From Verrucomicrobiia bacterium (GTDB taxonomy: Bacteria; Verrucomicrobiota; Verrucomicrobiia; Limisphaerales; CAIMTB01): a DNA stretch of 64,000 bases. The stretch covers positions 101,561 through 165,560 of the forward strand of contig JAHCBA010000009.1 of assembly GCA_019634625.1 (NCBI GenBank), in the 5' to 3' direction. The notes beneath the pieces are model-generated. The model had not been told where the DNA came from and did no database searches. It saw only the letters and a program-made list of their open reading frames with translations. Both the position numbers and the translations under genes were made by a program. Below are positions 1 to 64,000 of the stretch, one piece after another; position 1 is the first letter of the stretch; each line of letters starts with the position of its first letter.

Positions 1-761
1 TGCTGGATGTGGTCGATGTTGTAGGTCGTGAAGCTGCGGCCCCAGTCGTCGAAGACCAGTCCGAAGCCTCCGCCACTGTGGGAGGTCGGCTCGAACTCGC
101 CCGTGCCGGGTCGAAAGCGGAAGTCGCGGTGGCCGAGCCGCAGGGGATCGCCGGGTCTGAGGGGGGAGGACAGGTCGCCGCCGTTGCCACCGTTGGCGCC
201 GTGGATCCAGTTGTCCGGTCCCCAGCGGAGGCCGTTGACGTTGCTGTCGGTCACTCCGAGACGGAAGCCGGTGAGGATGGTACGGCGGACATCGGCGCGT
301 CCGTCGCCGGTGGTATCCTGGAGGAACAGGATGTCGGGCGGGGCGGCGATCAGGACGCCGCCGTTCCAGGGAGTGATCGAGGTGGGGAAGCTGAGGTTCC
401 CGGCGAAGAGGGTGGCGCGATCGGCGCGACCGTCGCCATCGAGGTCTTCGAGGAGGCGGACGGTTCCGCCGGGGCTGCGATCGGGACCGAAGCCGTAGGG
501 GTAATCGCCCATTTCGACCACATAGGCGCGACCCAGTTCATCGAAGGCGAGGGCGACGGGGTCCACGACCATGGGGGCCTCGGCAAAGACGGACCATTCA
601 AGGGCGGGGTGGAGTTCGAAGAGATCGGGGGCGGGGGATCCGCGGGAAGACAGGACGAGGGCCGGTGCGGCGATGGCGAAGGCCGCGATGGCGAAGGCCG
701 GGAGGCGTCGAGGCAGGCCTGGGCGGCGGGAGGCGGGGTCACGCTTCACGAACCGGACCAT
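1..761 (-). CDS. PVC-type secreted dehydrogenase-like protein, N-terminal part
   Basis: Partial: the reading frame is open from an ATG at 761 to the window edge (253 codons), so the C-terminus is missing. An Arg-rich start and a hydrophobic Ala/Leu stretch (about residues 14-38) look like an export signal. Then come segments typical of the N-terminal domain of the large secreted proteins of Planctomycetes and Verrucomicrobia: an early FDELGRAYVVEMGDYPYG stretch, Ca-binding-like LDGDGRAD and TTGDGRADVRR, NVNGLRWGPDNWIHGANG, and FDDWGRSFTTYNIDH near the edge. In that family this beta-propeller is usually followed by HEAT repeats and a c-type cytochrome domain, which cannot be seen here. The substrate is unknown; a sugar- or alcohol-oxidising role is only inferred from the family. 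It lies 73 bp downstream of htrA on the same strand. Confidence 0.8.
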   Translation of the reverse strand, partial: MVRFVKRDPASRRPGLPRRLPAFAIAAFAIAAPALVLSSRGSPAPDLFELHPALEWSVFAEAPMVVDPVALAFDELGRAYVVEMGDYPYGFGPDRSPGGTVRLLEDLDGDGRADRATLFAGNLSFPTSITPWNGGVLIAAPPDILFLQDTTGDGRADVRRTILTGFRLGVTDSNVNGLRWGPDNWIHGANGGNGGDLSSPLRPGDPLRLGHRDFRFRPGTGEFEPTSHSGGGFGLVFDDWGRSFTTYNIDHIQ

Positions 762-834
762 GCCCGGTTGGGGTTCATGGACGGAAGGCGGAAGGCGGAG
801 GACCGAGGACGGGAGACGGGAGTCGGGGAGCGGT

Positions 835-2217
835 TTAGCGGAGGCGAAGGCGGGCGCGGGCCTCGCTGAGGCTGAGGAGCATGCCACGTCGGCGGGCGGA
901 GAGGAGGTCGAGGGTGACGGTGTCGCCGGGGGGGCGGCGATGGAGGGAGCGGCCGAGGATGACGATATCGCGTGGGGGATGGCCATCGAGGGCGGTCAGG
1001 ATCTGGCCACGGGTGAGGCCGGCAGTGGCGCCGGGGCCGGAGCGTTCGACGTCGGCGACGATCAGGGCGGCCGAGAGGTCGAGGCGGAGCTGGCGTTGGA
1101 TGTCGGCGGGGACGGGTTCGAGGGAAAGGCCGAGACGTCGGCGGAGGTAATCGGCGTTAAAGACGGAAGCCTCGGCGAGGAGGCGGACGTTGAGCTGGCG
1201 TCGTTGGTCACCGCGGAGGATGACGAGGCGGGCGGTGTCACCGGTGGCACCGAGGGCGCGGTAGAACTGGAGGGCGGAGCGGGGGGAGCGACCGTCGAGG
1301 GAGAGGATTTCGTCGCCGGGTTCGAGGCCGGCGGTGTCGGCGGGGCTGTCGCGTTGGATTTCGGCGATGAGGAGTGGGGGGCGGGAGCCGCGCACGGTGG
1401 CACCGAACCAGAGGCCGCGGGTGGCTTCCGGGGAGAACATGCCTGTGAGGGCGGCGTTGATGCGTTTGATGGGGATGGCGAAGCCGATGCCCTGGGCCTG
1501 GGCGAGGATGGCGACGTTGAGGCCGATGAGTTCGCCGCGGAGATTGACGAGGGGACCGCCGCTGTTGCCCGGATTGATGGAGGCATCGGTCTGGAGCCAG
1601 TCTTCGGGGGCCATGGGTTCACCGTCGCGTTCGGCGCGGCGGGTCTTGGAGCTGAGAATACCGCGGCTGACGGAACCGCCGAGGCCGTAGGGATTGCCGA
1701 GGGCGATGACGGTTTCGCCGAGGAGCAGGTCGTCGTCGGCGGCGAAGGGCAGGCTGGGGAAGCGCTGGCCGGGTTGGGCAGCGAGGCGGAGGAGGGCGAG
1801 GTCATTGGCCTCGGAGACGGAGACGACCTGGGCGTCGATGGGATCGGGGCGGTCGGAGAACGTGACCCGGACGCGGGCGGCATCGCGGATGACATGGAAG
1901 TTGGTGAGGACCCAGCCTTCCTCGTCGATGACGACACCGGAACCGCTGCTGTAGAGGGTGTCCGGGGCGCGGCGCCGGTAGCCGAAGAACTCGCGGAGCA
2001 TTTGTTCGTAGGGGTCGGCGCGTTCGACGGCGAGGGTGCCGATGTTGACCACGGCCGGGAGGACGCGTTCGACGGCCTGGACGACGGGGTCGCGGCGCAC
2101 ATCGGCACCGGGAAGGGCGGCGGCGGCGGCGATCGGGAGGAGGAGGAGGAGGGCGAGGACCGGCCGTGGGAAACGGGGATGAGGGGACGCAGTGGAGCGA
2201 TGGATTCGGGGATTCAT
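835..2217 (-). CDS. HtrA/Deg-family serine protease with two PDZ domains
   Basis: Periplasmic protein-quality-control protease. The ATG at 2217 overlaps the mutM stop as ATGA, which favours it over an in-frame ATG at 2226 and more upstream ones inside mutM; it gives 460 residues. A hydrophobic signal segment ends near residue 36. The trypsin-like domain has a complete triad: His108 in TNFHVI, Asp139 in EANDLALL and Ser219 in NPGNSGGP. Two PDZ domains follow: the first around LWFGATVRG and GLEPGDEILSLDG, the second around RRLGLSLEP and GLTRGQILTALDG. Length and order fit DegP/DegQ-type proteins. It is the last gene of the rpsP-mutM cluster, an unusual place for htrA, so translation coupled to mutM is likely. 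Confidence 0.93.
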   Translation of the reverse strand: MNPRIHRSTASPHPRFPRPVLALLLLLPIAAAAALPGADVRRDPVVQAVERVLPAVVNIGTLAVERADPYEQMLREFFGYRRRAPDTLYSSGSGVVIDEEGWVLTNFHVIRDAARVRVTFSDRPDPIDAQVVSVSEANDLALLRLAAQPGQRFPSLPFAADDDLLLGETVIALGNPYGLGGSVSRGILSSKTRRAERDGEPMAPEDWLQTDASINPGNSGGPLVNLRGELIGLNVAILAQAQGIGFAIPIKRINAALTGMFSPEATRGLWFGATVRGSRPPLLIAEIQRDSPADTAGLEPGDEILSLDGRSPRSALQFYRALGATGDTARLVILRGDQRRQLNVRLLAEASVFNADYLRRRLGLSLEPVPADIQRQLRLDLSAALIVADVERSGPGATAGLTRGQILTALDGHPPRDIVILGRSLHRRPPGDTVTLDLLSARRRGMLLSLSEARARLRLR

Positions 2218-3065
2218 CGTTGGCATCTGGGGCAGTCGAATGTGCTGCGGCCGGCCTGGACGGACCGGCGGATGGGGGTGCCGCAACGGGGGCACGGTTG
2301 CCCCGCGCGGTCATAAACGCGAAACCTTTCCGCGACGGTTGCGGGCGTGTTGGGATCGCTTCCGTAGTAGAACAGGGCGTCGCGTTGGGGGGCGGGACCG
2401 AAATTGAGGGTCAGGGCGGTGCCGAGCTGGATGGCTTCGGAGAGGACCTGGCGAATGGCGGCGACGAGGCGGTCCACCTCGGCGGCAGTGAGCCGGTGGG
2501 CGGGGCGGCGGGGGGAAAGTCGGGCGAGATGCAGGCATTCGCTGGCGTAGATATTGCCGATGCCGGCGACGACGGAGGGGTTGAGCAACCGGATCTTGAT
2601 GGGCTGGCGGGAGTGGCGGAGGGCCGGGTGCCAGGCCGGGCGTGTGAACGTGTCGGACAGGGGCTCGGGTCCGAGGCTGGCCAGGGGGCGATCATCGAAG
2701 GTGAGGTGTCCGAACCCGCGCGGGTCTTCGAAGATCCAGAGTTGGGGATCGAGGTCGAATACGGCGGCGGCATGACGGGCGAGGGGGCGATCCCGGGGCT
2801 GGAGGTACATGCGGCCGGTCATGCCGAGGTGCCCGAGCAGGAGCGAGGGACGTCCGGCGGGATCGGGTTCGAGGTCGAAGAGGAGGTATTTGGCGCGGCG
2901 CCGGACTTTGGCGACGACGCGGTGGTTCAGGAGGTGTTGGAAGGATGCGACATCCGATGGCCGGAGGATGCGGGGTCGTAGGATCTCAACGTGGCGGATG
3001 CGGGATCCCCGGAGGAGAGGATCGAGGTGGCGGGCGAGGATTTCGACTTCGGGGAGTTCGGGCAT
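2214..3065 (-). CDS. mutM: Formamidopyrimidine-DNA glycosylase (Fpg/MutM)
   Basis: Base-excision repair enzyme that removes 8-oxoguanine and ring-opened purines and nicks the abasic site. The start is fixed by the invariant MPELPEVE terminus at 3065, where Pro2 is the catalytic amine and Glu3 the acid; the longer open frame upstream is not part of the protein. The conserved RRAKYLLFDL segment (Lys region), the helix-two-turn-helix section GIGNIYASECLHLARLSP and the C-terminal zinc finger (CPRCGTPI and CPRCQ) are all present. The length of 283 residues is normal. The stop overlaps the htrA start by 4 bp, and yraN ends 4 bp upstream, so the gene belongs to the minus-strand cluster. Confidence 0.96.
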   Translation of the reverse strand: MPELPEVEILARHLDPLLRGSRIRHVEILRPRILRPSDVASFQHLLNHRVVAKVRRRAKYLLFDLEPDPAGRPSLLLGHLGMTGRMYLQPRDRPLARHAAAVFDLDPQLWIFEDPRGFGHLTFDDRPLASLGPEPLSDTFTRPAWHPALRHSRQPIKIRLLNPSVVAGIGNIYASECLHLARLSPRRPAHRLTAAEVDRLVAAIRQVLSEAIQLGTALTLNFGPAPQRDALFYYGSDPNTPATVAERFRVYDRAGQPCPRCGTPIRRSVQAGRSTFDCPRCQR

Positions 3066-3069
3066 GGGA

Positions 3070-3510
3070 TCAGCCGTGCCGCAGGGGAGGGGAGAGGGTG
3101 AACATGCCCGGGAGATGTCGAATGTCGCGGACCTGGTTTGCGGAGAGGAGGACCTCGACGACATCGAAGCGGATTTTCACACGGGGTTCGGCGAGGCGCC
3201 TGAGGTAGTCGAGGGCGGTGCGGGACAGGGCACGTCGTTTGCGGGCATTGACGGCGGCGGCGGGGCGGGACCAGACCTCGCTGGAACGGGTTTTGACCTC
3301 GACGAACACCAGGCAGTCCTGATCGCGAAAGATCAGGTCGATTTCGCCACGACGGGACTGGAAGTTGGCGGTGAGGAAAGTGAGGCCGGTGGCCTGAAGG
3401 TGGGCGCGGGCGGCCTGTTCTCCGAGATGTCCGCGTTGGAGATGCCGGGCCTGCGGCTTGCGGAGGCCGACCGCCGCGAGCCAGGAGCGCAGTCGGGACG
3501 CGAGGGTCAT
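3070..3510 (-). CDS. yraN: YraN/UPF0102 family endonuclease-like protein
   Basis: Small protein of 146 residues with the UPF0102 signature: GEQAARAHLQATGLTFLTANF, then RRGEIDLIFRDQDCLVFVEVKTR, which is the restriction-endonuclease-like core (E, D and E-x-K arrangement), then an Arg/Lys-rich helix with KRRALSRTALDYL. The fold resembles Holliday-junction resolvases, but the biological role of the family is not settled. The ATG at 3510 overlaps the rnhB stop by 4 bp (ATGA), and rnhB-yraN is a widely conserved pair, which supports this reading. mutM begins 5 bp after its stop. Confidence 0.93.
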   Translation of the reverse strand: MTLASRLRSWLAAVGLRKPQARHLQRGHLGEQAARAHLQATGLTFLTANFQSRRGEIDLIFRDQDCLVFVEVKTRSSEVWSRPAAAVNARKRRALSRTALDYLRRLAEPRVKIRFDVVEVLLSANQVRDIRHLPGMFTLSPPLRHG

Positions 3511-4169
3511 GGGGCAAGGGGGAGGACGGGATGGTCGCGGACCGGGGCGAACGAGCGGCGATGGATGGGGCAGGGGCCGAGACGGGCGAGGACGGCACGA
3601 TGGCGGGCGGTGGGGTAGCCTTTGTGCTCGGCGAATCCGTAGTCGGGCCAGGTTCGGTCGTAGTCGTTCATGCGTCGGTCGCGGGCCACCTTGGCAAGGA
3701 CGCTGGCGGCGGCAATAGAGGCGCTGCGCGCGTCGCCACCGACCAGGGCGGTCTGGGGAGCCGGCAGATCGGGGACGGGTAGGCCGTCCACAAGCAGGTG
3801 CTGGGGGGCGGGGGCAAGGACGGCGATGGCCCGGCGCATGGCGACCTGGGTGGCCCGCAGGATATTGAGGCGGTCGATTTCCCCGACTTCGACAAAGACG
3901 ACGGCCTGCTGGACGTGGGGGCAGGCGAGGAGGAAGGCGGCGAAGCGTTCGCGGCGGGCGGGGGCGAGGCGTTTGGAATCGGTCAGGCCATGGAGTTCGG
4001 GCGGCAGACCGGCGCGGATCCAGTCGGGGGGAAGCACGACTGCGGCCGCGGCGACCGGTCCGGCGAGGGGACCACGCCCGACTTCATCGATTCCTGCCGC
4101 GCGGGCGATGCCGCGGGACAGGAGATCCCGTTCGAAGTCGAGCAGGGACGACGGGTTGCCGTGGGCCAT
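3507..4169 (-). CDS. rnhB: Ribonuclease HII
   Basis: Cleaves the RNA strand of RNA/DNA hybrids and starts removal of single ribonucleotides from DNA. The 220 residues include the catalytic GIDEVGRGPLAGPV motif (Asp28, Glu29), a later HLLVDGLPVPD segment that supplies a third acidic residue, the KVARDRRMNDY segment with the fourth, and the family-typical YGFAEHKGYPTARH. The position between rplS and yraN is a very common bacterial arrangement. The ATG at 4169 follows the rplS stop by 91 bp; that gap holds no other obvious gene. Confidence 0.96.
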   Translation of the reverse strand: MAHGNPSSLLDFERDLLSRGIARAAGIDEVGRGPLAGPVAAAAVVLPPDWIRAGLPPELHGLTDSKRLAPARRERFAAFLLACPHVQQAVVFVEVGEIDRLNILRATQVAMRRAIAVLAPAPQHLLVDGLPVPDLPAPQTALVGGDARSASIAAASVLAKVARDRRMNDYDRTWPDYGFAEHKGYPTARHRAVLARLGPCPIHRRSFAPVRDHPVLPLAP

Positions 4170-4260
4170 GGGAAGCGTGGGGCCGCGGCACGGCAGATCC
4201 TGGGGCGCCGCGCCACGGAGGGGGGTGGCGCGGCGTGGTCCGCAGGGGATGACCGGCGGA

Positions 4261-4629
4261 TCAGGCGGCCTGGGAGGAGGTGGTCTTCTCCTTCACCAGG
4301 GTGGCGCCTTTGCCGACGCGACCGCGGAGGTAGGTGAGTTTGGCGCGGCGGACATCGCCATGGCGCTCCACCTCGACCTTGTCGATGCGCGGGGAGTGGA
4401 TGGGGAAGACGCGCTCGACGCCTTCGCCGTAGCTGATGCGGCGGACGGTAAAGGTTTCGTTGATGCCATGGCCGCGGCGGCCGATGACGACGCCGGCGAA
4501 GACCTGGATTCGTTCCTTTTCGCCTTCGATGACCTTGGTGTGAACACGGACGGAGTCGCCGATGTTGAAGGCCGGGGCTTCCTTCTTGAGGAATTCGGAT
4601 TCGATCTTGTCCAACAATGCCTGGTTCAT
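4261..4629 (-). CDS. rplS: 50S ribosomal protein bL19
   Basis: Ribosomal protein at the 30S-50S interface. The start at 4629 ([17 protein letters not shown]) gives 122 residues, the usual size, and overlaps the trmD stop by 4 bp; a longer upstream extension lies inside trmD and is rejected. Recognisable family blocks are [40 protein letters not shown] and [20 protein letters not shown]. It carries the usual bL19 position directly after trmD. Confidence 0.97.
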
Positions 4630-5336
4630 AAGTCGCTTTCGTGGTGATGCCCCCCGGTCAACGCCGGGGCGGCGAGGAGGTCGGGGCGGCGCTGCATGGT
4701 TCGCTGACGGGCCTGTTCCCGGCGCCACCGTTCGATGGCGGCGTGATGACCGGACAGAAGGATTTCCGGGACGCGCCGGCTGCGGAATTCGACCGGGCGC
4801 GTGTAGTGGGGGTATTCGAGTTCGCCGCGGCTGAAGGATTCGTCGGTGGCGGAGGCATCATCGCCGAGGGCGCCGGGGAGGAGGCGGGTTACGGCGTCGA
4901 TGACCATCATGGCCGGGAGGTTGCCGCTGGTGAGGACGAAGTCGCCGACGGAGAATTCGTCGTCCACAAGGAGTTCGCGGATACGCTCGTCGATGCCCTC
5001 GTAACTTGGGCAGAGGAGGATGAGGTGGGGTCGGGCGGCGAGTTCGCGGGCGGCGGCCTGATCGAACCGGCGCCCGGTCGGGCACATCAGGACGACGCGG
5101 GAGCCGGTGCCACGGAGGCTTTCGACGGCTTCGAAGACAGGTTCGCACTTGAGCACCATGCCGGGACCGCCGCCGAAGGGGCGATCGTCCACGGTGCGAT
5201 GGCGGTCGTGGGTCCAGTCGCGCAACTGATGGACATGAAGATCGAGGAGACCGCGTTCGCGGGAGCGCTGGACGATGCTTTCGTCGAGCGGCCCGGCGAA
5301 CATGCCCGGGAAGAGGGTGAGCACGTCGATCTTCAT
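4626..5336 (-). CDS. trmD: tRNA (guanine-N1)-methyltransferase TrmD
   Basis: Makes m1G37 in tRNAs using S-adenosylmethionine, which prevents +1 frameshifting. The ATG at 5336 ([17 protein letters not shown]) gives 236 residues, normal for the family; the open frame runs further upstream but overlaps khpA. Diagnostic motifs are the N-terminal [22 protein letters not shown], and the trefoil-knot SAM-binding part with [12 protein letters not shown] and [16 protein letters not shown]. It is translationally coupled to rplS (ATGA) and lies 40 bp after khpA. rimM, which usually precedes trmD, is absent. Confidence 0.97.
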
Positions 5337-5376
5337 GCTCCGTCGGGCCGCGGAGCAGCGTCCGCGGCGGTTTCGG

Positions 5377-5637
5377 TCAGGCCTGTGCCTCGCTGCCGGG
5401 CTCGTCCTCGTCGATGAGTTCGAGAGAACAGCGCATGCCCTTGTTGGCGGCACCGACGGCCAGAAGGGTGCGGATGGCGTTGACGGTATTGCCCCGGCGG
5501 CCCACCAACCGGCCCATGTCGGCGGGATGGACGCGCACTTCATAGATGATTTCGCCGCGGCCCTGGACGGGTTCGATGCGAACGGCGTCCGGCTGCTGGA
5601 CCATTCCGCGGACGACGGTCTCGAGAAAGTCCTGCAT
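5377..5637 (-). CDS. khpA: KH-domain RNA-binding protein KhpA
   Basis: 86-residue single KH-domain protein. The ATG at 5637 ([19 protein letters not shown]) matches the usual beginning of the YlqC/KhpA family, and the KH core reads [20 protein letters not shown], with the GRRG loop that contacts RNA, followed by VNAIRTLL. The acidic C-terminal tail (LIDEDEPG) is variable in the family. KhpA binds many RNAs, often together with KhpB, and is linked to cell size and ribosome function in Gram-positives. Its place between rpsP and trmD is conserved in many phyla. Confidence 0.9.
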
Positions 5638-5699
5638 GGGGTGGCGGGAAGGGGGTTGGTGGGCGGTTCGGAGCGGCGGGGAGCGACGTGTGCGGGGGA

Positions 5700-5960
5700 T
5701 CAGGCGACCGGGGCGTCGGCGGCGCGCTTCGACTGCTTGATGAAGCTTGCGACCGTTTCGGAAGGCTGTGCCCCGACGCCGAGCCAGTAGTTGGCACGTT
5801 CGAGGTCGAGGGTGTAGTTCACGCCGGTCCGTTTGGGGTCGTAGCTGCCGAGCTCCTCGATGAAGCGGCCGTCGCGGGGAAAACGGGCGTCGGCCACCAC
5901 GATCCGGTAGGCCGGCGCATTCTTGGCGCCCATTCGCTTGAGACGAATCTTGACTGACAT
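5700..5960 (-). CDS. rpsP: 30S ribosomal protein bS16
   Basis: Small-subunit assembly protein, 86 residues. The start at 5960 ([20 protein letters not shown]) is the canonical bS16 N-terminus; an upstream in-frame start at 5993 would add 11 residues and is not needed. [20 protein letters not shown] and the later [17 protein letters not shown] are family blocks. It is the first gene of the minus-strand cluster; khpA starts 62 bp downstream. ffh, often found ahead of rpsP, is not here. Confidence 0.97.
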
Positions 5961-6040
5961 AAAGCCGGTACCTTGGGGAAGCCCGCTCCGCACGGGGACG
6001 ATCCCGGCGAGTCCAACAGGTTCCCGGACAAGGGGCGGAG

Positions 6041-6070
6041 ACCCTAGACGCCCGGATCAAATGCTGGCAA
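6041..6070 (-). promoter_or_regulatory. Candidate sigma70-type promoter for the rpsP cluster
   Basis: On the minus strand TTGCCA (6070-6065) is followed after 18 bp by TAGGGT (6046-6041), about 80 bp upstream of the rpsP ATG. The -35 element is good and the -10 element is weak (three of six matches), so this is only a candidate. Confidence 0.3.
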
Positions 6071-6364
6071 GCCCCGTTTTGGAATCCTGAGCGACGGCCT
6101 CACTGCCGCAGCGCGGGGAGGGCCTTCGGGAAGGTCTGGCAGCGGCACCAGCACGCCAAGGTGCCGGCTTCCGTGCGTCCGGCACGCTTCGACCGTTCGC
6201 AGGCACCGTTGGCAAGGTTGCGCAGAGTGGCCCGGATTTCGGCCGCCCCACGATGCCGCACCCGGCAGGCACCCTCTCCAAGCGATCAGCCCCCAGCAAT
6301 CAGCCGTGGGCCAGAGCCGTGGGCCAGTGGGAAAGGCCATTCGATGGCGAAACGGACCCAATAA

Positions 6365-6501
6365 AATAGAAAGACAGGCATAGCCTTGTTGACGTCGCGA
6401 TCGGGTCGGGCGCCTCAGTCAGCAGTCAGGATCTTGGGGTCAACATAGCCTGCCTGCCTTATTGCCACGCTCTTGAGTCAACAAAATGCGCCTGCCTTAT
6501 T
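6365..6501. repeat. Three REP-like copies, one inverted
   Basis: Two direct copies at 6439-6463 and 6477-6501 share GTCAACA, an inner CCTGCCTTATT and 38-bp spacing; the second reads GTCAACAAAATGCGCCTGCC. A third copy in opposite orientation lies at 6365-6393, whose complement begins GTCAACAAGGCTATGCCTG. The arrangement resembles the short repeats left by REP-associated tyrosine transposases, but no transposase gene is nearby, so the origin is inferred. Confidence 0.6.
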
Positions 6502-6560
6502 AACGGGTGCTTCGGGTCCCCTTTCTTGCGCCGCTGCGGCAACTCCGATAGGCGGGAGGT

Positions 6561-7238
6561 ATGAATCCGCTTGGAACGTTGATTCAGGCTGGCATTGGGA
6601 GCCGAGCGGGCCGGGCCGGCTTGGGAATGGGAATGGCGATGGGGTGGCTTGTGCTTGTCTGGACCGGATGCCGGACGGTCGAGCCGTTCGGACCGGCGCT
6701 GGCGGGGCAGGTGCGGGAAGGGCAGACCCGGGACGAGGTGCGGGCCGTCCTGGGAAACCCGACGACCCTGGAGCAATCGGGGATGGGGCTGTCCGTGGAG
6801 ACTTACGAGGTCTGGCAGTCGATCTTCGGGCGGTATGGCATTCGGGATCGGGAGGAAGCGCTGGAGATCCGGCAGTTCAGTGTGCGGTATGGAGACGACG
6901 GCCGGGTGGAGCGGACCCTGTACCATCGGGGCGTGCTGGAAGGCTGGACCCTGCTGTACACCCGGAGCGTCGGGCCATGGCTGGATCCGGAGGCGATGGC
7001 ACGGGTGGTACCAGGGCGGACGCGGAAATCCGACCTGGAAAGCTGGTTCGGTCCGGCGTCGATGGCGCGGTTGGATCCCGGGGGCGGCGTGCGGCTGGAA
7101 TGGGTCTATCAGTCGATCGAGGCGGCGGCCGTGACGCCGGGGCGTTCCTTTCGAGCGCTGGAGGTGGTGGTGGATGAGGAAGGCTTGGTGCAGTCGGCAA
7201 AGCGTGTGGACCGGGTGTTCCCGGCGTGGCGGCGGTAG
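6561..7238 (+). CDS. BamE/SmpA-like envelope protein
   Basis: 225 residues, not a named gene. The N-terminus has a Gly/Ala-rich hydrophobic stretch ending in LVLVWTGC; the Cys could be lipidated, but Trp at -3 makes the lipobox atypical. Two copies of the SmpA/OmlA-type helix motif follow: VREGQTRDEVRAVLGNPT and VVPGRTRKSDLESWFGPAS, each typical of small outer-membrane assembly lipoproteins that recognise a turn and a beta-strand. An aromatic middle section (YEVWQSIFGRYGIRDREE) is unlike BamE itself. GGGAGG ends one base before the ATG at 6561, too close for a standard ribosome site, so an internal ATG around residues 23-27 is a possible alternative start. Confidence 0.6.
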   Translation: MNPLGTLIQAGIGSRAGRAGLGMGMAMGWLVLVWTGCRTVEPFGPALAGQVREGQTRDEVRAVLGNPTTLEQSGMGLSVETYEVWQSIFGRYGIRDREEALEIRQFSVRYGDDGRVERTLYHRGVLEGWTLLYTRSVGPWLDPEAMARVVPGRTRKSDLESWFGPASMARLDPGGGVRLEWVYQSIEAAAVTPGRSFRALEVVVDEEGLVQSAKRVDRVFPAWRR

Positions 7239-7368
7239 GGGAAGATGGAAGGGCACTGGATGGTGGGGCGGGTTGGCCCTGGAGGTCATCCCTTCGCTGA
7301 AGCGGTGATTGCGGCACGAGATTTGACCCGATTGGCCCAGGTCTCGACGATGGGGGGCTGGCGGCGGC

Positions 7369-9159
7369 ATGATGCGGGTCTTCAAGGCCATGGCGAAGTC
7401 GGCATCAATCCGAGGGGGCGCCGGGTGGAGTCGGCGCCGGTTTCTGGCGCAGAGCGGGGCGGCGGCAGTGCTGTCACCAGGAGTGGTGTCCGGAGGGGCG
7501 GTTCGGGCGCGGGCGACGGCGGGTGCGTCGGAGGCGCGGCGGAGATTCGGACGGGAGTTGACGGGGGATGTGGTGATCTGCGGAGGCGGGCTGGGCGGGG
7601 TGGCGGCGGCGCTGGCGGCGTGCCGGAACGGGCTGCGGGTGGTGTTGACGGAGGAGACGGACTGGCTGGGGGGACAGTTGACATCGCAGGGGGTGCCGCC
7701 GGACGAGCATCGGTGGATCGAGGAATTCGGGGCGACGCGGACGTACCGGGCGTTGCGGGAGGGGATCCGGGAGTACTACCGGCGTCATTACCCGCTGACG
7801 GAGGCGGCGCGGGGGCGGTGGAACCTGAATCCGGGCAACGGAGCGGTGTCGCGGTTGTGTCATGAGCCGCGGGTGGCCCTGGCGGTGATCGAAGGGATGC
7901 TGGCGGTGTACGCCGCGGGGGGGCGGTTGACGATGCTGCGTGAACACCGGCCGGTGGGGGCGGAGGTGGATGGCGACCGGGTCCGGGCGGTTCGGGTGCG
8001 GAGCGATCGGACGGGCATGGACCGGGTGTTGCGGGCGCCGTGGTTCGTGGACGCGACGGAGTTGGGGGATCTGTTGCCGTTGACGGGAACGGAATGGGTG
8101 ACGGGGGCGGAGGGACGTGCGGCGACGGGGGAGTTGCACGCGCCGGAACGGAAGGATCCGGGGAACCAGCAGGCGTTCACGGTGTGCTTTGCGATCGATC
8201 ATGTGGCGGGACAGGACCACACCATCGAGCGTCCGAGGGAGTACGGATTCTGGCGCGAGTATGTGCCGTCGCTGACGCCCCCGTGGCCGGGCCGGTTGCT
8301 GTCGTGGGAGTACACGCATCCGAGGACGCTGGAGCCGCGGCGGTTGGGGTTCAGTCCGGTACAGGATCAGGACGGGCCGGGGCTGAACCTGTGGGTGTAT
8401 CGGCGGATCGCGGCGGCGGCCAATTTCCTGCCGGGGAGCTACGACGGGGATATCTCGCTGATCAACTGGCCGCAGAACGATTATCTGCTGGGGAACCTGG
8501 TGGGGGTGACGCCGGAGGCGTATGCGCATCATGTGGAGAGGGGGAGGCAGTTGAGTTTGTCGCTGCTGTACTGGATGCAGACGGAGGCGCCGCGGCTGGA
8601 TGGGGGGACGGGGTGGCCGGGGTTGCGGTTGCGGGGGGATCTCCTGGGGACGGAGGACGGGATGGCGAAGGCGCCCTACGTGCGGGAGGCGCGGCGGATC
8701 CGGGCGGTGACGACGATTCTCGAACAGCATTGCGGAACGCAGGCACGGGCCGAGGCGCTGGGCCGGAAGGAGTCGGAGGTGACGAGCGAGGTCTATTTCG
8801 ATTCGGTGGGGATCGGGCAGTACCCGATCGATCTGCACCCGACTTCGGCGGGGGACAATTACATCGACTTCGATGCGCTGCCGTTTCATGTGCCGCTGGG
8901 AGCGCTGCTGCCGGTGCGGATGGAGAACCTGTTGCCGGCGGCGAAGAACATCGGGACCACGCACGTGACCAACGGGGCGTACCGGTTGCATCCGGTGGAA
9001 TGGAACATCGGGGAATCGGTGGGGTCGCTGGTGGCGTTCGCGATGCGGAAGGGGGAACCGGCGCGGGCGGTGCGTGAGAAGGCGCCGCTGCTGGCGGAGT
9101 TTCAGACATGGATCCGGAGCCAGGGCATCGAAACGCACTGGCCGAAGGGGCCGTGGTGA
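7369..9159 (+). CDS. Tat-exported FAD-dependent oxidoreductase
   Basis: 596 residues. A twin-arginine signal is clear (SRRRFLAQSG at about residues 21-30, then AAAVLSPG), so the enzyme is probably exported folded with its cofactor. The dinucleotide-binding motif is VVICGGGLGGVAAALAA (GxGxxG at residues 72-77), with EETDWLGGQLTSQGVPPDEH just after, a hallmark of the FAD_oxidored family. Later blocks include DATELGDLLPLTG and a C-terminal PAAKNIGTTHVTNGAYRLHPVEWNIGES region close to that of related xanthan-lyase-like or fumarate-reductase-like proteins. The substrate is unknown. copA starts 27 bp downstream, perhaps co-transcribed, but no functional link is evident. Confidence 0.82.
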   Translation: MMRVFKAMAKSASIRGGAGWSRRRFLAQSGAAAVLSPGVVSGGAVRARATAGASEARRRFGRELTGDVVICGGGLGGVAAALAACRNGLRVVLTEETDWLGGQLTSQGVPPDEHRWIEEFGATRTYRALREGIREYYRRHYPLTEAARGRWNLNPGNGAVSRLCHEPRVALAVIEGMLAVYAAGGRLTMLREHRPVGAEVDGDRVRAVRVRSDRTGMDRVLRAPWFVDATELGDLLPLTGTEWVTGAEGRAATGELHAPERKDPGNQQAFTVCFAIDHVAGQDHTIERPREYGFWREYVPSLTPPWPGRLLSWEYTHPRTLEPRRLGFSPVQDQDGPGLNLWVYRRIAAAANFLPGSYDGDISLINWPQNDYLLGNLVGVTPEAYAHHVERGRQLSLSLLYWMQTEAPRLDGGTGWPGLRLRGDLLGTEDGMAKAPYVREARRIRAVTTILEQHCGTQARAEALGRKESEVTSEVYFDSVGIGQYPIDLHPTSAGDNYIDFDALPFHVPLGALLPVRMENLLPAAKNIGTTHVTNGAYRLHPVEWNIGESVGSLVAFAMRKGEPARAVREKAPLLAEFQTWIRSQGIETHWPKGPW

Positions 9160-9186
9160 AACGGGTCCGGCGATGAGGAGAGCACG

Positions 9187-11478
9187 ATGAAGGAACCGGA
9201 TGCCACGCGCCTTGGAGATGATGACCGGCTGCGGGTCGAGGGGATGACCTGCCAGAATTGCGCCCGGCGGGTGTGGGAGGCGGCGCAGGGCGTGGCGGGG
9301 GTGGCGATGGCGTCGGTGGATCTCGATGCGGGGCGTCTGCGGGTGCGGTGGGAGAAGGGGGCGGCGCGGGATGCGGAAGCGGTGGCGCGGGCCGTGTCGG
9401 GGGTTGGGTTCCCGGCGCGGCGGGAGGAGGCGGAGGAGGCGTCCCGGGCGGCCGGCACTCCGGGCCGCGGGTGGCTGACGGTTGTGTGGCTGGGGGCGCC
9501 GGTGACGGTGTTCCTGATGGTGTCGGAATGGGTGATGGGCTGGGGTCACACGGGCTGGTACCCGTGGGTGGCGCTGGGGCTGGCGTTGCCGGTGCAGGTG
9601 TGGGGCGGGGCGCGGTTCTATCGGGGGGCGTGGGAACAATTGAAGCGGGGCGGGGCGAACATGGACACCCTGGTGTCGCTGGGCTCGACGGCGGCGTTCG
9701 GGTTCAGCCTGTGGATCGTGCTGTCGGGGTCGGGCGGGCATGTCTATTTCATGGAGTCGGCGGCGATTCTGACGTTGATCAGCGTGGGCCATTGGCTGGA
9801 GGCGCTGGCGGCGGCGCGGGCGGGGACGGCCCTGCGGGCGTTGCTGGGTCTGGCGCCGCCGACGGCCCGACGGTTGGAGGAGGACGGTTCGGAACGGGAG
9901 GTGGCGGCGGGGGATCTGCGGACCGGCGACCGGGTTGTGGTGAGACCGGGGGACCGGGTGCCGACCGACGCGGAGGTGATCGAGGGGGCGTCAGCGGTGG
10001 ACGAATCGATGCTGACGGGCGAGTCGCGTCCGGTGGAGAAGGGACGTGGGGCGGGGTTGTATGCGGGAACGGTGAACACGGATGGACGGCTGGTGGCGCG
10101 GGTGACGGCGACGGGCGGGGAGACGGTGCTGGCGCACATCGTGGCGGTGGTCGAGCGGGCGCAGAACAGCCGGGCGTCGATTCAACGTTTGGCGGACCGG
10201 GTGAGCGCGATCTTCGTGCCGGTGGTGGTGCTGCTGGCGTTGGCGACAGCGGCGGTGTGGGGACTGGCTCCGGACTGGGCGCGGGGCGTGCACGAGGCGG
10301 TGGCGCCGGGTTTATGGCGGATGACACTGCCGGAGGGTCCGTGGGCGTTGGCGGTGATCCATGCGACGGCGGTGTTGATCATCGCCTGCCCGTGCGCGAT
10401 GGGGCTGGCGACGCCGGCGGCGATCATGGCCGGGACCAACGCTGCGGCGCTGCGGGGGATACTGATCCGGGACGGCGTTGCGCTGGAGAAGGCGGGGCGG
10501 ATCGACACCGTGGTGTTCGACAAGACGGGCACGCTGACGCACGGGCAGTTGACGGTACGGCGCGTTCTCGGAGGGGACGGCGGTGGCGGGGGGGTGGGAG
10601 AGGGAGGTGCGGAGTTGGGTTGGGCCGCGGAGCTGGCGTCGGGCTCGCGTCATCCGGTGGCGCGTGCGGTGGCGTCTTTCGGAGTCGCGAATGGACATGG
10701 CCCCAGCGGAGGAAGCGCGTCGTATGCCTGGGACGGGTGGCGCGAGCTGCGGGGGCAGGGCATCGAAGGGCGACGGGACGGCACGGTGTATCGGCTGGGT
10801 TCGTTGGGATGGCTGCGCGGGTGCGGGGTGGCGGGGGTGCCATTGGACACGGTCGCGGGGGAGGAGGACGACGGGTTTGGGCGGGTTGGGTTCGCGGTTG
10901 GGGACCGGTGGGTGGCCACGTTTGAGCTCGAGGATGCACTCCGGGCGGAGGCGGCTGGGGTGGTCGAGGCATTGCGGCGCGATGGATTCCGGGTGTGCCT
11001 GATCAGCGGCGACGCGGCGACGGCGGTGCGGGCTTTGGCGGAGCGGGTGGGGATTGCCGAGGGGGATGCGATGGCGGAGGTCCGGCCGGAGGGGAAGGCG
11101 GAGGCGCTGGCGACGTGGCAGCGCGCGGGGCGGCGGGTGGCGTTTGTGGGGGATGGCATCAACGACGGGCCGGCGCTGGCGCGGGCGGACCTGGGGATTG
11201 CGGTGGGGGAGGCGGCGGATGTGGCGCGGGAATCGGCGGACGTGGTGCTGATGCGCCGGGGATTGGGCGTGTTGCGGGAAGCGCTGGGGATTTCGCAGGC
11301 CACGCTGCGGACGATCCGGCAGAACCTGTTCTGGGCCTTCTTCTACAACGCGGTGGGGGTGCCGCTGGCGATGCTGGGGTTCTTCAGTCCCATCCTGTGC
11401 GCGGCGGCCATGGGGTTGTCCGATCTGATTGTGATCGGGAACGCGCTGCGGTTGCGGTACTGGCGGCCGAACGGGTGA
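9187..11478 (+). CDS. copA: Copper-exporting P1B-type ATPase
   Basis: 763-residue heavy-metal pump. An N-terminal HMA domain carries GMTCQNC (Cys22, Cys25). After the first membrane helices come the actuator motif TGES (about residue 276), the intramembrane metal site CPC in IIACPCAMGLATP (about 400), the phosphorylation motif DKTGT (about 444), the SRHPVA nucleotide-binding motif (about 488) and the hinge GDGIND (about 655). CPC together with a Cys-x-x-Cys HMA domain indicates a Cu(I) exporter; silver is also possible. The last two helices end in NALRLRYW. The sequence contains a low-complexity Gly-rich insert (GGDGGGGGVGEGG) after the DKTGT region. Confidence 0.92.
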   Translation: MKEPDATRLGDDDRLRVEGMTCQNCARRVWEAAQGVAGVAMASVDLDAGRLRVRWEKGAARDAEAVARAVSGVGFPARREEAEEASRAAGTPGRGWLTVVWLGAPVTVFLMVSEWVMGWGHTGWYPWVALGLALPVQVWGGARFYRGAWEQLKRGGANMDTLVSLGSTAAFGFSLWIVLSGSGGHVYFMESAAILTLISVGHWLEALAAARAGTALRALLGLAPPTARRLEEDGSEREVAAGDLRTGDRVVVRPGDRVPTDAEVIEGASAVDESMLTGESRPVEKGRGAGLYAGTVNTDGRLVARVTATGGETVLAHIVAVVERAQNSRASIQRLADRVSAIFVPVVVLLALATAAVWGLAPDWARGVHEAVAPGLWRMTLPEGPWALAVIHATAVLIIACPCAMGLATPAAIMAGTNAAALRGILIRDGVALEKAGRIDTVVFDKTGTLTHGQLTVRRVLGGDGGGGGVGEGGAELGWAAELASGSRHPVARAVASFGVANGHGPSGGSASYAWDGWRELRGQGIEGRRDGTVYRLGSLGWLRGCGVAGVPLDTVAGEEDDGFGRVGFAVGDRWVATFELEDALRAEAAGVVEALRRDGFRVCLISGDAATAVRALAERVGIAEGDAMAEVRPEGKAEALATWQRAGRRVAFVGDGINDGPALARADLGIAVGEAADVARESADVVLMRRGLGVLREALGISQATLRTIRQNLFWAFFYNAVGVPLAMLGFFSPILCAAAMGLSDLIVIGNALRLRYWRPNG

Positions 11479-11535
11479 CGGAGGGCGGAGGGCGGAGGGC
11501 GGAGGGCGGAGGGCGGAGGGCGGAGGGCGGAGGGC
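11479..11535. repeat. Heptamer tandem repeat (CGGAGGG)n
   Basis: About eight perfect head-to-tail copies of a 7-bp unit starting at the base after the copA stop. It lies between convergent copA and the FG-GAP/UnbV gene. It has no coding role and is a likely site of slippage. Confidence 0.9.
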
Positions 11536-11562
11536 AATTGTCAAATTCAGAGATGTGACCCC
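11535..11562. repeat. Short dispersed repeat, copy 1
   Basis: On the minus strand it reads GGGGTCACATCTCTGAATTT, continuing GACAATTG. A relative lies at 40067-40093. It overlaps the last codons of the FG-GAP/UnbV gene, so the final Gly-Ser-His-Leu and stop of that protein are read inside the repeat. Confidence 0.5.
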
Positions 11563-13931
11563 GGGGCGGGGGCGAGGTGGGTGCGGTTGGGTTCGGGGTT
11601 GGGGATGCGCTGTTCGCGTCCGCCGGGCCAGCGGAGGATGGCTTCGTCCACGAGGGCGGAGTCGCCGAGGCCGAAATGGAGGATGGGGGCCCGCTGGGCG
11701 CGGAAGGCGTCTCCGGTCACGAACACCCGGGTGGCGGTGCCGGACGGGGTGCGGAGGGTGACGGTGGTGCCGGGGAGCGGGATGCCACCGGGGGTGGGGA
11801 CGAGGCGGAAGGCGATCCAGTGTCCGGCGGTCTCGATGGCGTTGCGATAAAGGCGGACGGCCTGGCGGAAGCGGGGCCAGACTTCGTGGGTGGTGACGAG
11901 GAGATCGAGGCGGCCATCGCCGTCGATGTCGTGGGCGACGACATTGCGGCAGTCGGTCTGGATGGCGAGACCGAAGAGGTGCCCGACCTCGACGAAGCGG
12001 TCGCCCCCGAGATTGAGGTGGAGATGGTTCGGGTGGTACCCGCCGTAGGACCATCCATGGGACCGGGTCCAGGCAAACTTGCCGGAGAAGTAGGCGTCCA
12101 CGGCCGGGCGCGGGGTGGAGTCGCCGACGTAGATGTCGTGGTTCCAGAACTCGACTTCGTAATCGCGGACCGAGGCGCGGGACTCGTGGCCATTGACGAA
12201 ATAGAGGTCGGGGAAGCCGTTGTGGTCGAGGTCGGCGGCGGCGGCGTCCCAGGCCCAGCCGGCGCGGGCGATGGCTTTTCCGGCGGGCCGTTGTTGGAAG
12301 CCGCCTGCGGCCTGGCCGAAGAAGAGGCGGTTGCCGAAGGTCATGCGGGCGCGTTGGCGGGCCCAGGATTCGAAGCCGGGCCGTTCGAGTCCGAGCGATT
12401 CGAGGCGGTCGGCGGTGGTCTGGGGCATGCCGACGAGGAGCACGTCGAGCCGGCCGTCGGCATCGAAGTCGCTGAGGGCGTGCGCCATTCCGAATCCGGC
12501 CGGGTCATCGAACCACTCGGCGGTGCGGTCGGTGAAGCGGCCGGTGCCGTCGTTGGCGTAGGCGTCGAGGCCGGCGAAGTCGCTGGTGACCAGGAGATCG
12601 AGGTGTCCGTCGCCGTCGAGATCGACGAAGGAAGCGGCGTAGCTGCGCCGGTGGCGGCGGGCTTCCGGGCCGGCGGAGGCGGTGATGTCTTCGAAGCGGC
12701 CGTCACCGACGTTGCGGAGGAGGTAGGCTGGGGGGCCGTCGTTGGCATTGAAGTAGGGATGGGGCATCTGGCCGCCCTGGTAGGGGACGCGGTACTGGCC
12801 GAGGAACACATCGAGGAGGCCGTCGCCATCGATGTCGCCGCAGGTGAAGGCCTGGGCGTAGTGAAAGGGTTCCGGGGCGCGCCAGGATTCTTCGGCGGGG
12901 GTATCGAAGGCGCCGCCGGGTCCGGCTCGGAGCAGGACGAGACCCGTCCGCACGGCCAGAAGCAGGTCGGCCCGGCCATTACCGGTGAAGTCGGCGAGGA
13001 GGGCGGTGAAGATCAGGCCGGGATGATGGGGGGTGAGTTCTGAAGTGGACCACTGGCCATCCGGGTGGCGGCGGAGGACGAGATTGCGGGCGACCAGCAA
13101 CCATTCGTCATGGCCATCGCCATCGAGGTCGTGAGGGATGATGGGGTCGATCCACGACGTGCGGGGGAAGGGGTCCACCTCGATGGCGGCGGCCGGTTGA
13201 AAGAGGGGCGGACCGTGGCGCCGGACGGTTTCGAAGTGTTCGACCACGATGGGGCCGAGGGCGGCTGGGCCGGGTCTTGGGGGGGAATGGGGCCAGGACA
13301 TGCGGACCCGGGCGGAGACCTGGGCGCGGGCGGGCGGGGCATCGCGGGTGAGGTGGAGGTTGATGAGGAAGGTGCTGGCGGCGGGGTCGGCGGCGGAGGC
13401 GGGCTGGAACGCGACATGGCGCCATTCGCTTTGCGCGAGTTGCCAGCCTTCACGGATCCAGGCTTCCAGGGGGGCGCGCCAGTCCGGGCCGGGCTGGGCG
13501 GGGGTGTCCGGGTGTGATTCCGCGAACCAGCGCTGGATGCCGTGGGGCAGGGATTCCGTTTGGGGAGGGGCGGGCCAGACGAGGGAGGGGATGGGGGCGG
13601 TATGGAGGAGGAGCCAGGGATCGGAGGCGGCGTTGAGGGCATCCCAGAGTTCGTCGATGACCCGCCCGTGCTGCTGGGCGATCATTTCGGGTTGCCAGAG
13701 CGAGTCGCGCAGGGCGTTTTCGCGGGCCTCGATGGCGGTGAGTTCGGCGAGGGTCTGGGGGGTGAGGGAGGCGGAAGACGACGCGGGGGACGACGGAGCG
13801 GGAAGGTCGGGTGAAGGGGGGGGATGCCGGCGGGCGAGTAGGGTCACGAGCACGGCCAGGAGGAGCAATGCGAGGGCGAATCCGGGAAGGGGTCGCCGGA
13901 AGGGGAGGGGCAGCCGGGACCGCGGGGGCAT
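11547..13931 (-). CDS. FG-GAP/VCBS repeat protein with UnbV/ASPIC domain
   Basis: 794-residue secreted or anchored protein. One hydrophobic segment at about residues 15-33 (FALALLLLAVLVTLLA) acts as signal or anchor. The centre has at least seven Ca-binding beta-propeller repeats, such as DLDGDGHDEWLLV, DIDGDGLLDVFLGQY, DLDGDGHLDLLVTSD, DFDADGRLDVLLVG and DIDGDGRLDLLVTTH. The C-terminus matches ASPIC/UnbV: GTTVTLRTPSG, then HFGLGDSALVDEAILRWPGG. Such proteins are abundant in Verrucomicrobiota and Planctomycetota and are thought to act in adhesion or polymer binding; the exact role is unknown. It is convergent with copA and 24 bp downstream of rpe. Confidence 0.87.
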   Translation of the reverse strand: MPPRSRLPLPFRRPLPGFALALLLLAVLVTLLARRHPPPSPDLPAPSSPASSSASLTPQTLAELTAIEARENALRDSLWQPEMIAQQHGRVIDELWDALNAASDPWLLLHTAPIPSLVWPAPPQTESLPHGIQRWFAESHPDTPAQPGPDWRAPLEAWIREGWQLAQSEWRHVAFQPASAADPAASTFLINLHLTRDAPPARAQVSARVRMSWPHSPPRPGPAALGPIVVEHFETVRRHGPPLFQPAAAIEVDPFPRTSWIDPIIPHDLDGDGHDEWLLVARNLVLRRHPDGQWSTSELTPHHPGLIFTALLADFTGNGRADLLLAVRTGLVLLRAGPGGAFDTPAEESWRAPEPFHYAQAFTCGDIDGDGLLDVFLGQYRVPYQGGQMPHPYFNANDGPPAYLLRNVGDGRFEDITASAGPEARRHRRSYAASFVDLDGDGHLDLLVTSDFAGLDAYANDGTGRFTDRTAEWFDDPAGFGMAHALSDFDADGRLDVLLVGMPQTTADRLESLGLERPGFESWARQRARMTFGNRLFFGQAAGGFQQRPAGKAIARAGWAWDAAAADLDHNGFPDLYFVNGHESRASVRDYEVEFWNHDIYVGDSTPRPAVDAYFSGKFAWTRSHGWSYGGYHPNHLHLNLGGDRFVEVGHLFGLAIQTDCRNVVAHDIDGDGRLDLLVTTHEVWPRFRQAVRLYRNAIETAGHWIAFRLVPTPGGIPLPGTTVTLRTPSGTATRVFVTGDAFRAQRAPILHFGLGDSALVDEAILRWPGGREQRIPNPEPNRTHLAPAPGSHL

Positions 13932-13955
13932 GGTGCGGGGGGGGGCGGCGCGGGG

Positions 13956-14654
13956 TCAGGAGCCCTCGGGCAGAGGTTCGGGGGCCGGGAGGGTGGGGGC
14001 GGCTTCGGTGACCAACCGGCGCAAGCGGCGGACCGCGGCGGTCATATTGGGCTGGCGGAAGAGGCCGGTGCCGCTGACGAAGGTATCGGCGCCGGCGCGG
14101 GCGCATTCCGGGGCGGTTTCGAAGGTCACGCCGCCGTCCACCTGGATGCGGTAGGCGAGGCCGGTTTCGGAGCGCCAGCGGAGGGCCTGTTGGATTTTGG
14201 GGACGGTTTCATGGATGAAGGACTGGCCGCCGAAGCCGGGATTGACGGTCATGACCAGGAGGAGGTCGATATGGCGGAGGAAGGGTTGGAGGGCGCGCAT
14301 GGGGGTGGGCGGATTGACCGCCACGCCGGCGCGCAGGCCGAGGGACTTGATTTTCCAGAGGAGGGGTTCGACGCGGGTGCCGAGTTCGGCGTGGACGGTC
14401 AGTTGTCTGGCGCCGGCCCTGGCGAAGGGTTCGATGAGGATTTCGGGGCGGGAACACATGAGGTGAACATCGAAGAAGAGGCGGGTGAGGGGCCGGAGGG
14501 CGGCGACGAGATCGGGGCCGAAGGAGAGGTTGGGGACGAAGTGACCATCCATGATGTCGAGGTGGAGCCATTCGGCGCCCGAGCGGGAGGCACGGGTGAC
14601 CTCCCGGTCGAGGCGGGCGAAATTGGCAGCCAGCAGGGATGGCGCGATGATCAC
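13956..14654 (-). CDS. rpe: Ribulose-phosphate 3-epimerase
   Basis: Interconverts ribulose 5-phosphate and xylulose 5-phosphate in the pentose phosphate pathway. I place the start at the GTG at 14654, giving (M)IIAPSLLAANFARLDREV, the standard N-terminus; the frame continues upstream to 14801 but that part is Arg/Pro-rich and unlike the family. Barrel motifs are present: WLHLDIMDGHFVPNLSFGP with its metal-binding His and Asp, FFDVHLMCSRPE, VMTVNPGFGGQSFI, and IQVDGGVTFET. 232 residues is a normal size. No clear Shine-Dalgarno precedes the GTG. Confidence 0.93.
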   Translation of the reverse strand: MIIAPSLLAANFARLDREVTRASRSGAEWLHLDIMDGHFVPNLSFGPDLVAALRPLTRLFFDVHLMCSRPEILIEPFARAGARQLTVHAELGTRVEPLLWKIKSLGLRAGVAVNPPTPMRALQPFLRHIDLLLVMTVNPGFGGQSFIHETVPKIQQALRWRSETGLAYRIQVDGGVTFETAPECARAGADTFVSGTGLFRQPNMTAAVRRLRRLVTEAAPTLPAPEPLPEGS

Positions 14655-14740
14655 TGGTTCGAGGGTAACAGGGGGGAAGGGGCGGGGTCGAGCGGGGCGA
14701 GGGCGGGCGTGGAAATGTCGGTTGCGAATGAAGTCTAGCT

Positions 14741-14769
14741 TGACCTGCCTATGAGAATCCCGTTTGAAT
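14741..14769 (+). promoter_or_regulatory. Candidate cold-shock gene promoter
   Basis: TTGACC (14741-14746), a 17-bp spacer and TTGAAT (14764-14769). It would leave a leader of about 125 nt before the ATG at 14902, consistent with the long temperature-sensing leaders of cspA-type genes. Confidence 0.4.
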
Positions 14770-14901
14770 CCGGCACCCCGTGAATCCCGTGAGGCAGCCA
14801 CTGGGTTGTCGTTTCAGAGGAGGAAGACGCGCTTAGGTGCCGTTCAGGGTATTCAGGTGCGTAGCCGGGACAACAATCGCGCAACTAACCCACCCGTAGT
14901 T

Positions 14902-15108
14902 ATGGCGAGCGGTCATGTGAAGTGGTTCGACAACAAGAAGGGTTTCGGCTTCATCTCCAACGAAGCGGGAACCGATGTCTTCGTGCATTACTCAGCCATT
15001 GCCGGCAATGGCTTCAAGACCCTGAAGGAGGGGGAACTGGTCCAGTTCGAACTGATCGAGAGCGACAAGGGGCTGAAGGCGCAGAACGTGCATCGGCCGG
15101 CGGATTGA
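14902..15108 (+). CDS. Cold-shock domain protein (CspA family)
   Basis: 68-residue single-stranded nucleic-acid-binding protein. The start at 14902 ([19 protein letters not shown]) is the canonical one; the open frame extends upstream but that part is leader. RNP1 is KGFGFI and RNP2 is VFVHY, both intact. The C-terminus [16 protein letters not shown] matches the family. It acts as an RNA chaperone in the cytoplasm. A 164-bp dispersed repeat begins 14 bp after the stop. Confidence 0.95.
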
Positions 15109-15122
15109 AGGGAGACGGAGGG

Positions 15123-15286
15123 CCGCGCATCCCGGAGTTGTGGGGAGTGGTGCGAACTCCGCCAGGCGGCGCTTCGGAGGGCCGGGTTCCACGAGGCCGC
15201 AACGGAGTGGAGCGTTGGGTTGAGGACTCGCAGAGCTCGTCCCCCCGATGCGCTGCCTCCTCCCCCGCAACGCCGGGATGCACCGG
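15123..15286 (+). repeat. 164-bp dispersed palindromic repeat, copy 1
   Basis: Core at 15175-15247 (73 bp) begins CGGAGGGCCGGG and ends CTCGTCCCCCCG, so its ends are inverted repeats. An inner pair, GTTCCACG and CGTGGAGC-like, forms a second potential stem. The outer ends GCATCC and GGATGCACCGG are also inverted. Copy 3 at 42635-42798 has exactly the same length, in the opposite orientation; partial copies are at about 39615-39983 and 52556-52628. It lies between the cold-shock gene and hemW. Confidence 0.8.
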
Positions 15287-15348
15287 CCGGAGGGCCAGAC
15301 GGAACGCGGGGCTTGGGGCGGGGTGCCGTGCGGGTTAGGGTTTTCCCG

Positions 15349-16536
15349 ATGGTTCCTGCATTTTCAGGAGGACCGGGCAGCGCGAGCGAGCCGCGGAGTG
15401 TGTACATCCATGTGCCGTTCTGCGCGCGGAAGTGCGAGTACTGTGCGTTTTACTCGACGTCGGCGGATGGAGAGTTGATCCGCCGGTATGTCGGGGCGCT
15501 GGTTCGGGAGATACGGGAGCGAAGCGGCAGTTGGGGAAGGCCGCTGGAGACAGTCTTTTTCGGGGGCGGAACCCCGTCGTTGCTGACGTTATCCCAGTGG
15601 GAGTTGCTGTTGGGGGTGTGGGAGGGTTTGGGATTGTCGGGGGTGGGGGAGTGGACGGTGGAATGCAATCCGGCGACGCTGTCGGAAGACAAGGCACGGT
15701 TGCTTCGAGCGGGCGGGGTGAACCGGATTTCGCTGGGGGTGCAATCGCTGGACGAGGGATTGCTGGACCGGCTTGGGCGGGTTCACAGCCGGGACATGGT
15801 GTTCCGGTCGTACGATGTGCTGCGGCGGGCGGGGTTCGAGAACATCAATCTGGATCTGATGTTTGCGATTCCGGGGCAGACGATGGCGTCGTGGGAGGCG
15901 ACGGTACGGGAGGCGCTGGCGATGGGGAGCGAGCATTTGTCGTGTTACGAGGTGATCTACGAGGACGACACGCCGTTGTTCGCGCAATTGCGGGCGGGGG
16001 AGTTCGAGGTGGACGAGGAACTGGCGGAGCGCATGTACGAGCGGTGGGTTGAGGCGGCGGACGGGGCGGGGTACCGGCAGTATGAGGTGGCGAATTTCGC
16101 GCGGGACGGGGCGGGGGGCGAACTTCCGGAGCGGGCGTGCCGGCACAACGTGAACTACTGGAGGGGCGGGCGGTATGCCGGGTTGGGGCCGAGCGCCTCC
16201 GGGTACGAGGGGGAGGTGCGATACCGTCAGGTTTCGAGCACGCAGGCGTACTGCCAGGCCATCGATACCGGGGCGAGCGCACGGGAATGGGTCGATGGGC
16301 TGTCGGGGTTGGCGCGGGCCGGGGAGGTGGCGGCCTTTGGATTGAGAATGAACGCCGGTTGGCCGTGGGAGGCATTCCGGCGGGCGACGGGGTACGATTT
16401 GCGGGAAGGCTGGTCGGCGGCTATGGCGACCCTGAAGGGGCGGGGCTGGGGGGTGGAGGAGGCGGATCGATTCCGGCTGACGGCGCAGGGGATGCGGTTT
16501 GCGGACGCGGCGGGGAGCGAGTTCGTGGGAGGATGA
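15349..16536 (+). CDS. hemW: HemW-like radical SAM protein
   Basis: 395 residues from the ATG at 15349. The radical-SAM cluster motif is CARKCEYC (Cys25, Cys29, Cys32) in SVYIHVPFC; the fourth Cys of true HemN is missing (CAFYS follows), so this is the HemW (haem chaperone) branch rather than an oxygen-independent coproporphyrinogen oxidase. Further blocks: ETVFFGGGTPSLL, EWTVECNPATLSEDK, NRISLGVQSLDEGLLDRLGR, and NINLDLMFAIPGQT. The C-terminus has the HemW-specific NYWRGGRYAGLGPSASGY. A haem-insertion role fits the cytochrome-rich operon that follows 237 bp downstream, but they are probably separate transcripts. Confidence 0.9.
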   Translation: MVPAFSGGPGSASEPRSVYIHVPFCARKCEYCAFYSTSADGELIRRYVGALVREIRERSGSWGRPLETVFFGGGTPSLLTLSQWELLLGVWEGLGLSGVGEWTVECNPATLSEDKARLLRAGGVNRISLGVQSLDEGLLDRLGRVHSRDMVFRSYDVLRRAGFENINLDLMFAIPGQTMASWEATVREALAMGSEHLSCYEVIYEDDTPLFAQLRAGEFEVDEELAERMYERWVEAADGAGYRQYEVANFARDGAGGELPERACRHNVNYWRGGRYAGLGPSASGYEGEVRYRQVSSTQAYCQAIDTGASAREWVDGLSGLARAGEVAAFGLRMNAGWPWEAFRRATGYDLREGWSAAMATLKGRGWGVEEADRFRLTAQGMRFADAAGSEFVGG

Positions 16537-16715
16537 GGGAACGGGGTGGGGCTGGGCCTAATGATGGGTATTAACCCCGTGGAAATCTTATCCCCGGGTG
16601 CTTGCGCGCTTGCGCATCTGGCGGGTGGTCCGCTACCAACTCCGGCGTTGTCGCGATCCGTTCCACGGAGGTGGCCGCGTGGAGCGGCTGTGAACGTCCA
16701 GGGTTCGTCCTCGCA

Positions 16716-16745
16716 TTGACACACGTTTCGCTTTGCTGGTGAAAT
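16716..16745 (+). promoter_or_regulatory. Candidate promoter of the ACIII operon
   Basis: TTGACA (16716-16721) is a perfect -35 box, followed after 18 bp by TGAAAT (16740-16745), a weak -10. It is 28 bp upstream of the actA ATG. The rest of the 236-bp gap after hemW has no visible gene. Confidence 0.4.
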
Positions 16746-16764
16746 GCCGCGCCTCAAGCGCGGC
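16746..16764 (+). promoter_or_regulatory. 7-bp hairpin ahead of actA
   Basis: GCCGCGC, loop CTCAA, GCGCGGC: a perfect 7-bp stem 8 bases before the actA ATG. If transcribed it would sit on or next to the ribosome site, so it may limit translation or mark an RNA end. Confidence 0.45.
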
Positions 16765-16772
16765 GCCGACTC

Positions 16773-17426
16773 ATGTCCGACATATTTCCCAGGTGGACCA
16801 ACCGACTGCCGCGGCTGATTGCCATTGGCGCGATCCTGACCGGAACGGCGGTCAGCGCGGCGGTCTGGTATTACTTCACGCCCAAATACACGCGGGTCGG
16901 GTACCAGCCGGTTCAGCCGGTGCCCTTCTCGCATGCCGTCCATGTGGACCAGCTCGGCATCGACTGCCGGTATTGCCACGATGGGGTGGAGAAGTCGTGG
17001 TACTCGAACGTGCCCTCGGCCTCCTCGTGCATGAACTGCCACAACGCGGTCCTGCCGGGCGATCCGAAGCTGGAACTGGTGCGGGAGAGTTACGCGACGG
17101 GGACGCCGATTCCGTGGGTGCAACTGCACAAGACGCCGGACTACGTGTACTTCAACCACGCGGTGCACGTGAACCGGGGGGTGAGCTGCGTGCATTGCCA
17201 CGGGCAGGTCAACCGGATGGAAGAGGTGTACCACGCCAAGCCGCTGAGCATGGGTTTCTGCCTCGAGTGCCATCGAAACCCGCAGGATTTCCTGCGCGAC
17301 CCGAAGCTGGTGTACGACCTCAACTGGCAGCCGGAAGATCCGGTGGCCCACCGCGACGCGATGCTCAAGGCGGTCCATGACTGGAAGATCCAGTCGTCGC
17401 AGAACTGCTCGACTTGCCACCGATGA
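16773..17426 (+). CDS. actA: Alternative complex III subunit ActA, penta-haem cytochrome c
   Basis: 217 residues. One N-terminal transmembrane helix (about residues 14-35, LIAIGAILTGTAVSAAVWYYF) anchors a periplasmic domain with exactly five CxxCH haem sites: CRYCH, CMNCH, CVHCH, CLECH and CSTCH, the last at the extreme C-terminus. This matches ActA of quinol:acceptor oxidoreductase ACIII, which carries electrons out of the complex. It opens a ten-gene run; its stop overlaps the actB start (ATGA). Confidence 0.95.
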   Translation: MSDIFPRWTNRLPRLIAIGAILTGTAVSAAVWYYFTPKYTRVGYQPVQPVPFSHAVHVDQLGIDCRYCHDGVEKSWYSNVPSASSCMNCHNAVLPGDPKLELVRESYATGTPIPWVQLHKTPDYVYFNHAVHVNRGVSCVHCHGQVNRMEEVYHAKPLSMGFCLECHRNPQDFLRDPKLVYDLNWQPEDPVAHRDAMLKAVHDWKIQSSQNCSTCHR

Positions 17427-20400
17427 AGACCATTCCGCCTCCCTGTCCCGAGCCGGAGTCCGGCGTCCGCTACTGGCGCGGGTTCGACGATCTGGAAGGG
17501 ACTCCTGAGTTTCAGGAGCAACTGGCCAGGGAGTTCCCCGCGGGTGCGAGTGAACTGACCGATCCCACCACCCGGCGGACCTTCGTGAAGCTCATGGGGG
17601 CGTCGATGGCCCTGGCCGGCCTGGGTGTCACGGGATGCCGTCGGCCTGAGGAACGCATATTTCCATTCGGCCGCCAGCCCGAGGGGTATGTCCACGGCGT
17701 GCCGCAGTACTTTGCGACGGCACTGCCGACGCGGACCGGTGCGGTGCCGCTGGTGGCCAAGCAGCACGACGGCCGTCCGGTGAAGGTCGAGGGCAACGCC
17801 CACCATCCGGATAGCAACGGCGGGACCGATGTCTTTGCGCAGGCGTCGATTCTGGACCTGTACGACCCGGACCGCAGTCGCAGGTTCCTGCGGGGCGGAG
17901 TGACGGTATCGCGCGAGGAGGCGTTGGAGTTTCTGGGCGAACTCGGGCGGGGGGCGGCGGCGAATGGCGGGAAGGGACTGGCGGTGCTCGCGGGGCGGGG
18001 AACGTCGCCCTCCCGGGCCAGGATGCGGGCGGCGCTGGCGCAGAAGTGTCCCCAGGCGCGCTGGTACACCTACGAATCGGTCGATTTCGACATTCATCGT
18101 CAGGGCGCGCAAGTGGCCACCGGACAGCCGGTGGGGCCGTATTACCGGGTGGACCAGGCGCAGGTCATCGTCTCGCTCGACTGCGATTTTCTGGGTCGCG
18201 AAGAGGAAAGCGCGCGGTACAGCCGGGGCTTTGCCCGGGGCCGCAAGGCGGAGACGGTCCACGACACGTTGAACCGGCTGTACATCGCGGAGGCGCTGAT
18301 GTCGGTGACCGGGGCGAACGCCGACCATCGGTTGCGGCTGGCGGCGGGCCAGGTGTTTCCGCTGACGGCGGCGCTGGCGGCGGCGATTCTGCCCGAGGGA
18401 CCGCTTCGGGAGGCTTGCGCGGCGGTGCCGCAGCCGGCCGGGGTGGATGCGCGTTGGATTGCGGAATGCGCCGCCGATCTGGTGGCCCATCGGGGACACG
18501 CGCTGGTTCTGCCGGGGCACAGTCAGCCCTTGGCGGTGCATGTTCTGGCGCATGCGATCAACGGGGCGCTGGGCGCGGTGGGCAGGACCGTCGAGTACCG
18601 TCCCGCCCCGGTTCCCCAGGACGGCACGCTGGCCGAACTGGCGTCCGCGCTTCAGGCGGGGCAGGTGGAGACGCTGATCGTGCTGGAGGGCAACCCGGTG
18701 TACGCGGCGCCGGCGGATCTCAATTGGGCGGAGGCCCAGCGCAAGGCGAAGACGGTGGTGCGCTTCGGATATTACGAGGACGAGACCACGGAGCGCAGCG
18801 ACTGGCATTTCCCGGCGACGCATTATCTGGAGTCGTGGGGCGATGCACGCACCAGCGATGGAACTCTCGTGGCGGTGCAGCCGCTGATTGCGCCGCTGTT
18901 CGGTGGATTGACCGACGTCGAGTTCCTGGGACGGCTGGCCGGTCAAAGTCCGGCACGCGGGTACGACATGGTCCGGGAAACCTTCTTCGAGCTGGCGGGA
19001 ACGCGGTCGGAGGAGGCCTGGGGCCGGTTCCTGCACGATGGATTCGTGAAGGACAGCGCCTCGCGTCCCCAGACGGCGACGGTGGATGCGGCGGCGGTGA
19101 CGCAGGTGGTGAGTGCGGCGGGCCGGCTGCCGGTGCCGGCGGTGGACCGGATCGAGCTGGTGTTTCATCGGGACGGCAAGATCGACGACGGCCGGTGGGC
19201 GAACAACGCCTGGCTGCAGGAGCTGCCGGACGCCATCACCAAGATCACCTGGGACAATGCGGCGTTGATCAGCCGGCGGACGGCGTCCGAGCTGGGGTTG
19301 ACCAATGGGGAGCGGGTCACGATTGAGGTGGGGGGGCGGAGCCTGTCGGCACCGATCTGGGTGATGCCGGGCATGGCGGATTTCACGGTGGCCCTGGCCC
19401 TTGGGTATGGGCGGACGCATCCGGGGCGGGTGGCGTGCTTCGAGGGGAAGCCGGTCGGATTCAACGCCGGGGTGTTGAGGACGACGGGAACGCCTTGGAT
19501 GGTGCCGGGGGCGAAGCTGACCGGAACCCGTCAGACCTTCGACTTTGCGACCACGCAGACGCACTGGGCGATGAGCGGGCGGCCGATCGTGCGCGAGGCC
19601 AACGTTGCGCAGTTCCAGAAGTTCCCGGGGTTTGCGAAGAACTTCGATCTGGAGGCGCACGCCGGGCACATCCCGGTCGGTCCGGACGGCCATCCGAAGC
19701 CCCTTTACAAGACGCCCTACGAGGAGCGGCCGGAGGAGCAGAAGAGCGATCTGCATCAGTGGGCGATGTCGATCGACTTGAGCGCCTGCACCGGATGCGG
19801 TGCCTGTGTGATCGCGTGCCAGAGCGAGAACAACATCCCGATCGTCGGCAAGGATCAGGTGATCCGGGGCCGGGAGATGCACTGGTTGCGGATCGACCGG
19901 TATTTCACGGGGTACCGCAAGGGCCAGCGCAACAAGCTGATTTCGGACGATCGACAGTGGCGGGAGGGTTGGATTGACGATCCGCAGGTGGTGACACAGC
20001 CGATGATGTGTCAGCACTGCGAGAAGGCCCCGTGCGAAAGCGTCTGCCCGGTGAACGCGACCGTTCACGACGCGGAAGGGCTCAATGTCATGGCGTACAA
20101 CCGCTGTGTCGGGACGCGGTATTGTTCGAACAACTGCGCGTGGAAGGTGCGGCGGTTCAACTATTTCGATTACAACAAGCGCCCGGGCAACTACGGCGAC
20201 ACGTCGATGGGCCAGCGCGGTTACCTGTACCGCGGTCCGCTGGCCAGGCGAAGCGCCTCGGAGCTGGAACTGATCCGGATGGCGAAGAACCCGGAGGTGT
20301 CGGTGCGGATGCGCGGGGTGATGGAGAAATGCACCTTCTGCACCCAGCGGATCGAGACGGCGAAGATTGCGCGCAAGGTGAAGGCGGGGGCCAGCGGGGA

Positions 20401-20749
20401 CGTGCAGGTGACCGACCGGGACGGCTTGAAGACGGCGTGCCAGCAGGCGTGCCCGGCGGAGGCGATCGTCTTCGGCAACCAGCTCGAAGCGGGCAGCCGG
20501 GTCAACCAGTGGAAGAAGAATCCCCGGGACTACACGGTCCTTGGCTTTCTCGACACGCGGCCGCGCCTCACCTATCTCGCGAAGCTGCGAAATCCGAATC
20601 CGCGGATGCCCGACTACCAGGAGGTGCCGATGAGCATCCGCGAGTACGAAATCATGTATCACTCGGATCCATTCACCCCGCATGGAGCGGCCCATGACGG
20701 GGCGGCCGCGGGGACGACAGGGACGGCCGGGCAGGAGGGAGGACACTGA
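17423..20749 (+). CDS. actB: Alternative complex III subunit ActB, molybdopterin-oxidoreductase-like with iron-sulfur domain
   Basis: 1108 residues starting at the ATG that overlaps the actA stop; an in-frame ATG 9 bp earlier is possible. A Tat-like signal ([20 protein letters not shown], then TGC) lies around residues 45-67. The large N-terminal part resembles molybdopterin oxidoreductases, which in ACIII carry no cofactor. The C-terminal ferredoxin part (about residues 775-1035) has four Cys groups: [35 protein letters not shown] and CTFC with CQQACP. In known ACIII this holds [4Fe-4S] and [3Fe-4S] clusters that link the quinol site to ActA/ActE haems. The actC start overlaps the stop by one base. 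Confidence 0.95.
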
Positions 20750-22185
20750 TGGCCCACGCGATCGACAAGATCCCACCGTACGTCGTCGCGCCTCCGCCGG
20801 AGCTGGAGCGCGTGCCGCTGGTGCTGAACCAGCGTCCGCATTCGTGGATTTCCGACAAGATAGCGGGCATTGCGGAAGGGAAGACGCCGACGTGGTGGTG
20901 GATCGCCCTGGCGATCAGCATGACCGGCATGCTGACGATGTTCGGCATGATCGTGTATCTCATCTCGACCGGGGTGGGCGTCTGGGGCTTGAACCAGCCG
21001 GCGGCCTGGGCGTGGGACATCACGAACTTCGTTTTCTGGATCGGCATCGGCCATGCAGGAACGCTGATTTCCGCCATTCTGTGCCTGTTGCGGCAGAGGT
21101 GGCGGACTTCGATCAACCGGGCGGCCGAGGCGATGACGCTCTTTGCGGTGGTGTGCGCCGGAATTTTCCCGGTGGTGCATACGGGTCGGATCTGGTACGC
21201 GCTGATGCCGGGGTATCTCATTCCGTTTCCCAACGCCAATGAGATCTGGCCGCAATTCCGGTCGCCGTTGCTGTGGGATGTCTTCGCGGTCTCGACCTAC
21301 GGAACGGTGTCGTTGTTGTTCTGGTACACCGGGTTGATTCCGGACCTGGCGACCATGCGGGACCGGGCGGTGTCGAAGGTGAAGAAATTCCTGTACGGGT
21401 TGTTCGCGCTGGGCTGGAACGGATCGAACCGGCACTGGTGCAACTACGAGAAGGCGTACCTGATTCTGGCCGGGTTGAGCACGCCGCTGGTGTTGTCGGT
21501 GCACTCGGTGGTGTCCTTCGACTTTGCGGTCTCGCAGGTGCCCGGATGGCACACGACGATCTTCCCGCCCTACTTCGTGGCCGGGGCGATCTTCTCAGGG
21601 TTCGGGATGGTGCTGACGCTGCTGGTGCCGTTACGGAGCATCTGCGGGTTGCAGGATGTGATCACCACGCGGCACATCGAACTGATGTGCAAGGTGATAT
21701 TAGCGACCGGTTCGATGGTCGGGTACGCGTACGCGATGGAATTCTTCATCGCGTGGTACGGGGGCAATCCGTACGAATTGTACGCCTTCCAGAACCGGGC
21801 TTTCGGACCCTACTGGTGGGCGTACTGGATCATGGTGAGCTGCAACGTGATCAGCCCGCATCTGTTCTGGTTCAAGTGGTGCCGGACGAGGATGTGGTTC
21901 GTGTTTGCGGTTTCGATCGTGGTGAACATCGGGATGTGGTTCGAACGGTTTGTCATCATCGTGACCTCGCTGCACCGCGACTATCTCCCCTCGAGCTGGG
22001 GATATTTCAGCCCGACCTACGTGGATGTGCTGACCTTCGTGGGCAGCTTCGGGCTGTTCTGCACACTCTTCCTGTTGTTCATGCGGTTCCTGCCGATGAT
22101 CGCCATTGCGGAGGTGAAGGCGGTCACACCGCAGGCTGACCCGCATCATCCGCTGGGCGGCGCCCGGTTGGGAGGGACACACTGA
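20749..22185 (+). CDS. actC: Alternative complex III subunit ActC, NrfD/PsrC-like membrane protein
   Basis: 478-residue polytopic membrane subunit with around ten hydrophobic segments (for example [20 protein letters not shown] and [20 protein letters not shown]). It belongs to the NrfD/PolSR-C family and forms a quinol-binding membrane arm of ACIII. Conserved stretches include [40 protein letters not shown] and [20 protein letters not shown], including His residues typical for this subunit. Start and stop overlap neighbours by one base, indicating tight coupling. Confidence 0.95.
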
Positions 22186-22724
22186 TGAGCACCGACGCAC
22201 GACCCTATGCGCTGATGGCCGAGGTGGAATCGCCGTCGGCGGCGTTGAGAGCGGCCGAGGCGATCCGGGAAGCCGGCTACAAGCGGTGGGATGTTCACAC
22301 GCCGTATCCGATCCACGGGCTCGACGGGGCCATGGGCCTGCGCAACTCGCGGGTGGGATGGTTCACCTTCGTCGGGGGCACCACCGGGTTCACGCTGGGC
22401 ATGCTGATGATCTGGTGGATGGGGAAGATCGATTACGCGATCCCCGTGGGCGGCAAGCCGCTGTTCAGCCCGATCTTCTCGTTTCCGGTGGCGTACGAGC
22501 TGACCATTCTCCTGGGGGCGTTCGGGACGCTGTTCGGAATGGCCCTGCTGAACCGGCTGCCGCGCCACTATCATCCGCTGTTGAAGCATCCCCGGTTCCG
22601 GCAGGTCACCCATGACAAGATCTTCGTGGTGATTGAATGCGCGGATCCCAAGTTCTCCGAGACCGAGACCCGGCAACTGCTGGAACGGGTCGGGGGGCGC
22701 AATGTGGAGACGGTGGAGGACTGA
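22185..22724 (+). CDS. actD: Alternative complex III subunit ActD (DUF3341)
   Basis: 179 residues. The soluble N-terminus (YALMAEVESPSAALRAAEAI, then GYKRWDVHTPYPIHGLD) is the DUF3341 signature, followed by two transmembrane helices (GWFTFVGGTTGFTLGMLMIW and ELTILLGAFGTLFGMALLN). A C-terminal cytoplasmic segment has HDKIFVVIE. It is a structural ACIII subunit without cofactors. Confidence 0.93.
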   Translation: MSTDARPYALMAEVESPSAALRAAEAIREAGYKRWDVHTPYPIHGLDGAMGLRNSRVGWFTFVGGTTGFTLGMLMIWWMGKIDYAIPVGGKPLFSPIFSFPVAYELTILLGAFGTLFGMALLNRLPRHYHPLLKHPRFRQVTHDKIFVVIECADPKFSETETRQLLERVGGRNVETVED

Positions 22725-22726
22725 CC

Positions 22727-23380
22727 ATGCGTTATTTCCTCGCCCTATTCGCCCTGACGTGCGTGCTGGTGGTGGTGGTTGCCGGGCCGCGCGGCTCGAC
22801 CTCGCGGCGTCCGCCCATTGAGATCTGGGATGACATGGACCGGCAGTTGAAGCTGCGACCGCAGGCGGTCGCCGGATTTGAAGGATGGCAGGATGCCCGG
22901 ACCTCGCGACCCTGGGTGGCGGGCACGGTGCCCCGGTTGGAGCCTGTGCGGGTGGGTGGCAACCTGGTGCATCGCTTCGAGGATCACCCGGTGATCACGG
23001 GCCGTGAGGCGGTTCAGACCAACCATGTGGAATCAATTCCGCTTCCGGTCACGGAGCGCCTGCTGGCGCGGGGACGGGAGCGTTATGGGATCCACTGCAC
23101 GCCGTGCCATGGTGCGACCGGGGACGGCAACGGGATCGTCAAGCGGTTCGGCCATGCGGCGATTCCGGCGTTGACCGATGAGGCCCGGGTGCGTTTGCCG
23201 GACGGCTACCTGTACCAGGTGATCCAGATGGGGAGTCCGAGCGGCCTGATGGGGCCCTATGGAGCCCAGATCGAGATTGAAGATCGCTGGGCGATCGTGG
23301 CCTACATGCGAGCGCTGCAATTGTCGCGCCTTGGCCAGCCCGAGGACTTACCCGAAACCGTCCGAGTGACGCTCAAATAG
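22727..23380 (+). CDS. actE: Alternative complex III subunit ActE, mono-haem cytochrome c
   Basis: 217 residues from the ATG at 22727, two bases after actD. A single N-terminal hydrophobic segment (YFLALFALTCVLVVVVAG) anchors or exports the protein. One haem site, CTPCH, sits in ERYGIHCTPCHGATGDGNGI, and GLMGPYG is a candidate distal-Met region. WAIVAYMRALQLSR is the usual C-terminal helix. It is an electron carrier of ACIII. Confidence 0.93.
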   Translation: MRYFLALFALTCVLVVVVAGPRGSTSRRPPIEIWDDMDRQLKLRPQAVAGFEGWQDARTSRPWVAGTVPRLEPVRVGGNLVHRFEDHPVITGREAVQTNHVESIPLPVTERLLARGRERYGIHCTPCHGATGDGNGIVKRFGHAAIPALTDEARVRLPDGYLYQVIQMGSPSGLMGPYGAQIEIEDRWAIVAYMRALQLSRLGQPEDLPETVRVTLK

Positions 23381-23386
23381 TCTGCC

Positions 23387-24634
23387 ATGGCCTCCACCGC
23401 CGCCGTTTCACCCTCTGTTCCGGTCTCCGCCGAGGCTCCGCCCTGGCTGACGCGCCTGCCCTTCCTGCTCACCGTGGTGGGCGGGTTTGGCGTGCTGCTG
23501 GGGATTGTGGTTCCCTCGCTGCAGAAGCAGTTCGCCTTTTCCTGGCTGCTGGCGTTCATGTTTTATCTCAGCCTGATGTTGGGCGGGCTGTTTCTGGTGA
23601 TCCTGCATCACCTGTTCGATGCCCAATGGTCGGTGCCGATCCGCCGGGTGACCGAGCATCTGGCCTGTCTGGCGCCGCTGATGGCGGTGTTTTTCGTGCC
23701 GATCGCCTTCAACGCGCTGTTTGCGGGGCCGGAGAAGGCGCTGTTTGCCTGGATGCACTCCGATGCGGCGACCGACCATGCGCTGTACGCGAAGAAGCAG
23801 TTGTTCAACCGCCCTGCCTGGCTGGTGGTGTCACTGGGCCTCTTATGGACCTGGCACTGGCTCACCCGGGAATTGCGCAAGGCATCGGTCGAGCAGGATC
23901 GGACCGGGGCGGCCTCCTGCACCCGGCGGATGCGGTTCCTGTCGGCGATGGGAATTTTCGTGTTTGCGCTGACGCTGACGTTCGGGGCGATTTTGTGGAT
24001 GAAGTCACTGCAGTGGCAGTGGTTCTCGACGATGTACGGGGTGTATTACTTTGCGGCGAGCGTCTGGCTGACGGTGGCGACGGTGTATGTGATCGTGCTG
24101 CATCTTCAGCGGACCGGCCCGTTGTCGGCGGTGGTGCAGCCGGTGACCTACCATGATCTCGGGAAACTGTTCTTCGCCTTCACGGTGTTCTACGCGTACA
24201 TCGCCTTTTCGCAGTACTTCCTGATCTGGAACGCGAACATTCCGGAGGAGACCTTCTGGTACGTGGCACGCGAGCAGGGGTCGTGGTGGAGCGTGGGGCT
24301 GCTGATGGTGTTCGGTCATTTCTTCGTTCCCTTTCTGATCCTGCTGCGCATCGACACCAAGATGTCCTACACGGTGATGATCCCGATGGCGGTATGGGCG
24401 TGGCTGATGCATTTCTGCGACCTGTCGTTCAACATCATGCCGGTGCTGCATCCGGAGGGATTTGTGGTGCACTGGCTGGATCTGAGCTGTCTGGCGTTGA
24501 TGGGGGGCGTGCTGGCGACGTACTTCATCCGTGATTTCAGGGGGCACGCGCCGTTTCCGCAGAAGGATCCCCGGATGGCGGAGTGTCTTGGAATCCACCT
24601 GAGTGCGGGTGGGAAAGAGGGAGGTGCGCATTGA
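23387..24634 (+). CDS. actF: Alternative complex III subunit ActF, membrane quinol-binding subunit
   Basis: 415-residue paralogue of ActC with about ten membrane helices (for example LLAFMFYLSLMLGGLFLVIL and FAFTVFYAYIAFSQYFLIWN). Family landmarks are FLLTVVGGFGVLLGI, HHLFDAQWSVPIRRVTEHLA, and KKQLFNRPAWLV. No haem motif is present. It is the second membrane arm of ACIII. Its stop overlaps the start of the next small gene (TTGA). Confidence 0.93.
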   Translation: MASTAAVSPSVPVSAEAPPWLTRLPFLLTVVGGFGVLLGIVVPSLQKQFAFSWLLAFMFYLSLMLGGLFLVILHHLFDAQWSVPIRRVTEHLACLAPLMAVFFVPIAFNALFAGPEKALFAWMHSDAATDHALYAKKQLFNRPAWLVVSLGLLWTWHWLTRELRKASVEQDRTGAASCTRRMRFLSAMGIFVFALTLTFGAILWMKSLQWQWFSTMYGVYYFAASVWLTVATVYVIVLHLQRTGPLSAVVQPVTYHDLGKLFFAFTVFYAYIAFSQYFLIWNANIPEETFWYVAREQGSWWSVGLLMVFGHFFVPFLILLRIDTKMSYTVMIPMAVWAWLMHFCDLSFNIMPVLHPEGFVVHWLDLSCLALMGGVLATYFIRDFRGHAPFPQKDPRMAECLGIHLSAGGKEGGAH

Positions 24635-25005
24635 GCCCGGATAACGGTTGCTGTTCGCGGGCCACCCTGAACTGGGTGGGGGTGATCGGAGCGTTTTTCA
24701 CGATGCTGGTGCTGGTGCTGGCGCTGAGGCATTACACGTCGGTGCCGGACGTGAACCAGGCGCGCGCCTCGGAGCGGGCGAAGGTTCTGGCGGAGACGAG
24801 GCAGAAGGAGGCCCTGGAGTTGTCCACCGCCGCATGGATCGATCAGGAGAAGAACCTGGTCCGGCTGCCGAATGACATCGCGATGGCGATGACGGTGGAG
24901 ATGTGGCGGGATCCGGCCCAGGCGCGTGCCGCGCTGCTGGAACGTGCCGGGAAGGCCTTCTTCGTTCCGCCCCCGCCCCCGGAGGCTCCGAGCGAGTGGG
25001 AATGA
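24631..25005 (+). CDS. Small single-helix protein of the ACIII operon
   Basis: 124 residues if started at the TTG at 24631. This start is favoured because it overlaps the actF stop (TTGA) and has GGAGGTG seven bases upstream. It has one transmembrane helix (LNWVGVIGAFFTMLVLVLAL) and a soluble part with a charged helix (ARASERAKVLAETRQKEALE) ending in a Pro-rich tail (VPPPPPEAPSEWE). No cofactor motif is visible. It may be a small accessory subunit comparable in position to ActG, but I do not recognise the family. Confidence 0.7.
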   Translation: MSPDNGCCSRATLNWVGVIGAFFTMLVLVLALRHYTSVPDVNQARASERAKVLAETRQKEALELSTAAWIDQEKNLVRLPNDIAMAMTVEMWRDPAQARAALLERAGKAFFVPPPPPEAPSEWE

Positions 25006-25053
25006 GCATGGGAGTGAGTGGATGAGGGGGAGCCTTCGACTGTTTCGCATCGC

Positions 25054-26511
25054 ATGAGTCCGTCAACGTATTCGCCTACAGGGCGCGAGGGGGTCCCCAC
25101 ATTGGCCGAGGTGGATGCGTCGTGCCGGTGGCTGGCCTGCCTGCTGGTTCCCAAGGCGGCGGCCTGGGGCGTCATCGGGACCCTTTTGTTGCTCGTCGCC
25201 TCCATCAAGCTGCATGCGCCCGGGTTGGGAGCGGACCATGCGTGGCTTGGGTACGGGAGGCTGGCGCCGGCGGGTTGGAGTGCGCTGGTCTATGGCTTTG
25301 TTGGGCAGGCGGCGATGGCGGTGGGCTTGTGGGTGGTGGCCCGGGCGTCGCGTCAGCGGTTGCAGGCGCCATTCCTGATCGGGTTGGGGGGGGCCTGTTG
25401 GAACCTGGGAATCCTGGGAGGCGTCGTCGGCGTCCTGGCGGGTTACTCGACGGGCCGGGAGTGGTTGGAGATGCCGGTTTGGGCGATGACCTTCGCCGTG
25501 ATCGGGGCCGCGTTCGTCGGGGTGGCCGGATGGATGACCTTCGCGACCCGGACCGAGGAGCAGACCTATCCCTCCGCGTGGTTCGTGTTGCTGGGGTTGC
25601 TGGCCTTCGTGTGGGTGGGGACGGTGGCGTTGCTGATGTTGGGCGGGGAAGGGGTTCGCGGGGTGACGCAGGTGCTGGTGCAGCGCTGGTTTGCGGGCGG
25701 GGTGAGCAAGCTCTGGCTGGGCGGCATCGCGGCGGGGATCGTCTTTCATTTCCTGCCGTTGCTGGCGAACCGGCCGTTGGCGAGCCGGCCGTTGGCGCTG
25801 ATCGGATTCTGGAGCCTGGCGGTGTTCACGCCTTGGGCGATCACGATGCACGGGGATCCGTTTCCCCGTTGGGTGGTGAGCCTGGGGATGGCGGGTCAGG
25901 CGTTGGGCATGATCGGGCTGGTGTCGATTGCGCTGAACTGGTGGAAGACCGCCGAGGGGGCGCTGGGCGCGGTATTCTCGGGTGGACCGGGCCGCCTGCT
26001 GGGCGCGGCGGCGATGGCCTACGTGGCGGGCTGGGGCATTCAGTATCTGGCCGGGCTGCCGCAGGCGGCGGCGGTGTTGCGGTTGACATGGATTCACCAG
26101 GGGCAGGACTGGCTCTGGGTGGGCGGCGCGGTCGGGCTGGCGGTCATGGCGGTGGTGCCGGAGATGGTCGAGCGGGCGACCGGGCGGCCCTTGAACTCCG
26201 GCCTCATGAACTGGAACGGGCGGCTGATGCTGATCGGGGTGGGGTTGATCGCCATTCCGCTGCTGCTGGCGGGTGTGGTGCAGGGGCTTGGATTGAATTC
26301 GGGCACCCGGCCGTTTCTGGAGGTGCTTCGTGGAAGCATGCACTGGGTTCGATTGAGCACGCTGGGGTACATGGTCCTTCTGGCAGGGCAACTGGTCTTC
26401 CTGCTGGCCGTGATGGGCTGGTGGCGCACGGCGGTGAGGGAATGGATGGCCGGGGTGGTGGCGTACTGGTCTGCGCCGGTATCGGATGACCGGATGGAGG
26501 TGCGTTCATGA
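25054..26511 (+). CDS. CcoN-like (cbb3 oxidase subunit I) protein lacking most metal ligands
   Basis: 485 residues from the ATG at 25054 (a GTG at 25018 is an alternative). About twelve hydrophobic segments follow the CcoN pattern: WLGYGRLAPAGWSALVYGF corresponds to the helix II region, VFHFLPLLANRP to the helix after the CuB helix, FPRWVVSLGM to the segment after the His-His pair, and RPLNSGLMNWNGRLMLIG to the last core helices. But the residues that bind haem and copper in CcoN are mostly gone: the helix II His position is Gly/Trp, HN of the CuB helix is replaced, the His-His pair reads Ile-Thr, and the crosslinking Tyr is Phe. Only six His remain (54, 62, 232, 266, 348, 430). It is probably not an active oxidase. 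The stop overlaps the next gene (ATGA). Confidence 0.75.
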   Translation: MSPSTYSPTGREGVPTLAEVDASCRWLACLLVPKAAAWGVIGTLLLLVASIKLHAPGLGADHAWLGYGRLAPAGWSALVYGFVGQAAMAVGLWVVARASRQRLQAPFLIGLGGACWNLGILGGVVGVLAGYSTGREWLEMPVWAMTFAVIGAAFVGVAGWMTFATRTEEQTYPSAWFVLLGLLAFVWVGTVALLMLGGEGVRGVTQVLVQRWFAGGVSKLWLGGIAAGIVFHFLPLLANRPLASRPLALIGFWSLAVFTPWAITMHGDPFPRWVVSLGMAGQALGMIGLVSIALNWWKTAEGALGAVFSGGPGRLLGAAAMAYVAGWGIQYLAGLPQAAAVLRLTWIHQGQDWLWVGGAVGLAVMAVVPEMVERATGRPLNSGLMNWNGRLMLIGVGLIAIPLLLAGVVQGLGLNSGTRPFLEVLRGSMHWVRLSTLGYMVLLAGQLVFLLAVMGWWRTAVREWMAGVVAYWSAPVSDDRMEVRS

Positions 26512-27230
26512 AGTCGGCACCGTTGATCTTTCTGGGGATTCTGCTGGGTCTGGCGGGGTCGTGGTGGGGGATGGTGGTGGGCCCGAAGCTGCAGTTGGGG
26601 AGCGCCTCCGCGGTTGAGGTGAAGGGTTCGAGTGTGCATTACCCGCCGGTGCGGCCTGGTTTGGCGAAGCAGGGAGCCGAGATCTATCGGCGCGAGGGAT
26701 GCAATGCCTGCCACAGCCAGCTGGTCCGGCCTGCGGGGTTTGGGTTCGATCTGGGGCTGGGCTGGGGTCCGCGCCGCACGGTGGGGCAGGACTATCTGCG
26801 CGATGACCCGGTGATGCTGGGGCATGTCCGGGTGGGACCGGATCTGGCGAACATCGGATTGCGATTGGGGGCTGGCGACACCAATGCGCAGCCGACGATG
26901 GTGGCGTATCAGTTGCGGCACTTGTACGACCCGCGCGGTGCGATGCCGGGATCGATCATGCCGGCGTACCGGCACCTTTTCCGGCTGCAACCGATCGAGG
27001 GCCAACGGTCGCCCGATGCCCTCAATTTGAACGGCCCGGCGGCACCGCCGGAAGGATTCCAAGTGGTTCCCACGGACGAGGCGAAAGCGCTGATGGCCTA
27101 TCTCTTGAGCCTGCAATCGCCGGTCTCCCTGAAGGAGGCGCCGATCCTCAGCCGCCCGGGCGAGGAATCGGAAGAGGAGGAGGAAGAGGCGACCAACGAT
27201 GTGGCCGAGGTGGCGATACTGACCCGATGA
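26508..27230 (+). CDS. CcoO-like mono-haem cytochrome c
   Basis: 240 residues. An N-terminal membrane helix (LIFLGILLGLAGSWWGMVV) is followed by the CcoO-type haem region EIYRREGCNACHSQLVRP, WGPRRTVGQDYLRDDPVMLG, RVGPDLANIG, HLYDPR and SIMPAY, where the Met is the likely distal ligand. In cbb3 oxidases this subunit feeds electrons into CcoN. The C-terminus ends in an acidic run (EESEEEEEEATND), unusual for the family. Both ends overlap neighbours by 4 bp. Confidence 0.88.
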   Translation: MKSAPLIFLGILLGLAGSWWGMVVGPKLQLGSASAVEVKGSSVHYPPVRPGLAKQGAEIYRREGCNACHSQLVRPAGFGFDLGLGWGPRRTVGQDYLRDDPVMLGHVRVGPDLANIGLRLGAGDTNAQPTMVAYQLRHLYDPRGAMPGSIMPAYRHLFRLQPIEGQRSPDALNLNGPAAPPEGFQVVPTDEAKALMAYLLSLQSPVSLKEAPILSRPGEESEEEEEEATNDVAEVAILTR

Positions 27231-27853
27231 AGAAGGCGCAGTCTTCCAGTTCCATTCCGTCCGTGTTGTCGTCGGAGGCGAGTCCGAAGACGGGCAGTTA
27301 TTCGCTGCCGGCGGGCTTTTTCCTGGCGATCTCGGCGCTGCTCTATCTGGGCAACGCGGAGGGGTGCTACCATCACGGGCACTTTTCGGCGTCGGTGTAC
27401 GAGCCGTATGCGGATCTGCGGAGCATTCCCAGCGCCGATGGCGAGGTGGACCGGGTGAACGTGGGGCGCCAGCTCTACTCCCTGCGTGGGTGCGTGGCCT
27501 GCCACCAGCCGAACGGCATGGGCAATCCGGCCAACCAATGTCCTCCCGTGGCGGGTTCGGACTGGGTGTTGACCGAGGGGGCCGGGCGGCTGATCCGGAT
27601 CATCCTGCACGGGGCGGCCGGGCCGATGGTGGTGAACGGGCAGACCTGGAATGGGAACATGACGCCATTCGGCCCGGTGCTGGACGACGAGGAGATTGCC
27701 AACATCCTGACCTACATCCGCCAGGCTCCCGAGTGGGGCAACAATGCGGGCGAAGTGACACCGGAGATGGTGCGTGCGGTGCGGGACGCGACGGCGGATC
27801 GGACCGCGCAGTGGTCGGCGGCCGAACTGCTCAGGATTCCGGAGACGGAGTAG
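27227..27853 (+). CDS. Membrane-anchored mono-haem cytochrome c
   Basis: 208 residues, last gene of the ACIII operon. A short Ser-rich start leads to a hydrophobic anchor (LPAGFFLAISALLYLGNA). One haem site, CVACH, is in GRQLYSLRGCVACHQPNGMG; WNGNMTPFGPVLDDEEIANI supplies a likely axial Met and the typical class-I C-terminal helix. It occupies the place of CcoP but has one haem, not two. Its last 23 bp overlap the convergent DUF2784 gene. Confidence 0.88.
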   Translation: MKKAQSSSSIPSVLSSEASPKTGSYSLPAGFFLAISALLYLGNAEGCYHHGHFSASVYEPYADLRSIPSADGEVDRVNVGRQLYSLRGCVACHQPNGMGNPANQCPPVAGSDWVLTEGAGRLIRIILHGAAGPMVVNGQTWNGNMTPFGPVLDDEEIANILTYIRQAPEWGNNAGEVTPEMVRAVRDATADRTAQWSAAELLRIPETE

Positions 27854-28262
27854 CGGGGCTGCGGGGCGCCTTGCGGATGGGCACCAGCCAGAGATTGGCG
27901 ATCACCAGGGCGAGGAAGGCCAGATAGGCCGCGGTGAACACCCAGGGATCGGCCTCGTAGAAGAGGCATCGTCCGACCCAGTAACGGATAAAGGTGTCGG
28001 GATAGGTGGGTTCCGTGCCGGCCCGATCGCGGAGGAAATTCTCGAGGGTGGTGAGCGGGCAGACCCTGCCGAGAGCGGCCTGAACGGTGACGAAGGCGAT
28101 GGCGACGAGGTGGGCGCCCCGGAAGAGCGGGCGGCGTACCCAGTCCCACTTCAACCAGCCCCCAAGCGAGACCAGGAGCCAGCCGCCGACGACAAAGGCG
28201 ACGAAGCTGGCGTGGAGGAGCAGGACGAGATCGGCTGCGCGGAGATACCCCTGGTGGATCAT
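27831..28262 (-). CDS. DUF2784 membrane protein
   Basis: 143 residues with four hydrophobic segments (LVLLLHASFVAFVVGGWLLV, the HLVAIAFVTVQAALG region, and FTAAYLAFLALVIANLWLV at the end). The beginning AADLVLLLHASFVAFVV and the middle CPLTTLENFLRDRAG, then FIRYWVGRCLFY match the DUF2784 family, whose function is unknown. It faces the cytochrome operon tail to tail with a 23-bp coding overlap. Confidence 0.8.
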   Translation of the reverse strand: MIHQGYLRAADLVLLLHASFVAFVVGGWLLVSLGGWLKWDWVRRPLFRGAHLVAIAFVTVQAALGRVCPLTTLENFLRDRAGTEPTYPDTFIRYWVGRCLFYEADPWVFTAAYLAFLALVIANLWLVPIRKAPRSPATPSPES

Positions 28263-28294
28263 GGGGGAAGGTTTCGTGCCCCGCGCGTGGGACG

Positions 28295-30235
28295 TCAGAG
28301 GTGTTCCTCGAGGAAACGAACGAGGGCGAGGAACATGAAGTCGGAGTTCTTCTTCCTGGCGAATCCGTGGCCTTCGTCGCGGGCGAGGAGATACCAGACG
28401 TCGCTGCCATGACGGCGCAGGGCCTCCACCATTTGTTCGGATTCGGAGGCGGGGACGCGGGGATCGTTGAGACCCTGCGCGATCAGGAGGGGACGGCGGA
28501 TTCGTTCGACCTGGGAGAGCGGCGAGATACGGGCAAGGAATTCGGCCATGGCCGGGTCGCGTTCGTCGCCGTATTCGGCGCGGCGGAGGTCGCGGCGGTA
28601 GTCCTGGGTATTGCGGAGGAAGGTGAGGAAGTTGGAGATGCCGACGATGTTGATGCCGCAGCGCAGGCGTTCGCCGTGATGGATGAGGGAGGCGAGGACC
28701 ATGTAGCCGCCATAGCTCCCGCCGTACACGGCAACGCGGGAGTCGTCGAGATGGGGATCGGCGGCGACCGCATCGAGAAAGGCGCCGATGTCGCGGACCG
28801 AATCCTCGCGTTTCATCCCGTTGTCGAGGGAGACGAAGGTCTTTCCGAATCCGGAGGAGCCGCGGACGTTGGGGTAAAGGAGGGCGATTCCCAGCTCCTG
28901 GACGAGGTAATTCCAGCGGCCCTGAAAACCGGGGCGCGACTGCGATTCCGGTCCGCCGTGAATCAGGACGAGAACGGGACGAGGTCCCGGGAAGCGACGC
29001 GGGTCGGGGCGGTAGAGGAAGCCTGAGAGGGGCAGGCCGTCGAACGCCGTTGTGCGGATGAGTTCGGCGTCGGCGAAGCGGGCCGTGTTGAGGCCGCCGG
29101 TCTCGCTTTCGGTCCAGCGGGTGAGGGTGTTCAGGCGGGCGTGAACGGAATACACCTCGCCGGGGGCGCGGGCCGAGCCGAGGGAGAAGGCGACTTCCCG
29201 TCCGTTGCGATGCCAGCGCAGTCCGGAGGCAACCCCCCTGGGCAGGGCTGGCACCCGACGTTCCCGCCAGGACCGGCTGTCGGCGATGCGGAGGACGCTG
29301 ATGCCATCCTCGTTGGTGAACCAGGCGACCGTGCGGCCATCCGGCGACAGGTCGAAGGACTCGACATCCCCGGTGGGCTGGGGCCCCACGGGTTCGAGGT
29401 TTCCGGTGCCAAGGTCCAGTCGTGCGAAACGACGGAACTCGGCATCGTGGTCGGTGGTGACCAGGGCCTGGCGGCCATCGGGGAGAAAGCGGGCGCCGCC
29501 GTAGGCGACCGGGACGGCCGCGGGCGGGGAGACCTGGCGCCGCTCGCCGGTGGCCATGTCGATCAGATGAAGGGAACTCTCGTTGATGGAGACGTAGGAG
29601 AGGGCGAGGAGACGGGTTTCGTCAGGCGACCAGTCGAGCGGCATCCAGCCGCCGCCCGGCAACTCGGCGACCAGACGGTCGGAGTCGGGCTGAACCGGGT
29701 CGAGGCGGTAGAAATCCGTGTCGCGTCCGGTGCGCCGGGTCGAGGCGTAGGCGAGCTGGCGGGAATCCTGCGCCCAGCGAGGGAAGGTGTTCCTGGATTT
29801 CCCATCCGTGAGGAGGGTGATGTCGCCGGTGTCGCGGTCGAGCCGGAAGAGCTGGAAGAACTCGCCGCCCCCGGTGTCCTGTTGAAATACGATCCGGGAA
29901 CCATCGCCGGGCAGGAAGGTGCCCGACGCGACCGGATCGGGAAGGAAGGTGAGCTGGCGGCGGGCCCCGCCGGGCAGTTGCACGAGGTGGAGTTGGGCGG
30001 TGTCTGCGAACCGGGTGGTCAGCAGGACGTTCCGGCGCTGGGGATGCCAGTCCTGGAAACTGGCGATGCGGAATTCGAGGTAGGGCGCGACGCGTTCCGC
30101 CAGTCCCCCGGGCAGGGCGGGGATGCCGTCGGCGACCACCTGGTCGGGCACCGGGGCCGCCTGGGCCACGGCGGCGGTCAGGGCGAGGGCGAGCGCGAGG
30201 CGCTGAGGCAACGCGGAAGGGCGGGTCATGGACAT
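28295..30235 (-). CDS. S9-family prolyl oligopeptidase-like peptidase
   Basis: 646 residues with an N-terminal signal (QRLALALALTAAVAQAAPV). The first two thirds form a TolB/WD40-like beta-propeller (for example DGSRIVFQQDTGGGEFFQLF and LSPDGRTVAWFTNEDG). The C-terminal alpha/beta-hydrolase domain has VLIHGGPESQ, the nucleophile elbow GGSYGGYM, LNDPRVPASES with the acid, and DEGHGFARK with the His. These are the hallmarks of secreted dipeptidyl-/acylaminoacyl-peptidases of family S9. Substrate unknown. Confidence 0.92.
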   Translation of the reverse strand: MSMTRPSALPQRLALALALTAAVAQAAPVPDQVVADGIPALPGGLAERVAPYLEFRIASFQDWHPQRRNVLLTTRFADTAQLHLVQLPGGARRQLTFLPDPVASGTFLPGDGSRIVFQQDTGGGEFFQLFRLDRDTGDITLLTDGKSRNTFPRWAQDSRQLAYASTRRTGRDTDFYRLDPVQPDSDRLVAELPGGGWMPLDWSPDETRLLALSYVSINESSLHLIDMATGERRQVSPPAAVPVAYGGARFLPDGRQALVTTDHDAEFRRFARLDLGTGNLEPVGPQPTGDVESFDLSPDGRTVAWFTNEDGISVLRIADSRSWRERRVPALPRGVASGLRWHRNGREVAFSLGSARAPGEVYSVHARLNTLTRWTESETGGLNTARFADAELIRTTAFDGLPLSGFLYRPDPRRFPGPRPVLVLIHGGPESQSRPGFQGRWNYLVQELGIALLYPNVRGSSGFGKTFVSLDNGMKREDSVRDIGAFLDAVAADPHLDDSRVAVYGGSYGGYMVLASLIHHGERLRCGINIVGISNFLTFLRNTQDYRRDLRRAEYGDERDPAMAEFLARISPLSQVERIRRPLLIAQGLNDPRVPASESEQMVEALRRHGSDVWYLLARDEGHGFARKKNSDFMFLALVRFLEEHL

Positions 30236-30309
30236 CGGGCCGGGAAGCGCGGGGGAGGAACGGCGGAGGGTATCCCGTCGAGGGTCTTGCCAGGGCGCGG
30301 CACCGGGGC

Positions 30310-31308
30310 TCAGGGCAGGGCGTGGTCGGCGACCTTCACGCCGCGGCGGAAGGTGTTGAAACCGAACATGGACGGGTTGAACTCTCCGATGGGGGTGGCA
30401 TCGGCGCGGGCGGGAACTTCGAGGCCGGTGAGGTGGTAGCAGGCATTGATGAAGAGCCGTCGGAGATCCTCGCTGGCCATGTCGATCGAGGCGCCGATGG
30501 TGGTGCAGAGCAGGGTGGAGACGTTGCCGGTCTCGCCCCGGTAATCGCGCAGCCAGATCATGGGCATGAGCGACTTCTTCAGGTTGGGCGGGTCCTCGGG
30601 TTTCATGCCAACGAGGGTGAGGCCGTGCATGAGGACCACGGCGTCATTGGGGAACGTGGGGGAAACGCCGTACACGTCGCTGGGCCCGAAGACATCGAAG
30701 ACCTCGCGGAGGATGGGGTGACGGCGGTTCTTTCCATCCACCAGGCCGCGGGCGGCCTCCTTGCCGTGGTCGCCGTGGTGGAAGGTCCACGTCTCGCCGA
30801 TGGTCACGGCACCGAACCCGCCGCGCCAGCCTTCGCCGCGATGGTCCCAGGAATACCTGGCATAGGGGCTCTGCCGGTTGCGGGTGTAGTGGAAAGCGTG
30901 GGTGGCGGTGCGCACCACGATCATCGGTTTGCCCGAGTTCAGGTAATCGACGAAGTGCTTCATGTCCTCGTCGGGCAGTTCACGGAACCGAAACTGGTTG
31001 ATGACCAGGTCGGCACCGGCGAGGAGGTGCATGCCGGGGACATTGGTCTGGTTGTTGGGATTGATGGTGGTATCGGGGTCCTGGCTGAACAGGACGGTGG
31101 CGCGGAAGCCATGGCGCTGGCTGAGGATTTTGCCGAGCTGGGGCAGGCTTTCCTCCGACCGGTATTCCTCGTCGCCGCTCAGCATCACGACGTGCCTGCC
31201 GTTGGCCGCGCCGGCGGGGGGGTCGTAGGTGACCCACTGGGCGGCGGGGGTGGCGGGGGCGGCATGAAGGAGCAGGGCCGCGGCGAGCAGCGGCAGGAGG
31301 GCTTTCAT
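30310..31308 (-). CDS. ThuA-like secreted protein
   Basis: 332 residues with a cleavable signal (LLPLLAAALLLHAAPATPA). The glutamine-amidotransferase-like ThuA fold is seen in HVVMLSGDEEYRSEESLPQL, GADLVINQFRFRELPDEDM, GKPMIVVRTATHAFHY and ETWTFHHGDHG. Family members occur in trehalose-utilisation loci, and many secreted PVC proteins carry the domain without known activity. It is upstream of the S9 peptidase on the same strand (74 bp). Confidence 0.85.
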   Translation of the reverse strand: MKALLPLLAAALLLHAAPATPAAQWVTYDPPAGAANGRHVVMLSGDEEYRSEESLPQLGKILSQRHGFRATVLFSQDPDTTINPNNQTNVPGMHLLAGADLVINQFRFRELPDEDMKHFVDYLNSGKPMIVVRTATHAFHYTRNRQSPYARYSWDHRGEGWRGGFGAVTIGETWTFHHGDHGKEAARGLVDGKNRRHPILREVFDVFGPSDVYGVSPTFPNDAVVLMHGLTLVGMKPEDPPNLKKSLMPMIWLRDYRGETGNVSTLLCTTIGASIDMASEDLRRLFINACYHLTGLEVPARADATPIGEFNPSMFGFNTFRRGVKVADHALP

Positions 31309-31375
31309 GGGGTCAGGCTAGCCGCCCGGTGCGGAGGGCCGCGAGCGGAAACGGACGGGTGGCCTCGAATGGACT

Positions 31376-31412
31376 GAAACGCTGTGCATATGCACGAAGT
31401 TTAGGGCGATTT
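31376..31412 (+). repeat. Lone copy of the GTGCATATGCAC repeat
   Basis: The 12-bp palindrome GTGCATATGCAC (31384-31395) lies in GAAACGCTGTGCATATGCAC, then GAAGTTTAGGGCGATTT. The flanks match the unit of the array at 42870-43390 (GAAACGGCGTGCATATGCAC, then GGAGTTTGCGTCGATTT). It is about 100 bp upstream of blaI, in the divergent thuA-like/blaI region. Confidence 0.65.
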
Positions 31413-31437
31413 AAAAGCGCCGAGCCCGAGGAATTCT

Positions 31438-31449
31438 CTACATTTGTAG
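31438..31449. promoter_or_regulatory. BlaI-type operator 1
   Basis: CTACATTTGTAG, a dyad of the TACAnnTGTA class bound by BlaI/MecI repressors, 49 bp upstream of the blaI start. Confidence 0.75.
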
Positions 31450-31470
31450 ATGAAAAGGCTTGCCAGTTCT

Positions 31471-31482
31471 CTACGGATGTAG
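31471..31482. promoter_or_regulatory. BlaI-type operator 2
   Basis: CTACGGATGTAG within a longer dyad (CTCTAC, GGAT, GTAGAG). It is 33 bp from operator 1 centre to centre, about three helical turns, and ends 15 bp before the blaI ATG, fitting autorepression. Confidence 0.75.
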
Positions 31483-31497
31483 AGGATTGGGTGCGTC

Positions 31498-31899
31498 ATG
31501 AAGGATGAAGGCAGGCGGGCGCCGATCGAACTCACGGAGGCGGAGTGGAGCGTCATCAAGGCGGTGTGGGAGCGGGAGCCGTGCACCGCGCCGGAGGTGC
31601 AGGAGCGGTTGCGGGCGGCGACGGGATGGACGTACAGCACGGTGCGGACGTTGATGGACCGGATGGTGGGGAAGGGGTTGTTGACGGCGCGGAAGGACGG
31701 GAAGGTGACCCATTTCCGGTCGGTGGCGACGCGGGAGCAGGCGCGTCGCGGGGAGGTGTTGTATGCGCTGGAGCACGCCTTCGACGGGGCGTTGACGCCG
31801 ATGGTGGAGTGCCTGCTGGACACGCGGGGCCTGTCGGAACGGGAGCTGGACGAGCTGGACGCGCTGATCCGGTCGCATCGGCGGCGCAGCCGGAAGTGA
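31498..31899 (+). CDS. BlaI/MecI-family transcriptional repressor
   Basis: 133 residues. The winged-helix N-terminal half (LTEAEWSVIKAVWEREPCTA, EVQERLRAATGWTYSTVRT and LMDRMVGKGLLTARKDGK) is typical of BlaI/MecI; the C-terminal half (ALEHAFDGALTPMVECLLDT) is the dimerisation part. In the paradigm, the repressor is inactivated after a BlaR1/MecR1-type membrane protease senses a signal. The partner M56 gene starts 19 bp downstream, and two operators lie just upstream. No beta-lactamase gene is nearby, so the regulon is unknown. Confidence 0.92.
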   Translation: MKDEGRRAPIELTEAEWSVIKAVWEREPCTAPEVQERLRAATGWTYSTVRTLMDRMVGKGLLTARKDGKVTHFRSVATREQARRGEVLYALEHAFDGALTPMVECLLDTRGLSERELDELDALIRSHRRRSRK

Positions 31900-31917
31900 C
31901 GGAGACCCCGAACCGCA

Positions 31918-34284
31918 ATGGGATTCGCGATGAAGACCTGGATCGAGTTCCTGAACCGGGCTGGCGAGACGGCGATGCCGGTCGCGCTGGCGGCCTTCGT
32001 GCAGGTGAGCGGGGTGGTGCTGGTTCTTCTGGTGTTGGATCGGTTGCTGGCAAGGCGGGTGCGCGCCGTGTTCCGGCATGCGCTCTGGCTGCTGGTGCCG
32101 TTGAAGCTGCTGTTGCCGCCGGGAGTGGCCCTGCCGACCTCGGCGGCCTACTGGCTGCGGATGGAGGCCCCGGTGGCGGAACAGATGCGAGGGGAAGTCT
32201 TCAACGGCGACGTTCGTGTCGGGTACGCCGACGGGATCGCGGGAATCCATGACGCGGCGGATCGCGCGCCGGGCGAAGGACAGGACACGGTGGGCCAGCC
32301 GGGCCTGACCTTACGGGGGGGTGGCGTGCTGGGGTGGTTCGTGGGCTTCGCCGGCTTGGCGGGCTGGATGGCATGGGGTGCGGTCCGGGTGCGGCGGACG
32401 GTGCGGGAAGGCCGGCGGGGAACGGCGACCCTCGAGGCCATGGCAGTCGGGGCGGCGGCGGAGTTGGGTCTGGGGCGGACGCCCCGGGTGGTGGTCTGTG
32501 AACGGGCGGGCACACCTGCGGTGTGCGGTCTGTGGCGGCCGGTGGTGGTGATGCCGCCATCGTTGGTGGACGGGCTGGATGCGGAGCCCATGCGAGCGGT
32601 GCTGTTGCACGAGATGGCCCATGTGAAGCGGGGCGACCTGGGGTGGAACCTGCTGCAGTCGGCCTTGCTGGCGGTGTATTGGTGGCATCCGCTGGTGTGG
32701 GTGGCGCAGGCGCGGATGCGGCGGGTGCGGGAGGAGGCGGTGGACGAGACGGTCGCCGTGGTCTTGCGTGGGGAGACGGAGGGGTACGCGCGGGCGCTGG
32801 TACGGGTGGCCCGTCACGCGGTCCGGCGGCGGGCGCCAGGTCTGGGGTGGGTGGGGATTCTGGAGTCGCGCAGTGCGTTGCACGAGCGGGTGCGGCGGCT
32901 GATCTCGCTGCCCACGCCCGGAAGCGCGCGCTTGGGGATGGTCCAGCGGTTGAGCGTGGGATTGCTGGCGGTGGGACTGTTGCCCATGGCGCCGCGGTCC
33001 AGTGATCAGGAGGCGGCGACGGGGGCGGTGGGAGCCTCAGTGCCGCGCGAGGTTGCGGCGGCAACGGAACGAGGCGGGACGACGGTCGTGGCGGGTGGGG
33101 ACGCTTTGCCCGAGGACAGCGAATCCATCGCGGCGCTGGTCCAGGCGATCAAGGAGGGCAATGAGGAATTGGCGGCGATGCTGCTGCGGTACCGCAGTGG
33201 ATGGCCGCCTGTCATCCAGCAACGCATGAGGATCGCGGAGCTGGAAGCCCGATTGGCCGAACGCCGCCTGCGGGATGGTGGGCGCTCGTCTTTGGAACCG
33301 CTGTGGACGGACCAGGGGGCGAGTGCGGGCGAAGCACTGACCGGCCCGGCAATTACTGGGGCGTCGATGAAACTGCTGACCGTATTGGTGGCGGACGCCT
33401 CGCCGCCCTACTACGTGGGCGGCGACCTGCCGACCATGCTGTCGGAACTGGCACCTCGACTGCGGGCGTTGGGAACCGACCCCGAGACCGTCCTGATGGT
33501 GCGGGCCGAGCAGCGGGCTTCCTGGGATTCGGTCGCCGCACTGATCGAGGCCGCCCGTGCGTCGGGGATCCGTCGGGTGAGCCTGTCGCGGGCGGAGGGG
33601 GCCGGACCCGTCGGGATCCCGGCCGGGACATCGCCGGTTCTCCGGGCGTCGCCTGCGCGAATGATTCAGCTCGAAGCTGTCGTGTACCAATGGAGCGCGG
33701 CGACCCGGCAGGCCGTGGGACTCGGAGGGGATGCTGAAGGGTCGATGGTGCCCATGACACGGGCCCGGATGCAGGGCGTGAGGCGCACCGCGGAGGCGTC
33801 GGAGGATGCTGTCATCATGAACCTTCACCGAGTGACAACCCTCGAGGGACGGGCCGCAACGTTTGAGGTGGAGGAACCCGCGGCGTCGTTGCGTCGGTTG
33901 GGATTGAGCCGGCTGCGGATGGAGGTGCTGCCCCGGCCGTCCGGCGACGGGTACACGTTCGAACTCGAGTTAGGGACGCAGTGGACGGATGTGATTCCGG
34001 TGGTGAAGGACGGCACGGCGGCGGCGGATGCCCGAGTGGAGCCCCGTCAGGAAGGAGGCGTGTATTCGGTGAACGCGGTGGGGTACATCAACAGCCGGAG
34101 AAACGGCCGGGTGCGCCTGTACGATGGCCAGTCGGTCTGGATTCCGCTTCCCCGGAGTTCCGTGTTTCCGGCGGAGGATGCCTCGACGCGGGACCGATGG
34201 TTGCAGGTAACCGCCCAGACGATCGATCCCGCCGGCAACCCGATCCACACCCGCGAGGCGGAGACGGTGCCGACGCAGGAGTAG
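31918..34284 (+). CDS. M56 (BlaR1-like) sensor peptidase with ExbD-like domain
   Basis: 788 residues (an ATG four codons in is an alternative start). N-terminal membrane helices (AAFVQVSGVVLVLLVLDRLL, and around 140) frame a zinc-metallopeptidase loop with HEMAH (His231, Glu232, His235) in VLLHEMAHVKRGD and downstream EEAVDETVAVV, the M56 signature. After a further membrane helix near 345 (VGLLAVGLLPMA) the typical penicillin-sensor domain is absent. Instead there is a charged helix, an ExbD/TolR-like periplasmic segment (about 484-557, PETVLMVRAEQRASWDSV and ARASGIRRVSL) and a beta-rich C-terminus (TTLEGRAATFEVEEP). The signal sensed is unknown. Confidence 0.85.
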   Translation: MGFAMKTWIEFLNRAGETAMPVALAAFVQVSGVVLVLLVLDRLLARRVRAVFRHALWLLVPLKLLLPPGVALPTSAAYWLRMEAPVAEQMRGEVFNGDVRVGYADGIAGIHDAADRAPGEGQDTVGQPGLTLRGGGVLGWFVGFAGLAGWMAWGAVRVRRTVREGRRGTATLEAMAVGAAAELGLGRTPRVVVCERAGTPAVCGLWRPVVVMPPSLVDGLDAEPMRAVLLHEMAHVKRGDLGWNLLQSALLAVYWWHPLVWVAQARMRRVREEAVDETVAVVLRGETEGYARALVRVARHAVRRRAPGLGWVGILESRSALHERVRRLISLPTPGSARLGMVQRLSVGLLAVGLLPMAPRSSDQEAATGAVGASVPREVAAATERGGTTVVAGGDALPEDSESIAALVQAIKEGNEELAAMLLRYRSGWPPVIQQRMRIAELEARLAERRLRDGGRSSLEPLWTDQGASAGEALTGPAITGASMKLLTVLVADASPPYYVGGDLPTMLSELAPRLRALGTDPETVLMVRAEQRASWDSVAALIEAARASGIRRVSLSRAEGAGPVGIPAGTSPVLRASPARMIQLEAVVYQWSAATRQAVGLGGDAEGSMVPMTRARMQGVRRTAEASEDAVIMNLHRVTTLEGRAATFEVEEPAASLRRLGLSRLRMEVLPRPSGDGYTFELELGTQWTDVIPVVKDGTAAADARVEPRQEGGVYSVNAVGYINSRRNGRVRLYDGQSVWIPLPRSSVFPAEDASTRDRWLQVTAQTIDPAGNPIHTREAETVPTQE

Positions 34285-34376
34285 GCGGGGGCGAATGGCG
34301 GATGCCGGATGGCGAATCGGGGGGCGGTTTTCGGGGCGCGTGGGCTCCCTGGATGGCCCGACTGCGCCGCCCCCCG

Positions 34377-35060
34377 TCAGGGTGCGATGCGGTCTTCGGG
34401 GCGGGCGGGGCCGGGGGACGCCTTGAGGTCGAGGCGGATGACGACGTTGTCGCGGATGAGGTCGTCGGCGCGACCGGTGTAGTTGATATTGAAGTCCTTC
34501 CGGTTCAGGGCGAACTCGGCCTTGAGAGTGAGTTCCTCCGGGGTGATGCGCACGTCGGCGGGGAACGACACGCTCTTGGTGACCCCGTGCAAGTCGAGGT
34601 TTCCGGTGACGAGGTGTTTGTCCGCCTGGGGCGATACCGACGTGACGGTGAAGGTGGAAAAGGGATAGGTCGGCACATCGAAGAAGTCGGCGTTCTTCAA
34701 GTGACCCGTGAGCCGGTTGTTGTCCGACCAGGTCGAGTCCATGTCGATGCGGATCACCGGTGTGCCCGTGATCTTTCCGTCGGCTACTGGAACCGTCCCC
34801 TCGAACTTGTTGAACCCGCCGTCGTGGCTGCCGGTGACCTTGGAGCCGACGAAGCTGATGGTGGATCCGGAGCGGACGACGTAGTCCACGCTGGCGGCCG
34901 TGGCTGCGGTCTGGGAGACGTCGGTGGGCGCGGAGGCGGTGCTGCGGTGGACGTTTTCGGAGGGATCGGAACAGCCGGCCCAGAGGAGGGCGAGCAGGCA
35001 GGGCGACAGGCGGAGGAGGGCGATCGTGGCTGTGGGCGAGGGTTTCTGCGGGTTGAGCAT
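34377..35060 (-). CDS. YceI-family lipoprotein
   Basis: 227 residues. Lipobox LLWAGC gives a lipidated Cys near residue 30, so the protein is probably membrane-anchored in the periplasm. The YceI lipocalin-like domain begins at VDYVVRSGSTISFVGSKVTG and includes HLKNADFFDVPTYPFSTFTV and DLHGVTKSVSFP. The family binds isoprenoid-type ligands such as polyprenols; a quinone-related role is possible but not shown. It is convergent with the M56 gene; the 92-bp gap holds no gene. Confidence 0.9.
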   Translation of the reverse strand: MLNPQKPSPTATIALLRLSPCLLALLWAGCSDPSENVHRSTASAPTDVSQTAATAASVDYVVRSGSTISFVGSKVTGSHDGGFNKFEGTVPVADGKITGTPVIRIDMDSTWSDNNRLTGHLKNADFFDVPTYPFSTFTVTSVSPQADKHLVTGNLDLHGVTKSVSFPADVRITPEELTLKAEFALNRKDFNINYTGRADDLIRDNVVIRLDLKASPGPARPEDRIAP

Positions 35061-35115
35061 GGGCGGGGGACGGAATCCAGGGGTGTTCGGTTACAAACAA
35101 CCCGTGTGGGGGCGG

Positions 35116-38100
35116 TCAGTCGAGGCGGAGGCGGAAGTATCGGGCGGGATCGGGCACGAGCGGGAGGGGAATGCTGACGGTCCTGGCGGGGCCGGCGGGG
35201 AGGTGATCGAGATCGAGCCAGATCGCCTGGGTGACGGTGGCCGCAGCCTGGACGGTGTAGGCCTGGCCGGGCGCGGTTTGGAAGCGGAGTTCGAGGGCAC
35301 CGCCCGGGCCGGGTTCCACGACGAGGCGAGGCCTTTCAGCGGGCGGAAACGGGTCATCGACGGTTCCAGGGGAGCCGCCGGGGCGGGTGCTGGGGCGCCA
35401 GTTGGCACTGTGACCCCAGGTGTCCCAGGGCACGGAGGGATCGCGAAAGACGAGCGAATGACCGCGGCCGTCGGTGATCGGGTACCAGGCATCATCGTAT
35501 GCGAACTCGAGGATCATCTCCCCGACGGCATCGTCGAGGCGGAGCGTCTCGCCGGCGTTGTCGAGGGCGCCCTCGAAGGTGCCTGCGATGGAATCGAGCG
35601 GGCCGTACCGGGCGGTGAAGGCGGCGACGTCGCGGACCACGAGGACATGGGCGGCCGGGGCGAGGGTCGGGATGGTGCCGAGGGAGAAGTCGAACCGGAC
35701 ACCGCGGGTGAGGCGGATGCCGGTGAGGTCGAGGGGTTCGGGGCCGAGGTTGCGGAGTTCGAGGAACTCGTAGCTTTGGGCGTCGTGGGGAAGGCCGGGG
35801 ACGGGGTCGGGGTTGTAGAAGATCTCGGTGATCCGGAGGAACTGCTGGGCCTGGGTGGGCCGGCCTTCGTAGCTGTGGGAGGCCATGAGCCGGCCGGTGT
35901 CGTCTTCGAGCAACAGGGTGTCGCCGCGGGCGCTGAGGAAACCGCGGTAGTTGCCCTGGACGAAGTGGCCTTCATGGCCGCGTGGGGAGGCGGTGCGGGC
36001 GCGGAAACTTCGGGCATCGGGCGAGAGGTGCAGGCTGCGACCGGCGGGGACGACCGTGCCGGGACGGAAGGTGTGGTCGATGGCACCGCGGATGCGCCAG
36101 CCGGAGAGGTCGAGCGCGTGGGGATGGGGGTTGGTGAGTTCGACGAACTCCTCGAGGGGATTGCCGGAGTTGGGAAGGAAGTCGAGGCGGCCGAACCGGG
36201 GGGCGGCCGCGGCCGGTTGGGAAGGGGGGATGGGATCGCCGCGAAGAAGGGGGTTCTGGTCGAAGAGGAAGGTGCGGCGGCCGGGGAGATGGATCGAGAG
36301 GAGACGTTCCGCTTCGGCGCGCATGGGGTTGCCGTTGCCCCAGGAGCCCCAGCGCTGGAAATCGAGGTCGGCGTCGGACGGGGCGATGCCCGGGGGATCC
36401 ATGGCGTCCATCATGGCGCGGACGCGGGCTTCGATGCGGAGTTCGGCGGCGGGGGTGCCCGGGGGTTGGAGGACGGTGTCCATCACGGTGCGCAGGCGGC
36501 GGAGAACCATGGCGCGGAACTCGGGGTGATCGAAGACGAGGTTGTAGAGGCGGTTGGCGGGTTTGTTCTGCTGGGCGGGGTTGTAGAAGGTGAGGACGTT
36601 GTCCTGGAAGAGGGTGTCGGTGAAGTAGCCGCGGGCATCGAGCCAGTTGCGGCCCCAGGTGAGATCGACGTCCCAGGGGAGCAGGGCCCATTCGCCGGAG
36701 CCGTCGCTGTCGCGGTAGAGGTAGTAGTTCTTGTGGCCGTGGTCCTGGCTGCTGCAGAGGGCGAGTCCGGCGAAGTAGGAGACGATCTGGGGCAGGTCGA
36801 GATGGTCCCAGGCATGGAGGGCGCGCTGGGTGAGGGAACGTCCTTCGTCCAGGGCGGTGACCAGGGACTGGAGATCGTTGAAGTTCTCCCAGCGGCGGGT
36901 CTTCTTCTCGTTGCCGCCCGCGCTGCCGAGGTTGTTGTACATCTTGTAGAGGGCACCGCGTGGGTCGCGTCCGAGCCGTTCCAGCCAGCGGTCGTCGCTG
37001 TCCTCGACGAGGTCGGCGATGCTGAAGAACTGGCCGTTGCGCTGGAGGCGGACCTGGAAGGCGAAGTGGGCGAGGCTGCCGGATGCGGCGAGGAACTCGT
37101 AGGCGAGGGCGTTGCGGACGCGGGCCTTGTCGCCCCAGTTGGTGAGGAGCCGGATGTCCTTCACCCGGGTGGCGCCGGGTCGGTAGAGGAAGCGGTGATC
37201 GGCGGGGAAGTCGAGGTTGTAACCCTTCTTGGGGAAGCCGCTGGAACTCTGGCCGCGCAGGCGCATGCGGACGTTGTCGTAGAGTTCGCCGGCATGGAAC
37301 AGGGCGATGCGGGTGCCGGAGAAGGTGTCCGCGGCGCCGGGGTTTTCGACGAAGAGATGGAGGACGGGGAGCGCGGACTGGATGGAGGCGTCGCGCACCA
37401 CGGTGCCGAGCCAGGCCTCGGAATCGAGCGGGTCGGTGTGGAGGGGCCAGCGCGAGGTGCGGCCTTCGGTGTCGGTGGCGGTGATGTGGTAGCGGATCAT
37501 CTGGCCCGGGGCGGCCACGGGTGCGGGTAGGGTCGCCGAGTGGAGACCGGCGGCGGGTTCCATCGGGAGGATCTGTTCGGGGCCGAACTGGATGCGGTAC
37601 CGGAGTTGAACCGCGGCGACGGGCGCGAAGGTCGGGGCGACGTGGACCTGGAGGGTCAGGGGTTCTTCGCTGGAGGGTTCGTTGGGGGTGTGAAGGGCAT
37701 CGACGACGATCGGGCCGAGGTCGGCGGCGCCCACGTTGTTGGGGGCACCGGGGGTGGGGACGGTGAAGTACCGGGGCGTTTCGGCCATGAGTCCGGGGCG
37801 ATCGGCGGACAGTTCGACCTGGATGAGGAAGTCGGGGTCGTCGGCGGTGAGGTTGAGGCCCTGGACGGCGAGGACGTTCGGGCCGTGCACCAGCGCATGG
37901 GCGTGGGGTGTCAGGTCCAGTTCCTGCCACTGGATGGCGCGATGGTCGGGGTTCGGCCGGGTGGCGGCGGCGGTCCAGTCGGGGGCATCGGGAGCGTTGA
38001 GGCTGGCGACGGGGACGCCGTTGAGCCAGGCGACCAGCCCGTCGTCGTAGCGCACCCGGAGGGTCAGGCGGCTGACCGACGTGGGATCTTCGAGGGTGAA

Positions 38101-39543
38101 CGGGAATCGCACATAGGCGGTGGTGTGGATGCCGTGAAGGAGGTCGCGGAGGTCGGTGGCGATCAGGGGGGCGTAGGAAACGGGGGGTGCGGCTTCGAAC
38201 AGGCCGGAGATCTCGGTCGGGGACAGCGTGCGGGTCCAGACGGCGATCTCGTCGAGCTGGCCGGCGAAGGCGTTGCCCGAGGCGTCGAACACGCCGCCGC
38301 CGCCGGCATTGAAGGGGAATGGCGAACTGCCGTGATGGCCGCCGCCTCCGGGTGATTGTGCGGCGAGGGTTCCATCGAGGTAAATCTGCAGGGCGTCGGC
38401 GGTTCCCACGGCGGTCAGGTGATGCCATTCGCCGTTGGGATGGGGGTAGGTCAGTTCGACACTGCCGGACGGGGTCCAGAGCTGGAGGGTGGAAGGGCTG
38501 ATGAACCCGAACTCGACGGCGTCGTTCTGGCCCCAGAGGCCGGTGCGGGACGACTGGGCACGGGTCGGGCGAATCCAGCCGGCCATGGTGAACCCGGTCC
38601 GATCGCTGAGCAGACCCATCGGGCCGCCGATGAAGTCGTCGTCGCCATCGAGGAGCGGGGCGCGGTTGTCGGGTTCGAGGGAAGGGTGTCGGGGCGGGCG
38701 CGGTCCGGGCTGGCCCAGTTGCGGAGCGCCTTCGAAGCGGCCGCGTCCGGCGTCGCCCCACGAGCCGAGGTTGGCTGCGGTGTTGCCGTCGGATTCGTCG
38801 AGGCGCCAGTAGAGGGCGGGTTCGGTGGCGAGGACCCGGAGCGCGTAGGAGGATGCGTCCGGGTCGGGTGCGCCGGTGTCGAAGCCCACGCCATTGACGA
38901 TCGGTTGCCAGGCGGAGTCGTTGAAATCGGGCGCCGTCCAGGCGAGGCCGAGGGTGTCATCGGACGGGATCCTCAGGCGGCCGGGGGCGTCGGGGGCGAC
39001 CAGAGTGAGGGTGGTGCGGTCGAAGGCGAAGCCGTAGGAGACATCGCGGAACTGACGGGGGAAGGCCGGGGCGAACTCCGTGGCCGTGCGGTCGTCGGGG
39101 GCGATCAGAGCGAGGTATTCGCCATCCGAACTGAGACGGAAGTTGGCGTGCAGGGGGCTGCCCGGGGTGCGTCGGTCCTTGCCCGAGGCGAACACGAGGA
39201 GGTGCGCCCGGGGGGCGAGGTTGGTGGCGGGGAACGTCCACTTGCGGCGATCGGCGGCGTTGTCGGTGAGGCTCCAGCCGGCGAGGGGGACGGGTTCGGG
39301 ACCGGGGTTGGCCAGTTCGATCCAGTCTTCGGCGGCGCCATCCTCATCGAGGAGGGTGCTGGCATTGACCGCGCCGAACTCGGTGAGGATCACCTGCGCG
39401 CGGGTGGGTATCGCGAAAGTCAGAAGGACGGCAACGAGGGCGAGCGTGGTGAACGCGGCGGACCCGGCGGCCGGACGGGCGAAGGCGGACCCGGTGGTGC
39501 GGCGATGACGTGGGTTTCGTGGATGGGGGCCGGTCGATGGCAT
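35116..39543 (-). CDS. Giant secreted CotH/LamG/lamin-tail protein
   Basis: 1475 residues from the ATG at 39543. The open frame runs further upstream, but that part is read through dispersed repeats and is rejected. A signal lies near residues 27-50 (FTTLALVAVLLTFAIPTRA). Domains in order: lamin-tail (VILTEFGAVNAS and EDWIELANPGPEPV), a LamG/concanavalin domain (PALYWRLDESDGN and GFTMAGWIRPT), CotH kinase-like core (MRLRGQSSSGFPKKGYNLDF, LLTNWGDKARVRNALAYEFL and WALLPWDVDLTWGRNW), then two more lamin-tail domains (EEFVELTNPHPHALDLSGW, ITEIFYNPDPVPG) and a C-terminal FQTAPGQAYTVQAAATVTQ module. CotH proteins phosphorylate spore-coat proteins in Bacillus; here the protein is secreted and its substrate is unknown. 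Confidence 0.88.
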   Translation of the reverse strand: MPSTGPHPRNPRHRRTTGSAFARPAAGSAAFTTLALVAVLLTFAIPTRAQVILTEFGAVNASTLLDEDGAAEDWIELANPGPEPVPLAGWSLTDNAADRRKWTFPATNLAPRAHLLVFASGKDRRTPGSPLHANFRLSSDGEYLALIAPDDRTATEFAPAFPRQFRDVSYGFAFDRTTLTLVAPDAPGRLRIPSDDTLGLAWTAPDFNDSAWQPIVNGVGFDTGAPDPDASSYALRVLATEPALYWRLDESDGNTAANLGSWGDAGRGRFEGAPQLGQPGPRPPRHPSLEPDNRAPLLDGDDDFIGGPMGLLSDRTGFTMAGWIRPTRAQSSRTGLWGQNDAVEFGFISPSTLQLWTPSGSVELTYPHPNGEWHHLTAVGTADALQIYLDGTLAAQSPGGGGHHGSSPFPFNAGGGGVFDASGNAFAGQLDEIAVWTRTLSPTEISGLFEAAPPVSYAPLIATDLRDLLHGIHTTAYVRFPFTLEDPTSVSRLTLRVRYDDGLVAWLNGVPVASLNAPDAPDWTAAATRPNPDHRAIQWQELDLTPHAHALVHGPNVLAVQGLNLTADDPDFLIQVELSADRPGLMAETPRYFTVPTPGAPNNVGAADLGPIVVDALHTPNEPSSEEPLTLQVHVAPTFAPVAAVQLRYRIQFGPEQILPMEPAAGLHSATLPAPVAAPGQMIRYHITATDTEGRTSRWPLHTDPLDSEAWLGTVVRDASIQSALPVLHLFVENPGAADTFSGTRIALFHAGELYDNVRMRLRGQSSSGFPKKGYNLDFPADHRFLYRPGATRVKDIRLLTNWGDKARVRNALAYEFLAASGSLAHFAFQVRLQRNGQFFSIADLVEDSDDRWLERLGRDPRGALYKMYNNLGSAGGNEKKTRRWENFNDLQSLVTALDEGRSLTQRALHAWDHLDLPQIVSYFAGLALCSSQDHGHKNYYLYRDSDGSGEWALLPWDVDLTWGRNWLDARGYFTDTLFQDNVLTFYNPAQQNKPANRLYNLVFDHPEFRAMVLRRLRTVMDTVLQPPGTPAAELRIEARVRAMMDAMDPPGIAPSDADLDFQRWGSWGNGNPMRAEAERLLSIHLPGRRTFLFDQNPLLRGDPIPPSQPAAAAPRFGRLDFLPNSGNPLEEFVELTNPHPHALDLSGWRIRGAIDHTFRPGTVVPAGRSLHLSPDARSFRARTASPRGHEGHFVQGNYRGFLSARGDTLLLEDDTGRLMASHSYEGRPTQAQQFLRITEIFYNPDPVPGLPHDAQSYEFLELRNLGPEPLDLTGIRLTRGVRFDFSLGTIPTLAPAAHVLVVRDVAAFTARYGPLDSIAGTFEGALDNAGETLRLDDAVGEMILEFAYDDAWYPITDGRGHSLVFRDPSVPWDTWGHSANWRPSTRPGGSPGTVDDPFPPAERPRLVVEPGPGGALELRFQTAPGQAYTVQAAATVTQAIWLDLDHLPAGPARTVSIPLPLVPDPARYFRLRLD

Positions 39544-39614
39544 GAGCGCTTGATGCGAAGGATGGCATCCGACGGATATGCTGTTCCAGTCCGGGGGCAA
39601 GGGTGAAACGCCGG

Positions 39615-39983
39615 GCAGAGGTGCGAGCCTCGCGAGGCGTGGCCTCGGAGGGCCGAGTTCCACGAGGCCGGCGGGGGATTGGAGCGGTGGGGGCGCATCT
39701 AAGTCTTTTGCAGCAGGCCTCGTACCCGTACTCGTACCCGAAATCGCCCTGCCCAGTTCGCATGTTGAATGGGAGGTCCGAACAAGATCGAACCCATCGG
39801 ACCAGCCATGAGGCGACGCTGAAACGGTGTGCCTGCGAGTTCGAGTACGAGTACGAGTACCGCCCTTCGGGCTGAGTACGAGTCCCGAGGAGGGGAAAAG
39901 GTGTGGTGCAATGGATTGAGGACTCGCGGAGCTCGTCCCTCCGATTCGCCCGTTTCTCACTCACAACCCGGGGAAGGCACCGG
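39615..39983 (+). repeat. Diverged, interrupted copy 2 of the 164-bp repeat
   Basis: The left core part begins at 39646 (CGGAGGGCCGAGTTCCACGA) and the right core part ends at 39943 (GAGGACTCGCGGAGCTCGTC, then CCTCCG). Between them lies the hexamer-arm element (39704-39883). A degenerate GTGGAGCG-type segment is present on both sides of the insert, suggesting insertion with duplication or two abutting copies. Outer limits are approximate. Confidence 0.6.
39704..39883. repeat. Hexamer-arm hairpin element, copy A
   Basis: Starts CTTTTGCAGCAGGCCTCG and ends GGGCTGAGTACGAGTC. The left arm (39722-39747) and right arm (39835-39860) can form a 26-nt stem with 23 Watson-Crick pairs around an 87-nt loop. 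A small GCCC-TTC-GGGC hairpin follows the right arm. Loop landmarks are GTTCGCATG, GAATGGGAGGT, GATCGAACCCATCGGA and CTGAAACGGTGTGCCTGCG, all shared with copy B at 52789-53022. Confidence 0.8.
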
Positions 39984-40066
39984 GTCGGGGCAGGAGCCGG
40001 AATCGCCTTTCGGGTTCGTCCTCGATAGCAGGCCGGATGGCGTTCATCCCGTCCTCCCTGGCAGTC

Positions 40067-40093
40067 GAATTGTAAAAGTAGTGATTTGACCCC
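40067..40093. repeat. Short dispersed repeat, copy 2
   Basis: On the minus strand it reads GGGGTCAAATCACTACTTTT, then ACAATTCGA, matching GGGGTCAnATCnCT and TTTnACAATT of the copy at 11535-11562. It ends 7 bp before the TauE/SafE stop codon. Confidence 0.5.
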
Positions 40094-40099
40094 ATTGCC

Positions 40100-41128
40100 C
40101 TAGGGATTGGGCGGGAGCACCGGGCGGGGCGGTTTGGGGAGGATCATGGGGACGGAACGGCGTTCGAGGCGGTCGCCGATGCGCCAGAGCCATTCGAAGC
40201 CGCCGTTCATGAGGGCGACCCCGAGAATGGCGGCGGCGAGGCCGGTTGCGCCGAGGACGGCGAACTCCTGGTGCATGGTCCAGAAGAACTGCCCGATGCA
40301 CAGCACGGCGACCACCAGGAGGGTGGGTTTGCGTCCGATGCGGGAGACGATGAAGACGCCGAGCGGGGCGCCCAGGGCGACCACGGGGGCGGCCGCGAGC
40401 CAGTTCTCGTACACGCCAGGCTCGAAGCCGGTGAGAAGCTTCTTCGTGGCGACGCCCACGAGGGAGGTAAAGGCCATCACAATCACGGACGAAGGGATCG
40501 CGCTCTTCAGGTCGGAGCGCATGAGGAGGACCATGACCGCATAAAGGACCATGTCGATGCCGACACCGGTGACCGACGCGACGGTCAGGGCGCCGAGGAA
40601 TCCCACGGTGAAGCCGACCTTGCGGTCGAAGGCGTGGGCGGCCGGGGTTTCGCCGATGTTCGAGCAGATGGCGTTGATCCGGTAGAGGTGCAGGACACCG
40701 AAGCTGGCCCAGGTCACGGCGAAGACGACCTTGATGACACCGCCGGGGATGTGGGGCGCCACGAAGAGGATGCCGAGGGGCGTGCCCAGCAGGGAACCGA
40801 CGAGCGCCCAGCGAAGCAGGACCCACTCGAGGCGCTGGCGCCGGGATAGGATGAAGATGCTGGCGCTGGTCATGCCGATCGACTGCACGGCGAAGCTGAA
40901 GTCGCGTCCGAGCGTGGCCGGGAGGCCGAAGAGGAGGACGAGGATGGGGAAGCCCACGGTCCCGCCGCCCATGGGGGTGGAACCGGCCACATAGGATCCG
41001 AGGGCCATGGCAATGGCGATGCCGTAGTGGTCGCGGAGCGTTTGCCAGTGGGAACCGGTGATGACGAGGCCAAGCCAGACCGCGTAGAAGGCGGTCAGCC
41101 AGAGGAACCAGGGCCAGAGTCGGCGCAC
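40100..41128 (-). CDS. TauE/SafE-family permease
   Basis: 342 residues with eight or nine hydrophobic segments. The family motif GGGTVGFPILVLLFGLPATL lies near residue 55 and VGFLGALTVASVTGVGIDMV forms the second half-repeat, typical of TauE/SafE (UPF0721) proteins that export sulfite or organosulfonates. A Pro-rich tail (LPKPPRPVLPPNP) ends the protein. It follows the PQQ-like gene by 45 bp on the same strand, perhaps as one transcript. The substrate is not determined. Confidence 0.85.
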   Translation of the reverse strand: MRRLWPWFLWLTAFYAVWLGLVITGSHWQTLRDHYGIAIAMALGSYVAGSTPMGGGTVGFPILVLLFGLPATLGRDFSFAVQSIGMTSASIFILSRRQRLEWVLLRWALVGSLLGTPLGILFVAPHIPGGVIKVVFAVTWASFGVLHLYRINAICSNIGETPAAHAFDRKVGFTVGFLGALTVASVTGVGIDMVLYAVMVLLMRSDLKSAIPSSVIVMAFTSLVGVATKKLLTGFEPGVYENWLAAAPVVALGAPLGVFIVSRIGRKPTLLVVAVLCIGQFFWTMHQEFAVLGATGLAAAILGVALMNGGFEWLWRIGDRLERRSVPMILPKPPRPVLPPNP

Positions 41129-41173
41129 AGGGGCGGGAGACTGCGCGGGAGCAGGCTCGCGATCCAGAAGGAT

Positions 41174-42538
41174 TCAGGGCTGGCGGATGTCGAAGGCGGT
41201 CAGGCGCTCGTGATAGCGCAGGTAGAGGCGGCCCTGATGAATGACCGGGTGCGCCCAGGCATCGCGCGCCCCGGCTTCCGCCCAGCGGAAGCGTCCGCGC
41301 ATTTCGAAACGGTCGGAGCCGGGTTCGAGCAGCAGCATCCAGCCGTCTTCGCAGAGGGCGTAGAGACGTCTGTCGGCCCAGAGCGCGGCGCCTTTGACGT
41401 GCCCTTCGAGTTCATAGCGGATGGCGCCGGTGCGGGCATCGAGGGCGGCCCAGCCGCGACGGCCGGAGTAGAAGGTGCCGTAGAGCGTGCCGTCGTGATG
41501 CACGACGCCGCCCTGGCAGGTGTCGAGACGGGTCGTCCAGACATCGGCGATGCCGGGGGGGGCGTGGGGCGTGGCCGGCGGTTCGAGACGATGGAAATGG
41601 CCGCCGCGTCCGTGCGGAGCCGTCATGAAGAAGCCGTCGCCGGCGAGCACGGGCATCATGGCGAGAACCGAATAGGTGGTGGGGTAGGGCCGGGTCCAGA
41701 GGAGGCGCCCGTCAGCGGTGTCCACACCGTAGAGTTGGCGGAGGGAGCAGCCGATGAGGAGTCGGCGTCCGCCGAACTCGACGAGGATCGGGGAGACGTA
41801 GCTGGCGGATTCGACGGCGTCATCGCCGCGATCGGAGGGCAGCGGCGGGGTTTGCCAGAGCACGTCGCCGGTGGCGGGGTCGAGGGCGGCGACGAGGGCC
41901 TCACGGCCTCCGGCGGTGACATATACGGCGCGCTCGTCCACGGCGAGGCATTCACTGAGGCCCCAGGTGATGTTTTGGCCGTTGAAGCGACGGAGGACGT
42001 CGAGCGACCACACTTCGCGTCCGGTGGTGGCATCGAGGCAGGCGAGGCGACCCTGGGCGTTCTGGTGGTAGAGACGTCCGGCGCGGTAGGTGACCGAGGA
42101 GCGGGCGCCGGGGTAGGGCGTGCGCCAGGCGAGTCCGTTGGTGGAGCGCCAGAGCAGGCGTCCTTCGAGATCGAGGGCGAAGATGTGGAGTTCGTGGTCC
42201 ACGTCGCCGGTAATGAACACGCGGTCATGGACGACCACGGGAGAGGAGAAACCGCGTCCGACGGGCGGGGCGGTCCAGAGTGGGCGGGGTCCGGCGTCCG
42301 GCCATGCCTGAAGGAGGTGGCGTTCATCGCTGACGCCGTCGCGCCGGGGTCCGCGGAACTGCGGCCAGCCGGGTTCCGTGGAGGCAATGAGACGGGGGAC
42401 GTCAGCAGGGTCGGGAACGGAGCCTCGCGAAGGACCGGCGAGGAAGAGGAGCGCGCCGGCGGCGATGACGAGGGGAAAGGTTCCCAGTCGGAGGGACGGC
42501 GGGACGGGGCGGGAGAAAGGCAGGGGAAGGGTGGTCAT
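41174..42538 (-). CDS. Secreted PQQ-like beta-propeller protein
   Basis: 454 residues with a signal (FPLVIAAGALLFLAGPSRGS). Repeated propeller blades include GWPQFRGPRRDGVSDE, HIFALDLEGRLLWRSTNGLA, LACLDATTGREVWSLDVLRR and LVAALDPATGDVLWQTPPL. WPQFRGP followed by DGVS is very common in PVC-phylum proteins of this type. PQQ-binding catalytic residues of alcohol dehydrogenases are not evident, so it may be a binding or assembly propeller (BamB-like) instead of an enzyme. Confidence 0.85.
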   Translation of the reverse strand: MTTLPLPFSRPVPPSLRLGTFPLVIAAGALLFLAGPSRGSVPDPADVPRLIASTEPGWPQFRGPRRDGVSDERHLLQAWPDAGPRPLWTAPPVGRGFSSPVVVHDRVFITGDVDHELHIFALDLEGRLLWRSTNGLAWRTPYPGARSSVTYRAGRLYHQNAQGRLACLDATTGREVWSLDVLRRFNGQNITWGLSECLAVDERAVYVTAGGREALVAALDPATGDVLWQTPPLPSDRGDDAVESASYVSPILVEFGGRRLLIGCSLRQLYGVDTADGRLLWTRPYPTTYSVLAMMPVLAGDGFFMTAPHGRGGHFHRLEPPATPHAPPGIADVWTTRLDTCQGGVVHHDGTLYGTFYSGRRGWAALDARTGAIRYELEGHVKGAALWADRRLYALCEDGWMLLLEPGSDRFEMRGRFRWAEAGARDAWAHPVIHQGRLYLRYHERLTAFDIRQP

Positions 42539-42634
42539 TGGGGGATTGAGGGCAATGCGGCTTGCGAACGATCAACCGTAGTCTGGCGGCGTCGTGCGTA
42601 CAGGATCAAACGGGCGGGTTCAACATCGTCCCGC

Positions 42635-42798
42635 CCGGTGCATCCCCGTATTAGGGATGAGGAGGCAGCGAATCGGAGAGACGAGCTCTGCGAGTCCATA
42701 ATCCAAAGCGCTCCACCCTTGCGGCCTCGTGGACCCTGGCCCTCCGAGGCCCCGCATCGCGGAGTTCGCACCTCTCCTCACAACTCCTGGATGCACGG
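42635..42798 (-). repeat. 164-bp dispersed palindromic repeat, copy 3
   Basis: Inverted relative to copy 1 (15123-15286) and of identical length. Core at 42673-42745 (73 bp). Similarity extends through both flanks: the complement has GGAGTTGTGAGGAG and GGTGCGAACTCCGC before the core, and CGCTGCCTCCTC and GGGATGCACCGGG after it. Confidence 0.8.
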
Positions 42799-42859
42799 TT
42801 CCCGCCCCGAATGCTTGGTGATGGAATTGGGCGGGAGGGGATGGCCCCGGGTCGGAGCG

Positions 42860-43376
42860 GAGGATCGAATGAGCGGAAACGGCGTGCATATGCACGGAGG
42901 TTGCGTCAATTTGGGAGTGGGGCAGGGGTGTGGAGTGGAGGAGGGGTGAGATGGGGCGGAGAGGGGGATCAAATGATTGGAAACGGCGTGCATATGCACG
43001 GAGTTTGCGTCGATTTTGGGAGTGGAGCAGGGGTGTGAAGTGGAGGAAGGGTGAGATGGGGGGAGGGGATGGGAGTTGGGGCGGAGGGGAGGATCAAATG
43101 AGCGGAAACGGCGTGCATATGCACGGAGTTTGCGTCGATTTTGGGGTGGGGGGAGGGGTGTGGAGTGGAGAAGGGGTGAGATGGGGGAGGGGATGGCGCT
43201 TGGGGCGGAGGGGAGGATCAAATGAACGGAAACGGCGTGCATATGCACGGAGATTGCATCGATTTGGGGGTGGGAGGAGGGGCGTGGCGTGGAGGAGGGG
43301 TGAGATGGGGAGGGGATGGCACCTGGGGCGGAGGGAAGGATCGAACGAACGGAAGCGGCGTGCCCAGGCACGGAGG
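42860..43376 (+). repeat. Five-unit tandem array with CGTGCATATGCACG palindrome
   Basis: Palindrome copies at 42883-42896, 42987-43000, 43112-43125, 43236-43249 and, changed in the centre, 43359-43372 (CGTGCCCAGGCACG). Spacings are 104, 125, 124 and 123 bp. Each sits in a block GGAAACGGCGTGCATATGCA, then CGGAGTTTGCGTCGATTT, followed by a G-rich, nearly C-free tail of about 80 bp. It ends at the 3' end of tyrS. Confidence 0.85.
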
Positions 43377-44657
43377 TCACCGTGCCGTGACGACGGCGTA
43401 GGTGCGTTTGCCTTTGCGGAGGAGGAGGTGTTTGCCGAAGAGGAGGTCGGCGTGGGTGACGTGGCGCTGGACGGAGGTTTCGCGGGTGTTGTTGAGGTAC
43501 AGGCCGCCGCCTTCGAGGTCTTTGCGGGCCTGTCCCTTGGAGGTGGACAGGCCGGACTGGACCGCGAGTTCGGTGAGAGGCATGCCGGTGCCGTCGAGGA
43601 TGGAACGGGGGATTTCGCGGGTGGGGACTTCGCCGATGACATCGTTGAGGACGGACTCTGGGATGCCGTCGAGGTTGCCGCCGAAGAGGATCTCGCTGGC
43701 GCGGATGGCGTGGTCGCACTCGGTGGGGCCGTGGACGAGGGTGGTCATCTCGGCGGCCAGACGTTTCTGGGCGAGTCGGGCGCCGGGTTGGGCGGCGAGC
43801 TGACGTTCGAGTTCGGCGATGGCGTCGGCGGAGAGGAAGGTGAGGCACTTCAGGAGGCGGATGACATCCACGTCCTCGGCCTGGACGAAGAACTGGTAGA
43901 AGCGGTAGGGGCTGGTGCGCCGGGGATCGAGCCAGACGGTGCCGGAGGCGGTCTTGCCGTACTTGGTGCCGTCGGACTTGGTGAGGAGGGGGAAGGTGAG
44001 GCCCCAGACGGTGACGCCGAGTTTGCGGCGGCAGAGGTCGATGCCGGCGGTGATGTTGCCCCATTGATCGGTGGCGCCGACCTGGAGTTCGCAGTGGTGG
44101 TGCTGGCGGAGGTGATGAAAGTCGAAGGCCTGGAGGAGCATGTAGCTGAACTCGGTGTAGCTGATGCCGACCTCGCGGTCCTCCATGCGGGAGCGGACGG
44201 ATTCCTTGGCGACCATGGCATTGACCGAGAAGTGCTTTCCGATGTCGCGGAGGAACTCGAGGTAGGTGACCGGAGCCGTCCAGTCGGCGTTGTCCACCAG
44301 GAGGGCGGGATTCGAGGGGGCGTCGAAGTCGAGGAAGCGGGTGAGCTGGGACTTGATGGAGGCGATGTTGGCCTGGACCTGGTCGCGGGACTGGAGGTTG
44401 CGTTCGACGGATTTGCCGGAGGGATCGCCGATCATGCCGGTGGCGCCGCCGGCGAGGGCGATGGGGCGATGTCCGGCCTGCTGGAAGCGGCGGAGGGCGA
44501 GGAGGGGGACGAGGTTGCCGACGTGGAGGGAGTCGGCGGTGGGATCGAATCCGCAGTAGAGGACGGTGGGGCCGGAAGCCAGCCGGGCGGAAAGCGCGTC
44601 GCGGTCGGTGCAGTCGGCGTAGAGGCCGCGCCAGTCGAGTTCGGACAGGAGGTCCAT
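43377..44657 (-). CDS. tyrS: Tyrosyl-tRNA synthetase
   Basis: Charges tRNA-Tyr. The ATG at 44657 (MDLLSELDWRGLYADCTDRD) gives 426 residues, standard for the bacterial enzyme; the open frame continues upstream without family similarity. HIGH-type motif: DPTADSLHVGNLVPLLALRR; specificity and tRNA region: YTEFSYMLLQAFDFHHL and QVGATDQWGNITAGIDL; KMSKS-type motif: GTKYGKTASGTVWLD. A C-terminal S4 RNA-binding domain (SKGQARKDLEGGGLYLNN and LLRKGKRTYAVV) is complete. The 157 bp between tyrS and the divergent DUF3160 gene should hold both promoters. Confidence 0.96.
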   Translation of the reverse strand: MDLLSELDWRGLYADCTDRDALSARLASGPTVLYCGFDPTADSLHVGNLVPLLALRRFQQAGHRPIALAGGATGMIGDPSGKSVERNLQSRDQVQANIASIKSQLTRFLDFDAPSNPALLVDNADWTAPVTYLEFLRDIGKHFSVNAMVAKESVRSRMEDREVGISYTEFSYMLLQAFDFHHLRQHHHCELQVGATDQWGNITAGIDLCRRKLGVTVWGLTFPLLTKSDGTKYGKTASGTVWLDPRRTSPYRFYQFFVQAEDVDVIRLLKCLTFLSADAIAELERQLAAQPGARLAQKRLAAEMTTLVHGPTECDHAIRASEILFGGNLDGIPESVLNDVIGEVPTREIPRSILDGTGMPLTELAVQSGLSTSKGQARKDLEGGGLYLNNTRETSVQRHVTHADLLFGKHLLLRKGKRTYAVVTAR

Positions 44658-44814
44658 GGGGCGGGTGAGAGTATGCGAGCGGGGGACGGAGGGCAAAGGG
44701 GGAAGGGCCCCGAATCCTTGACGATGCTGGGTGCAGGGGGTAGCGGTGGAGGCATTGCCGGATGACGACGGGGCGCTGGGGGACCGTTGGCGTTCGGGAG
44801 AACTTCCACCTGTC

Positions 44815-47682
44815 ATGAATTTTCGACGTGCCGGTGCCGGTCCCGGGAGCGGGTTGGCGATTGCGATTGGAATCTTTTGTCTGGCGGGGATGGGGGCCGC
44901 GATGGCGGAGCGGGAGGGCGGCGGGGAGGGGGAACTGCTGGAACGGCCGAGGATCCGGATGGAGCGGGTGGTGGATGGGTTGGAGATGGCCTGGCCGGGG
45001 GAGGCGCGGACGGGCGGGGAGGGGACGGTTCTGCCGTGGTACGAGTTGCAGGCGAGCACGGATCTGGAGACCTGGCATCCGGTGGGGGAGCGGGTGCGGG
45101 CGGCGGAGAGGTTGTCGGAGACGATGCTGCGGTTCTCGTTGCGGCCGGAGGCGCCGCGGACGTTTTACCGGACGCGGGTGGTGGATCCGCGGACACCGGG
45201 GCGGCTGGGGGAGGGCGGGGCGGCGGTGTTCGGGTATGAGGAGGCGTTTCAGGAGGAGCTCGATGGGCTGGGATGGCTCACGCCGGAGGCGTTTGCGGAG
45301 CGGTATCCGAGCGGGGCGGAGTACCTGCCGGGGATCACGTGGGACCCGACGACGGCGGAGTTCTGGGATGAGTTCAATGCGGATCCGGCGGTGGTGAACC
45401 AGGGATTGCCGTGGGGAACGCCGGGGTACCGGATCGGGGATTACCGGATGAACGCGGCGGAGCGGGAGGTGTTCGGCCGGCTCGGATTTGTGGTGAGCGG
45501 ACGGCTTGGGAATATGGGGACTGTGGGAGCGAGCGGACCGAGTTTCGGGGGGATCTTCTACCAGCTTTGGTACAACGATCTGCCGGTGTTCATTTCGGCG
45601 GACGCCCTTCTGCACGTCTGGCATCGCACGTTCTCGATGATGCTCTCCGAGATCGAGGAGACGATGCTGTTCGAGATGGCGTCGCGGTTGCTCGACGGGA
45701 TGGCGGAGCGGTTGCCGGCGGCGTGGGCTGAGGCGGGAGACGGGACGTTGCAGGAGAGCGTGCTGGACGCGGATTATCTGATCGGGGTGGCGCGTCAGCT
45801 GCTCCGGATCGGAGGCAGCGTGCTGGGGCAGGAGGGGCGGGTGGCGGAGACGATGACCGACATCGCCAGGGGGGAGCTGAAGGAGATTCCGGATTTCATG
45901 GGGAGCTGCCGGACGGTGGATTTCTCGCAGTTCAGGGTGCGCGGCCACTACACGAAGACGCCGCGCCTGCGGGCGTATTTCCAGTGCATGATGTGGCTGG
46001 GCCGGATCGACCTGGTGGTGGCGGGAGGGCCGTTTGCGCGCTGCCCGGGCGGGCTGCAGATGGCCAATCCGCGGGAACTGGGGACGGCGATCGTGTTGCA
46101 TCACTTGTGGAAAGGATCGGCGGCGGAGGAGGTGTGGGGGGACATGCATCGGGCGATCGAGGCCTTTGTGGGGTGGACGGATTCGATGACTTTCCCGCAG
46201 TTGAGCGGGCTGCTGGCGGGGGCGGGGATCGAATCGCCGGGGGACGTCGCCGATCGGGCGACGCTGGAACGGTTGCAGCGGACGATCGAGGCGGGGCAAC
46301 TCGGGGCGCAGAACATCCGGAGCGATGTGTTCCATGTGCCGTTGGGAGGCGAACCGGCGGTGTTGCCGCGGTCATTCCTGGTTTTCGGGCAGAAGTTTGT
46401 GCCGGACAGCTGGGTGTTCTCGAAGGTGGTGTTCGACAGCATCCTGTGGTCGGACGGGGGTGAGCCTTACAAGGTGCGGCGCCGGGTGCCGAGTGCGCTG
46501 GACGTCGCGTTTGCGGCGCTGGGGAACAACCAGGTGGTGCCGGATCTGGTGGCACGGATTCTGAACGGGGACGCGATCCATTCGGCGCTGCATGTGGAGC
46601 AGTTCCGGGACGGGCGCCCGTACCAGCACAACCTGGCGGCGGTGCGGGCGGTGCTGGACCGTCAGGGGCGGGAGGCCCGCGAGGCCTCGATGTACACGGA
46701 CTGGCTGGACACGCTGCGGGCGTTGTCGGAGCCGACCACGGACCCGATGTACCCGGAGGCGATGCGGACGCGGGCGTGGGCCATGCGGACCTTGAACACG
46801 CAGCTGGCATCGTGGACGCAGCTCCGACACGACACGGTGCTGTACGCCAAGCAGTCCTACACGTCGGTGCCCGTCTGCTTCTATCCGGCCGGGTATGTGG
46901 AACCGCGGGTGGCATTCTGGCGGCACTTCCGGGCGATGACGCATCGGGCGGCGGAGACGATTTCGCGGTTGCGGTTCCCTGGTTCCTACATGGCCACCTT
47001 CCAGGAGGAGCGACCGCATCCGACGGGGGGCTGGATGCAGTGGGTCACCGTGATCCGGGAGATGGCGCTCAGCGAGATTCAGGAACGGCAGGTGGCGCAT
47101 CTGCGGCAGTTCACGGCGGTGCTCGACACGCTGGCGGGCCTGGCGGCGAAGCAACTGGCGCAGGAACCCTTCACGGACGACGAGGTGAAGTTCATCCGGA
47201 ACCTCATCCAGGATGTCGGCCATGAACCGTACGGGAGCGGGAGCACACCGAAGTATAGCGGCTGGTATCCGGGATTGTTCTACCGGCCCGTGCATCTGCC
47301 GACCGTGGAGGAGACCGTGGGTATGGCGTCGGATGTCGCCCTGTTTCATGAGCTGTACGGGGCGGTGGCTTCGGATGTGATCGTGACCGATGTCCACACC
47401 AATCCGCCGTCCCCAATGGAAGGGGATCCGGGGTCGGTGCTGCACCAGGGCATCGGGGAGGTGCAGATGCTGATGGTGGCCGTCGAGAACGGGCCGGACC
47501 GGATGATCTATGCCGGGCCGGTGATGAGCCATTACGAGTTCGAGGTGGTGGGGCCGCCCGTGCGTCTGACCGACACCGAATGGGAGAATTACCTTCGGAG
47601 ATTCAACTGGGGACCGCCGCTCTCGGAGACCGTCGAGGGTGCGGTGCCGCCGTCCTGGACGAGGGAGTATCTGAGGCCTTGA
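44815..47682 (+). CDS. DUF3160 secreted protein
   Basis: 955 residues from the ATG at 44815, with a signal (SGLAIAIGIFCLAGMGAAMA). After a short beta-rich module (YELQASTDLETWHPV and RTFYRTRVVDP, common at the start or end of Verrucomicrobial secreted proteins) comes the DUF3160 region: LPVFISADALLHVWHRTFSM, CRTVDFSQFRVRGHYTKTPR, LRAYFQCMMWLGRIDLVV, YVEPRVAFWRHFRAMT and TDVHTNPPSPMEGDPG. The function of the domain is unknown. Spacing of His/Asp/Glu suggests a possible metal site, which is inference. Confidence 0.85.
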   Translation: MNFRRAGAGPGSGLAIAIGIFCLAGMGAAMAEREGGGEGELLERPRIRMERVVDGLEMAWPGEARTGGEGTVLPWYELQASTDLETWHPVGERVRAAERLSETMLRFSLRPEAPRTFYRTRVVDPRTPGRLGEGGAAVFGYEEAFQEELDGLGWLTPEAFAERYPSGAEYLPGITWDPTTAEFWDEFNADPAVVNQGLPWGTPGYRIGDYRMNAAEREVFGRLGFVVSGRLGNMGTVGASGPSFGGIFYQLWYNDLPVFISADALLHVWHRTFSMMLSEIEETMLFEMASRLLDGMAERLPAAWAEAGDGTLQESVLDADYLIGVARQLLRIGGSVLGQEGRVAETMTDIARGELKEIPDFMGSCRTVDFSQFRVRGHYTKTPRLRAYFQCMMWLGRIDLVVAGGPFARCPGGLQMANPRELGTAIVLHHLWKGSAAEEVWGDMHRAIEAFVGWTDSMTFPQLSGLLAGAGIESPGDVADRATLERLQRTIEAGQLGAQNIRSDVFHVPLGGEPAVLPRSFLVFGQKFVPDSWVFSKVVFDSILWSDGGEPYKVRRRVPSALDVAFAALGNNQVVPDLVARILNGDAIHSALHVEQFRDGRPYQHNLAAVRAVLDRQGREAREASMYTDWLDTLRALSEPTTDPMYPEAMRTRAWAMRTLNTQLASWTQLRHDTVLYAKQSYTSVPVCFYPAGYVEPRVAFWRHFRAMTHRAAETISRLRFPGSYMATFQEERPHPTGGWMQWVTVIREMALSEIQERQVAHLRQFTAVLDTLAGLAAKQLAQEPFTDDEVKFIRNLIQDVGHEPYGSGSTPKYSGWYPGLFYRPVHLPTVEETVGMASDVALFHELYGAVASDVIVTDVHTNPPSPMEGDPGSVLHQGIGEVQMLMVAVENGPDRMIYAGPVMSHYEFEVVGPPVRLTDTEWENYLRRFNWGPPLSETVEGAVPPSWTREYLRP

Positions 47683-47707
47683 GAGGGGGGGCGCTTGAGA
47701 ATGACAG

Positions 47708-47954
47708 GGGGTGCGCGTGCGGGGCGATCTTCGGGGTGGAGCGGGGGGATGTGCTGCGTTGGCGGATGGGCACGGATTCGCAGCCCGGCCGGGGCACGAG
47801 CGGACAGGGCTGTCCGCGCTCCTGAATGAAAGTGGGGTGGGTGCAGGGCGATCTTCGGGGTGGAGCGGGGGGATGTGTTGCGTTGGCGGATGGGCGCGGT
47901 TTCGCAGCCCGGCTGGGGCACGAGCGGACAGGGCTGTCCGCGCTCCTGAATGAA
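47708..47954 (+). repeat. Two-copy tandem duplication, 124-bp period
   Basis: GCGATCTTCGGGGTGGAGCG starts at 47724 and again at 47848; both copies end GCTCCTGAATGAA (47830, 47954). A few substitutions separate them. The 313-bp gap between the DUF3160 gene and DAHP synthase is otherwise empty. Confidence 0.85.
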
Positions 47955-47995
47955 GGGGGGTGCGTACTCGCCCTTCGCCCTTCGCATCATCCCCA

Positions 47996-49012
47996 TCAAG
48001 CCTGGCGACCGGCGGCGGCGATGAAGGGTTGGAGATCGCGCATGAGGGTGCGGAAGCCGTCGAGGGTGAGTTGCTGGGCGCCGTCGCTCCAGGCTTCGGC
48101 GGGGTTGGGATGGACTTCGATGAGGAGGGCATCGGCGCCCATGACGATGGCGCCTTTGCACATGGCGGCGACGAGGGAGGCCTTGCCGGTGCCCTGGCTG
48201 GGATCGACGACGACGGGGAGATGGGTTTCGTGTTTGAGGATGGGGACGGCGGAGAGGTCGAGGGTGTTGCGGGTGTAGGTTTCGAAGGTGCGGATGCCGC
48301 GTTCGCAGAAGAGGAGTCCGGGGTTGCCGTTGGCGAGGATGTATTCGCCGGCGAGGAGCCATTCCTCGATGCGCATGGACATGCCGCGTTTGAGGAGGAC
48401 GGGTTTGCCGGTTTTGGCGGCGGCGATGAGGAGCTGGAAGTTCTGGGCGTTGCGGGTGCCGATCTGGAGCATGTCGGCGTATTCGGCGACGAGTTCGGCG
48501 TGGTCTTCGGAGAGGAGTTCGGTGATGACGGGGAGGCCGGTTTCCCTGCGGGCTTTGGCGAGGAGCTTGAGGCCCTTTTCGCCGAGGCCCTGGAATTCGT
48601 AGGGGGAGGTGCGGGGTTTGAAGGCGCCGCCGCGGAGGATGGTGGCGCCGGCGTCGCGGACGGCCACGGCGGTGCGGAGGAGCTGGTCTTCGGATTCGAC
48701 CGAGCAGGGGCCGGCCATGACCTGGAACTTCGGGCCGCCGATGACGGTGCGGCGCGTGGTGACGGTGGAGTCGGTGGGGTGGGCTTCGCGGCTGACGAGT
48801 TTGTAGCGTTTCTGGATGGGGGTGACGGATTCGACCTGGGGCCAGGTGGAGAGGGGTTCGAGGGAGGCGTGGGTGCGTTCGTCGCCGATGGCGCCGATGA
48901 CGGTGCGGGCGACGCCGCGCATGACGTGGGGGGTGTAGCCGAGTTTGCGGATTTCGCGGAGGACGGCGGATTCCTCCTTCCGGGAGAGGTTGGGTTTGAG
49001 GACGATGATCAT
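47996..49012 (-). CDS. aroF: DAHP synthase (3-deoxy-7-phosphoheptulonate synthase)
   Basis: First enzyme of the shikimate pathway: condenses phosphoenolpyruvate and erythrose 4-phosphate. The ATG at 49012 (MIIVLKPNLSRKEESAVLRE) gives 338 residues. An N-terminal ferredoxin-like regulatory domain (to about residue 75) precedes the barrel, as in the Thermotoga/Bacillus type I-beta enzymes. Barrel motifs: VMAGPCSVESEDQLL, ILRGGAFKPRTSPYEFQGLG, LQIGTRNAQNFQLL, KPVLLKRGMS, and PVVVDPSQGTGK. In this subtype the extra domain gives feedback control by aromatic amino acids. A leader with a candidate attenuator lies upstream. Confidence 0.95.
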   Translation of the reverse strand: MIIVLKPNLSRKEESAVLREIRKLGYTPHVMRGVARTVIGAIGDERTHASLEPLSTWPQVESVTPIQKRYKLVSREAHPTDSTVTTRRTVIGGPKFQVMAGPCSVESEDQLLRTAVAVRDAGATILRGGAFKPRTSPYEFQGLGEKGLKLLAKARRETGLPVITELLSEDHAELVAEYADMLQIGTRNAQNFQLLIAAAKTGKPVLLKRGMSMRIEEWLLAGEYILANGNPGLLFCERGIRTFETYTRNTLDLSAVPILKHETHLPVVVDPSQGTGKASLVAAMCKGAIVMGADALLIEVHPNPAEAWSDGAQQLTLDGFRTLMRDLQPFIAAAGRQA

Positions 49013-49045
49013 GGGTTGGGGTGCCGTGGTTCCGCCGACCTGGGC

Positions 49046-49078
49046 AAAAAAAGAGCCGCAGGCGGGAGGACCTGCGGC
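49046..49078 (-). terminator. Intrinsic terminator in the DAHP synthase leader
   Basis: Minus-strand GCCGCAGG (49078-49071), 8-nt loop, CCTGCGGC (49062-49055), then TCTTTTTTT (to 49046). A perfect 8-bp stem plus U7, ending 34 bp before the aroF start. It can be an attenuator or simply the terminator of the upstream gene. Confidence 0.8.
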
Positions 49079-49100
49079 GCTTGGGGTGACGGGTTGGGGT

Positions 49101-49202
49101 TCAATCCGTTCCGGCGCGCAGGCCGGGGCTAAAGGCGAAATAACGCCAGCCCGTGGGGCTTCCCGGCAGGTTGCGACCAAGACGGATCACGGGGAGACGC
49201 AT
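49101..49202 (-). CDS. Candidate aromatic-residue leader peptide
   Basis: A 33-codon open frame, ATG at 49202, TGA at 49103-49101, ahead of the terminator hairpin. The peptide contains GWRYFAFSPG; Trp, Tyr, Phe and Phe codons lie at 49148-49131. Four aromatic residues in six codons just before the hairpin of an aromatic-pathway gene is the pattern of a transcription attenuator. No clear Shine-Dalgarno precedes the ATG, which weakens the case; a GTG four codons in is an alternative start. Confidence 0.5.
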   Translation of the reverse strand: MRLPVIRLGRNLPGSPTGWRYFAFSPGLRAGTD

Positions 49203-49227
49203 ACCCGAGGGGGGCGGGCGGCGTCAA

Positions 49228-50925
49228 TCACCGGGGGGCGGTGGGGCCGGGATCGGGGGTCCACTCGAAATGGGCGGCGGGTTCGAGGAGGGGGCGGAGG
49301 GTGGCGAGGAGTTGGTGCCAGGGAAGGGCGGGGGGGGAGAGGATCCGGATGCGGGGCGGGGGTCCCGAGGGGCGGGAGGCGGTGGGATCGGTCGCGGGAT
49401 CGGCGGGTGGGGTCCAGGGGCGGAAGGCGAGTCCGTCGTCGGACCATTCGGCCTGGCCGGGTCGAAGGCGGAGGATGGGGAGCAGGGCGGAGGTGGCGGG
49501 ATCGGGGAAGGTGAGGCGGGCGGGTTCGTTGGTGGAACCGGTGGGGAGGGGGACGGCGGGTGGGGCGGCCCAGTCGCGGGCCAGGGGTTCGACGGCGCGG
49601 GCGACGGCGCGGAGTTGTCCGAGCGGGGTGGCGGAGCCGGGTTCGAGGGCGAGGCGCAGTTCCCAGCCGAGGTGGCGACGGAGATGGACGAGGAGTCCGG
49701 CCTGGGCGGCGAGGCTTGGACCGCCGGCGGCGGCGACGGTGGCGATGCGCGGGTCGGTCCAGCGGACAGGGCCGGACGGGGGGACGGCGAGGATGAGATC
49801 GACGGCGCCGGGATGGGGGGCGATGGGCTTGAGCTGGGCGGCCTGGGAGAGGCGTTGGGCGAGGGTGGCGACGTCGGGTTCGAGGGTGGAGAGGTCCAGT
49901 TGGGCGAGCTTGGGGCCGATGTCGGCGAGGTAGATGCGGAGGAGCCGGAGAGGCGCGTTGCGGGCGCCGGTGCCGGCGCCGCGGGCGGCGGCGACCAGGA
50001 GTTGTTCGACTTCGGGGGGGCCGAGTTGCCAGGTGAGCGGGACGAGGTTGGAGGGGACGCGGGGCTGGCCGGGGCCGGCGGCGGGGAGATCGATGAACCA
50101 GCGGTAGCGGCCGAGGGGCTGGTCTTCGAAGCGGTCGGCGGCGAGGGAGAATTCGAAGTCGGTGTGGCCACCGGGCGGGAGGGTAACGGGGCTCACGGAG
50201 CCGAGAGGGACGGCCATGGGGGCGACGCGTTCGTCGCGGTCGTTGAGGACCCAGAGGGCGTTGTCCACCGGCCAGAGGAAGGATTGGGGCGAGGGGCCGG
50301 TGTTTTCGAACCGGAGATGGAGCGTGGCGGGCTGAAGGGGGTGAAGGCGATCGGGACCGCGGGCGATGAGGCGGATGCCGCGGGCTGCGGCCTGGGCGTC
50401 GCGTTGGGCGAGGTAATCGGGGACGTCGAGGACGGTGAGGGAGATGGGTTGGCTGACGGCCTGATCGCGCCAGAGGCCGAGGCCGCGGGGGACGATGGGC
50501 GACTGGGTGGGGAGGACGCCGCGATAGGTGCCTTGCAGGGAGTAGGTGCCGGAGGCGCGGAGGACGACCCAGTCGGAGACGAGGGTGTCGTATTCCTTCG
50601 GGGTGCCGGGGTCGAGGCGGTCGGCGCGGGCGAACATGTGGGCGAGGGCCTGGACGGGCGGGGTGGCGGGGAGGGTGCCTTCGGCGGCGCGGGCGACGAG
50701 CTGGCCGTTGAGGCGGCAGCAGCCTTCCCACATGAAGCCGAGGGGATCGGGTCCGCGGTTCTCGAAGCGCCAGAGGAGGGGGATGGGATCGCCGATGACG
50801 TGGGTGACGGCTTCAGGGATGCGGAGCTGGAGGTGGACGGCGTCGGCGACGGCGGTGGCGGGGCGCAGGACGAGGAGGGCGAGCAGGGAGGACAGGGCCA
50901 GTGTCCGGATGCCGGAGGGGGGCAT
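49228..50925 (-). CDS. Secreted protein of unknown function
   Basis: 565 residues from the ATG at 50925 (MPPSGIRTLALSSLLALLVL), which begins a clear signal peptide ending near ATAVA; the upstream extension overlaps the next gene and is rejected. Two Ig-like or beta-sandwich stretches resemble each other: IPLLWRFENRGPDPLGFMW and TLHLRFENTGPSPQSFLWPV. The later part is Pro/Leu-rich with no known motif (for example AAQAGLLVHLRRHLGWELRL and PRIRILSPPALPWHQLLATL). I do not recognise the family. It follows the 221-residue secreted protein gene by 8 bp, so the two are probably an operon. Confidence 0.7.
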   Translation of the reverse strand: MPPSGIRTLALSSLLALLVLRPATAVADAVHLQLRIPEAVTHVIGDPIPLLWRFENRGPDPLGFMWEGCCRLNGQLVARAAEGTLPATPPVQALAHMFARADRLDPGTPKEYDTLVSDWVVLRASGTYSLQGTYRGVLPTQSPIVPRGLGLWRDQAVSQPISLTVLDVPDYLAQRDAQAAARGIRLIARGPDRLHPLQPATLHLRFENTGPSPQSFLWPVDNALWVLNDRDERVAPMAVPLGSVSPVTLPPGGHTDFEFSLAADRFEDQPLGRYRWFIDLPAAGPGQPRVPSNLVPLTWQLGPPEVEQLLVAAARGAGTGARNAPLRLLRIYLADIGPKLAQLDLSTLEPDVATLAQRLSQAAQLKPIAPHPGAVDLILAVPPSGPVRWTDPRIATVAAAGGPSLAAQAGLLVHLRRHLGWELRLALEPGSATPLGQLRAVARAVEPLARDWAAPPAVPLPTGSTNEPARLTFPDPATSALLPILRLRPGQAEWSDDGLAFRPWTPPADPATDPTASRPSGPPPRIRILSPPALPWHQLLATLRPLLEPAAHFEWTPDPGPTAPR

Positions 50926-50933
50926 GGGGGTGG

Positions 50934-51599
50934 TCAATGGGCGAGCGGGAAGATCCTGATGTCGTCCACGCGGATGGGGGTGCCGGAGAAGGGCATGCCC
51001 CAGACGATGGCGCGGCCGGGGATGGGGGCGGTGGTTTCCTCCCATTCGATGTGCCAGGTGTCGGGTTCGGGGGTGCCTTCGGTCCAGGCCCGGCCGCTGA
51101 CCGTCCAGGTGGCGTCGCCGGTTTTGCGAAGCTGGATGCGGAGATGGGTCCAGGAGCCGCTTTGCCACTCGAAGGGGATGCTGGTCTGGACGAGGTCGCC
51201 CTTGAGGATTTCGAGGGCGCGTTTGGCGGGGGCGACCTGGAGGCGGTAGCCGTTGACGGTGTTGAGGCTGATGCCGAAAGCGGGGAATTTGCGGCCGAGG
51301 CGGGTGCCGTAGAAGCGGGCCTGGGCGCTCCAATCCTCGCGGCGGGCGGGTCCGAACATCAGGCCGTAGGATTCGACCGGGGCCTCGGGGATTTCGAGGA
51401 AGCGGTTGCCGTCGAGTTCACGGACGGCCATGGAGTAGCCGGCGATGACGATGTAGTCGTCGGGGACTTCACCGAGGTCGCGCTGGGAGAAGTCTTCCTG
51501 GAAGAGCGGCTCGGCGGCGGGGGCGGCGGGGGTGACGAGGAGGGCGCTGGCGAGGATCCACGCGGCGAAGTGGGAGAGGCGACCGATGCGATGCTTCAT
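50934..51599 (-). CDS. Secreted concanavalin-like protein of unknown function
   Basis: 221 residues with a signal peptide (FAAWILASALLVTPAAPAAE). The rest is beta-rich: FQEDFSQRDLGEVPDDYIV, LMFGPARREDWSAQARFYG, SLNTVNGYRLQVAPAKRALE, SGSWTHLRIQLRKTGDATWT, and VDDIRIFPLAH at the end. This is the outline of a LamG/DUF1080-type jelly-roll found in many PVC secreted proteins, but catalytic residues are not evident. Confidence 0.72.
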   Translation of the reverse strand: MKHRIGRLSHFAAWILASALLVTPAAPAAEPLFQEDFSQRDLGEVPDDYIVIAGYSMAVRELDGNRFLEIPEAPVESYGLMFGPARREDWSAQARFYGTRLGRKFPAFGISLNTVNGYRLQVAPAKRALEILKGDLVQTSIPFEWQSGSWTHLRIQLRKTGDATWTVSGRAWTEGTPEPDTWHIEWEETTAPIPGRAIVWGMPFSGTPIRVDDIRIFPLAH

Positions 51600-51730
51600 G
51601 GTGCTGGCCTTTTAGTGTCAGACGATGGGGCATCATGCAAATGCCGTGTGGGGGATTGGGCGGGAGGGAAGGGGTGACGGGGAAGTCTTGCAGGGGGCGA
51701 TGCCTTGGCGGCAGACTCGCCAGCGTACTT

Positions 51731-52528
51731 ATGCGCGTCATTCTGGTGGACGACGAACCATTGGCCCGGGACCGGTTGCGGGCGATGCTGGCCAAGGAAT
51801 CCGATGTGGAGATCGTGGCCGAGTGCGGCGACGGGAAGGAGGCGTTGCAGGCGATCCGGAAGCAGAATCCGGACGTGGTGTTTCTGGACATCCAGATGCC
51901 GGAGCTGGACGGGTTCGGGGTGCTGGGGCAGATCAAGGCCGACCGGATGCCGGAGGTGATATTCGTGACGGCCTTCGATGAGTTCGCGGTGAAGGCGTTC
52001 GAGGTGCACGCGCTGGATTACCTGTTGAAGCCGTTCGACCGGGACCGGTTGCGGGAGGCGCTGGGGCGGGCGCGGGAGCGGTTGCGGGCTTCGTCGCCGG
52101 CGGGATTGACGGAGCGGATCGACGCGTTGCTGGCCTCGTTGGAGGCGGAGAAGGACAAGGACAAGGACAGGGACAAGGAACGTTCGGACAAGCCGGGTCC
52201 GGACCGGCTGGCGCTGAAGGTGGACGGGCGGGTGATCTTTCTGCGGCCGGCGGACATCGACTGGCTGGAGGCGCAGGACAACTACGTGAAGGTGCATGTC
52301 GGGCGCGAGGCGCACCTGGTGCGGGATACGCTGTCGAATTTCGAGGGCCGGATCGATCCGCGCCGGTTCATCCGGATTGCGCGGTCGACGATCGTCAACA
52401 TCGACCGGGTGCGGGAGATGCAGCCGATGTTTCATGGGGAGTACGTGGTGATCCTGCACGACGGGAGCAAGCTGACGATGAGCCGGGGGTATCGGGACAC
52501 GTTGCAGCAGTATCTCGGCGGGAAGTGA
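51731..52528 (+). CDS. LytTR-family response regulator
   Basis: 265 residues from the ATG at 51731 (MRVILVDDEPLARDRLRAML). The receiver has acidic Asp7/Asp8, the phospho-acceptor Asp53 in VVFLDIQMPELDG, a Thr in FVTAFDEFAV and Lys in YLLKPFD. A charged linker (EKDKDKDRDKERSDK) leads to the LytTR DNA-binding domain (about 160-262: DIDWLEAQDNYVKVHVG, FIRIARSTIVNIDRV and LTMSRGYRDTL). No histidine kinase is adjacent, so it is an orphan here. A 73-bp repeat begins 28 bp after its stop. Confidence 0.93.
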   Translation: MRVILVDDEPLARDRLRAMLAKESDVEIVAECGDGKEALQAIRKQNPDVVFLDIQMPELDGFGVLGQIKADRMPEVIFVTAFDEFAVKAFEVHALDYLLKPFDRDRLREALGRARERLRASSPAGLTERIDALLASLEAEKDKDKDRDKERSDKPGPDRLALKVDGRVIFLRPADIDWLEAQDNYVKVHVGREAHLVRDTLSNFEGRIDPRRFIRIARSTIVNIDRVREMQPMFHGEYVVILHDGSKLTMSRGYRDTLQQYLGGK

Positions 52529-52555
52529 CGGGCCGGGGTGAAGGAGGGGTGAATT

Positions 52556-52628
52556 CGGAGGGCCGAGTTCCACGAGGCCGCAACGGCGTGGAGCGTTGGG
52601 TTGAGGACTCGCGGAGCTCGTCCCTCCG
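52556..52628 (+). repeat. 73-bp dispersed palindromic repeat core, copy 4
   Basis: From CGGAGGGCCGAGTTCCACGA to GGAGCTCGTCCCTCCG. The ends are 12-bp inverted repeats with one mismatch; GTTCCACG and CGTGGAGC form an inner pair. The 164-bp flanks seen in copies 1 and 3 are missing. Confidence 0.85.
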
Positions 52629-52661
52629 GAGTGAAGCGGAAGGGGTGGGATCGGAGGGACC

Positions 52662-52731
52662 GTTGGGTGTGCACGCTTCAGCGTGAGCCTCCCCAATCCG
52701 CCCCCGACACGCTGAAGCGTGCACACCCAAC
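52662..52731. repeat. Perfect 24-bp inverted repeat
   Basis: Left arm 52662-52685 and right arm 52708-52731 are exact reverse complements, with a 22-nt spacer. Each arm contains its own smaller palindrome (CACGCTTCAGCGTG or CACGCTGAAGCGTG), so a nested cruciform is possible. Confidence 0.92.
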
Positions 52732-52788
52732 AGAATCCGACCCAGCGTCTGCCCCCCTCCACGTCCCCGCCCTACCAGCGCATTTCAG

Positions 52789-53022
52789 ACTTTTGCAGCA
52801 GGCCTCGCACTCGTACTCGCACTCGTAATCGTAATCGTACTCGTACTCGTAATCGTAATCGTAATCGTAATCGTCCTGCCCTGTTCGCATGCGGAATGGG
52901 AGGTGCAAACAGGATCGAACCCATCGGATCAGTCATGAGGCGACACTGAAACGGTGTGCCTGCGGGTTCGAGGTCGAGGACGATGACGAGTACGAGTACC
53001 GCCCTTCGGGCTGAGTACGAGT
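52789..53022. repeat. Hexamer-arm hairpin element, copy B
   Basis: Starts CTTTTGCAGCAGGCCTCG and ends GGGCTGAGTACGAGTC like copy A. The left arm has about 12 CTCGTA/ATCGTA-type hexamers (52803-52877), the right arm about five (52971-52999). The inner 8 bp (ATCGTCCT at 52870-52877 with AGGACGAT at 52977-52984) pair perfectly, and the stem continues outward (20 of 23 pairs), enclosing a 99-nt loop. Confidence 0.8.
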
Positions 53023-53355
53023 CGTGCGCGGGGTGGTTTGGGCGAGTTCCAGGAGTTCCGAGAACGTGGGATGCGCCGCTTTTCGAGAGCCGCTCGGACT
53101 TCGGCGTGGATCAATCCTGGGAATCGGGCCGTTTGGCATGCCTGGCGGGAGAATCCGGCAAGGCGGTTCGATCGAAGGGTGCACCGCGACGCCTGGTGCT
53201 CACGCGAAGACGCGAAGACGCAAAGGAGGTGGGGGGGTGAAGGAACTCGGGCATCCGGAAGGGAACCTCGCCGGGTGAGTTGATCGAGTGGTTGGGCGGT
53301 GGTGTGGGGGGAGGCGGGAGCGTCGAGCCTGCTCGGACCCCACGGATGGGTGCTG

Positions 53356-53461
53356 CGACCCCTGGCGGGGTCGTGGGCGGGGTGGGACTTCTGACCGGGG
53401 GTCGAACCCTCGGAGCCGGGTTCGACCCCCGGCTAATCTCTGGGAAACCCTGCGGGTTTCC
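53356..53461. repeat. Three consecutive perfect hairpins
   Basis: CGACCCC/GGGGTCG (53356-53373, 4-nt loop), GGGGGTCGAACCC/GGGTTCGACCCCC (53397-53430, 8-nt loop, 13 bp) and GGAAACCC/GGGTTTCC (53443-53461, 3-nt loop). None is followed by a U-run. They lie about 100-200 bp ahead of the giant secreted protein. Confidence 0.85.
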
Positions 53462-53562
53462 GGACCCGATTGAAGGGGAACCTGCCAGATGTCCTGGGAT
53501 GGCCTGGAATGAGTTGGTTTTCCGGGATTCGGGCGACGACTCTGGTTCCGATGTTTGCGTCG

Positions 53563-56500
53563 ATGCGGTTCGTCCGTGTGGGGAGATGTCCCCGAGGTCT
53601 TTCCCAGATTGCCGGCATGCTGGCGTTGTGGGTGGCGTGTCTGGTGGGGGTGTCGCGGGCGGGAGCCCAGGGAACCGGCGACGGGGATTGGCTGCGGTTT
53701 GTGGAGGTGCGACCGGGCCTGGCGGGCACGTTGAACCTGGTGGCGGCGGCGTCTCCGGGGGCGGAGGTGGTGCTGTTGTGGGGCGAGACGGTCGAGAGGA
53801 TCGATGTGCCGATCGCCACGGAGCGTGCGGGGGCGGACGGGACGCTGTCGTTCGAGGTCGAGCGGACGGGGGCGGGCGCGGGTTATTTTCGGGGCCTGGT
53901 CGTTGGGGGGACGCGGTGGGTCGAGGTGTCGCCGGCGCCGGGCGAGGAGGGGGTGGCGTTGACGCGGGAGACGATCTTCCGGTTCGACGGCGCCCTGGCG
54001 GAGGGGACGACGGTGGGGGCGACGGAATTGACGGCGTCGTTCGGCGGACGGCGGCTGTTGTCGCGGGTGGAGGTGTCGCGGGATCGGCGGACGGTGTCGT
54101 TGTTTTATCTGGAGCCGTTGCCGGCGAATGCACGGGTGCAGGTGCGGTGGGATGCGGCGGGGTTGCGGGATGAGCGGGGGCGGGAACCCGACTGGGGCGG
54201 TCTCCGGGGTGCTGACGGGGTGGTGGCCTTCGAGTTCGGGACGTTGGGGACGCAGACGCTTCCGGGAACGGTCGTAGTGGGACGGGTGCTGGCGTCGGAG
54301 CTGGTGCCGGACGGGAATGGGGGCATGACGAACCGGCCGTTGTCCGGGGTGACGATCTCGGTGGACGGGGCGGAGGAGACGATCCGGGCGACGACGGATG
54401 CGGAGGGGTGGTTCCGGCTGGACCCGAGTCCGTCGGGGCGATTCTTCGTGACGGTGGATGGGCGGACGGCGGAGGGGAGCGCCTGGCCGACGGGGGCGTA
54501 CTACCCGTTTGTGGGGAAGGCGTGGGAAGCGCAGCCGGGCCGGACGAATCTGGCGAACGGGAACGGGGAGATCTACCTGCCGCGGATTGCGGCGGGCAGC
54601 CTGGTGACGGTGAGCGCCATGGAGGAGACGGCGATCACCTTTCCGGCGGACGTGCTGGCGGCGAATCCGGCGCTGGAGGGGGTGTCGATCCGGGTTCCGG
54701 CGAACGGGCTGTTCGCGAATGACGGCACGCGCGGGGGGCGGGTGGGCATTGCGCCGGTGGCGTCCGACCGGTTGCCGGAGCCGTTGCCGGCGGGGCTGGC
54801 GTTTCCGCTGGTGATCACCATCCAGACCGACGGGCCGCTGAACTTCGATGCGCCGGTGCCGGTGCGGTTCCCGAATTTGCCGGACCCGGTGACTGGCGAG
54901 GTGTTGCCGCCGGGGGCCCCGACCGCGCTCTGGAGTTTCAATCACGACACGGGGCGCTGGGAGATCCAGGGGTCGATGACGGTGACGGCGGACGGCCGGC
55001 ATGTGGACACGGATCCTGGGGTTGGGGTGCGGCAGCCGGGGTGGCACGGGGCCCGTCCGGGGACCCAGAGCCGGGGCGGGAGATCGTGGTTCGGGGGAGG
55101 TTCGGAGGGTTCGGGTGAATCGGAGGAGGTGACGGATCCGTGCCGGCGATCGTTGAGGGATGTGGCCTTCTCGGCGATCGGGGAGAACTGGCAGGCGATC
55201 GGGGAGTGCGCGACGAGCTGGCTGCCGTGGAAGGCGGTCCGAAGCGGCGCCGACTGCGCGATGTCGCTGGCGGGGACGATGTCGGATCTGCTGGGGCGGG
55301 CGCGCCGGACCCGCGAGGAGATTCGGGAGCACCCGGGAGCGACCGGACGGAACCTGTTCCGTATTTTTCTGGTGGGCGCGAAGGTGGTGGTGGATGGGCA
55401 TGCGGCGTTGCTGGACTGCGTGAAGAAGGCGGCGGTGGGGACGGTGGTGGACCGGTTCCTGAACTGCGGGACGGCGCTGGCGGGAACGGCGGACTCGGTG
55501 TGCCGGGGCTATCTGCCGCCGGCGGGTTGCGCTCCGAGTCCCGCGCTGACGCGGACCTGTGTGGTGACCGGGGCGGCGGTGCAGGGGATGCGGGCGGCTT
55601 CGGCGGTGGCGACGGGGGAGGATTTCCATGGGGCCGAGGATTTGCAGGAGAAAGTGACGGCGGGGGTCGGGCTGGTGAAGGACCTGGTGGATGTCGGGCT
55701 GGAGCTGGTGGGGGGCGAAGCGCAGGCGACGGGTCGGGCGCTGGCGGGGTTGCCTGGGGTGCCGGACGACGCGGTGATCCTGGCGCTGATGGACGATCTG
55801 GTGGGGGCGTTGGAGGTGGCGGCGGGACTGTCGGGATCGACGGCCGCGTTGTACGACGCGACGGCCGGGGCGCTGGAGGCGCGGGATGGGGTGGCGCTGC
55901 GACTGGGGGAACTGGTGGCGGTGGCGGGGCAGCGGGTTTCATCGCCGGTGTATTACGCCATCGAGGTTGGGGACGTGGTGCTGCGCGGGACCGCGGTTCA
56001 GGACATTGTGGCGATTCTGGGGCCTGAACTCGACTACCGGCTGACGGTGGTCGAGCCGCGCCGGGGTTTGTACGGCGAGACCTATGGCGTGAGTGCGCGG
56101 AACGGAGCCGTCACGACGTTTCCGGCGGTGGCGCTGCTGCCGTACGGGGACCGGGCGGACAGCGATGGCGACGGGCTTCCGGACGTGGCGGAGTGGGTGA
56201 TCGGGACGGATCCGGGTCTGGCCGACACGGACGGGGACGGGATTTCGGACGGGGCGGAAGTGCGGGCGGGGACGGATCCGCTGGACGGGTTGCCGGTGCG
56301 GACGGGGGTGATTGCGTCGGCGCCGGCGACCGGGGTGGCGGTGCATGTGGCGGTGCGGGACGACTGGGCGGTGACGGCCAACGGGACCGCGGGCATCACG
56401 GTATTCGAGGTTTCGGATCCGTTTGCGCCACGGCGCTGGGCGGAGCTGGACACGCCGGGGAACGCGCTTGAGGTGGCGTTGGGGCGGGGCATCGCGGCGG

Positions 56501-59500
56501 TGGCGGACGGGCCGGCGGGATTGACCGTCGTGGATGTGAACGGGCCGTTGGGGACGCGGTTGCGGCATCGGGTTCCGCTGGGGGGAACGGCGGTGACGGT
56601 GGCGTTGGAGGCGGTGCGGGCGTGGGTGGGGTTGTCCTCCGGGGACTTGGTGGGTGTGGATCTCGAGACGGGCCAGGCGGGTTTGCGGCTGCGGTTCCCG
56701 GGGGCGGTCGATGGGGTCGCGTTGGAGGGGGATGTGCTGCATGTCCTCACGCGGACGGCGCTGTTGCTGTACCGGATGGTGGATGGGACACCGGTGCGGG
56801 CGGGGGAGGTGGCGGTGGCGGGTCAGACCTCGCCGCTGGAGACGGGGCGCAAGCTGTTTGTCGGGGATGGGCTGGCATACGTCGGGCACTTTACGGGGTT
56901 TACGGTCGTGGATGTGCGGGACCCGATGGCACCGCGGGTGGTGGGGACCCCGCCGGTGACCCAGGCGGCCGTGCACGGGCTGGCGGCGAACGGGAGCGGG
57001 GTGTTGCTGGCGGTCACGAGTTTCGGGGGGACGCAGACCCTGGCGGTTTCGATGTACGACGTGCGGGAAGCGACGGACACCACGCGGTCGCTGGCCACCT
57101 TCGAGACGCCGGGGACGGCGCGGGCGGTGGCAATTTACCGGGGCCTGGGGTATGTGGCGGATGGGGCGCGGGGATTGCAGGTTTTGAACTATCTGCCGTA
57201 CGACCGCCTGGGGGTGCCGCCGACGATCGGGTTGGGAGGCGACTTCGTGATCACGAACGGGGTGCCGGCGTGGATCGAGGGACGCCCGGCGCGGTTGACG
57301 GCGCGGGTGACCGACGATGTGCAGGTGCGGGAGGTGACCTTCCATGCGGATGGCGTGCAGATCGGCCGGGACGGTTCGTTTCCCTTCGAGCACCGGCTGG
57401 TGGTCCCCGCGTGGCATCCGGAGCGCGTCGTGGTGGTGCGGGCCCGGGCGATTGACACCGGGGGCAACGCGACATGGAGCGAGCCGGTTTCGGTGCGGAT
57501 TCTGCCCGACCCGACGCCGCCGGCGGTTCGATCGGTGCAGCCGGGAGATGGAGCGCGGGTCGGGGCGGTGTCGGCGGTGCGGGTGACCTTCACCAAGCCG
57601 GTGGATCCGGACACGCTGGCCGGGGCGTTGGAACTGGTCGGAGCGGGACCGGATGAGGCATTCGACACTCCGGACGACAGGGTGCCTGCGGGATTGACGT
57701 TGAGTTACCGCGCCCTGGAACAGGCGGCGGTGTGGACGGTTCCCGACATGCTTGCCGCCGGGCGGTACCGGGTGCGGGTGTTGCCGAGCGTGCGGGACCT
57801 GACGGGGAATGCGCTGGCGGAGGCGGTGGTGTCCACGTTTGCCACCGGGGCTTTCCCTGACGCCGATGGCGACTGTCTGCCCGACGATCTCGAACGGGTT
57901 CTGGAACTCGATCCGTTCAACCCGGACACCGACGGCAACGGGGTGTTGGACGGCGACGAGGATTTCGCCGGGGACGGGATCTCGAATTGCGAGGCGGTGT
58001 TCCTGGGCAAGCCGCTGGTGCCGGTGCTGGCGTCGGGGCGGAGTGTGGTGGCGACGTTGAGAGTGGGCGGGGTGGGGCGGTACCAGATCGACGCGGCGGC
58101 CGGGGAACGGTTGCTTGCGAATGTCGGTTGGATGTCGGGATCGGGGACGCCGCACCTGCGGGTGTACGGACCGGACGGGGTGCTGGTGAATCCGGATGGA
58201 GCGGCGACGGTGTCGTTCCTGGAGTTCGAGGCGGCGGTGGCGGGCACGTACTACGTCCTGGTGCGGGACGTGGGGGACAACCAGGCGTTGGGGTACCGGC
58301 TGACGCTGGTACGGGTGCCGGGGGACCAGGAGCCGGACGACGAGGTGGCGGGGTTGGTGAGCGGGCGGTCGGTGGAAGGGGTGCTGCCGTTGGGGGACCT
58401 GGACGTGTTCACCTATGGGGCGGGCGTTGGGGAACGGCTGATCGTGAACGTGGGGTGGATGTCGGGATCGGGGACGCCGCATCTGCGGGTGTACGGACCG
58501 GACGGGGTGCTGGTGAATCCGGATGAAGCGGCGACGGTGTCGTTTCTGGAATTCGAGGTGGCGGTGGCGGGCACGTACTCCTTCGTCGTGCGGGACGTGG
58601 GGGACAACCAGGCGATGGGGTACCGGCTGACCCTGGTGCGGGTCCCGGGGGACCAGGAGCCGAACGACGAGGTGGCGGGGTTGGTGAGCGGGCGGTCGGT
58701 GGAAGGGGTGCTGCCGTTGGGGGACCTGGATGTATTCACCTATGCGGCGGGCGTTGGGGAACGGCTGATTGTGAACCTGGGTTGGATGTCGGGATCAGGG
58801 ACACCGCATCTGCGGGTGTACGGACCGGACGGGGTGCTGGTGAATCCGGATGGGGCGGCGACGGTGTCGTTTCTGGAGTTCGAGGCGGCGGTGGCGGGCA
58901 CGTACACCTTCGTCGTGCGGGAAGTCGGGGACAACCATGCGATGGGGTACCGGCTGACCCTGGTGCGGGTCCCGGGGGAACAGGAACCGAACGACGAGGC
59001 GGCGGGGTTGGTGAGCGGGCGGTCGGTGGAAGGGGTGCTGCCGTTGGGGGACCTGGACGTGTTCACCTATGCGGCTGGAGTTGGGGAACGGCTGATTGTG
59101 AACCTGGGTTGGATGTCGGGATCAGGGACACCGCATCTGAGGGTGTACGGACCGGACGGGGTGCTGGTGAATCCGGATGGGGCGGCGACGGTGTCGTTTC
59201 TGGAGTTCGAGGCGGCGGTGGCGGGCACGTACTTCTTCGTCGTGCGGGAAGTCGGGGACAACCATGCGATGGGGTACCGGCTGACGCTGTTGCGGGTGCC
59301 GGGGGAACAGGAACCGAACGACGAGGCGGCGGGGTTGGTGAGCGGGCGGTCGGTGGAAGGGGTGCTGCCGTTGGGGGACCTGGACGTGTTCACCTATGCG
59401 GCTGGAGTTGGGGAACGGTTGATTGTGAACCTGGGTTGGATGTCGGGATCGGGGACACCGCATCTGCGGGTGTACGGACCGGACGGGGTGCTGGTGAATC

Positions 59501-59952
59501 CGGATGGGGCGGCGACGGTATCGTTTCTGGAATTCGAGGTGGCGGTGGCGGGCACGTACACCTTCGTGGTGCGGGAAGTGGGGGACAACCATTCGATGGG
59601 GTACCGGCTGACGCTGTTGCGGGTGCCGGGGGCACAGGAACCGAACGACGAGGCGGTTGAACTGGCGGCGGGGGTGCCGGTGACGGGCCTGTTACCGTTG
59701 GGGGATCTGGACGTGTTCCAATTTGGGGCGGTGGTTGGGGAGCCGATTCGGATCGGGGTGGTGTGGGTATCGGGCAGCGGCACGCCGCATGTGCGGATGT
59801 ACGGGCCGCGGGGGAACCTGCTGAATCCCCAGCCCGGGGTCTTTGCGGCGTCGCTGGACCTGGTGGCGGGCGAATCGGGAACGCACACGGTGGTGGTGCG
59901 GGAGCGTGGGGACGACCACGCCATGGGGTACCGGCTGACGCGCGAGCCATGA
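53563..59952 (+). CDS. Giant repeat-rich secreted protein
   Basis: About 2129 residues if started at the ATG at 53563, which puts a signal peptide (GMLALWVACLVGVSRAGA) near the N-terminus; other starts (TTG 53470, ATG 53509 or 53551) are possible. Regions in order: beta-sandwich repeats; a carboxypeptidase-regulatory-like module (GVTISVDGAEETIRATTDAE); a Cys-containing helical part (about residues 525-800); thrombospondin-3-type Ca repeats (DSDGDGLPDVAEWVIGTDPG); LVIVD-type propeller repeats (WAVTANGTAGITVFEVSDPF); Ig-like modules; a second Ca-binding segment; then six PPC-like repeats of 109 residues (for example GWMSGSGTPHLRVYGPDGVL). It is probably a surface or adhesion protein; function unknown. 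Confidence 0.82.
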   Translation: MRFVRVGRCPRGLSQIAGMLALWVACLVGVSRAGAQGTGDGDWLRFVEVRPGLAGTLNLVAAASPGAEVVLLWGETVERIDVPIATERAGADGTLSFEVERTGAGAGYFRGLVVGGTRWVEVSPAPGEEGVALTRETIFRFDGALAEGTTVGATELTASFGGRRLLSRVEVSRDRRTVSLFYLEPLPANARVQVRWDAAGLRDERGREPDWGGLRGADGVVAFEFGTLGTQTLPGTVVVGRVLASELVPDGNGGMTNRPLSGVTISVDGAEETIRATTDAEGWFRLDPSPSGRFFVTVDGRTAEGSAWPTGAYYPFVGKAWEAQPGRTNLANGNGEIYLPRIAAGSLVTVSAMEETAITFPADVLAANPALEGVSIRVPANGLFANDGTRGGRVGIAPVASDRLPEPLPAGLAFPLVITIQTDGPLNFDAPVPVRFPNLPDPVTGEVLPPGAPTALWSFNHDTGRWEIQGSMTVTADGRHVDTDPGVGVRQPGWHGARPGTQSRGGRSWFGGGSEGSGESEEVTDPCRRSLRDVAFSAIGENWQAIGECATSWLPWKAVRSGADCAMSLAGTMSDLLGRARRTREEIREHPGATGRNLFRIFLVGAKVVVDGHAALLDCVKKAAVGTVVDRFLNCGTALAGTADSVCRGYLPPAGCAPSPALTRTCVVTGAAVQGMRAASAVATGEDFHGAEDLQEKVTAGVGLVKDLVDVGLELVGGEAQATGRALAGLPGVPDDAVILALMDDLVGALEVAAGLSGSTAALYDATAGALEARDGVALRLGELVAVAGQRVSSPVYYAIEVGDVVLRGTAVQDIVAILGPELDYRLTVVEPRRGLYGETYGVSARNGAVTTFPAVALLPYGDRADSDGDGLPDVAEWVIGTDPGLADTDGDGISDGAEVRAGTDPLDGLPVRTGVIASAPATGVAVHVAVRDDWAVTANGTAGITVFEVSDPFAPRRWAELDTPGNALEVALGRGIAAVADGPAGLTVVDVNGPLGTRLRHRVPLGGTAVTVALEAVRAWVGLSSGDLVGVDLETGQAGLRLRFPGAVDGVALEGDVLHVLTRTALLLYRMVDGTPVRAGEVAVAGQTSPLETGRKLFVGDGLAYVGHFTGFTVVDVRDPMAPRVVGTPPVTQAAVHGLAANGSGVLLAVTSFGGTQTLAVSMYDVREATDTTRSLATFETPGTARAVAIYRGLGYVADGARGLQVLNYLPYDRLGVPPTIGLGGDFVITNGVPAWIEGRPARLTARVTDDVQVREVTFHADGVQIGRDGSFPFEHRLVVPAWHPERVVVVRARAIDTGGNATWSEPVSVRILPDPTPPAVRSVQPGDGARVGAVSAVRVTFTKPVDPDTLAGALELVGAGPDEAFDTPDDRVPAGLTLSYRALEQAAVWTVPDMLAAGRYRVRVLPSVRDLTGNALAEAVVSTFATGAFPDADGDCLPDDLERVLELDPFNPDTDGNGVLDGDEDFAGDGISNCEAVFLGKPLVPVLASGRSVVATLRVGGVGRYQIDAAAGERLLANVGWMSGSGTPHLRVYGPDGVLVNPDGAATVSFLEFEAAVAGTYYVLVRDVGDNQALGYRLTLVRVPGDQEPDDEVAGLVSGRSVEGVLPLGDLDVFTYGAGVGERLIVNVGWMSGSGTPHLRVYGPDGVLVNPDEAATVSFLEFEVAVAGTYSFVVRDVGDNQAMGYRLTLVRVPGDQEPNDEVAGLVSGRSVEGVLPLGDLDVFTYAAGVGERLIVNLGWMSGSGTPHLRVYGPDGVLVNPDGAATVSFLEFEAAVAGTYTFVVREVGDNHAMGYRLTLVRVPGEQEPNDEAAGLVSGRSVEGVLPLGDLDVFTYAAGVGERLIVNLGWMSGSGTPHLRVYGPDGVLVNPDGAATVSFLEFEAAVAGTYFFVVREVGDNHAMGYRLTLLRVPGEQEPNDEAAGLVSGRSVEGVLPLGDLDVFTYAAGVGERLIVNLGWMSGSGTPHLRVYGPDGVLVNPDGAATVSFLEFEVAVAGTYTFVVREVGDNHSMGYRLTLLRVPGAQEPNDEAVELAAGVPVTGLLPLGDLDVFQFGAVVGEPIRIGVVWVSGSGTPHVRMYGPRGNLLNPQPGVFAASLDLVAGESGTHTVVVRERGDDHAMGYRLTREP
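58086..59949 (+). repeat. Six 327-bp tandem repeats inside the giant gene
   Basis: Units start at 58086, 58413, 58740, 59067, 59394 and 59721 (the last diverged and shorter). The spacing of the GATGTCGGGA word is exactly 327 bp four times over (58131, 58458, 58785, 59112, 59439). Units 3 and 4 differ at only about ten positions by eye. Each encodes one 109-residue PPC-like domain. Confidence 0.93.
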
Positions 59953-60081
59953 GCGGGGTCTTCAGGGAAGCGTCGCGGCGTCGATAGAAACGATGTGGAG
60001 ATTTCGTTTGCGGCGGCAAAACGGGGGTCCCTAGGTTTTGCGCGCACGGCGTGGCGCCCGAGGGCGCGTCGTGTGAAGCCC

Positions 60082-62271
60082 ATGATCTCACAAGCCCCGT
60101 CTTCGTCGGAACTCGCCGAACTTCGCGCCGGTCTGCACCGGCTGGCGCGCAACCTGTGGTGGACCTGGAACCAGGACGCCCAGGATCTGTTCCAGGAACT
60201 GTCGCCGCGCTCGTGGCAGAACCTTTATCACAACGCGGTGGCGGTGATGTGGGAAGTGTCGGATTACGAGTTGAAGGTCCACCTGATGGAGCCGGCGTTC
60301 CGGCAGCGGGTGAAGGATGTGCTGGCGGACTTCGACGCGTATCTGGCGGAGCCGAACACCTGGGCGAAGGAGCACGCGCCGGAGCTGGCGGAGCGGCCGG
60401 TGGCGTATTTCTCGGCGGAGTTCGGGTTTCACGAGACCCTGCCGATTGCGGCGGGGGGCTTGGGGGTGCTGGCCGGGGACCACGCGAAGGCGGCGAGCGA
60501 TCTTGGGCTGGGGTTTGTGGGGATCAGCCTGTTTTACCGGGAGGGGTACTTCCAGCAGGCGATCGACCAGAACAACTGGCAGACCGAGTACTACGCGTGG
60601 CTGGACCCGAAGAACCTGCCGCTCGAGCCGGTGGTGGATGGGAAGGGGGAGCCGGTGCGCTGCCATGTGCGGCTGGGGATGAGCACCGTTCATTTCCGGG
60701 CGTGGCGGGTGAATGTGGGGCGGTGCCCGGTCTATCTGCTCGATCCGCACGTGGACGGGAACGAGGAGCATTTCCGGAACATGGCGAGCCGTGTGTACGG
60801 GGGCGACAACTCGACGCGCATCATGCAGGAGATTCTGCTGGGCGTGGGCGGGGTGCGGTTGCTGCGCACGCTCGGGATCGAGCCGTCGGTGTTCCACATG
60901 AACGAGGGGCACGCGGCGTTTCTGATTTTGGAACTGGTGCGGGAGAAGCTGGCGGCGGGGATGGGTTTCGACGAGGCGCTGGCGGGGGTGCGCGAGCACT
61001 GCGTGTTCACCACGCACACGCCGGTCGAGGCCGGGCACGACCGGTTCAGTCCGGAGCTGATGTCCTACATGGCGCACAAGTTCCAGACGCAGCTTGGGTT
61101 GACGCACGAGCAGTTGATGGCGCTGGGGCGGGTGAAGGCGGATGACGCGACGGAGCCGTTTTGCATGACGGTGCTGGCGCTGAAGGGATCGCGCGCGGCG
61201 AACGGCGTGAGCGAGCTGCACGGGGCGGTCAGCCGGGAGATGTGGCGCGGGTTGTATCCGGGGGCTTCGACGGACGAGGTGCCGATCGGGCATGTGACCA
61301 ACGGCGTGCATCTGCCGGGTTGGATGAAGGGGACGGCGCGGAGGTTCTGGTACGACAAGTACTGCGACTGGGAGCGGGCCAACGGGAGTTCGGGGCCGGC
61401 GGCGCCGCACCTTCGCACGGCGGATTTCTGGGAGCGGCTGGTGAACTCCGGGGAGTTCTGGGAACGGATGGCGGACCCGACGTTCACGACGGACGAGGAA
61501 TTGTGGTCGTTGCGGTACAAGCTGCGGCGGCAGCTGGTGGAGTTTGCGCGGCGCCGGCTGTTGATCCAGGGGCAGCGGATTTCGCAGCGGGACTTCATCG
61601 AGTTCGACCATCTGCTGAGCACGGATGCGCTGACCATCGGGTTTGCGCGGCGGTTTGCGACATACAAGCGGGCGCCGCTGATATTCGATCATTTCGAGCA
61701 GATCGTGGGGCTGACGCGCGATTCGCAGCGGCCGGTGCAGTTCATTTTCGCGGGCAAGGCGCATCCGCGGGACGACGCGGGGAAGACGTTCATCCAGAAG
61801 ATCATCCACCTGAGCAAGCACAGCGAACTCAAGGGGCGGCTGGTGTTCATCGAGAACTACGACATCCACATCGCGCGGCAGATGACCAGCGGCTGCGACG
61901 TGTGGTTGAACAATCCGCGGCGTCCCCTCGAGGCCAGCGGCACCAGCGGGATGAAGACCACGACGCACGGGTGCCTGAATCTCAGCATTCTTGACGGATG
62001 GTGGCGCGAGGGCTGGAACGGCGAGAACGGATTCGCCATCGGGGACGATTCGCATCCGGCGGACGTGGTGGAACAGGACCGGCGGGACACGGAGAACCTG
62101 TACCGGGTGCTGACCGAGGAGGTGATCCCCTGTTATTACGACCGGGACGGCAACGGGCTTCCGCGGCAGTGGCTCAAGCGGATCCGCAACGCGATGGTCA
62201 CGCTGGCCCCGAAGTACACCACCTGGCGGATGGTGCAGGAGTACGTGGCGAAGTATTACCTCGCGCGATAG
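60082..62271 (+). CDS. glgP: Alpha-glucan phosphorylase (GT35)
   Basis: Releases glucose 1-phosphate from glycogen-type glucans. The ATG at 60082 (MISQAPSSSELAELRAGLHR) gives 729 residues and the short-type phosphorylase (TIGR02094-like) N-terminus LARNLWWTWNQDAQDLFQEL; a GTG at 59995 would add 29 residues without family similarity. Key blocks: VAYFSAEFGFHETLPIAAGG, LGVLAGDHAKAASDLGL, VFHMNEGHAAFLILE, FTTHTPVEAGHDRF, IGFARRFATYKRAPL, and the pyridoxal-phosphate region LEASGTSGMKTTTHGCLN with its Lys. The last 16 bp overlap the convergent amidohydrolase gene. Confidence 0.95.
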   Translation: MISQAPSSSELAELRAGLHRLARNLWWTWNQDAQDLFQELSPRSWQNLYHNAVAVMWEVSDYELKVHLMEPAFRQRVKDVLADFDAYLAEPNTWAKEHAPELAERPVAYFSAEFGFHETLPIAAGGLGVLAGDHAKAASDLGLGFVGISLFYREGYFQQAIDQNNWQTEYYAWLDPKNLPLEPVVDGKGEPVRCHVRLGMSTVHFRAWRVNVGRCPVYLLDPHVDGNEEHFRNMASRVYGGDNSTRIMQEILLGVGGVRLLRTLGIEPSVFHMNEGHAAFLILELVREKLAAGMGFDEALAGVREHCVFTTHTPVEAGHDRFSPELMSYMAHKFQTQLGLTHEQLMALGRVKADDATEPFCMTVLALKGSRAANGVSELHGAVSREMWRGLYPGASTDEVPIGHVTNGVHLPGWMKGTARRFWYDKYCDWERANGSSGPAAPHLRTADFWERLVNSGEFWERMADPTFTTDEELWSLRYKLRRQLVEFARRRLLIQGQRISQRDFIEFDHLLSTDALTIGFARRFATYKRAPLIFDHFEQIVGLTRDSQRPVQFIFAGKAHPRDDAGKTFIQKIIHLSKHSELKGRLVFIENYDIHIARQMTSGCDVWLNNPRRPLEASGTSGMKTTTHGCLNLSILDGWWREGWNGENGFAIGDDSHPADVVEQDRRDTENLYRVLTEEVIPCYYDRDGNGLPRQWLKRIRNAMVTLAPKYTTWRMVQEYVAKYYLAR

Positions 62272-63647
62272 CGCTCGTAGAGCCGGGTGTGGCGGGTTTC
62301 GAGCGGGACCTCCCGCCCGGCGATCCACATGCGAAGCACGTTGGCGCGGAGGTCGAGGATGTCGGCGTCTGCCACGAACAGGGTGGCGTCCTTGCCGGCT
62401 TCGAGGGAGCCCAGGCGGTCGCCGAGGCCGAGCATCTGCGCGGGGTGCAGGGTGAGCGCGCGCAGGGCCTCGTCGCGGGGAAGACCGAAGGCCACCGCAT
62501 GGGAGGCGGCGTAGGGGATATTGCGGACGTTCGAGGCTCCGAAGCGGTCGGCTCCTCCGGAGAAGGCGAACTTCACCCCGGCCCGGGCGAGGACCGCGGG
62601 GGCGGTGAAGTGGACGTCGTAGGGGTCGGTGTCGCGGGCGGGCAGGGTGAAGACGTGATCGAAGGCGACCGGGACGCCCTGCCGTGCGAGGTCGTCGGGG
62701 AGACGCCACGCATCGCGGCCGCCGGCCAGAACGACGCGATAATGGCGTCGGGCGGCCCATTCGAGGGCGGACCGGATCTGGCGGATTTCGTTGGCGTGGA
62801 GGAAGACGGGGATTTCGCCGCGGAGGACGGGAAGCATGGCTTCCCAGGCGGGCACGGGGAGGAAACCATCCGAGGGAGGTTCGGGGCGGGGGTTGGGTTC
62901 ACCGGGAAGGCGGGGACGTTCGGTGGTGAAGGACGAGGCGGCGCGGCGGCGGGCATAGGCTTCGGCCTCGTTGAAGAACTCGTCGAGGTCGCGCAGGCGC
63001 CGCTCACGATCCCGGATCTGATCCTCGATCGAGCGCCAGCGGTCAGGCTGGGGGGATTCGGAGCGCGGGGTGGTGTTGAGGGCGAAGGGAGGCCAGGCGA
63101 CGTGCAGACCCGTGACCCGTCGGACCGCGGTTTCCTCGATGGTCCAGCCGTGAAGGGCGATGACGGACGAATGGCCGGCGACGAGGCCGCCCGACGGGGT
63201 GGCCTGGGCATGGGTGTAGCCGTTGGCGCGGGCGACCGGGATCAGTTCGGAGTCGGGATTGACGGCGAGCCAGGCGTACACGTCGGGGGTGAACTCACCG
63301 ACCTCGTTGGAGTCGCGGGTGGCGCGGACGGCGTCGATTTCGACGAGACCGAGGAGGGTGAGGGGCGCGATCAGGCCGGGGAAGACATGGGCGCCGTTGA
63401 GTTCGACCACGCGATCGGGGGCCTGGGCGGGTTCCGTGCCCACGGCGGCGATGAGGCCGTGGCGGAGGACGAGCGGGGCATTGGTCAGGGTGGGACCGGA
63501 GACCGTGTGCAGGATGCCGCCGCGCAGGACGACCGTTTCGGCGGCGGCCGGTGCGGAGGCCGCGAGGGCCGCGAGGGCCGCGCAGGCGAGGTGGAGGAGG
63601 GTGAGGGGGGATTTCACGGCGTGGAAGGGGCGGAGGTGGAGAGGCAT
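62256..63647 (-). CDS. Amidohydrolase-like secreted protein
   Basis: 463 residues with a signal peptide (LLHLACAALAALAASAPAAA). The amidohydrolase outline is present: VVLRGGILHTVSGPTLTNAP, ELNGAHVFPGLIAPLTLLGL, HANEIRQIRSALEWAARRHY, FDHVFTLPARDTDPYD, FAFSGGADRFGASNVRN and LHPAQMLGLGDRLGSLEAGK. The metal-binding HxH that normally follows PGLID is replaced (PGLIAPLTLLGL), while later His residues remain, so the active site differs from classical enzymes. It may be a scaffold or use another ligand set. The upstream neighbour is another amidohydrolase. Confidence 0.78.
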   Translation of the reverse strand: MPLHLRPFHAVKSPLTLLHLACAALAALAASAPAAAETVVLRGGILHTVSGPTLTNAPLVLRHGLIAAVGTEPAQAPDRVVELNGAHVFPGLIAPLTLLGLVEIDAVRATRDSNEVGEFTPDVYAWLAVNPDSELIPVARANGYTHAQATPSGGLVAGHSSVIALHGWTIEETAVRRVTGLHVAWPPFALNTTPRSESPQPDRWRSIEDQIRDRERRLRDLDEFFNEAEAYARRRAASSFTTERPRLPGEPNPRPEPPSDGFLPVPAWEAMLPVLRGEIPVFLHANEIRQIRSALEWAARRHYRVVLAGGRDAWRLPDDLARQGVPVAFDHVFTLPARDTDPYDVHFTAPAVLARAGVKFAFSGGADRFGASNVRNIPYAASHAVAFGLPRDEALRALTLHPAQMLGLGDRLGSLEAGKDATLFVADADILDLRANVLRMWIAGREVPLETRHTRLYERYRAR

Positions 63648-63673
63648 GAGGGCGGCGCCGGGGGTCGGTCGGG

Positions 63674-64000
63674 TCAGGGGTGGTTCGGGAGGAGGCAGTC
63701 CTGGCAGTCGCGGACGCCGAGGTGCGTGGCCTGTTCGAGGGCGCGGCGGAAGAAGAGGGCGCGGGCGGCATCGCTGGCGGAGGTGCCGGTGCGGGAGGCG
63801 GGTGAGGATTGGGAGCGGGCCTTGGCGAGGAGGGCGTCGCGTTCGTCGGCGAGGGCGCGGACGCGGGCGGCTTCCTGGGCGCGGTCGAAGTATTTCCGGC
63901 CGTCGATCCAGGTTTCGAGGCAGACGCTGGCGGAGTCGAGCGGATGACCGGACCAGAGGACGAAGTCGGCGTCCTTGCCGACTTCGAGGGAACCGACCCA
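63674..64000 (-). CDS. Amidohydrolase-like protein, C-terminal part
   Basis: The frame enters at the window edge and ends with a TGA at 63676-63674; only the last 108 residues are visible. They begin WVGSLEVGKDADFVLWSGHP and LDSASVCLETWIDGRKYFDR, the usual C-terminal beta-sandwich of amidohydrolases, then a helical tail with a Cys pair (GVRDCQDCLLPNHP). It lies 26 bp upstream of the second amidohydrolase, so the two are probably co-transcribed. Confidence 0.8.
   Translation of the reverse strand, partial: WVGSLEVGKDADFVLWSGHPLDSASVCLETWIDGRKYFDRAQEAARVRALADERDALLAKARSQSSPASRTGTSASDAARALFFRRALEQATHLGVRDCQDCLLPNHP

Follow-up and report, generated by a model that had tools for sequence, protein, structure and literature searches.

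The window, the whole stretch of 64,000 nucleotides analysed here, contains an operon of ten genes, linked to alternative complex III (ACIII), in the order ActABCDEF-small-N-O-P, in which N is the eighth (Table 1). ActF has no Pfam match, and the small membrane protein encoded before N has no family match among the Pfam and TIGRFAM-type models. Relatives of this small protein have a W-[IV]-D ... IP[IN]..AM motif in common. In one family (f64), an extra cytochrome c with one CXXCH replaces the small gene between ActF and N (8279-9217 in L174, and the equivalent in L176). As judged by eye from the translations, window 15220-16536, immediately before ActA, encodes a HemW/HemN-like radical SAM protein, and a BlaI-like repressor ORF adjoins a BlaR1/M56-like ORF at window 31498-34284.

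Table 1 The ten genes of the ACIII operon in the window
Product	Position	Strand	Basis of assignment
ActA, pentahaem cytochrome c of ACIII	16773..17426	+	Cytochrome_C7 1.5e-15
ActB, molybdopterin-type and FeS subunit	17414..20749	+	QrcB/QrcC-like, TAT-variant MoCo matches, operon position; start codon uncertain
ActC, NrfD-like membrane subunit	20749..22185	+	PF03916 2e-19
ActD	22185..22724	+	PF11821 ActD 4.6e-63
ActE, monohaem cytochrome c	22727..23380	+	Cytochrome_CBB3 6.6e-11; start set at MRYF as in homologues
ActF, membrane subunit	23387..24634	+	Position; homologues likewise placed in nearly all loci
Small membrane protein between ActF and N	24583..25005	+	In most operons; start uncertain
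N, ligandless CcoN homologue	25054..26511	+	Pfam, TIGR00780 and 3mk7_A matches, ligand alignment
O, CcoO/FixO-like monohaem cytochrome c	26508..27230	+	PF02433 1.2e-18; CNACH and Met151
P, monohaem cytochrome c	27227..27853	+	PF00034 4.6e-12; one CXXCH (CVACH) and Met145

The N open reading frame begins with the ATG at 25054, its stop ends at 26511, and the product (P0001) has 485 residues. P0001 matches Pfam COX1 (5e-24) and P. stutzeri CcoN (PDB 3mk7_A, 4.5e-18), and it matches TIGR00780 ccoN at 1.9e-19, with only 69.9 bits against a cut-off of 583. A profile built from 16 N homologues that have likewise lost their metal ligands (the ligandless profile) matches 3mk7_A at 6e-54 and true CcoNO along the core (hhalign probability 99.9%, E 2.8e-36). 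By these matches P0001 is a full-length homologue of CcoN, subunit I of the C-type haem-copper oxidases, and they bear out the original prediction that the two align end to end. A twelve-helix fold is implied by the homology; the AlphaFold model computed from a two-row alignment (P0001 and L032) has a pLDDT of 38. Nitric oxide reductase was considered as an identity and rejected, as the intact relatives retain the active-site Tyr and have ccoN as their best match. As in the cbb3 oxidase of P. stutzeri, a gene for a monohaem CcoO-like partner adjoins N, whereas the dihaem CcoP partner is absent and P carries a single CXXCH.

Subunit I of a haem-copper oxidase is defined by its metal ligands. 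In P. stutzeri CcoN, H60 and H347 are the haem b ligands, H345 the proximal ligand of haem b3, H207, H257, and H258 the CuB ligands, and Y251 the cross-linked active-site Tyr. The alignment (P. stutzeri numbering) places G74 and W353 of P0001 at H60 and H347, so that the low-spin haem b pair is absent, and Q351 at the position of the haem b3 proximal H345. At the CuB site, H207 is replaced by G215 and H257 by M265, while H258 falls on a gap or on H266; this alignment is ambiguous because of a two-residue deletion there, and H266 may be aligned with one CuB His. The cross-linked Tyr is replaced by T259. Among the putative K-channel-like residues, which we take to be Y223, S240, and Y317, two of the three are lost (F, A, and Y in P0001). 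Compared with P. stutzeri CcoN, N lacks every haem and CuB ligand and the active-site Tyr, and several of the residues of the haem propionates and the putative K-channel are also missing.

The original prediction spoke of the loss of most haem and copper ligands. The loss is real, but the wording was too weak, since six of the six ligands are gone, with H266 the ambiguous one. P0001 contains six His in all (54, 62, 232, 266, 348, and 430), of which H266 and H348 had been placed near ligand positions. This may hold for H266 with respect to one CuB His, but H348 does not occupy a ligand position. The reading of the His-His pair as Ile-Thr and of the Tyr as Phe was right about the replacement but a few residues off (M265 and gap or H266, and T259). 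Judged by its sequence, N has almost certainly lost catalysis; the non-catalytic nature suggested for it is strongly supported.

A single-protein query of genome contigs found one relative only. A match was found in 100 of the 116 related genomes searched, nearly all from the order of the window. Two kinds of protein occur among the related genomes, the ACIII-linked form of ~490 residues and CcoNO fusions of ~750 residues with every ligand. A phylum-wide search, which used an alignment as the query, located the ACIII-linked form across the class. From a sample with many draft assemblies and non-independent genomes, we extracted 131 N loci, of which 31 have all seven active-site residues (the six ligands and the Tyr), 100 have none to three, and none has four to six. 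Three intact copies (L073, L083, and L086) come from the window's own order. The ten-gene order, sought in other Verrucomicrobiota, is common to intact and ligandless loci and was found across the class. Extra ActD and 'P' profile matches in the locus scan were mostly overlapping or spurious ORFs and were left out.

The intact ACIII-linked C-type oxidase (for example in L083, L086, L187, and L191) shares with ligandless N both the operon and the N family, with the ligandless profile matching intact members at hhalign E 2e-127; the two differ in that the intact form has all seven active-site residues. The expected conservation of the His losses across homologues is seen in the 100 ligandless genes among the 131. 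Intact homologues had been named as a sign that this copy is an artefact. This objection applies in half: such homologues do exist, in 31 loci, but 100 genes have the loss in common, and purifying selection acts on the ones tested. In other classes of the phylum (L183, L184, and L205), a separate C-type-like oxidase of ~460 residues has all ligands and lies away from the ACIII genes. The plasmid matches are other C-type oxidases.

A tree of ActC, ActF, and O from 69 loci, computed with a mixture model, requires at least 11 changes between the intact and ligandless states, and branches with strong support force 8 of these. For an earlier tree, which had 99 loci but fewer intact rows, the corresponding figures were 7 and 5. 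When loss is assumed to be irreversible, the best tree has 12 losses. Within one family the ligandless L166 groups with the intact L151 and L191, and within another the ligandless L167 groups with the intact L187. We read the changes as losses because the regain of seven residues together is implausible, and ligand loss would then have been repeated many times independently.

Loss did not proceed to the same point in all lineages. N of G128 and G282 retains H60, H347, R57, W203, and R437, but its binuclear positions are occupied by N, S, Q, R, and Y; by sequence it would be a haem b protein that lacks an active site. In families f64 and f69, H60 is still present and H347 has been lost. Structural-looking positions retained in the ligandless set are W38, P56, G68, R69, G81, W93, R97, W116, N117, G130, E139, P141, W176, W187, W212, P235, P269, P271, W273, N295, G395, and G407 (P0001 numbering), and the W, G, P, and R scaffold positions are in common with P. 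stutzeri CcoN. Residues that presumably serve the haem propionates and the K-channel in CcoN are often replaced in ligandless N, in which the scaffold residues are kept. In the ligandless set S240 is replaced by A in 77%, Y223 by F in 52%, Y317 by F in 40%, and H337 by Q in 37%.

Ligandless N is under purifying selection in the lineages tested, with dN/dS between 0.025 and 0.40 in nine pairs. The cytochromes encoded around it keep their haem c motifs. In ligandless operons, ActA has five CXXCH in 78 of 79 cases and ActE one in 96 of 96; O and P retain their single CXXCH in 95 of 97 and 93 of 94, and the distal Met in 85 of 97 and 92 of 94, respectively. Over all the operons counted, the five motifs of ActA are present in 86 of 87 and the one of ActE in 105 of 105. 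This is in line with the original prediction that the partner cytochromes retain their haem sites, and in the window both O and P have a CXXCH and a distal Met.

A true oxidase was expected elsewhere in the genome. Besides N, PF00115 matches are located on contigs C15 (aa3) and C62 (a CcoNO fusion), and cytochrome bd is also encoded. A further PF00115 match, partial in some cases, is present in 97 of the 99 ligandless genomes, and the other two (G018 and G043) both encode a full-length cytochrome bd. N is the sole PF00115 match in G038, G109, G116, and G261, all of them with intact N. Cytochrome bd is also absent from G116 and G261, where intact N is the only terminal oxidase found among PF00115 and cytochrome bd. 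Genomes with a single PF00115 match thus make up 4 of 31 in the intact and 2 of 99 in the ligandless set (Fisher p 0.03), a modest excess among genomes that are not independent; the median number of PF00115 matches is equal in the two.

Genes for an aa3 oxidase come directly after N-O-P in eight ligandless loci, beginning 1.4 to 2.3 kb beyond N. Only where the two sets of genes are neighbours do they suggest direct coupling to aa3; in the genome of the window aa3 sits on a contig other than that of the N operon, and this suggestion does not extend to it. An ACIII-aa3 supercomplex is described for Flavobacterium johnsoniae in the passage of PMC8361435 that cites Sun et al. 2018. The arrangement in that passage is alike in that ACIII is tied directly to a terminal oxidase, and in several lineages here the operon is followed by ordinary aa3 genes. 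It differs in that here a ligandless CcoN and two monohaem cytochromes are encoded between the ACIII and the aa3 genes.

The explanation that we favour as a whole, and consider likely, is that N serves as a metal-free scaffold by which cytochrome relays are held on ACIII. N would once have been the catalytic subunit of a C-type (cbb3-like) oxidase whose genes share an operon with those of ACIII. Most of the lineages sampled in the class have an N that has lost all ligands of haem b, haem b3, and CuB, and oxygen reduction would be gone. The protein would have been kept as a metal-free membrane scaffold, anchoring the monohaem cytochromes O and P beside ACIII. Quinol electrons would leave via ACIII, first through FeS and next through the haems c in ActA and ActE, and would go on to O and P; these may pass them to a soluble cytochrome c or to an aa3 oxidase, the genes of which in some cases lie immediately downstream. 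Since N and its partner cytochromes are still maintained together by selection, a role as scaffold is probable, and we give it good but not overwhelming credence. From the sequences we infer that N folds free of haem and copper, associates with ACIII, and acts as this scaffold, and that electrons flow in the direction described.

In the original prediction, the idea of a membrane adaptor between ACIII and cytochromes agrees best with the conserved operon, the retained haem c sites, the purifying selection, and the aa3 genes directly downstream in several lineages, although the tie itself is something that we infer. The other suggestion in it, a new electron-transfer module, needs correcting; the 31 intact loci point to an ACIII-linked C-type oxidase that was repeatedly stripped of its ligands. 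In a wider proposal, a terminal oxidase core would have been turned many times, in parallel, into the metal-free structural hub of an ACIII-cytochrome-aa3 supercomplex in which electrons are relayed with no mobile cytochrome c. The proteins annotated as 'cbb3 oxidases' in verrucomicrobial methanotrophs and in several Opitutaceae would then not reduce oxygen. We regard the chances for and against this proposal as evenly balanced.

It is extremely improbable that N is a pseudogene in neutral decay or a sequencing artefact. In every lost pair compared, conservation of N is below that of ActC, and in most it is also below that of ActF, as decay would have it, but stop-free open frames are found in nearly all loci, the dN/dS range given above points the other way, and the W, P, G, R, and N positions are 80-100% conserved over 100 divergent sequences. 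Chance or artefact does not account for the ligand loss, which is seen in 100 loci, nearly all of them with an open frame, and the dN/dS values of the tested pairs lie well under 1. Ligandless N might also have arisen once or a few times, with intact copies regained through horizontal transfer of N only, and parsimony counts do not distinguish such gains from losses. This would need many precise gene swaps within the operon, however, and the tree was built from the operon neighbours, which already covers transfer of whole operons; we consider it very unlikely.

Binding of haem or metal via different residues, leaving N redox-active but altered, would agree with the G128/G282 family, in which the low-spin haem b site is complete and the binuclear site lost, and with f64 and f69, which retain H60 only. 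The ligandless set, however, has no new conserved His. Its best His columns (P. stutzeri 40 and 384) reach 72%, are non-ligand positions, and are His in intact forms as well, and P0001 has Asn at column 384, which makes this reading improbable. N may instead act in the assembly, stability, or regulation of ACIII, or be a further membrane subunit that handles quinone or protons, comparable to the cofactor-free NrfD-type ActC and ActF, with cytochrome positioning not its main role. Cofactor-free membrane subunits are normal in ACIII according to a passage on the NrfD family (PMC8076601), and N is kept in almost all operons, with purifying selection acting on it. Against this stand O and P, which accompany N almost always and with intact haem motifs, and the replacement of the putative proton-channel residues S240, Y223, and Y317 in the proportions given above argues against proton transfer through the old channel. 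A main role as such a subunit is unlikely in our view, and the metal-free scaffold is the reading that we retain.

An ACIII cluster with an adjacent C-type oxidase was already known in verrucomicrobial methanotrophs and Opitutaceae, as stated in a passage of PMC8498564 citing Refojo et al. 2010. G267 probably corresponds to Methylacidiphilum kamchatkense Kam1 (PMC6688271) and G214 to Opitutus terrae PB90-1 (PMC3048395). Both have the published gene neighbourhood and are ligandless members of the family. G267 has pmoA-family genes, and its N (L195) carries S, E, S, S, H, F, and V at the seven positions; the phylum search (E 1e-30) found no second C-type protein in this genome. N of G214 (L179) is likewise ligandless. 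In a passage of the Kam1 genome paper (PMC6688271), high affinity for oxygen is linked to the cbb3 oxidase encoded next to ACIII. In the passages concerned (PMC8498564 and PMC6688271), the oxidase of the cluster is treated as a working cbb3 and ligand loss is unmentioned, and the open-access text searched held no report of ligand loss in the N family.

These results correct the view of Kam1 physiology, in that the protein tied to oxygen affinity is without the haem and copper ligand set, and published 'oxidases' of the ACIII-linked ligandless kind may not be oxidases. Annotation at the family level would miss the ligand loss because Pfam COX1 matches ligandless N above its cut-off. With forms that are intact, half-stripped down to the haem b site, or wholly stripped, all in the same operon, the N family provides a natural separation of scaffold from catalysis, and it lets one ask directly what keeps ACIII attached to its oxidase. 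In Verruconatronum AB-alg1, the genes 003969-003971 directly after ActABCDEF are annotated as a caa3 oxidase (PMC13274419). As far as this annotation tells, their position would fit N-O-P.
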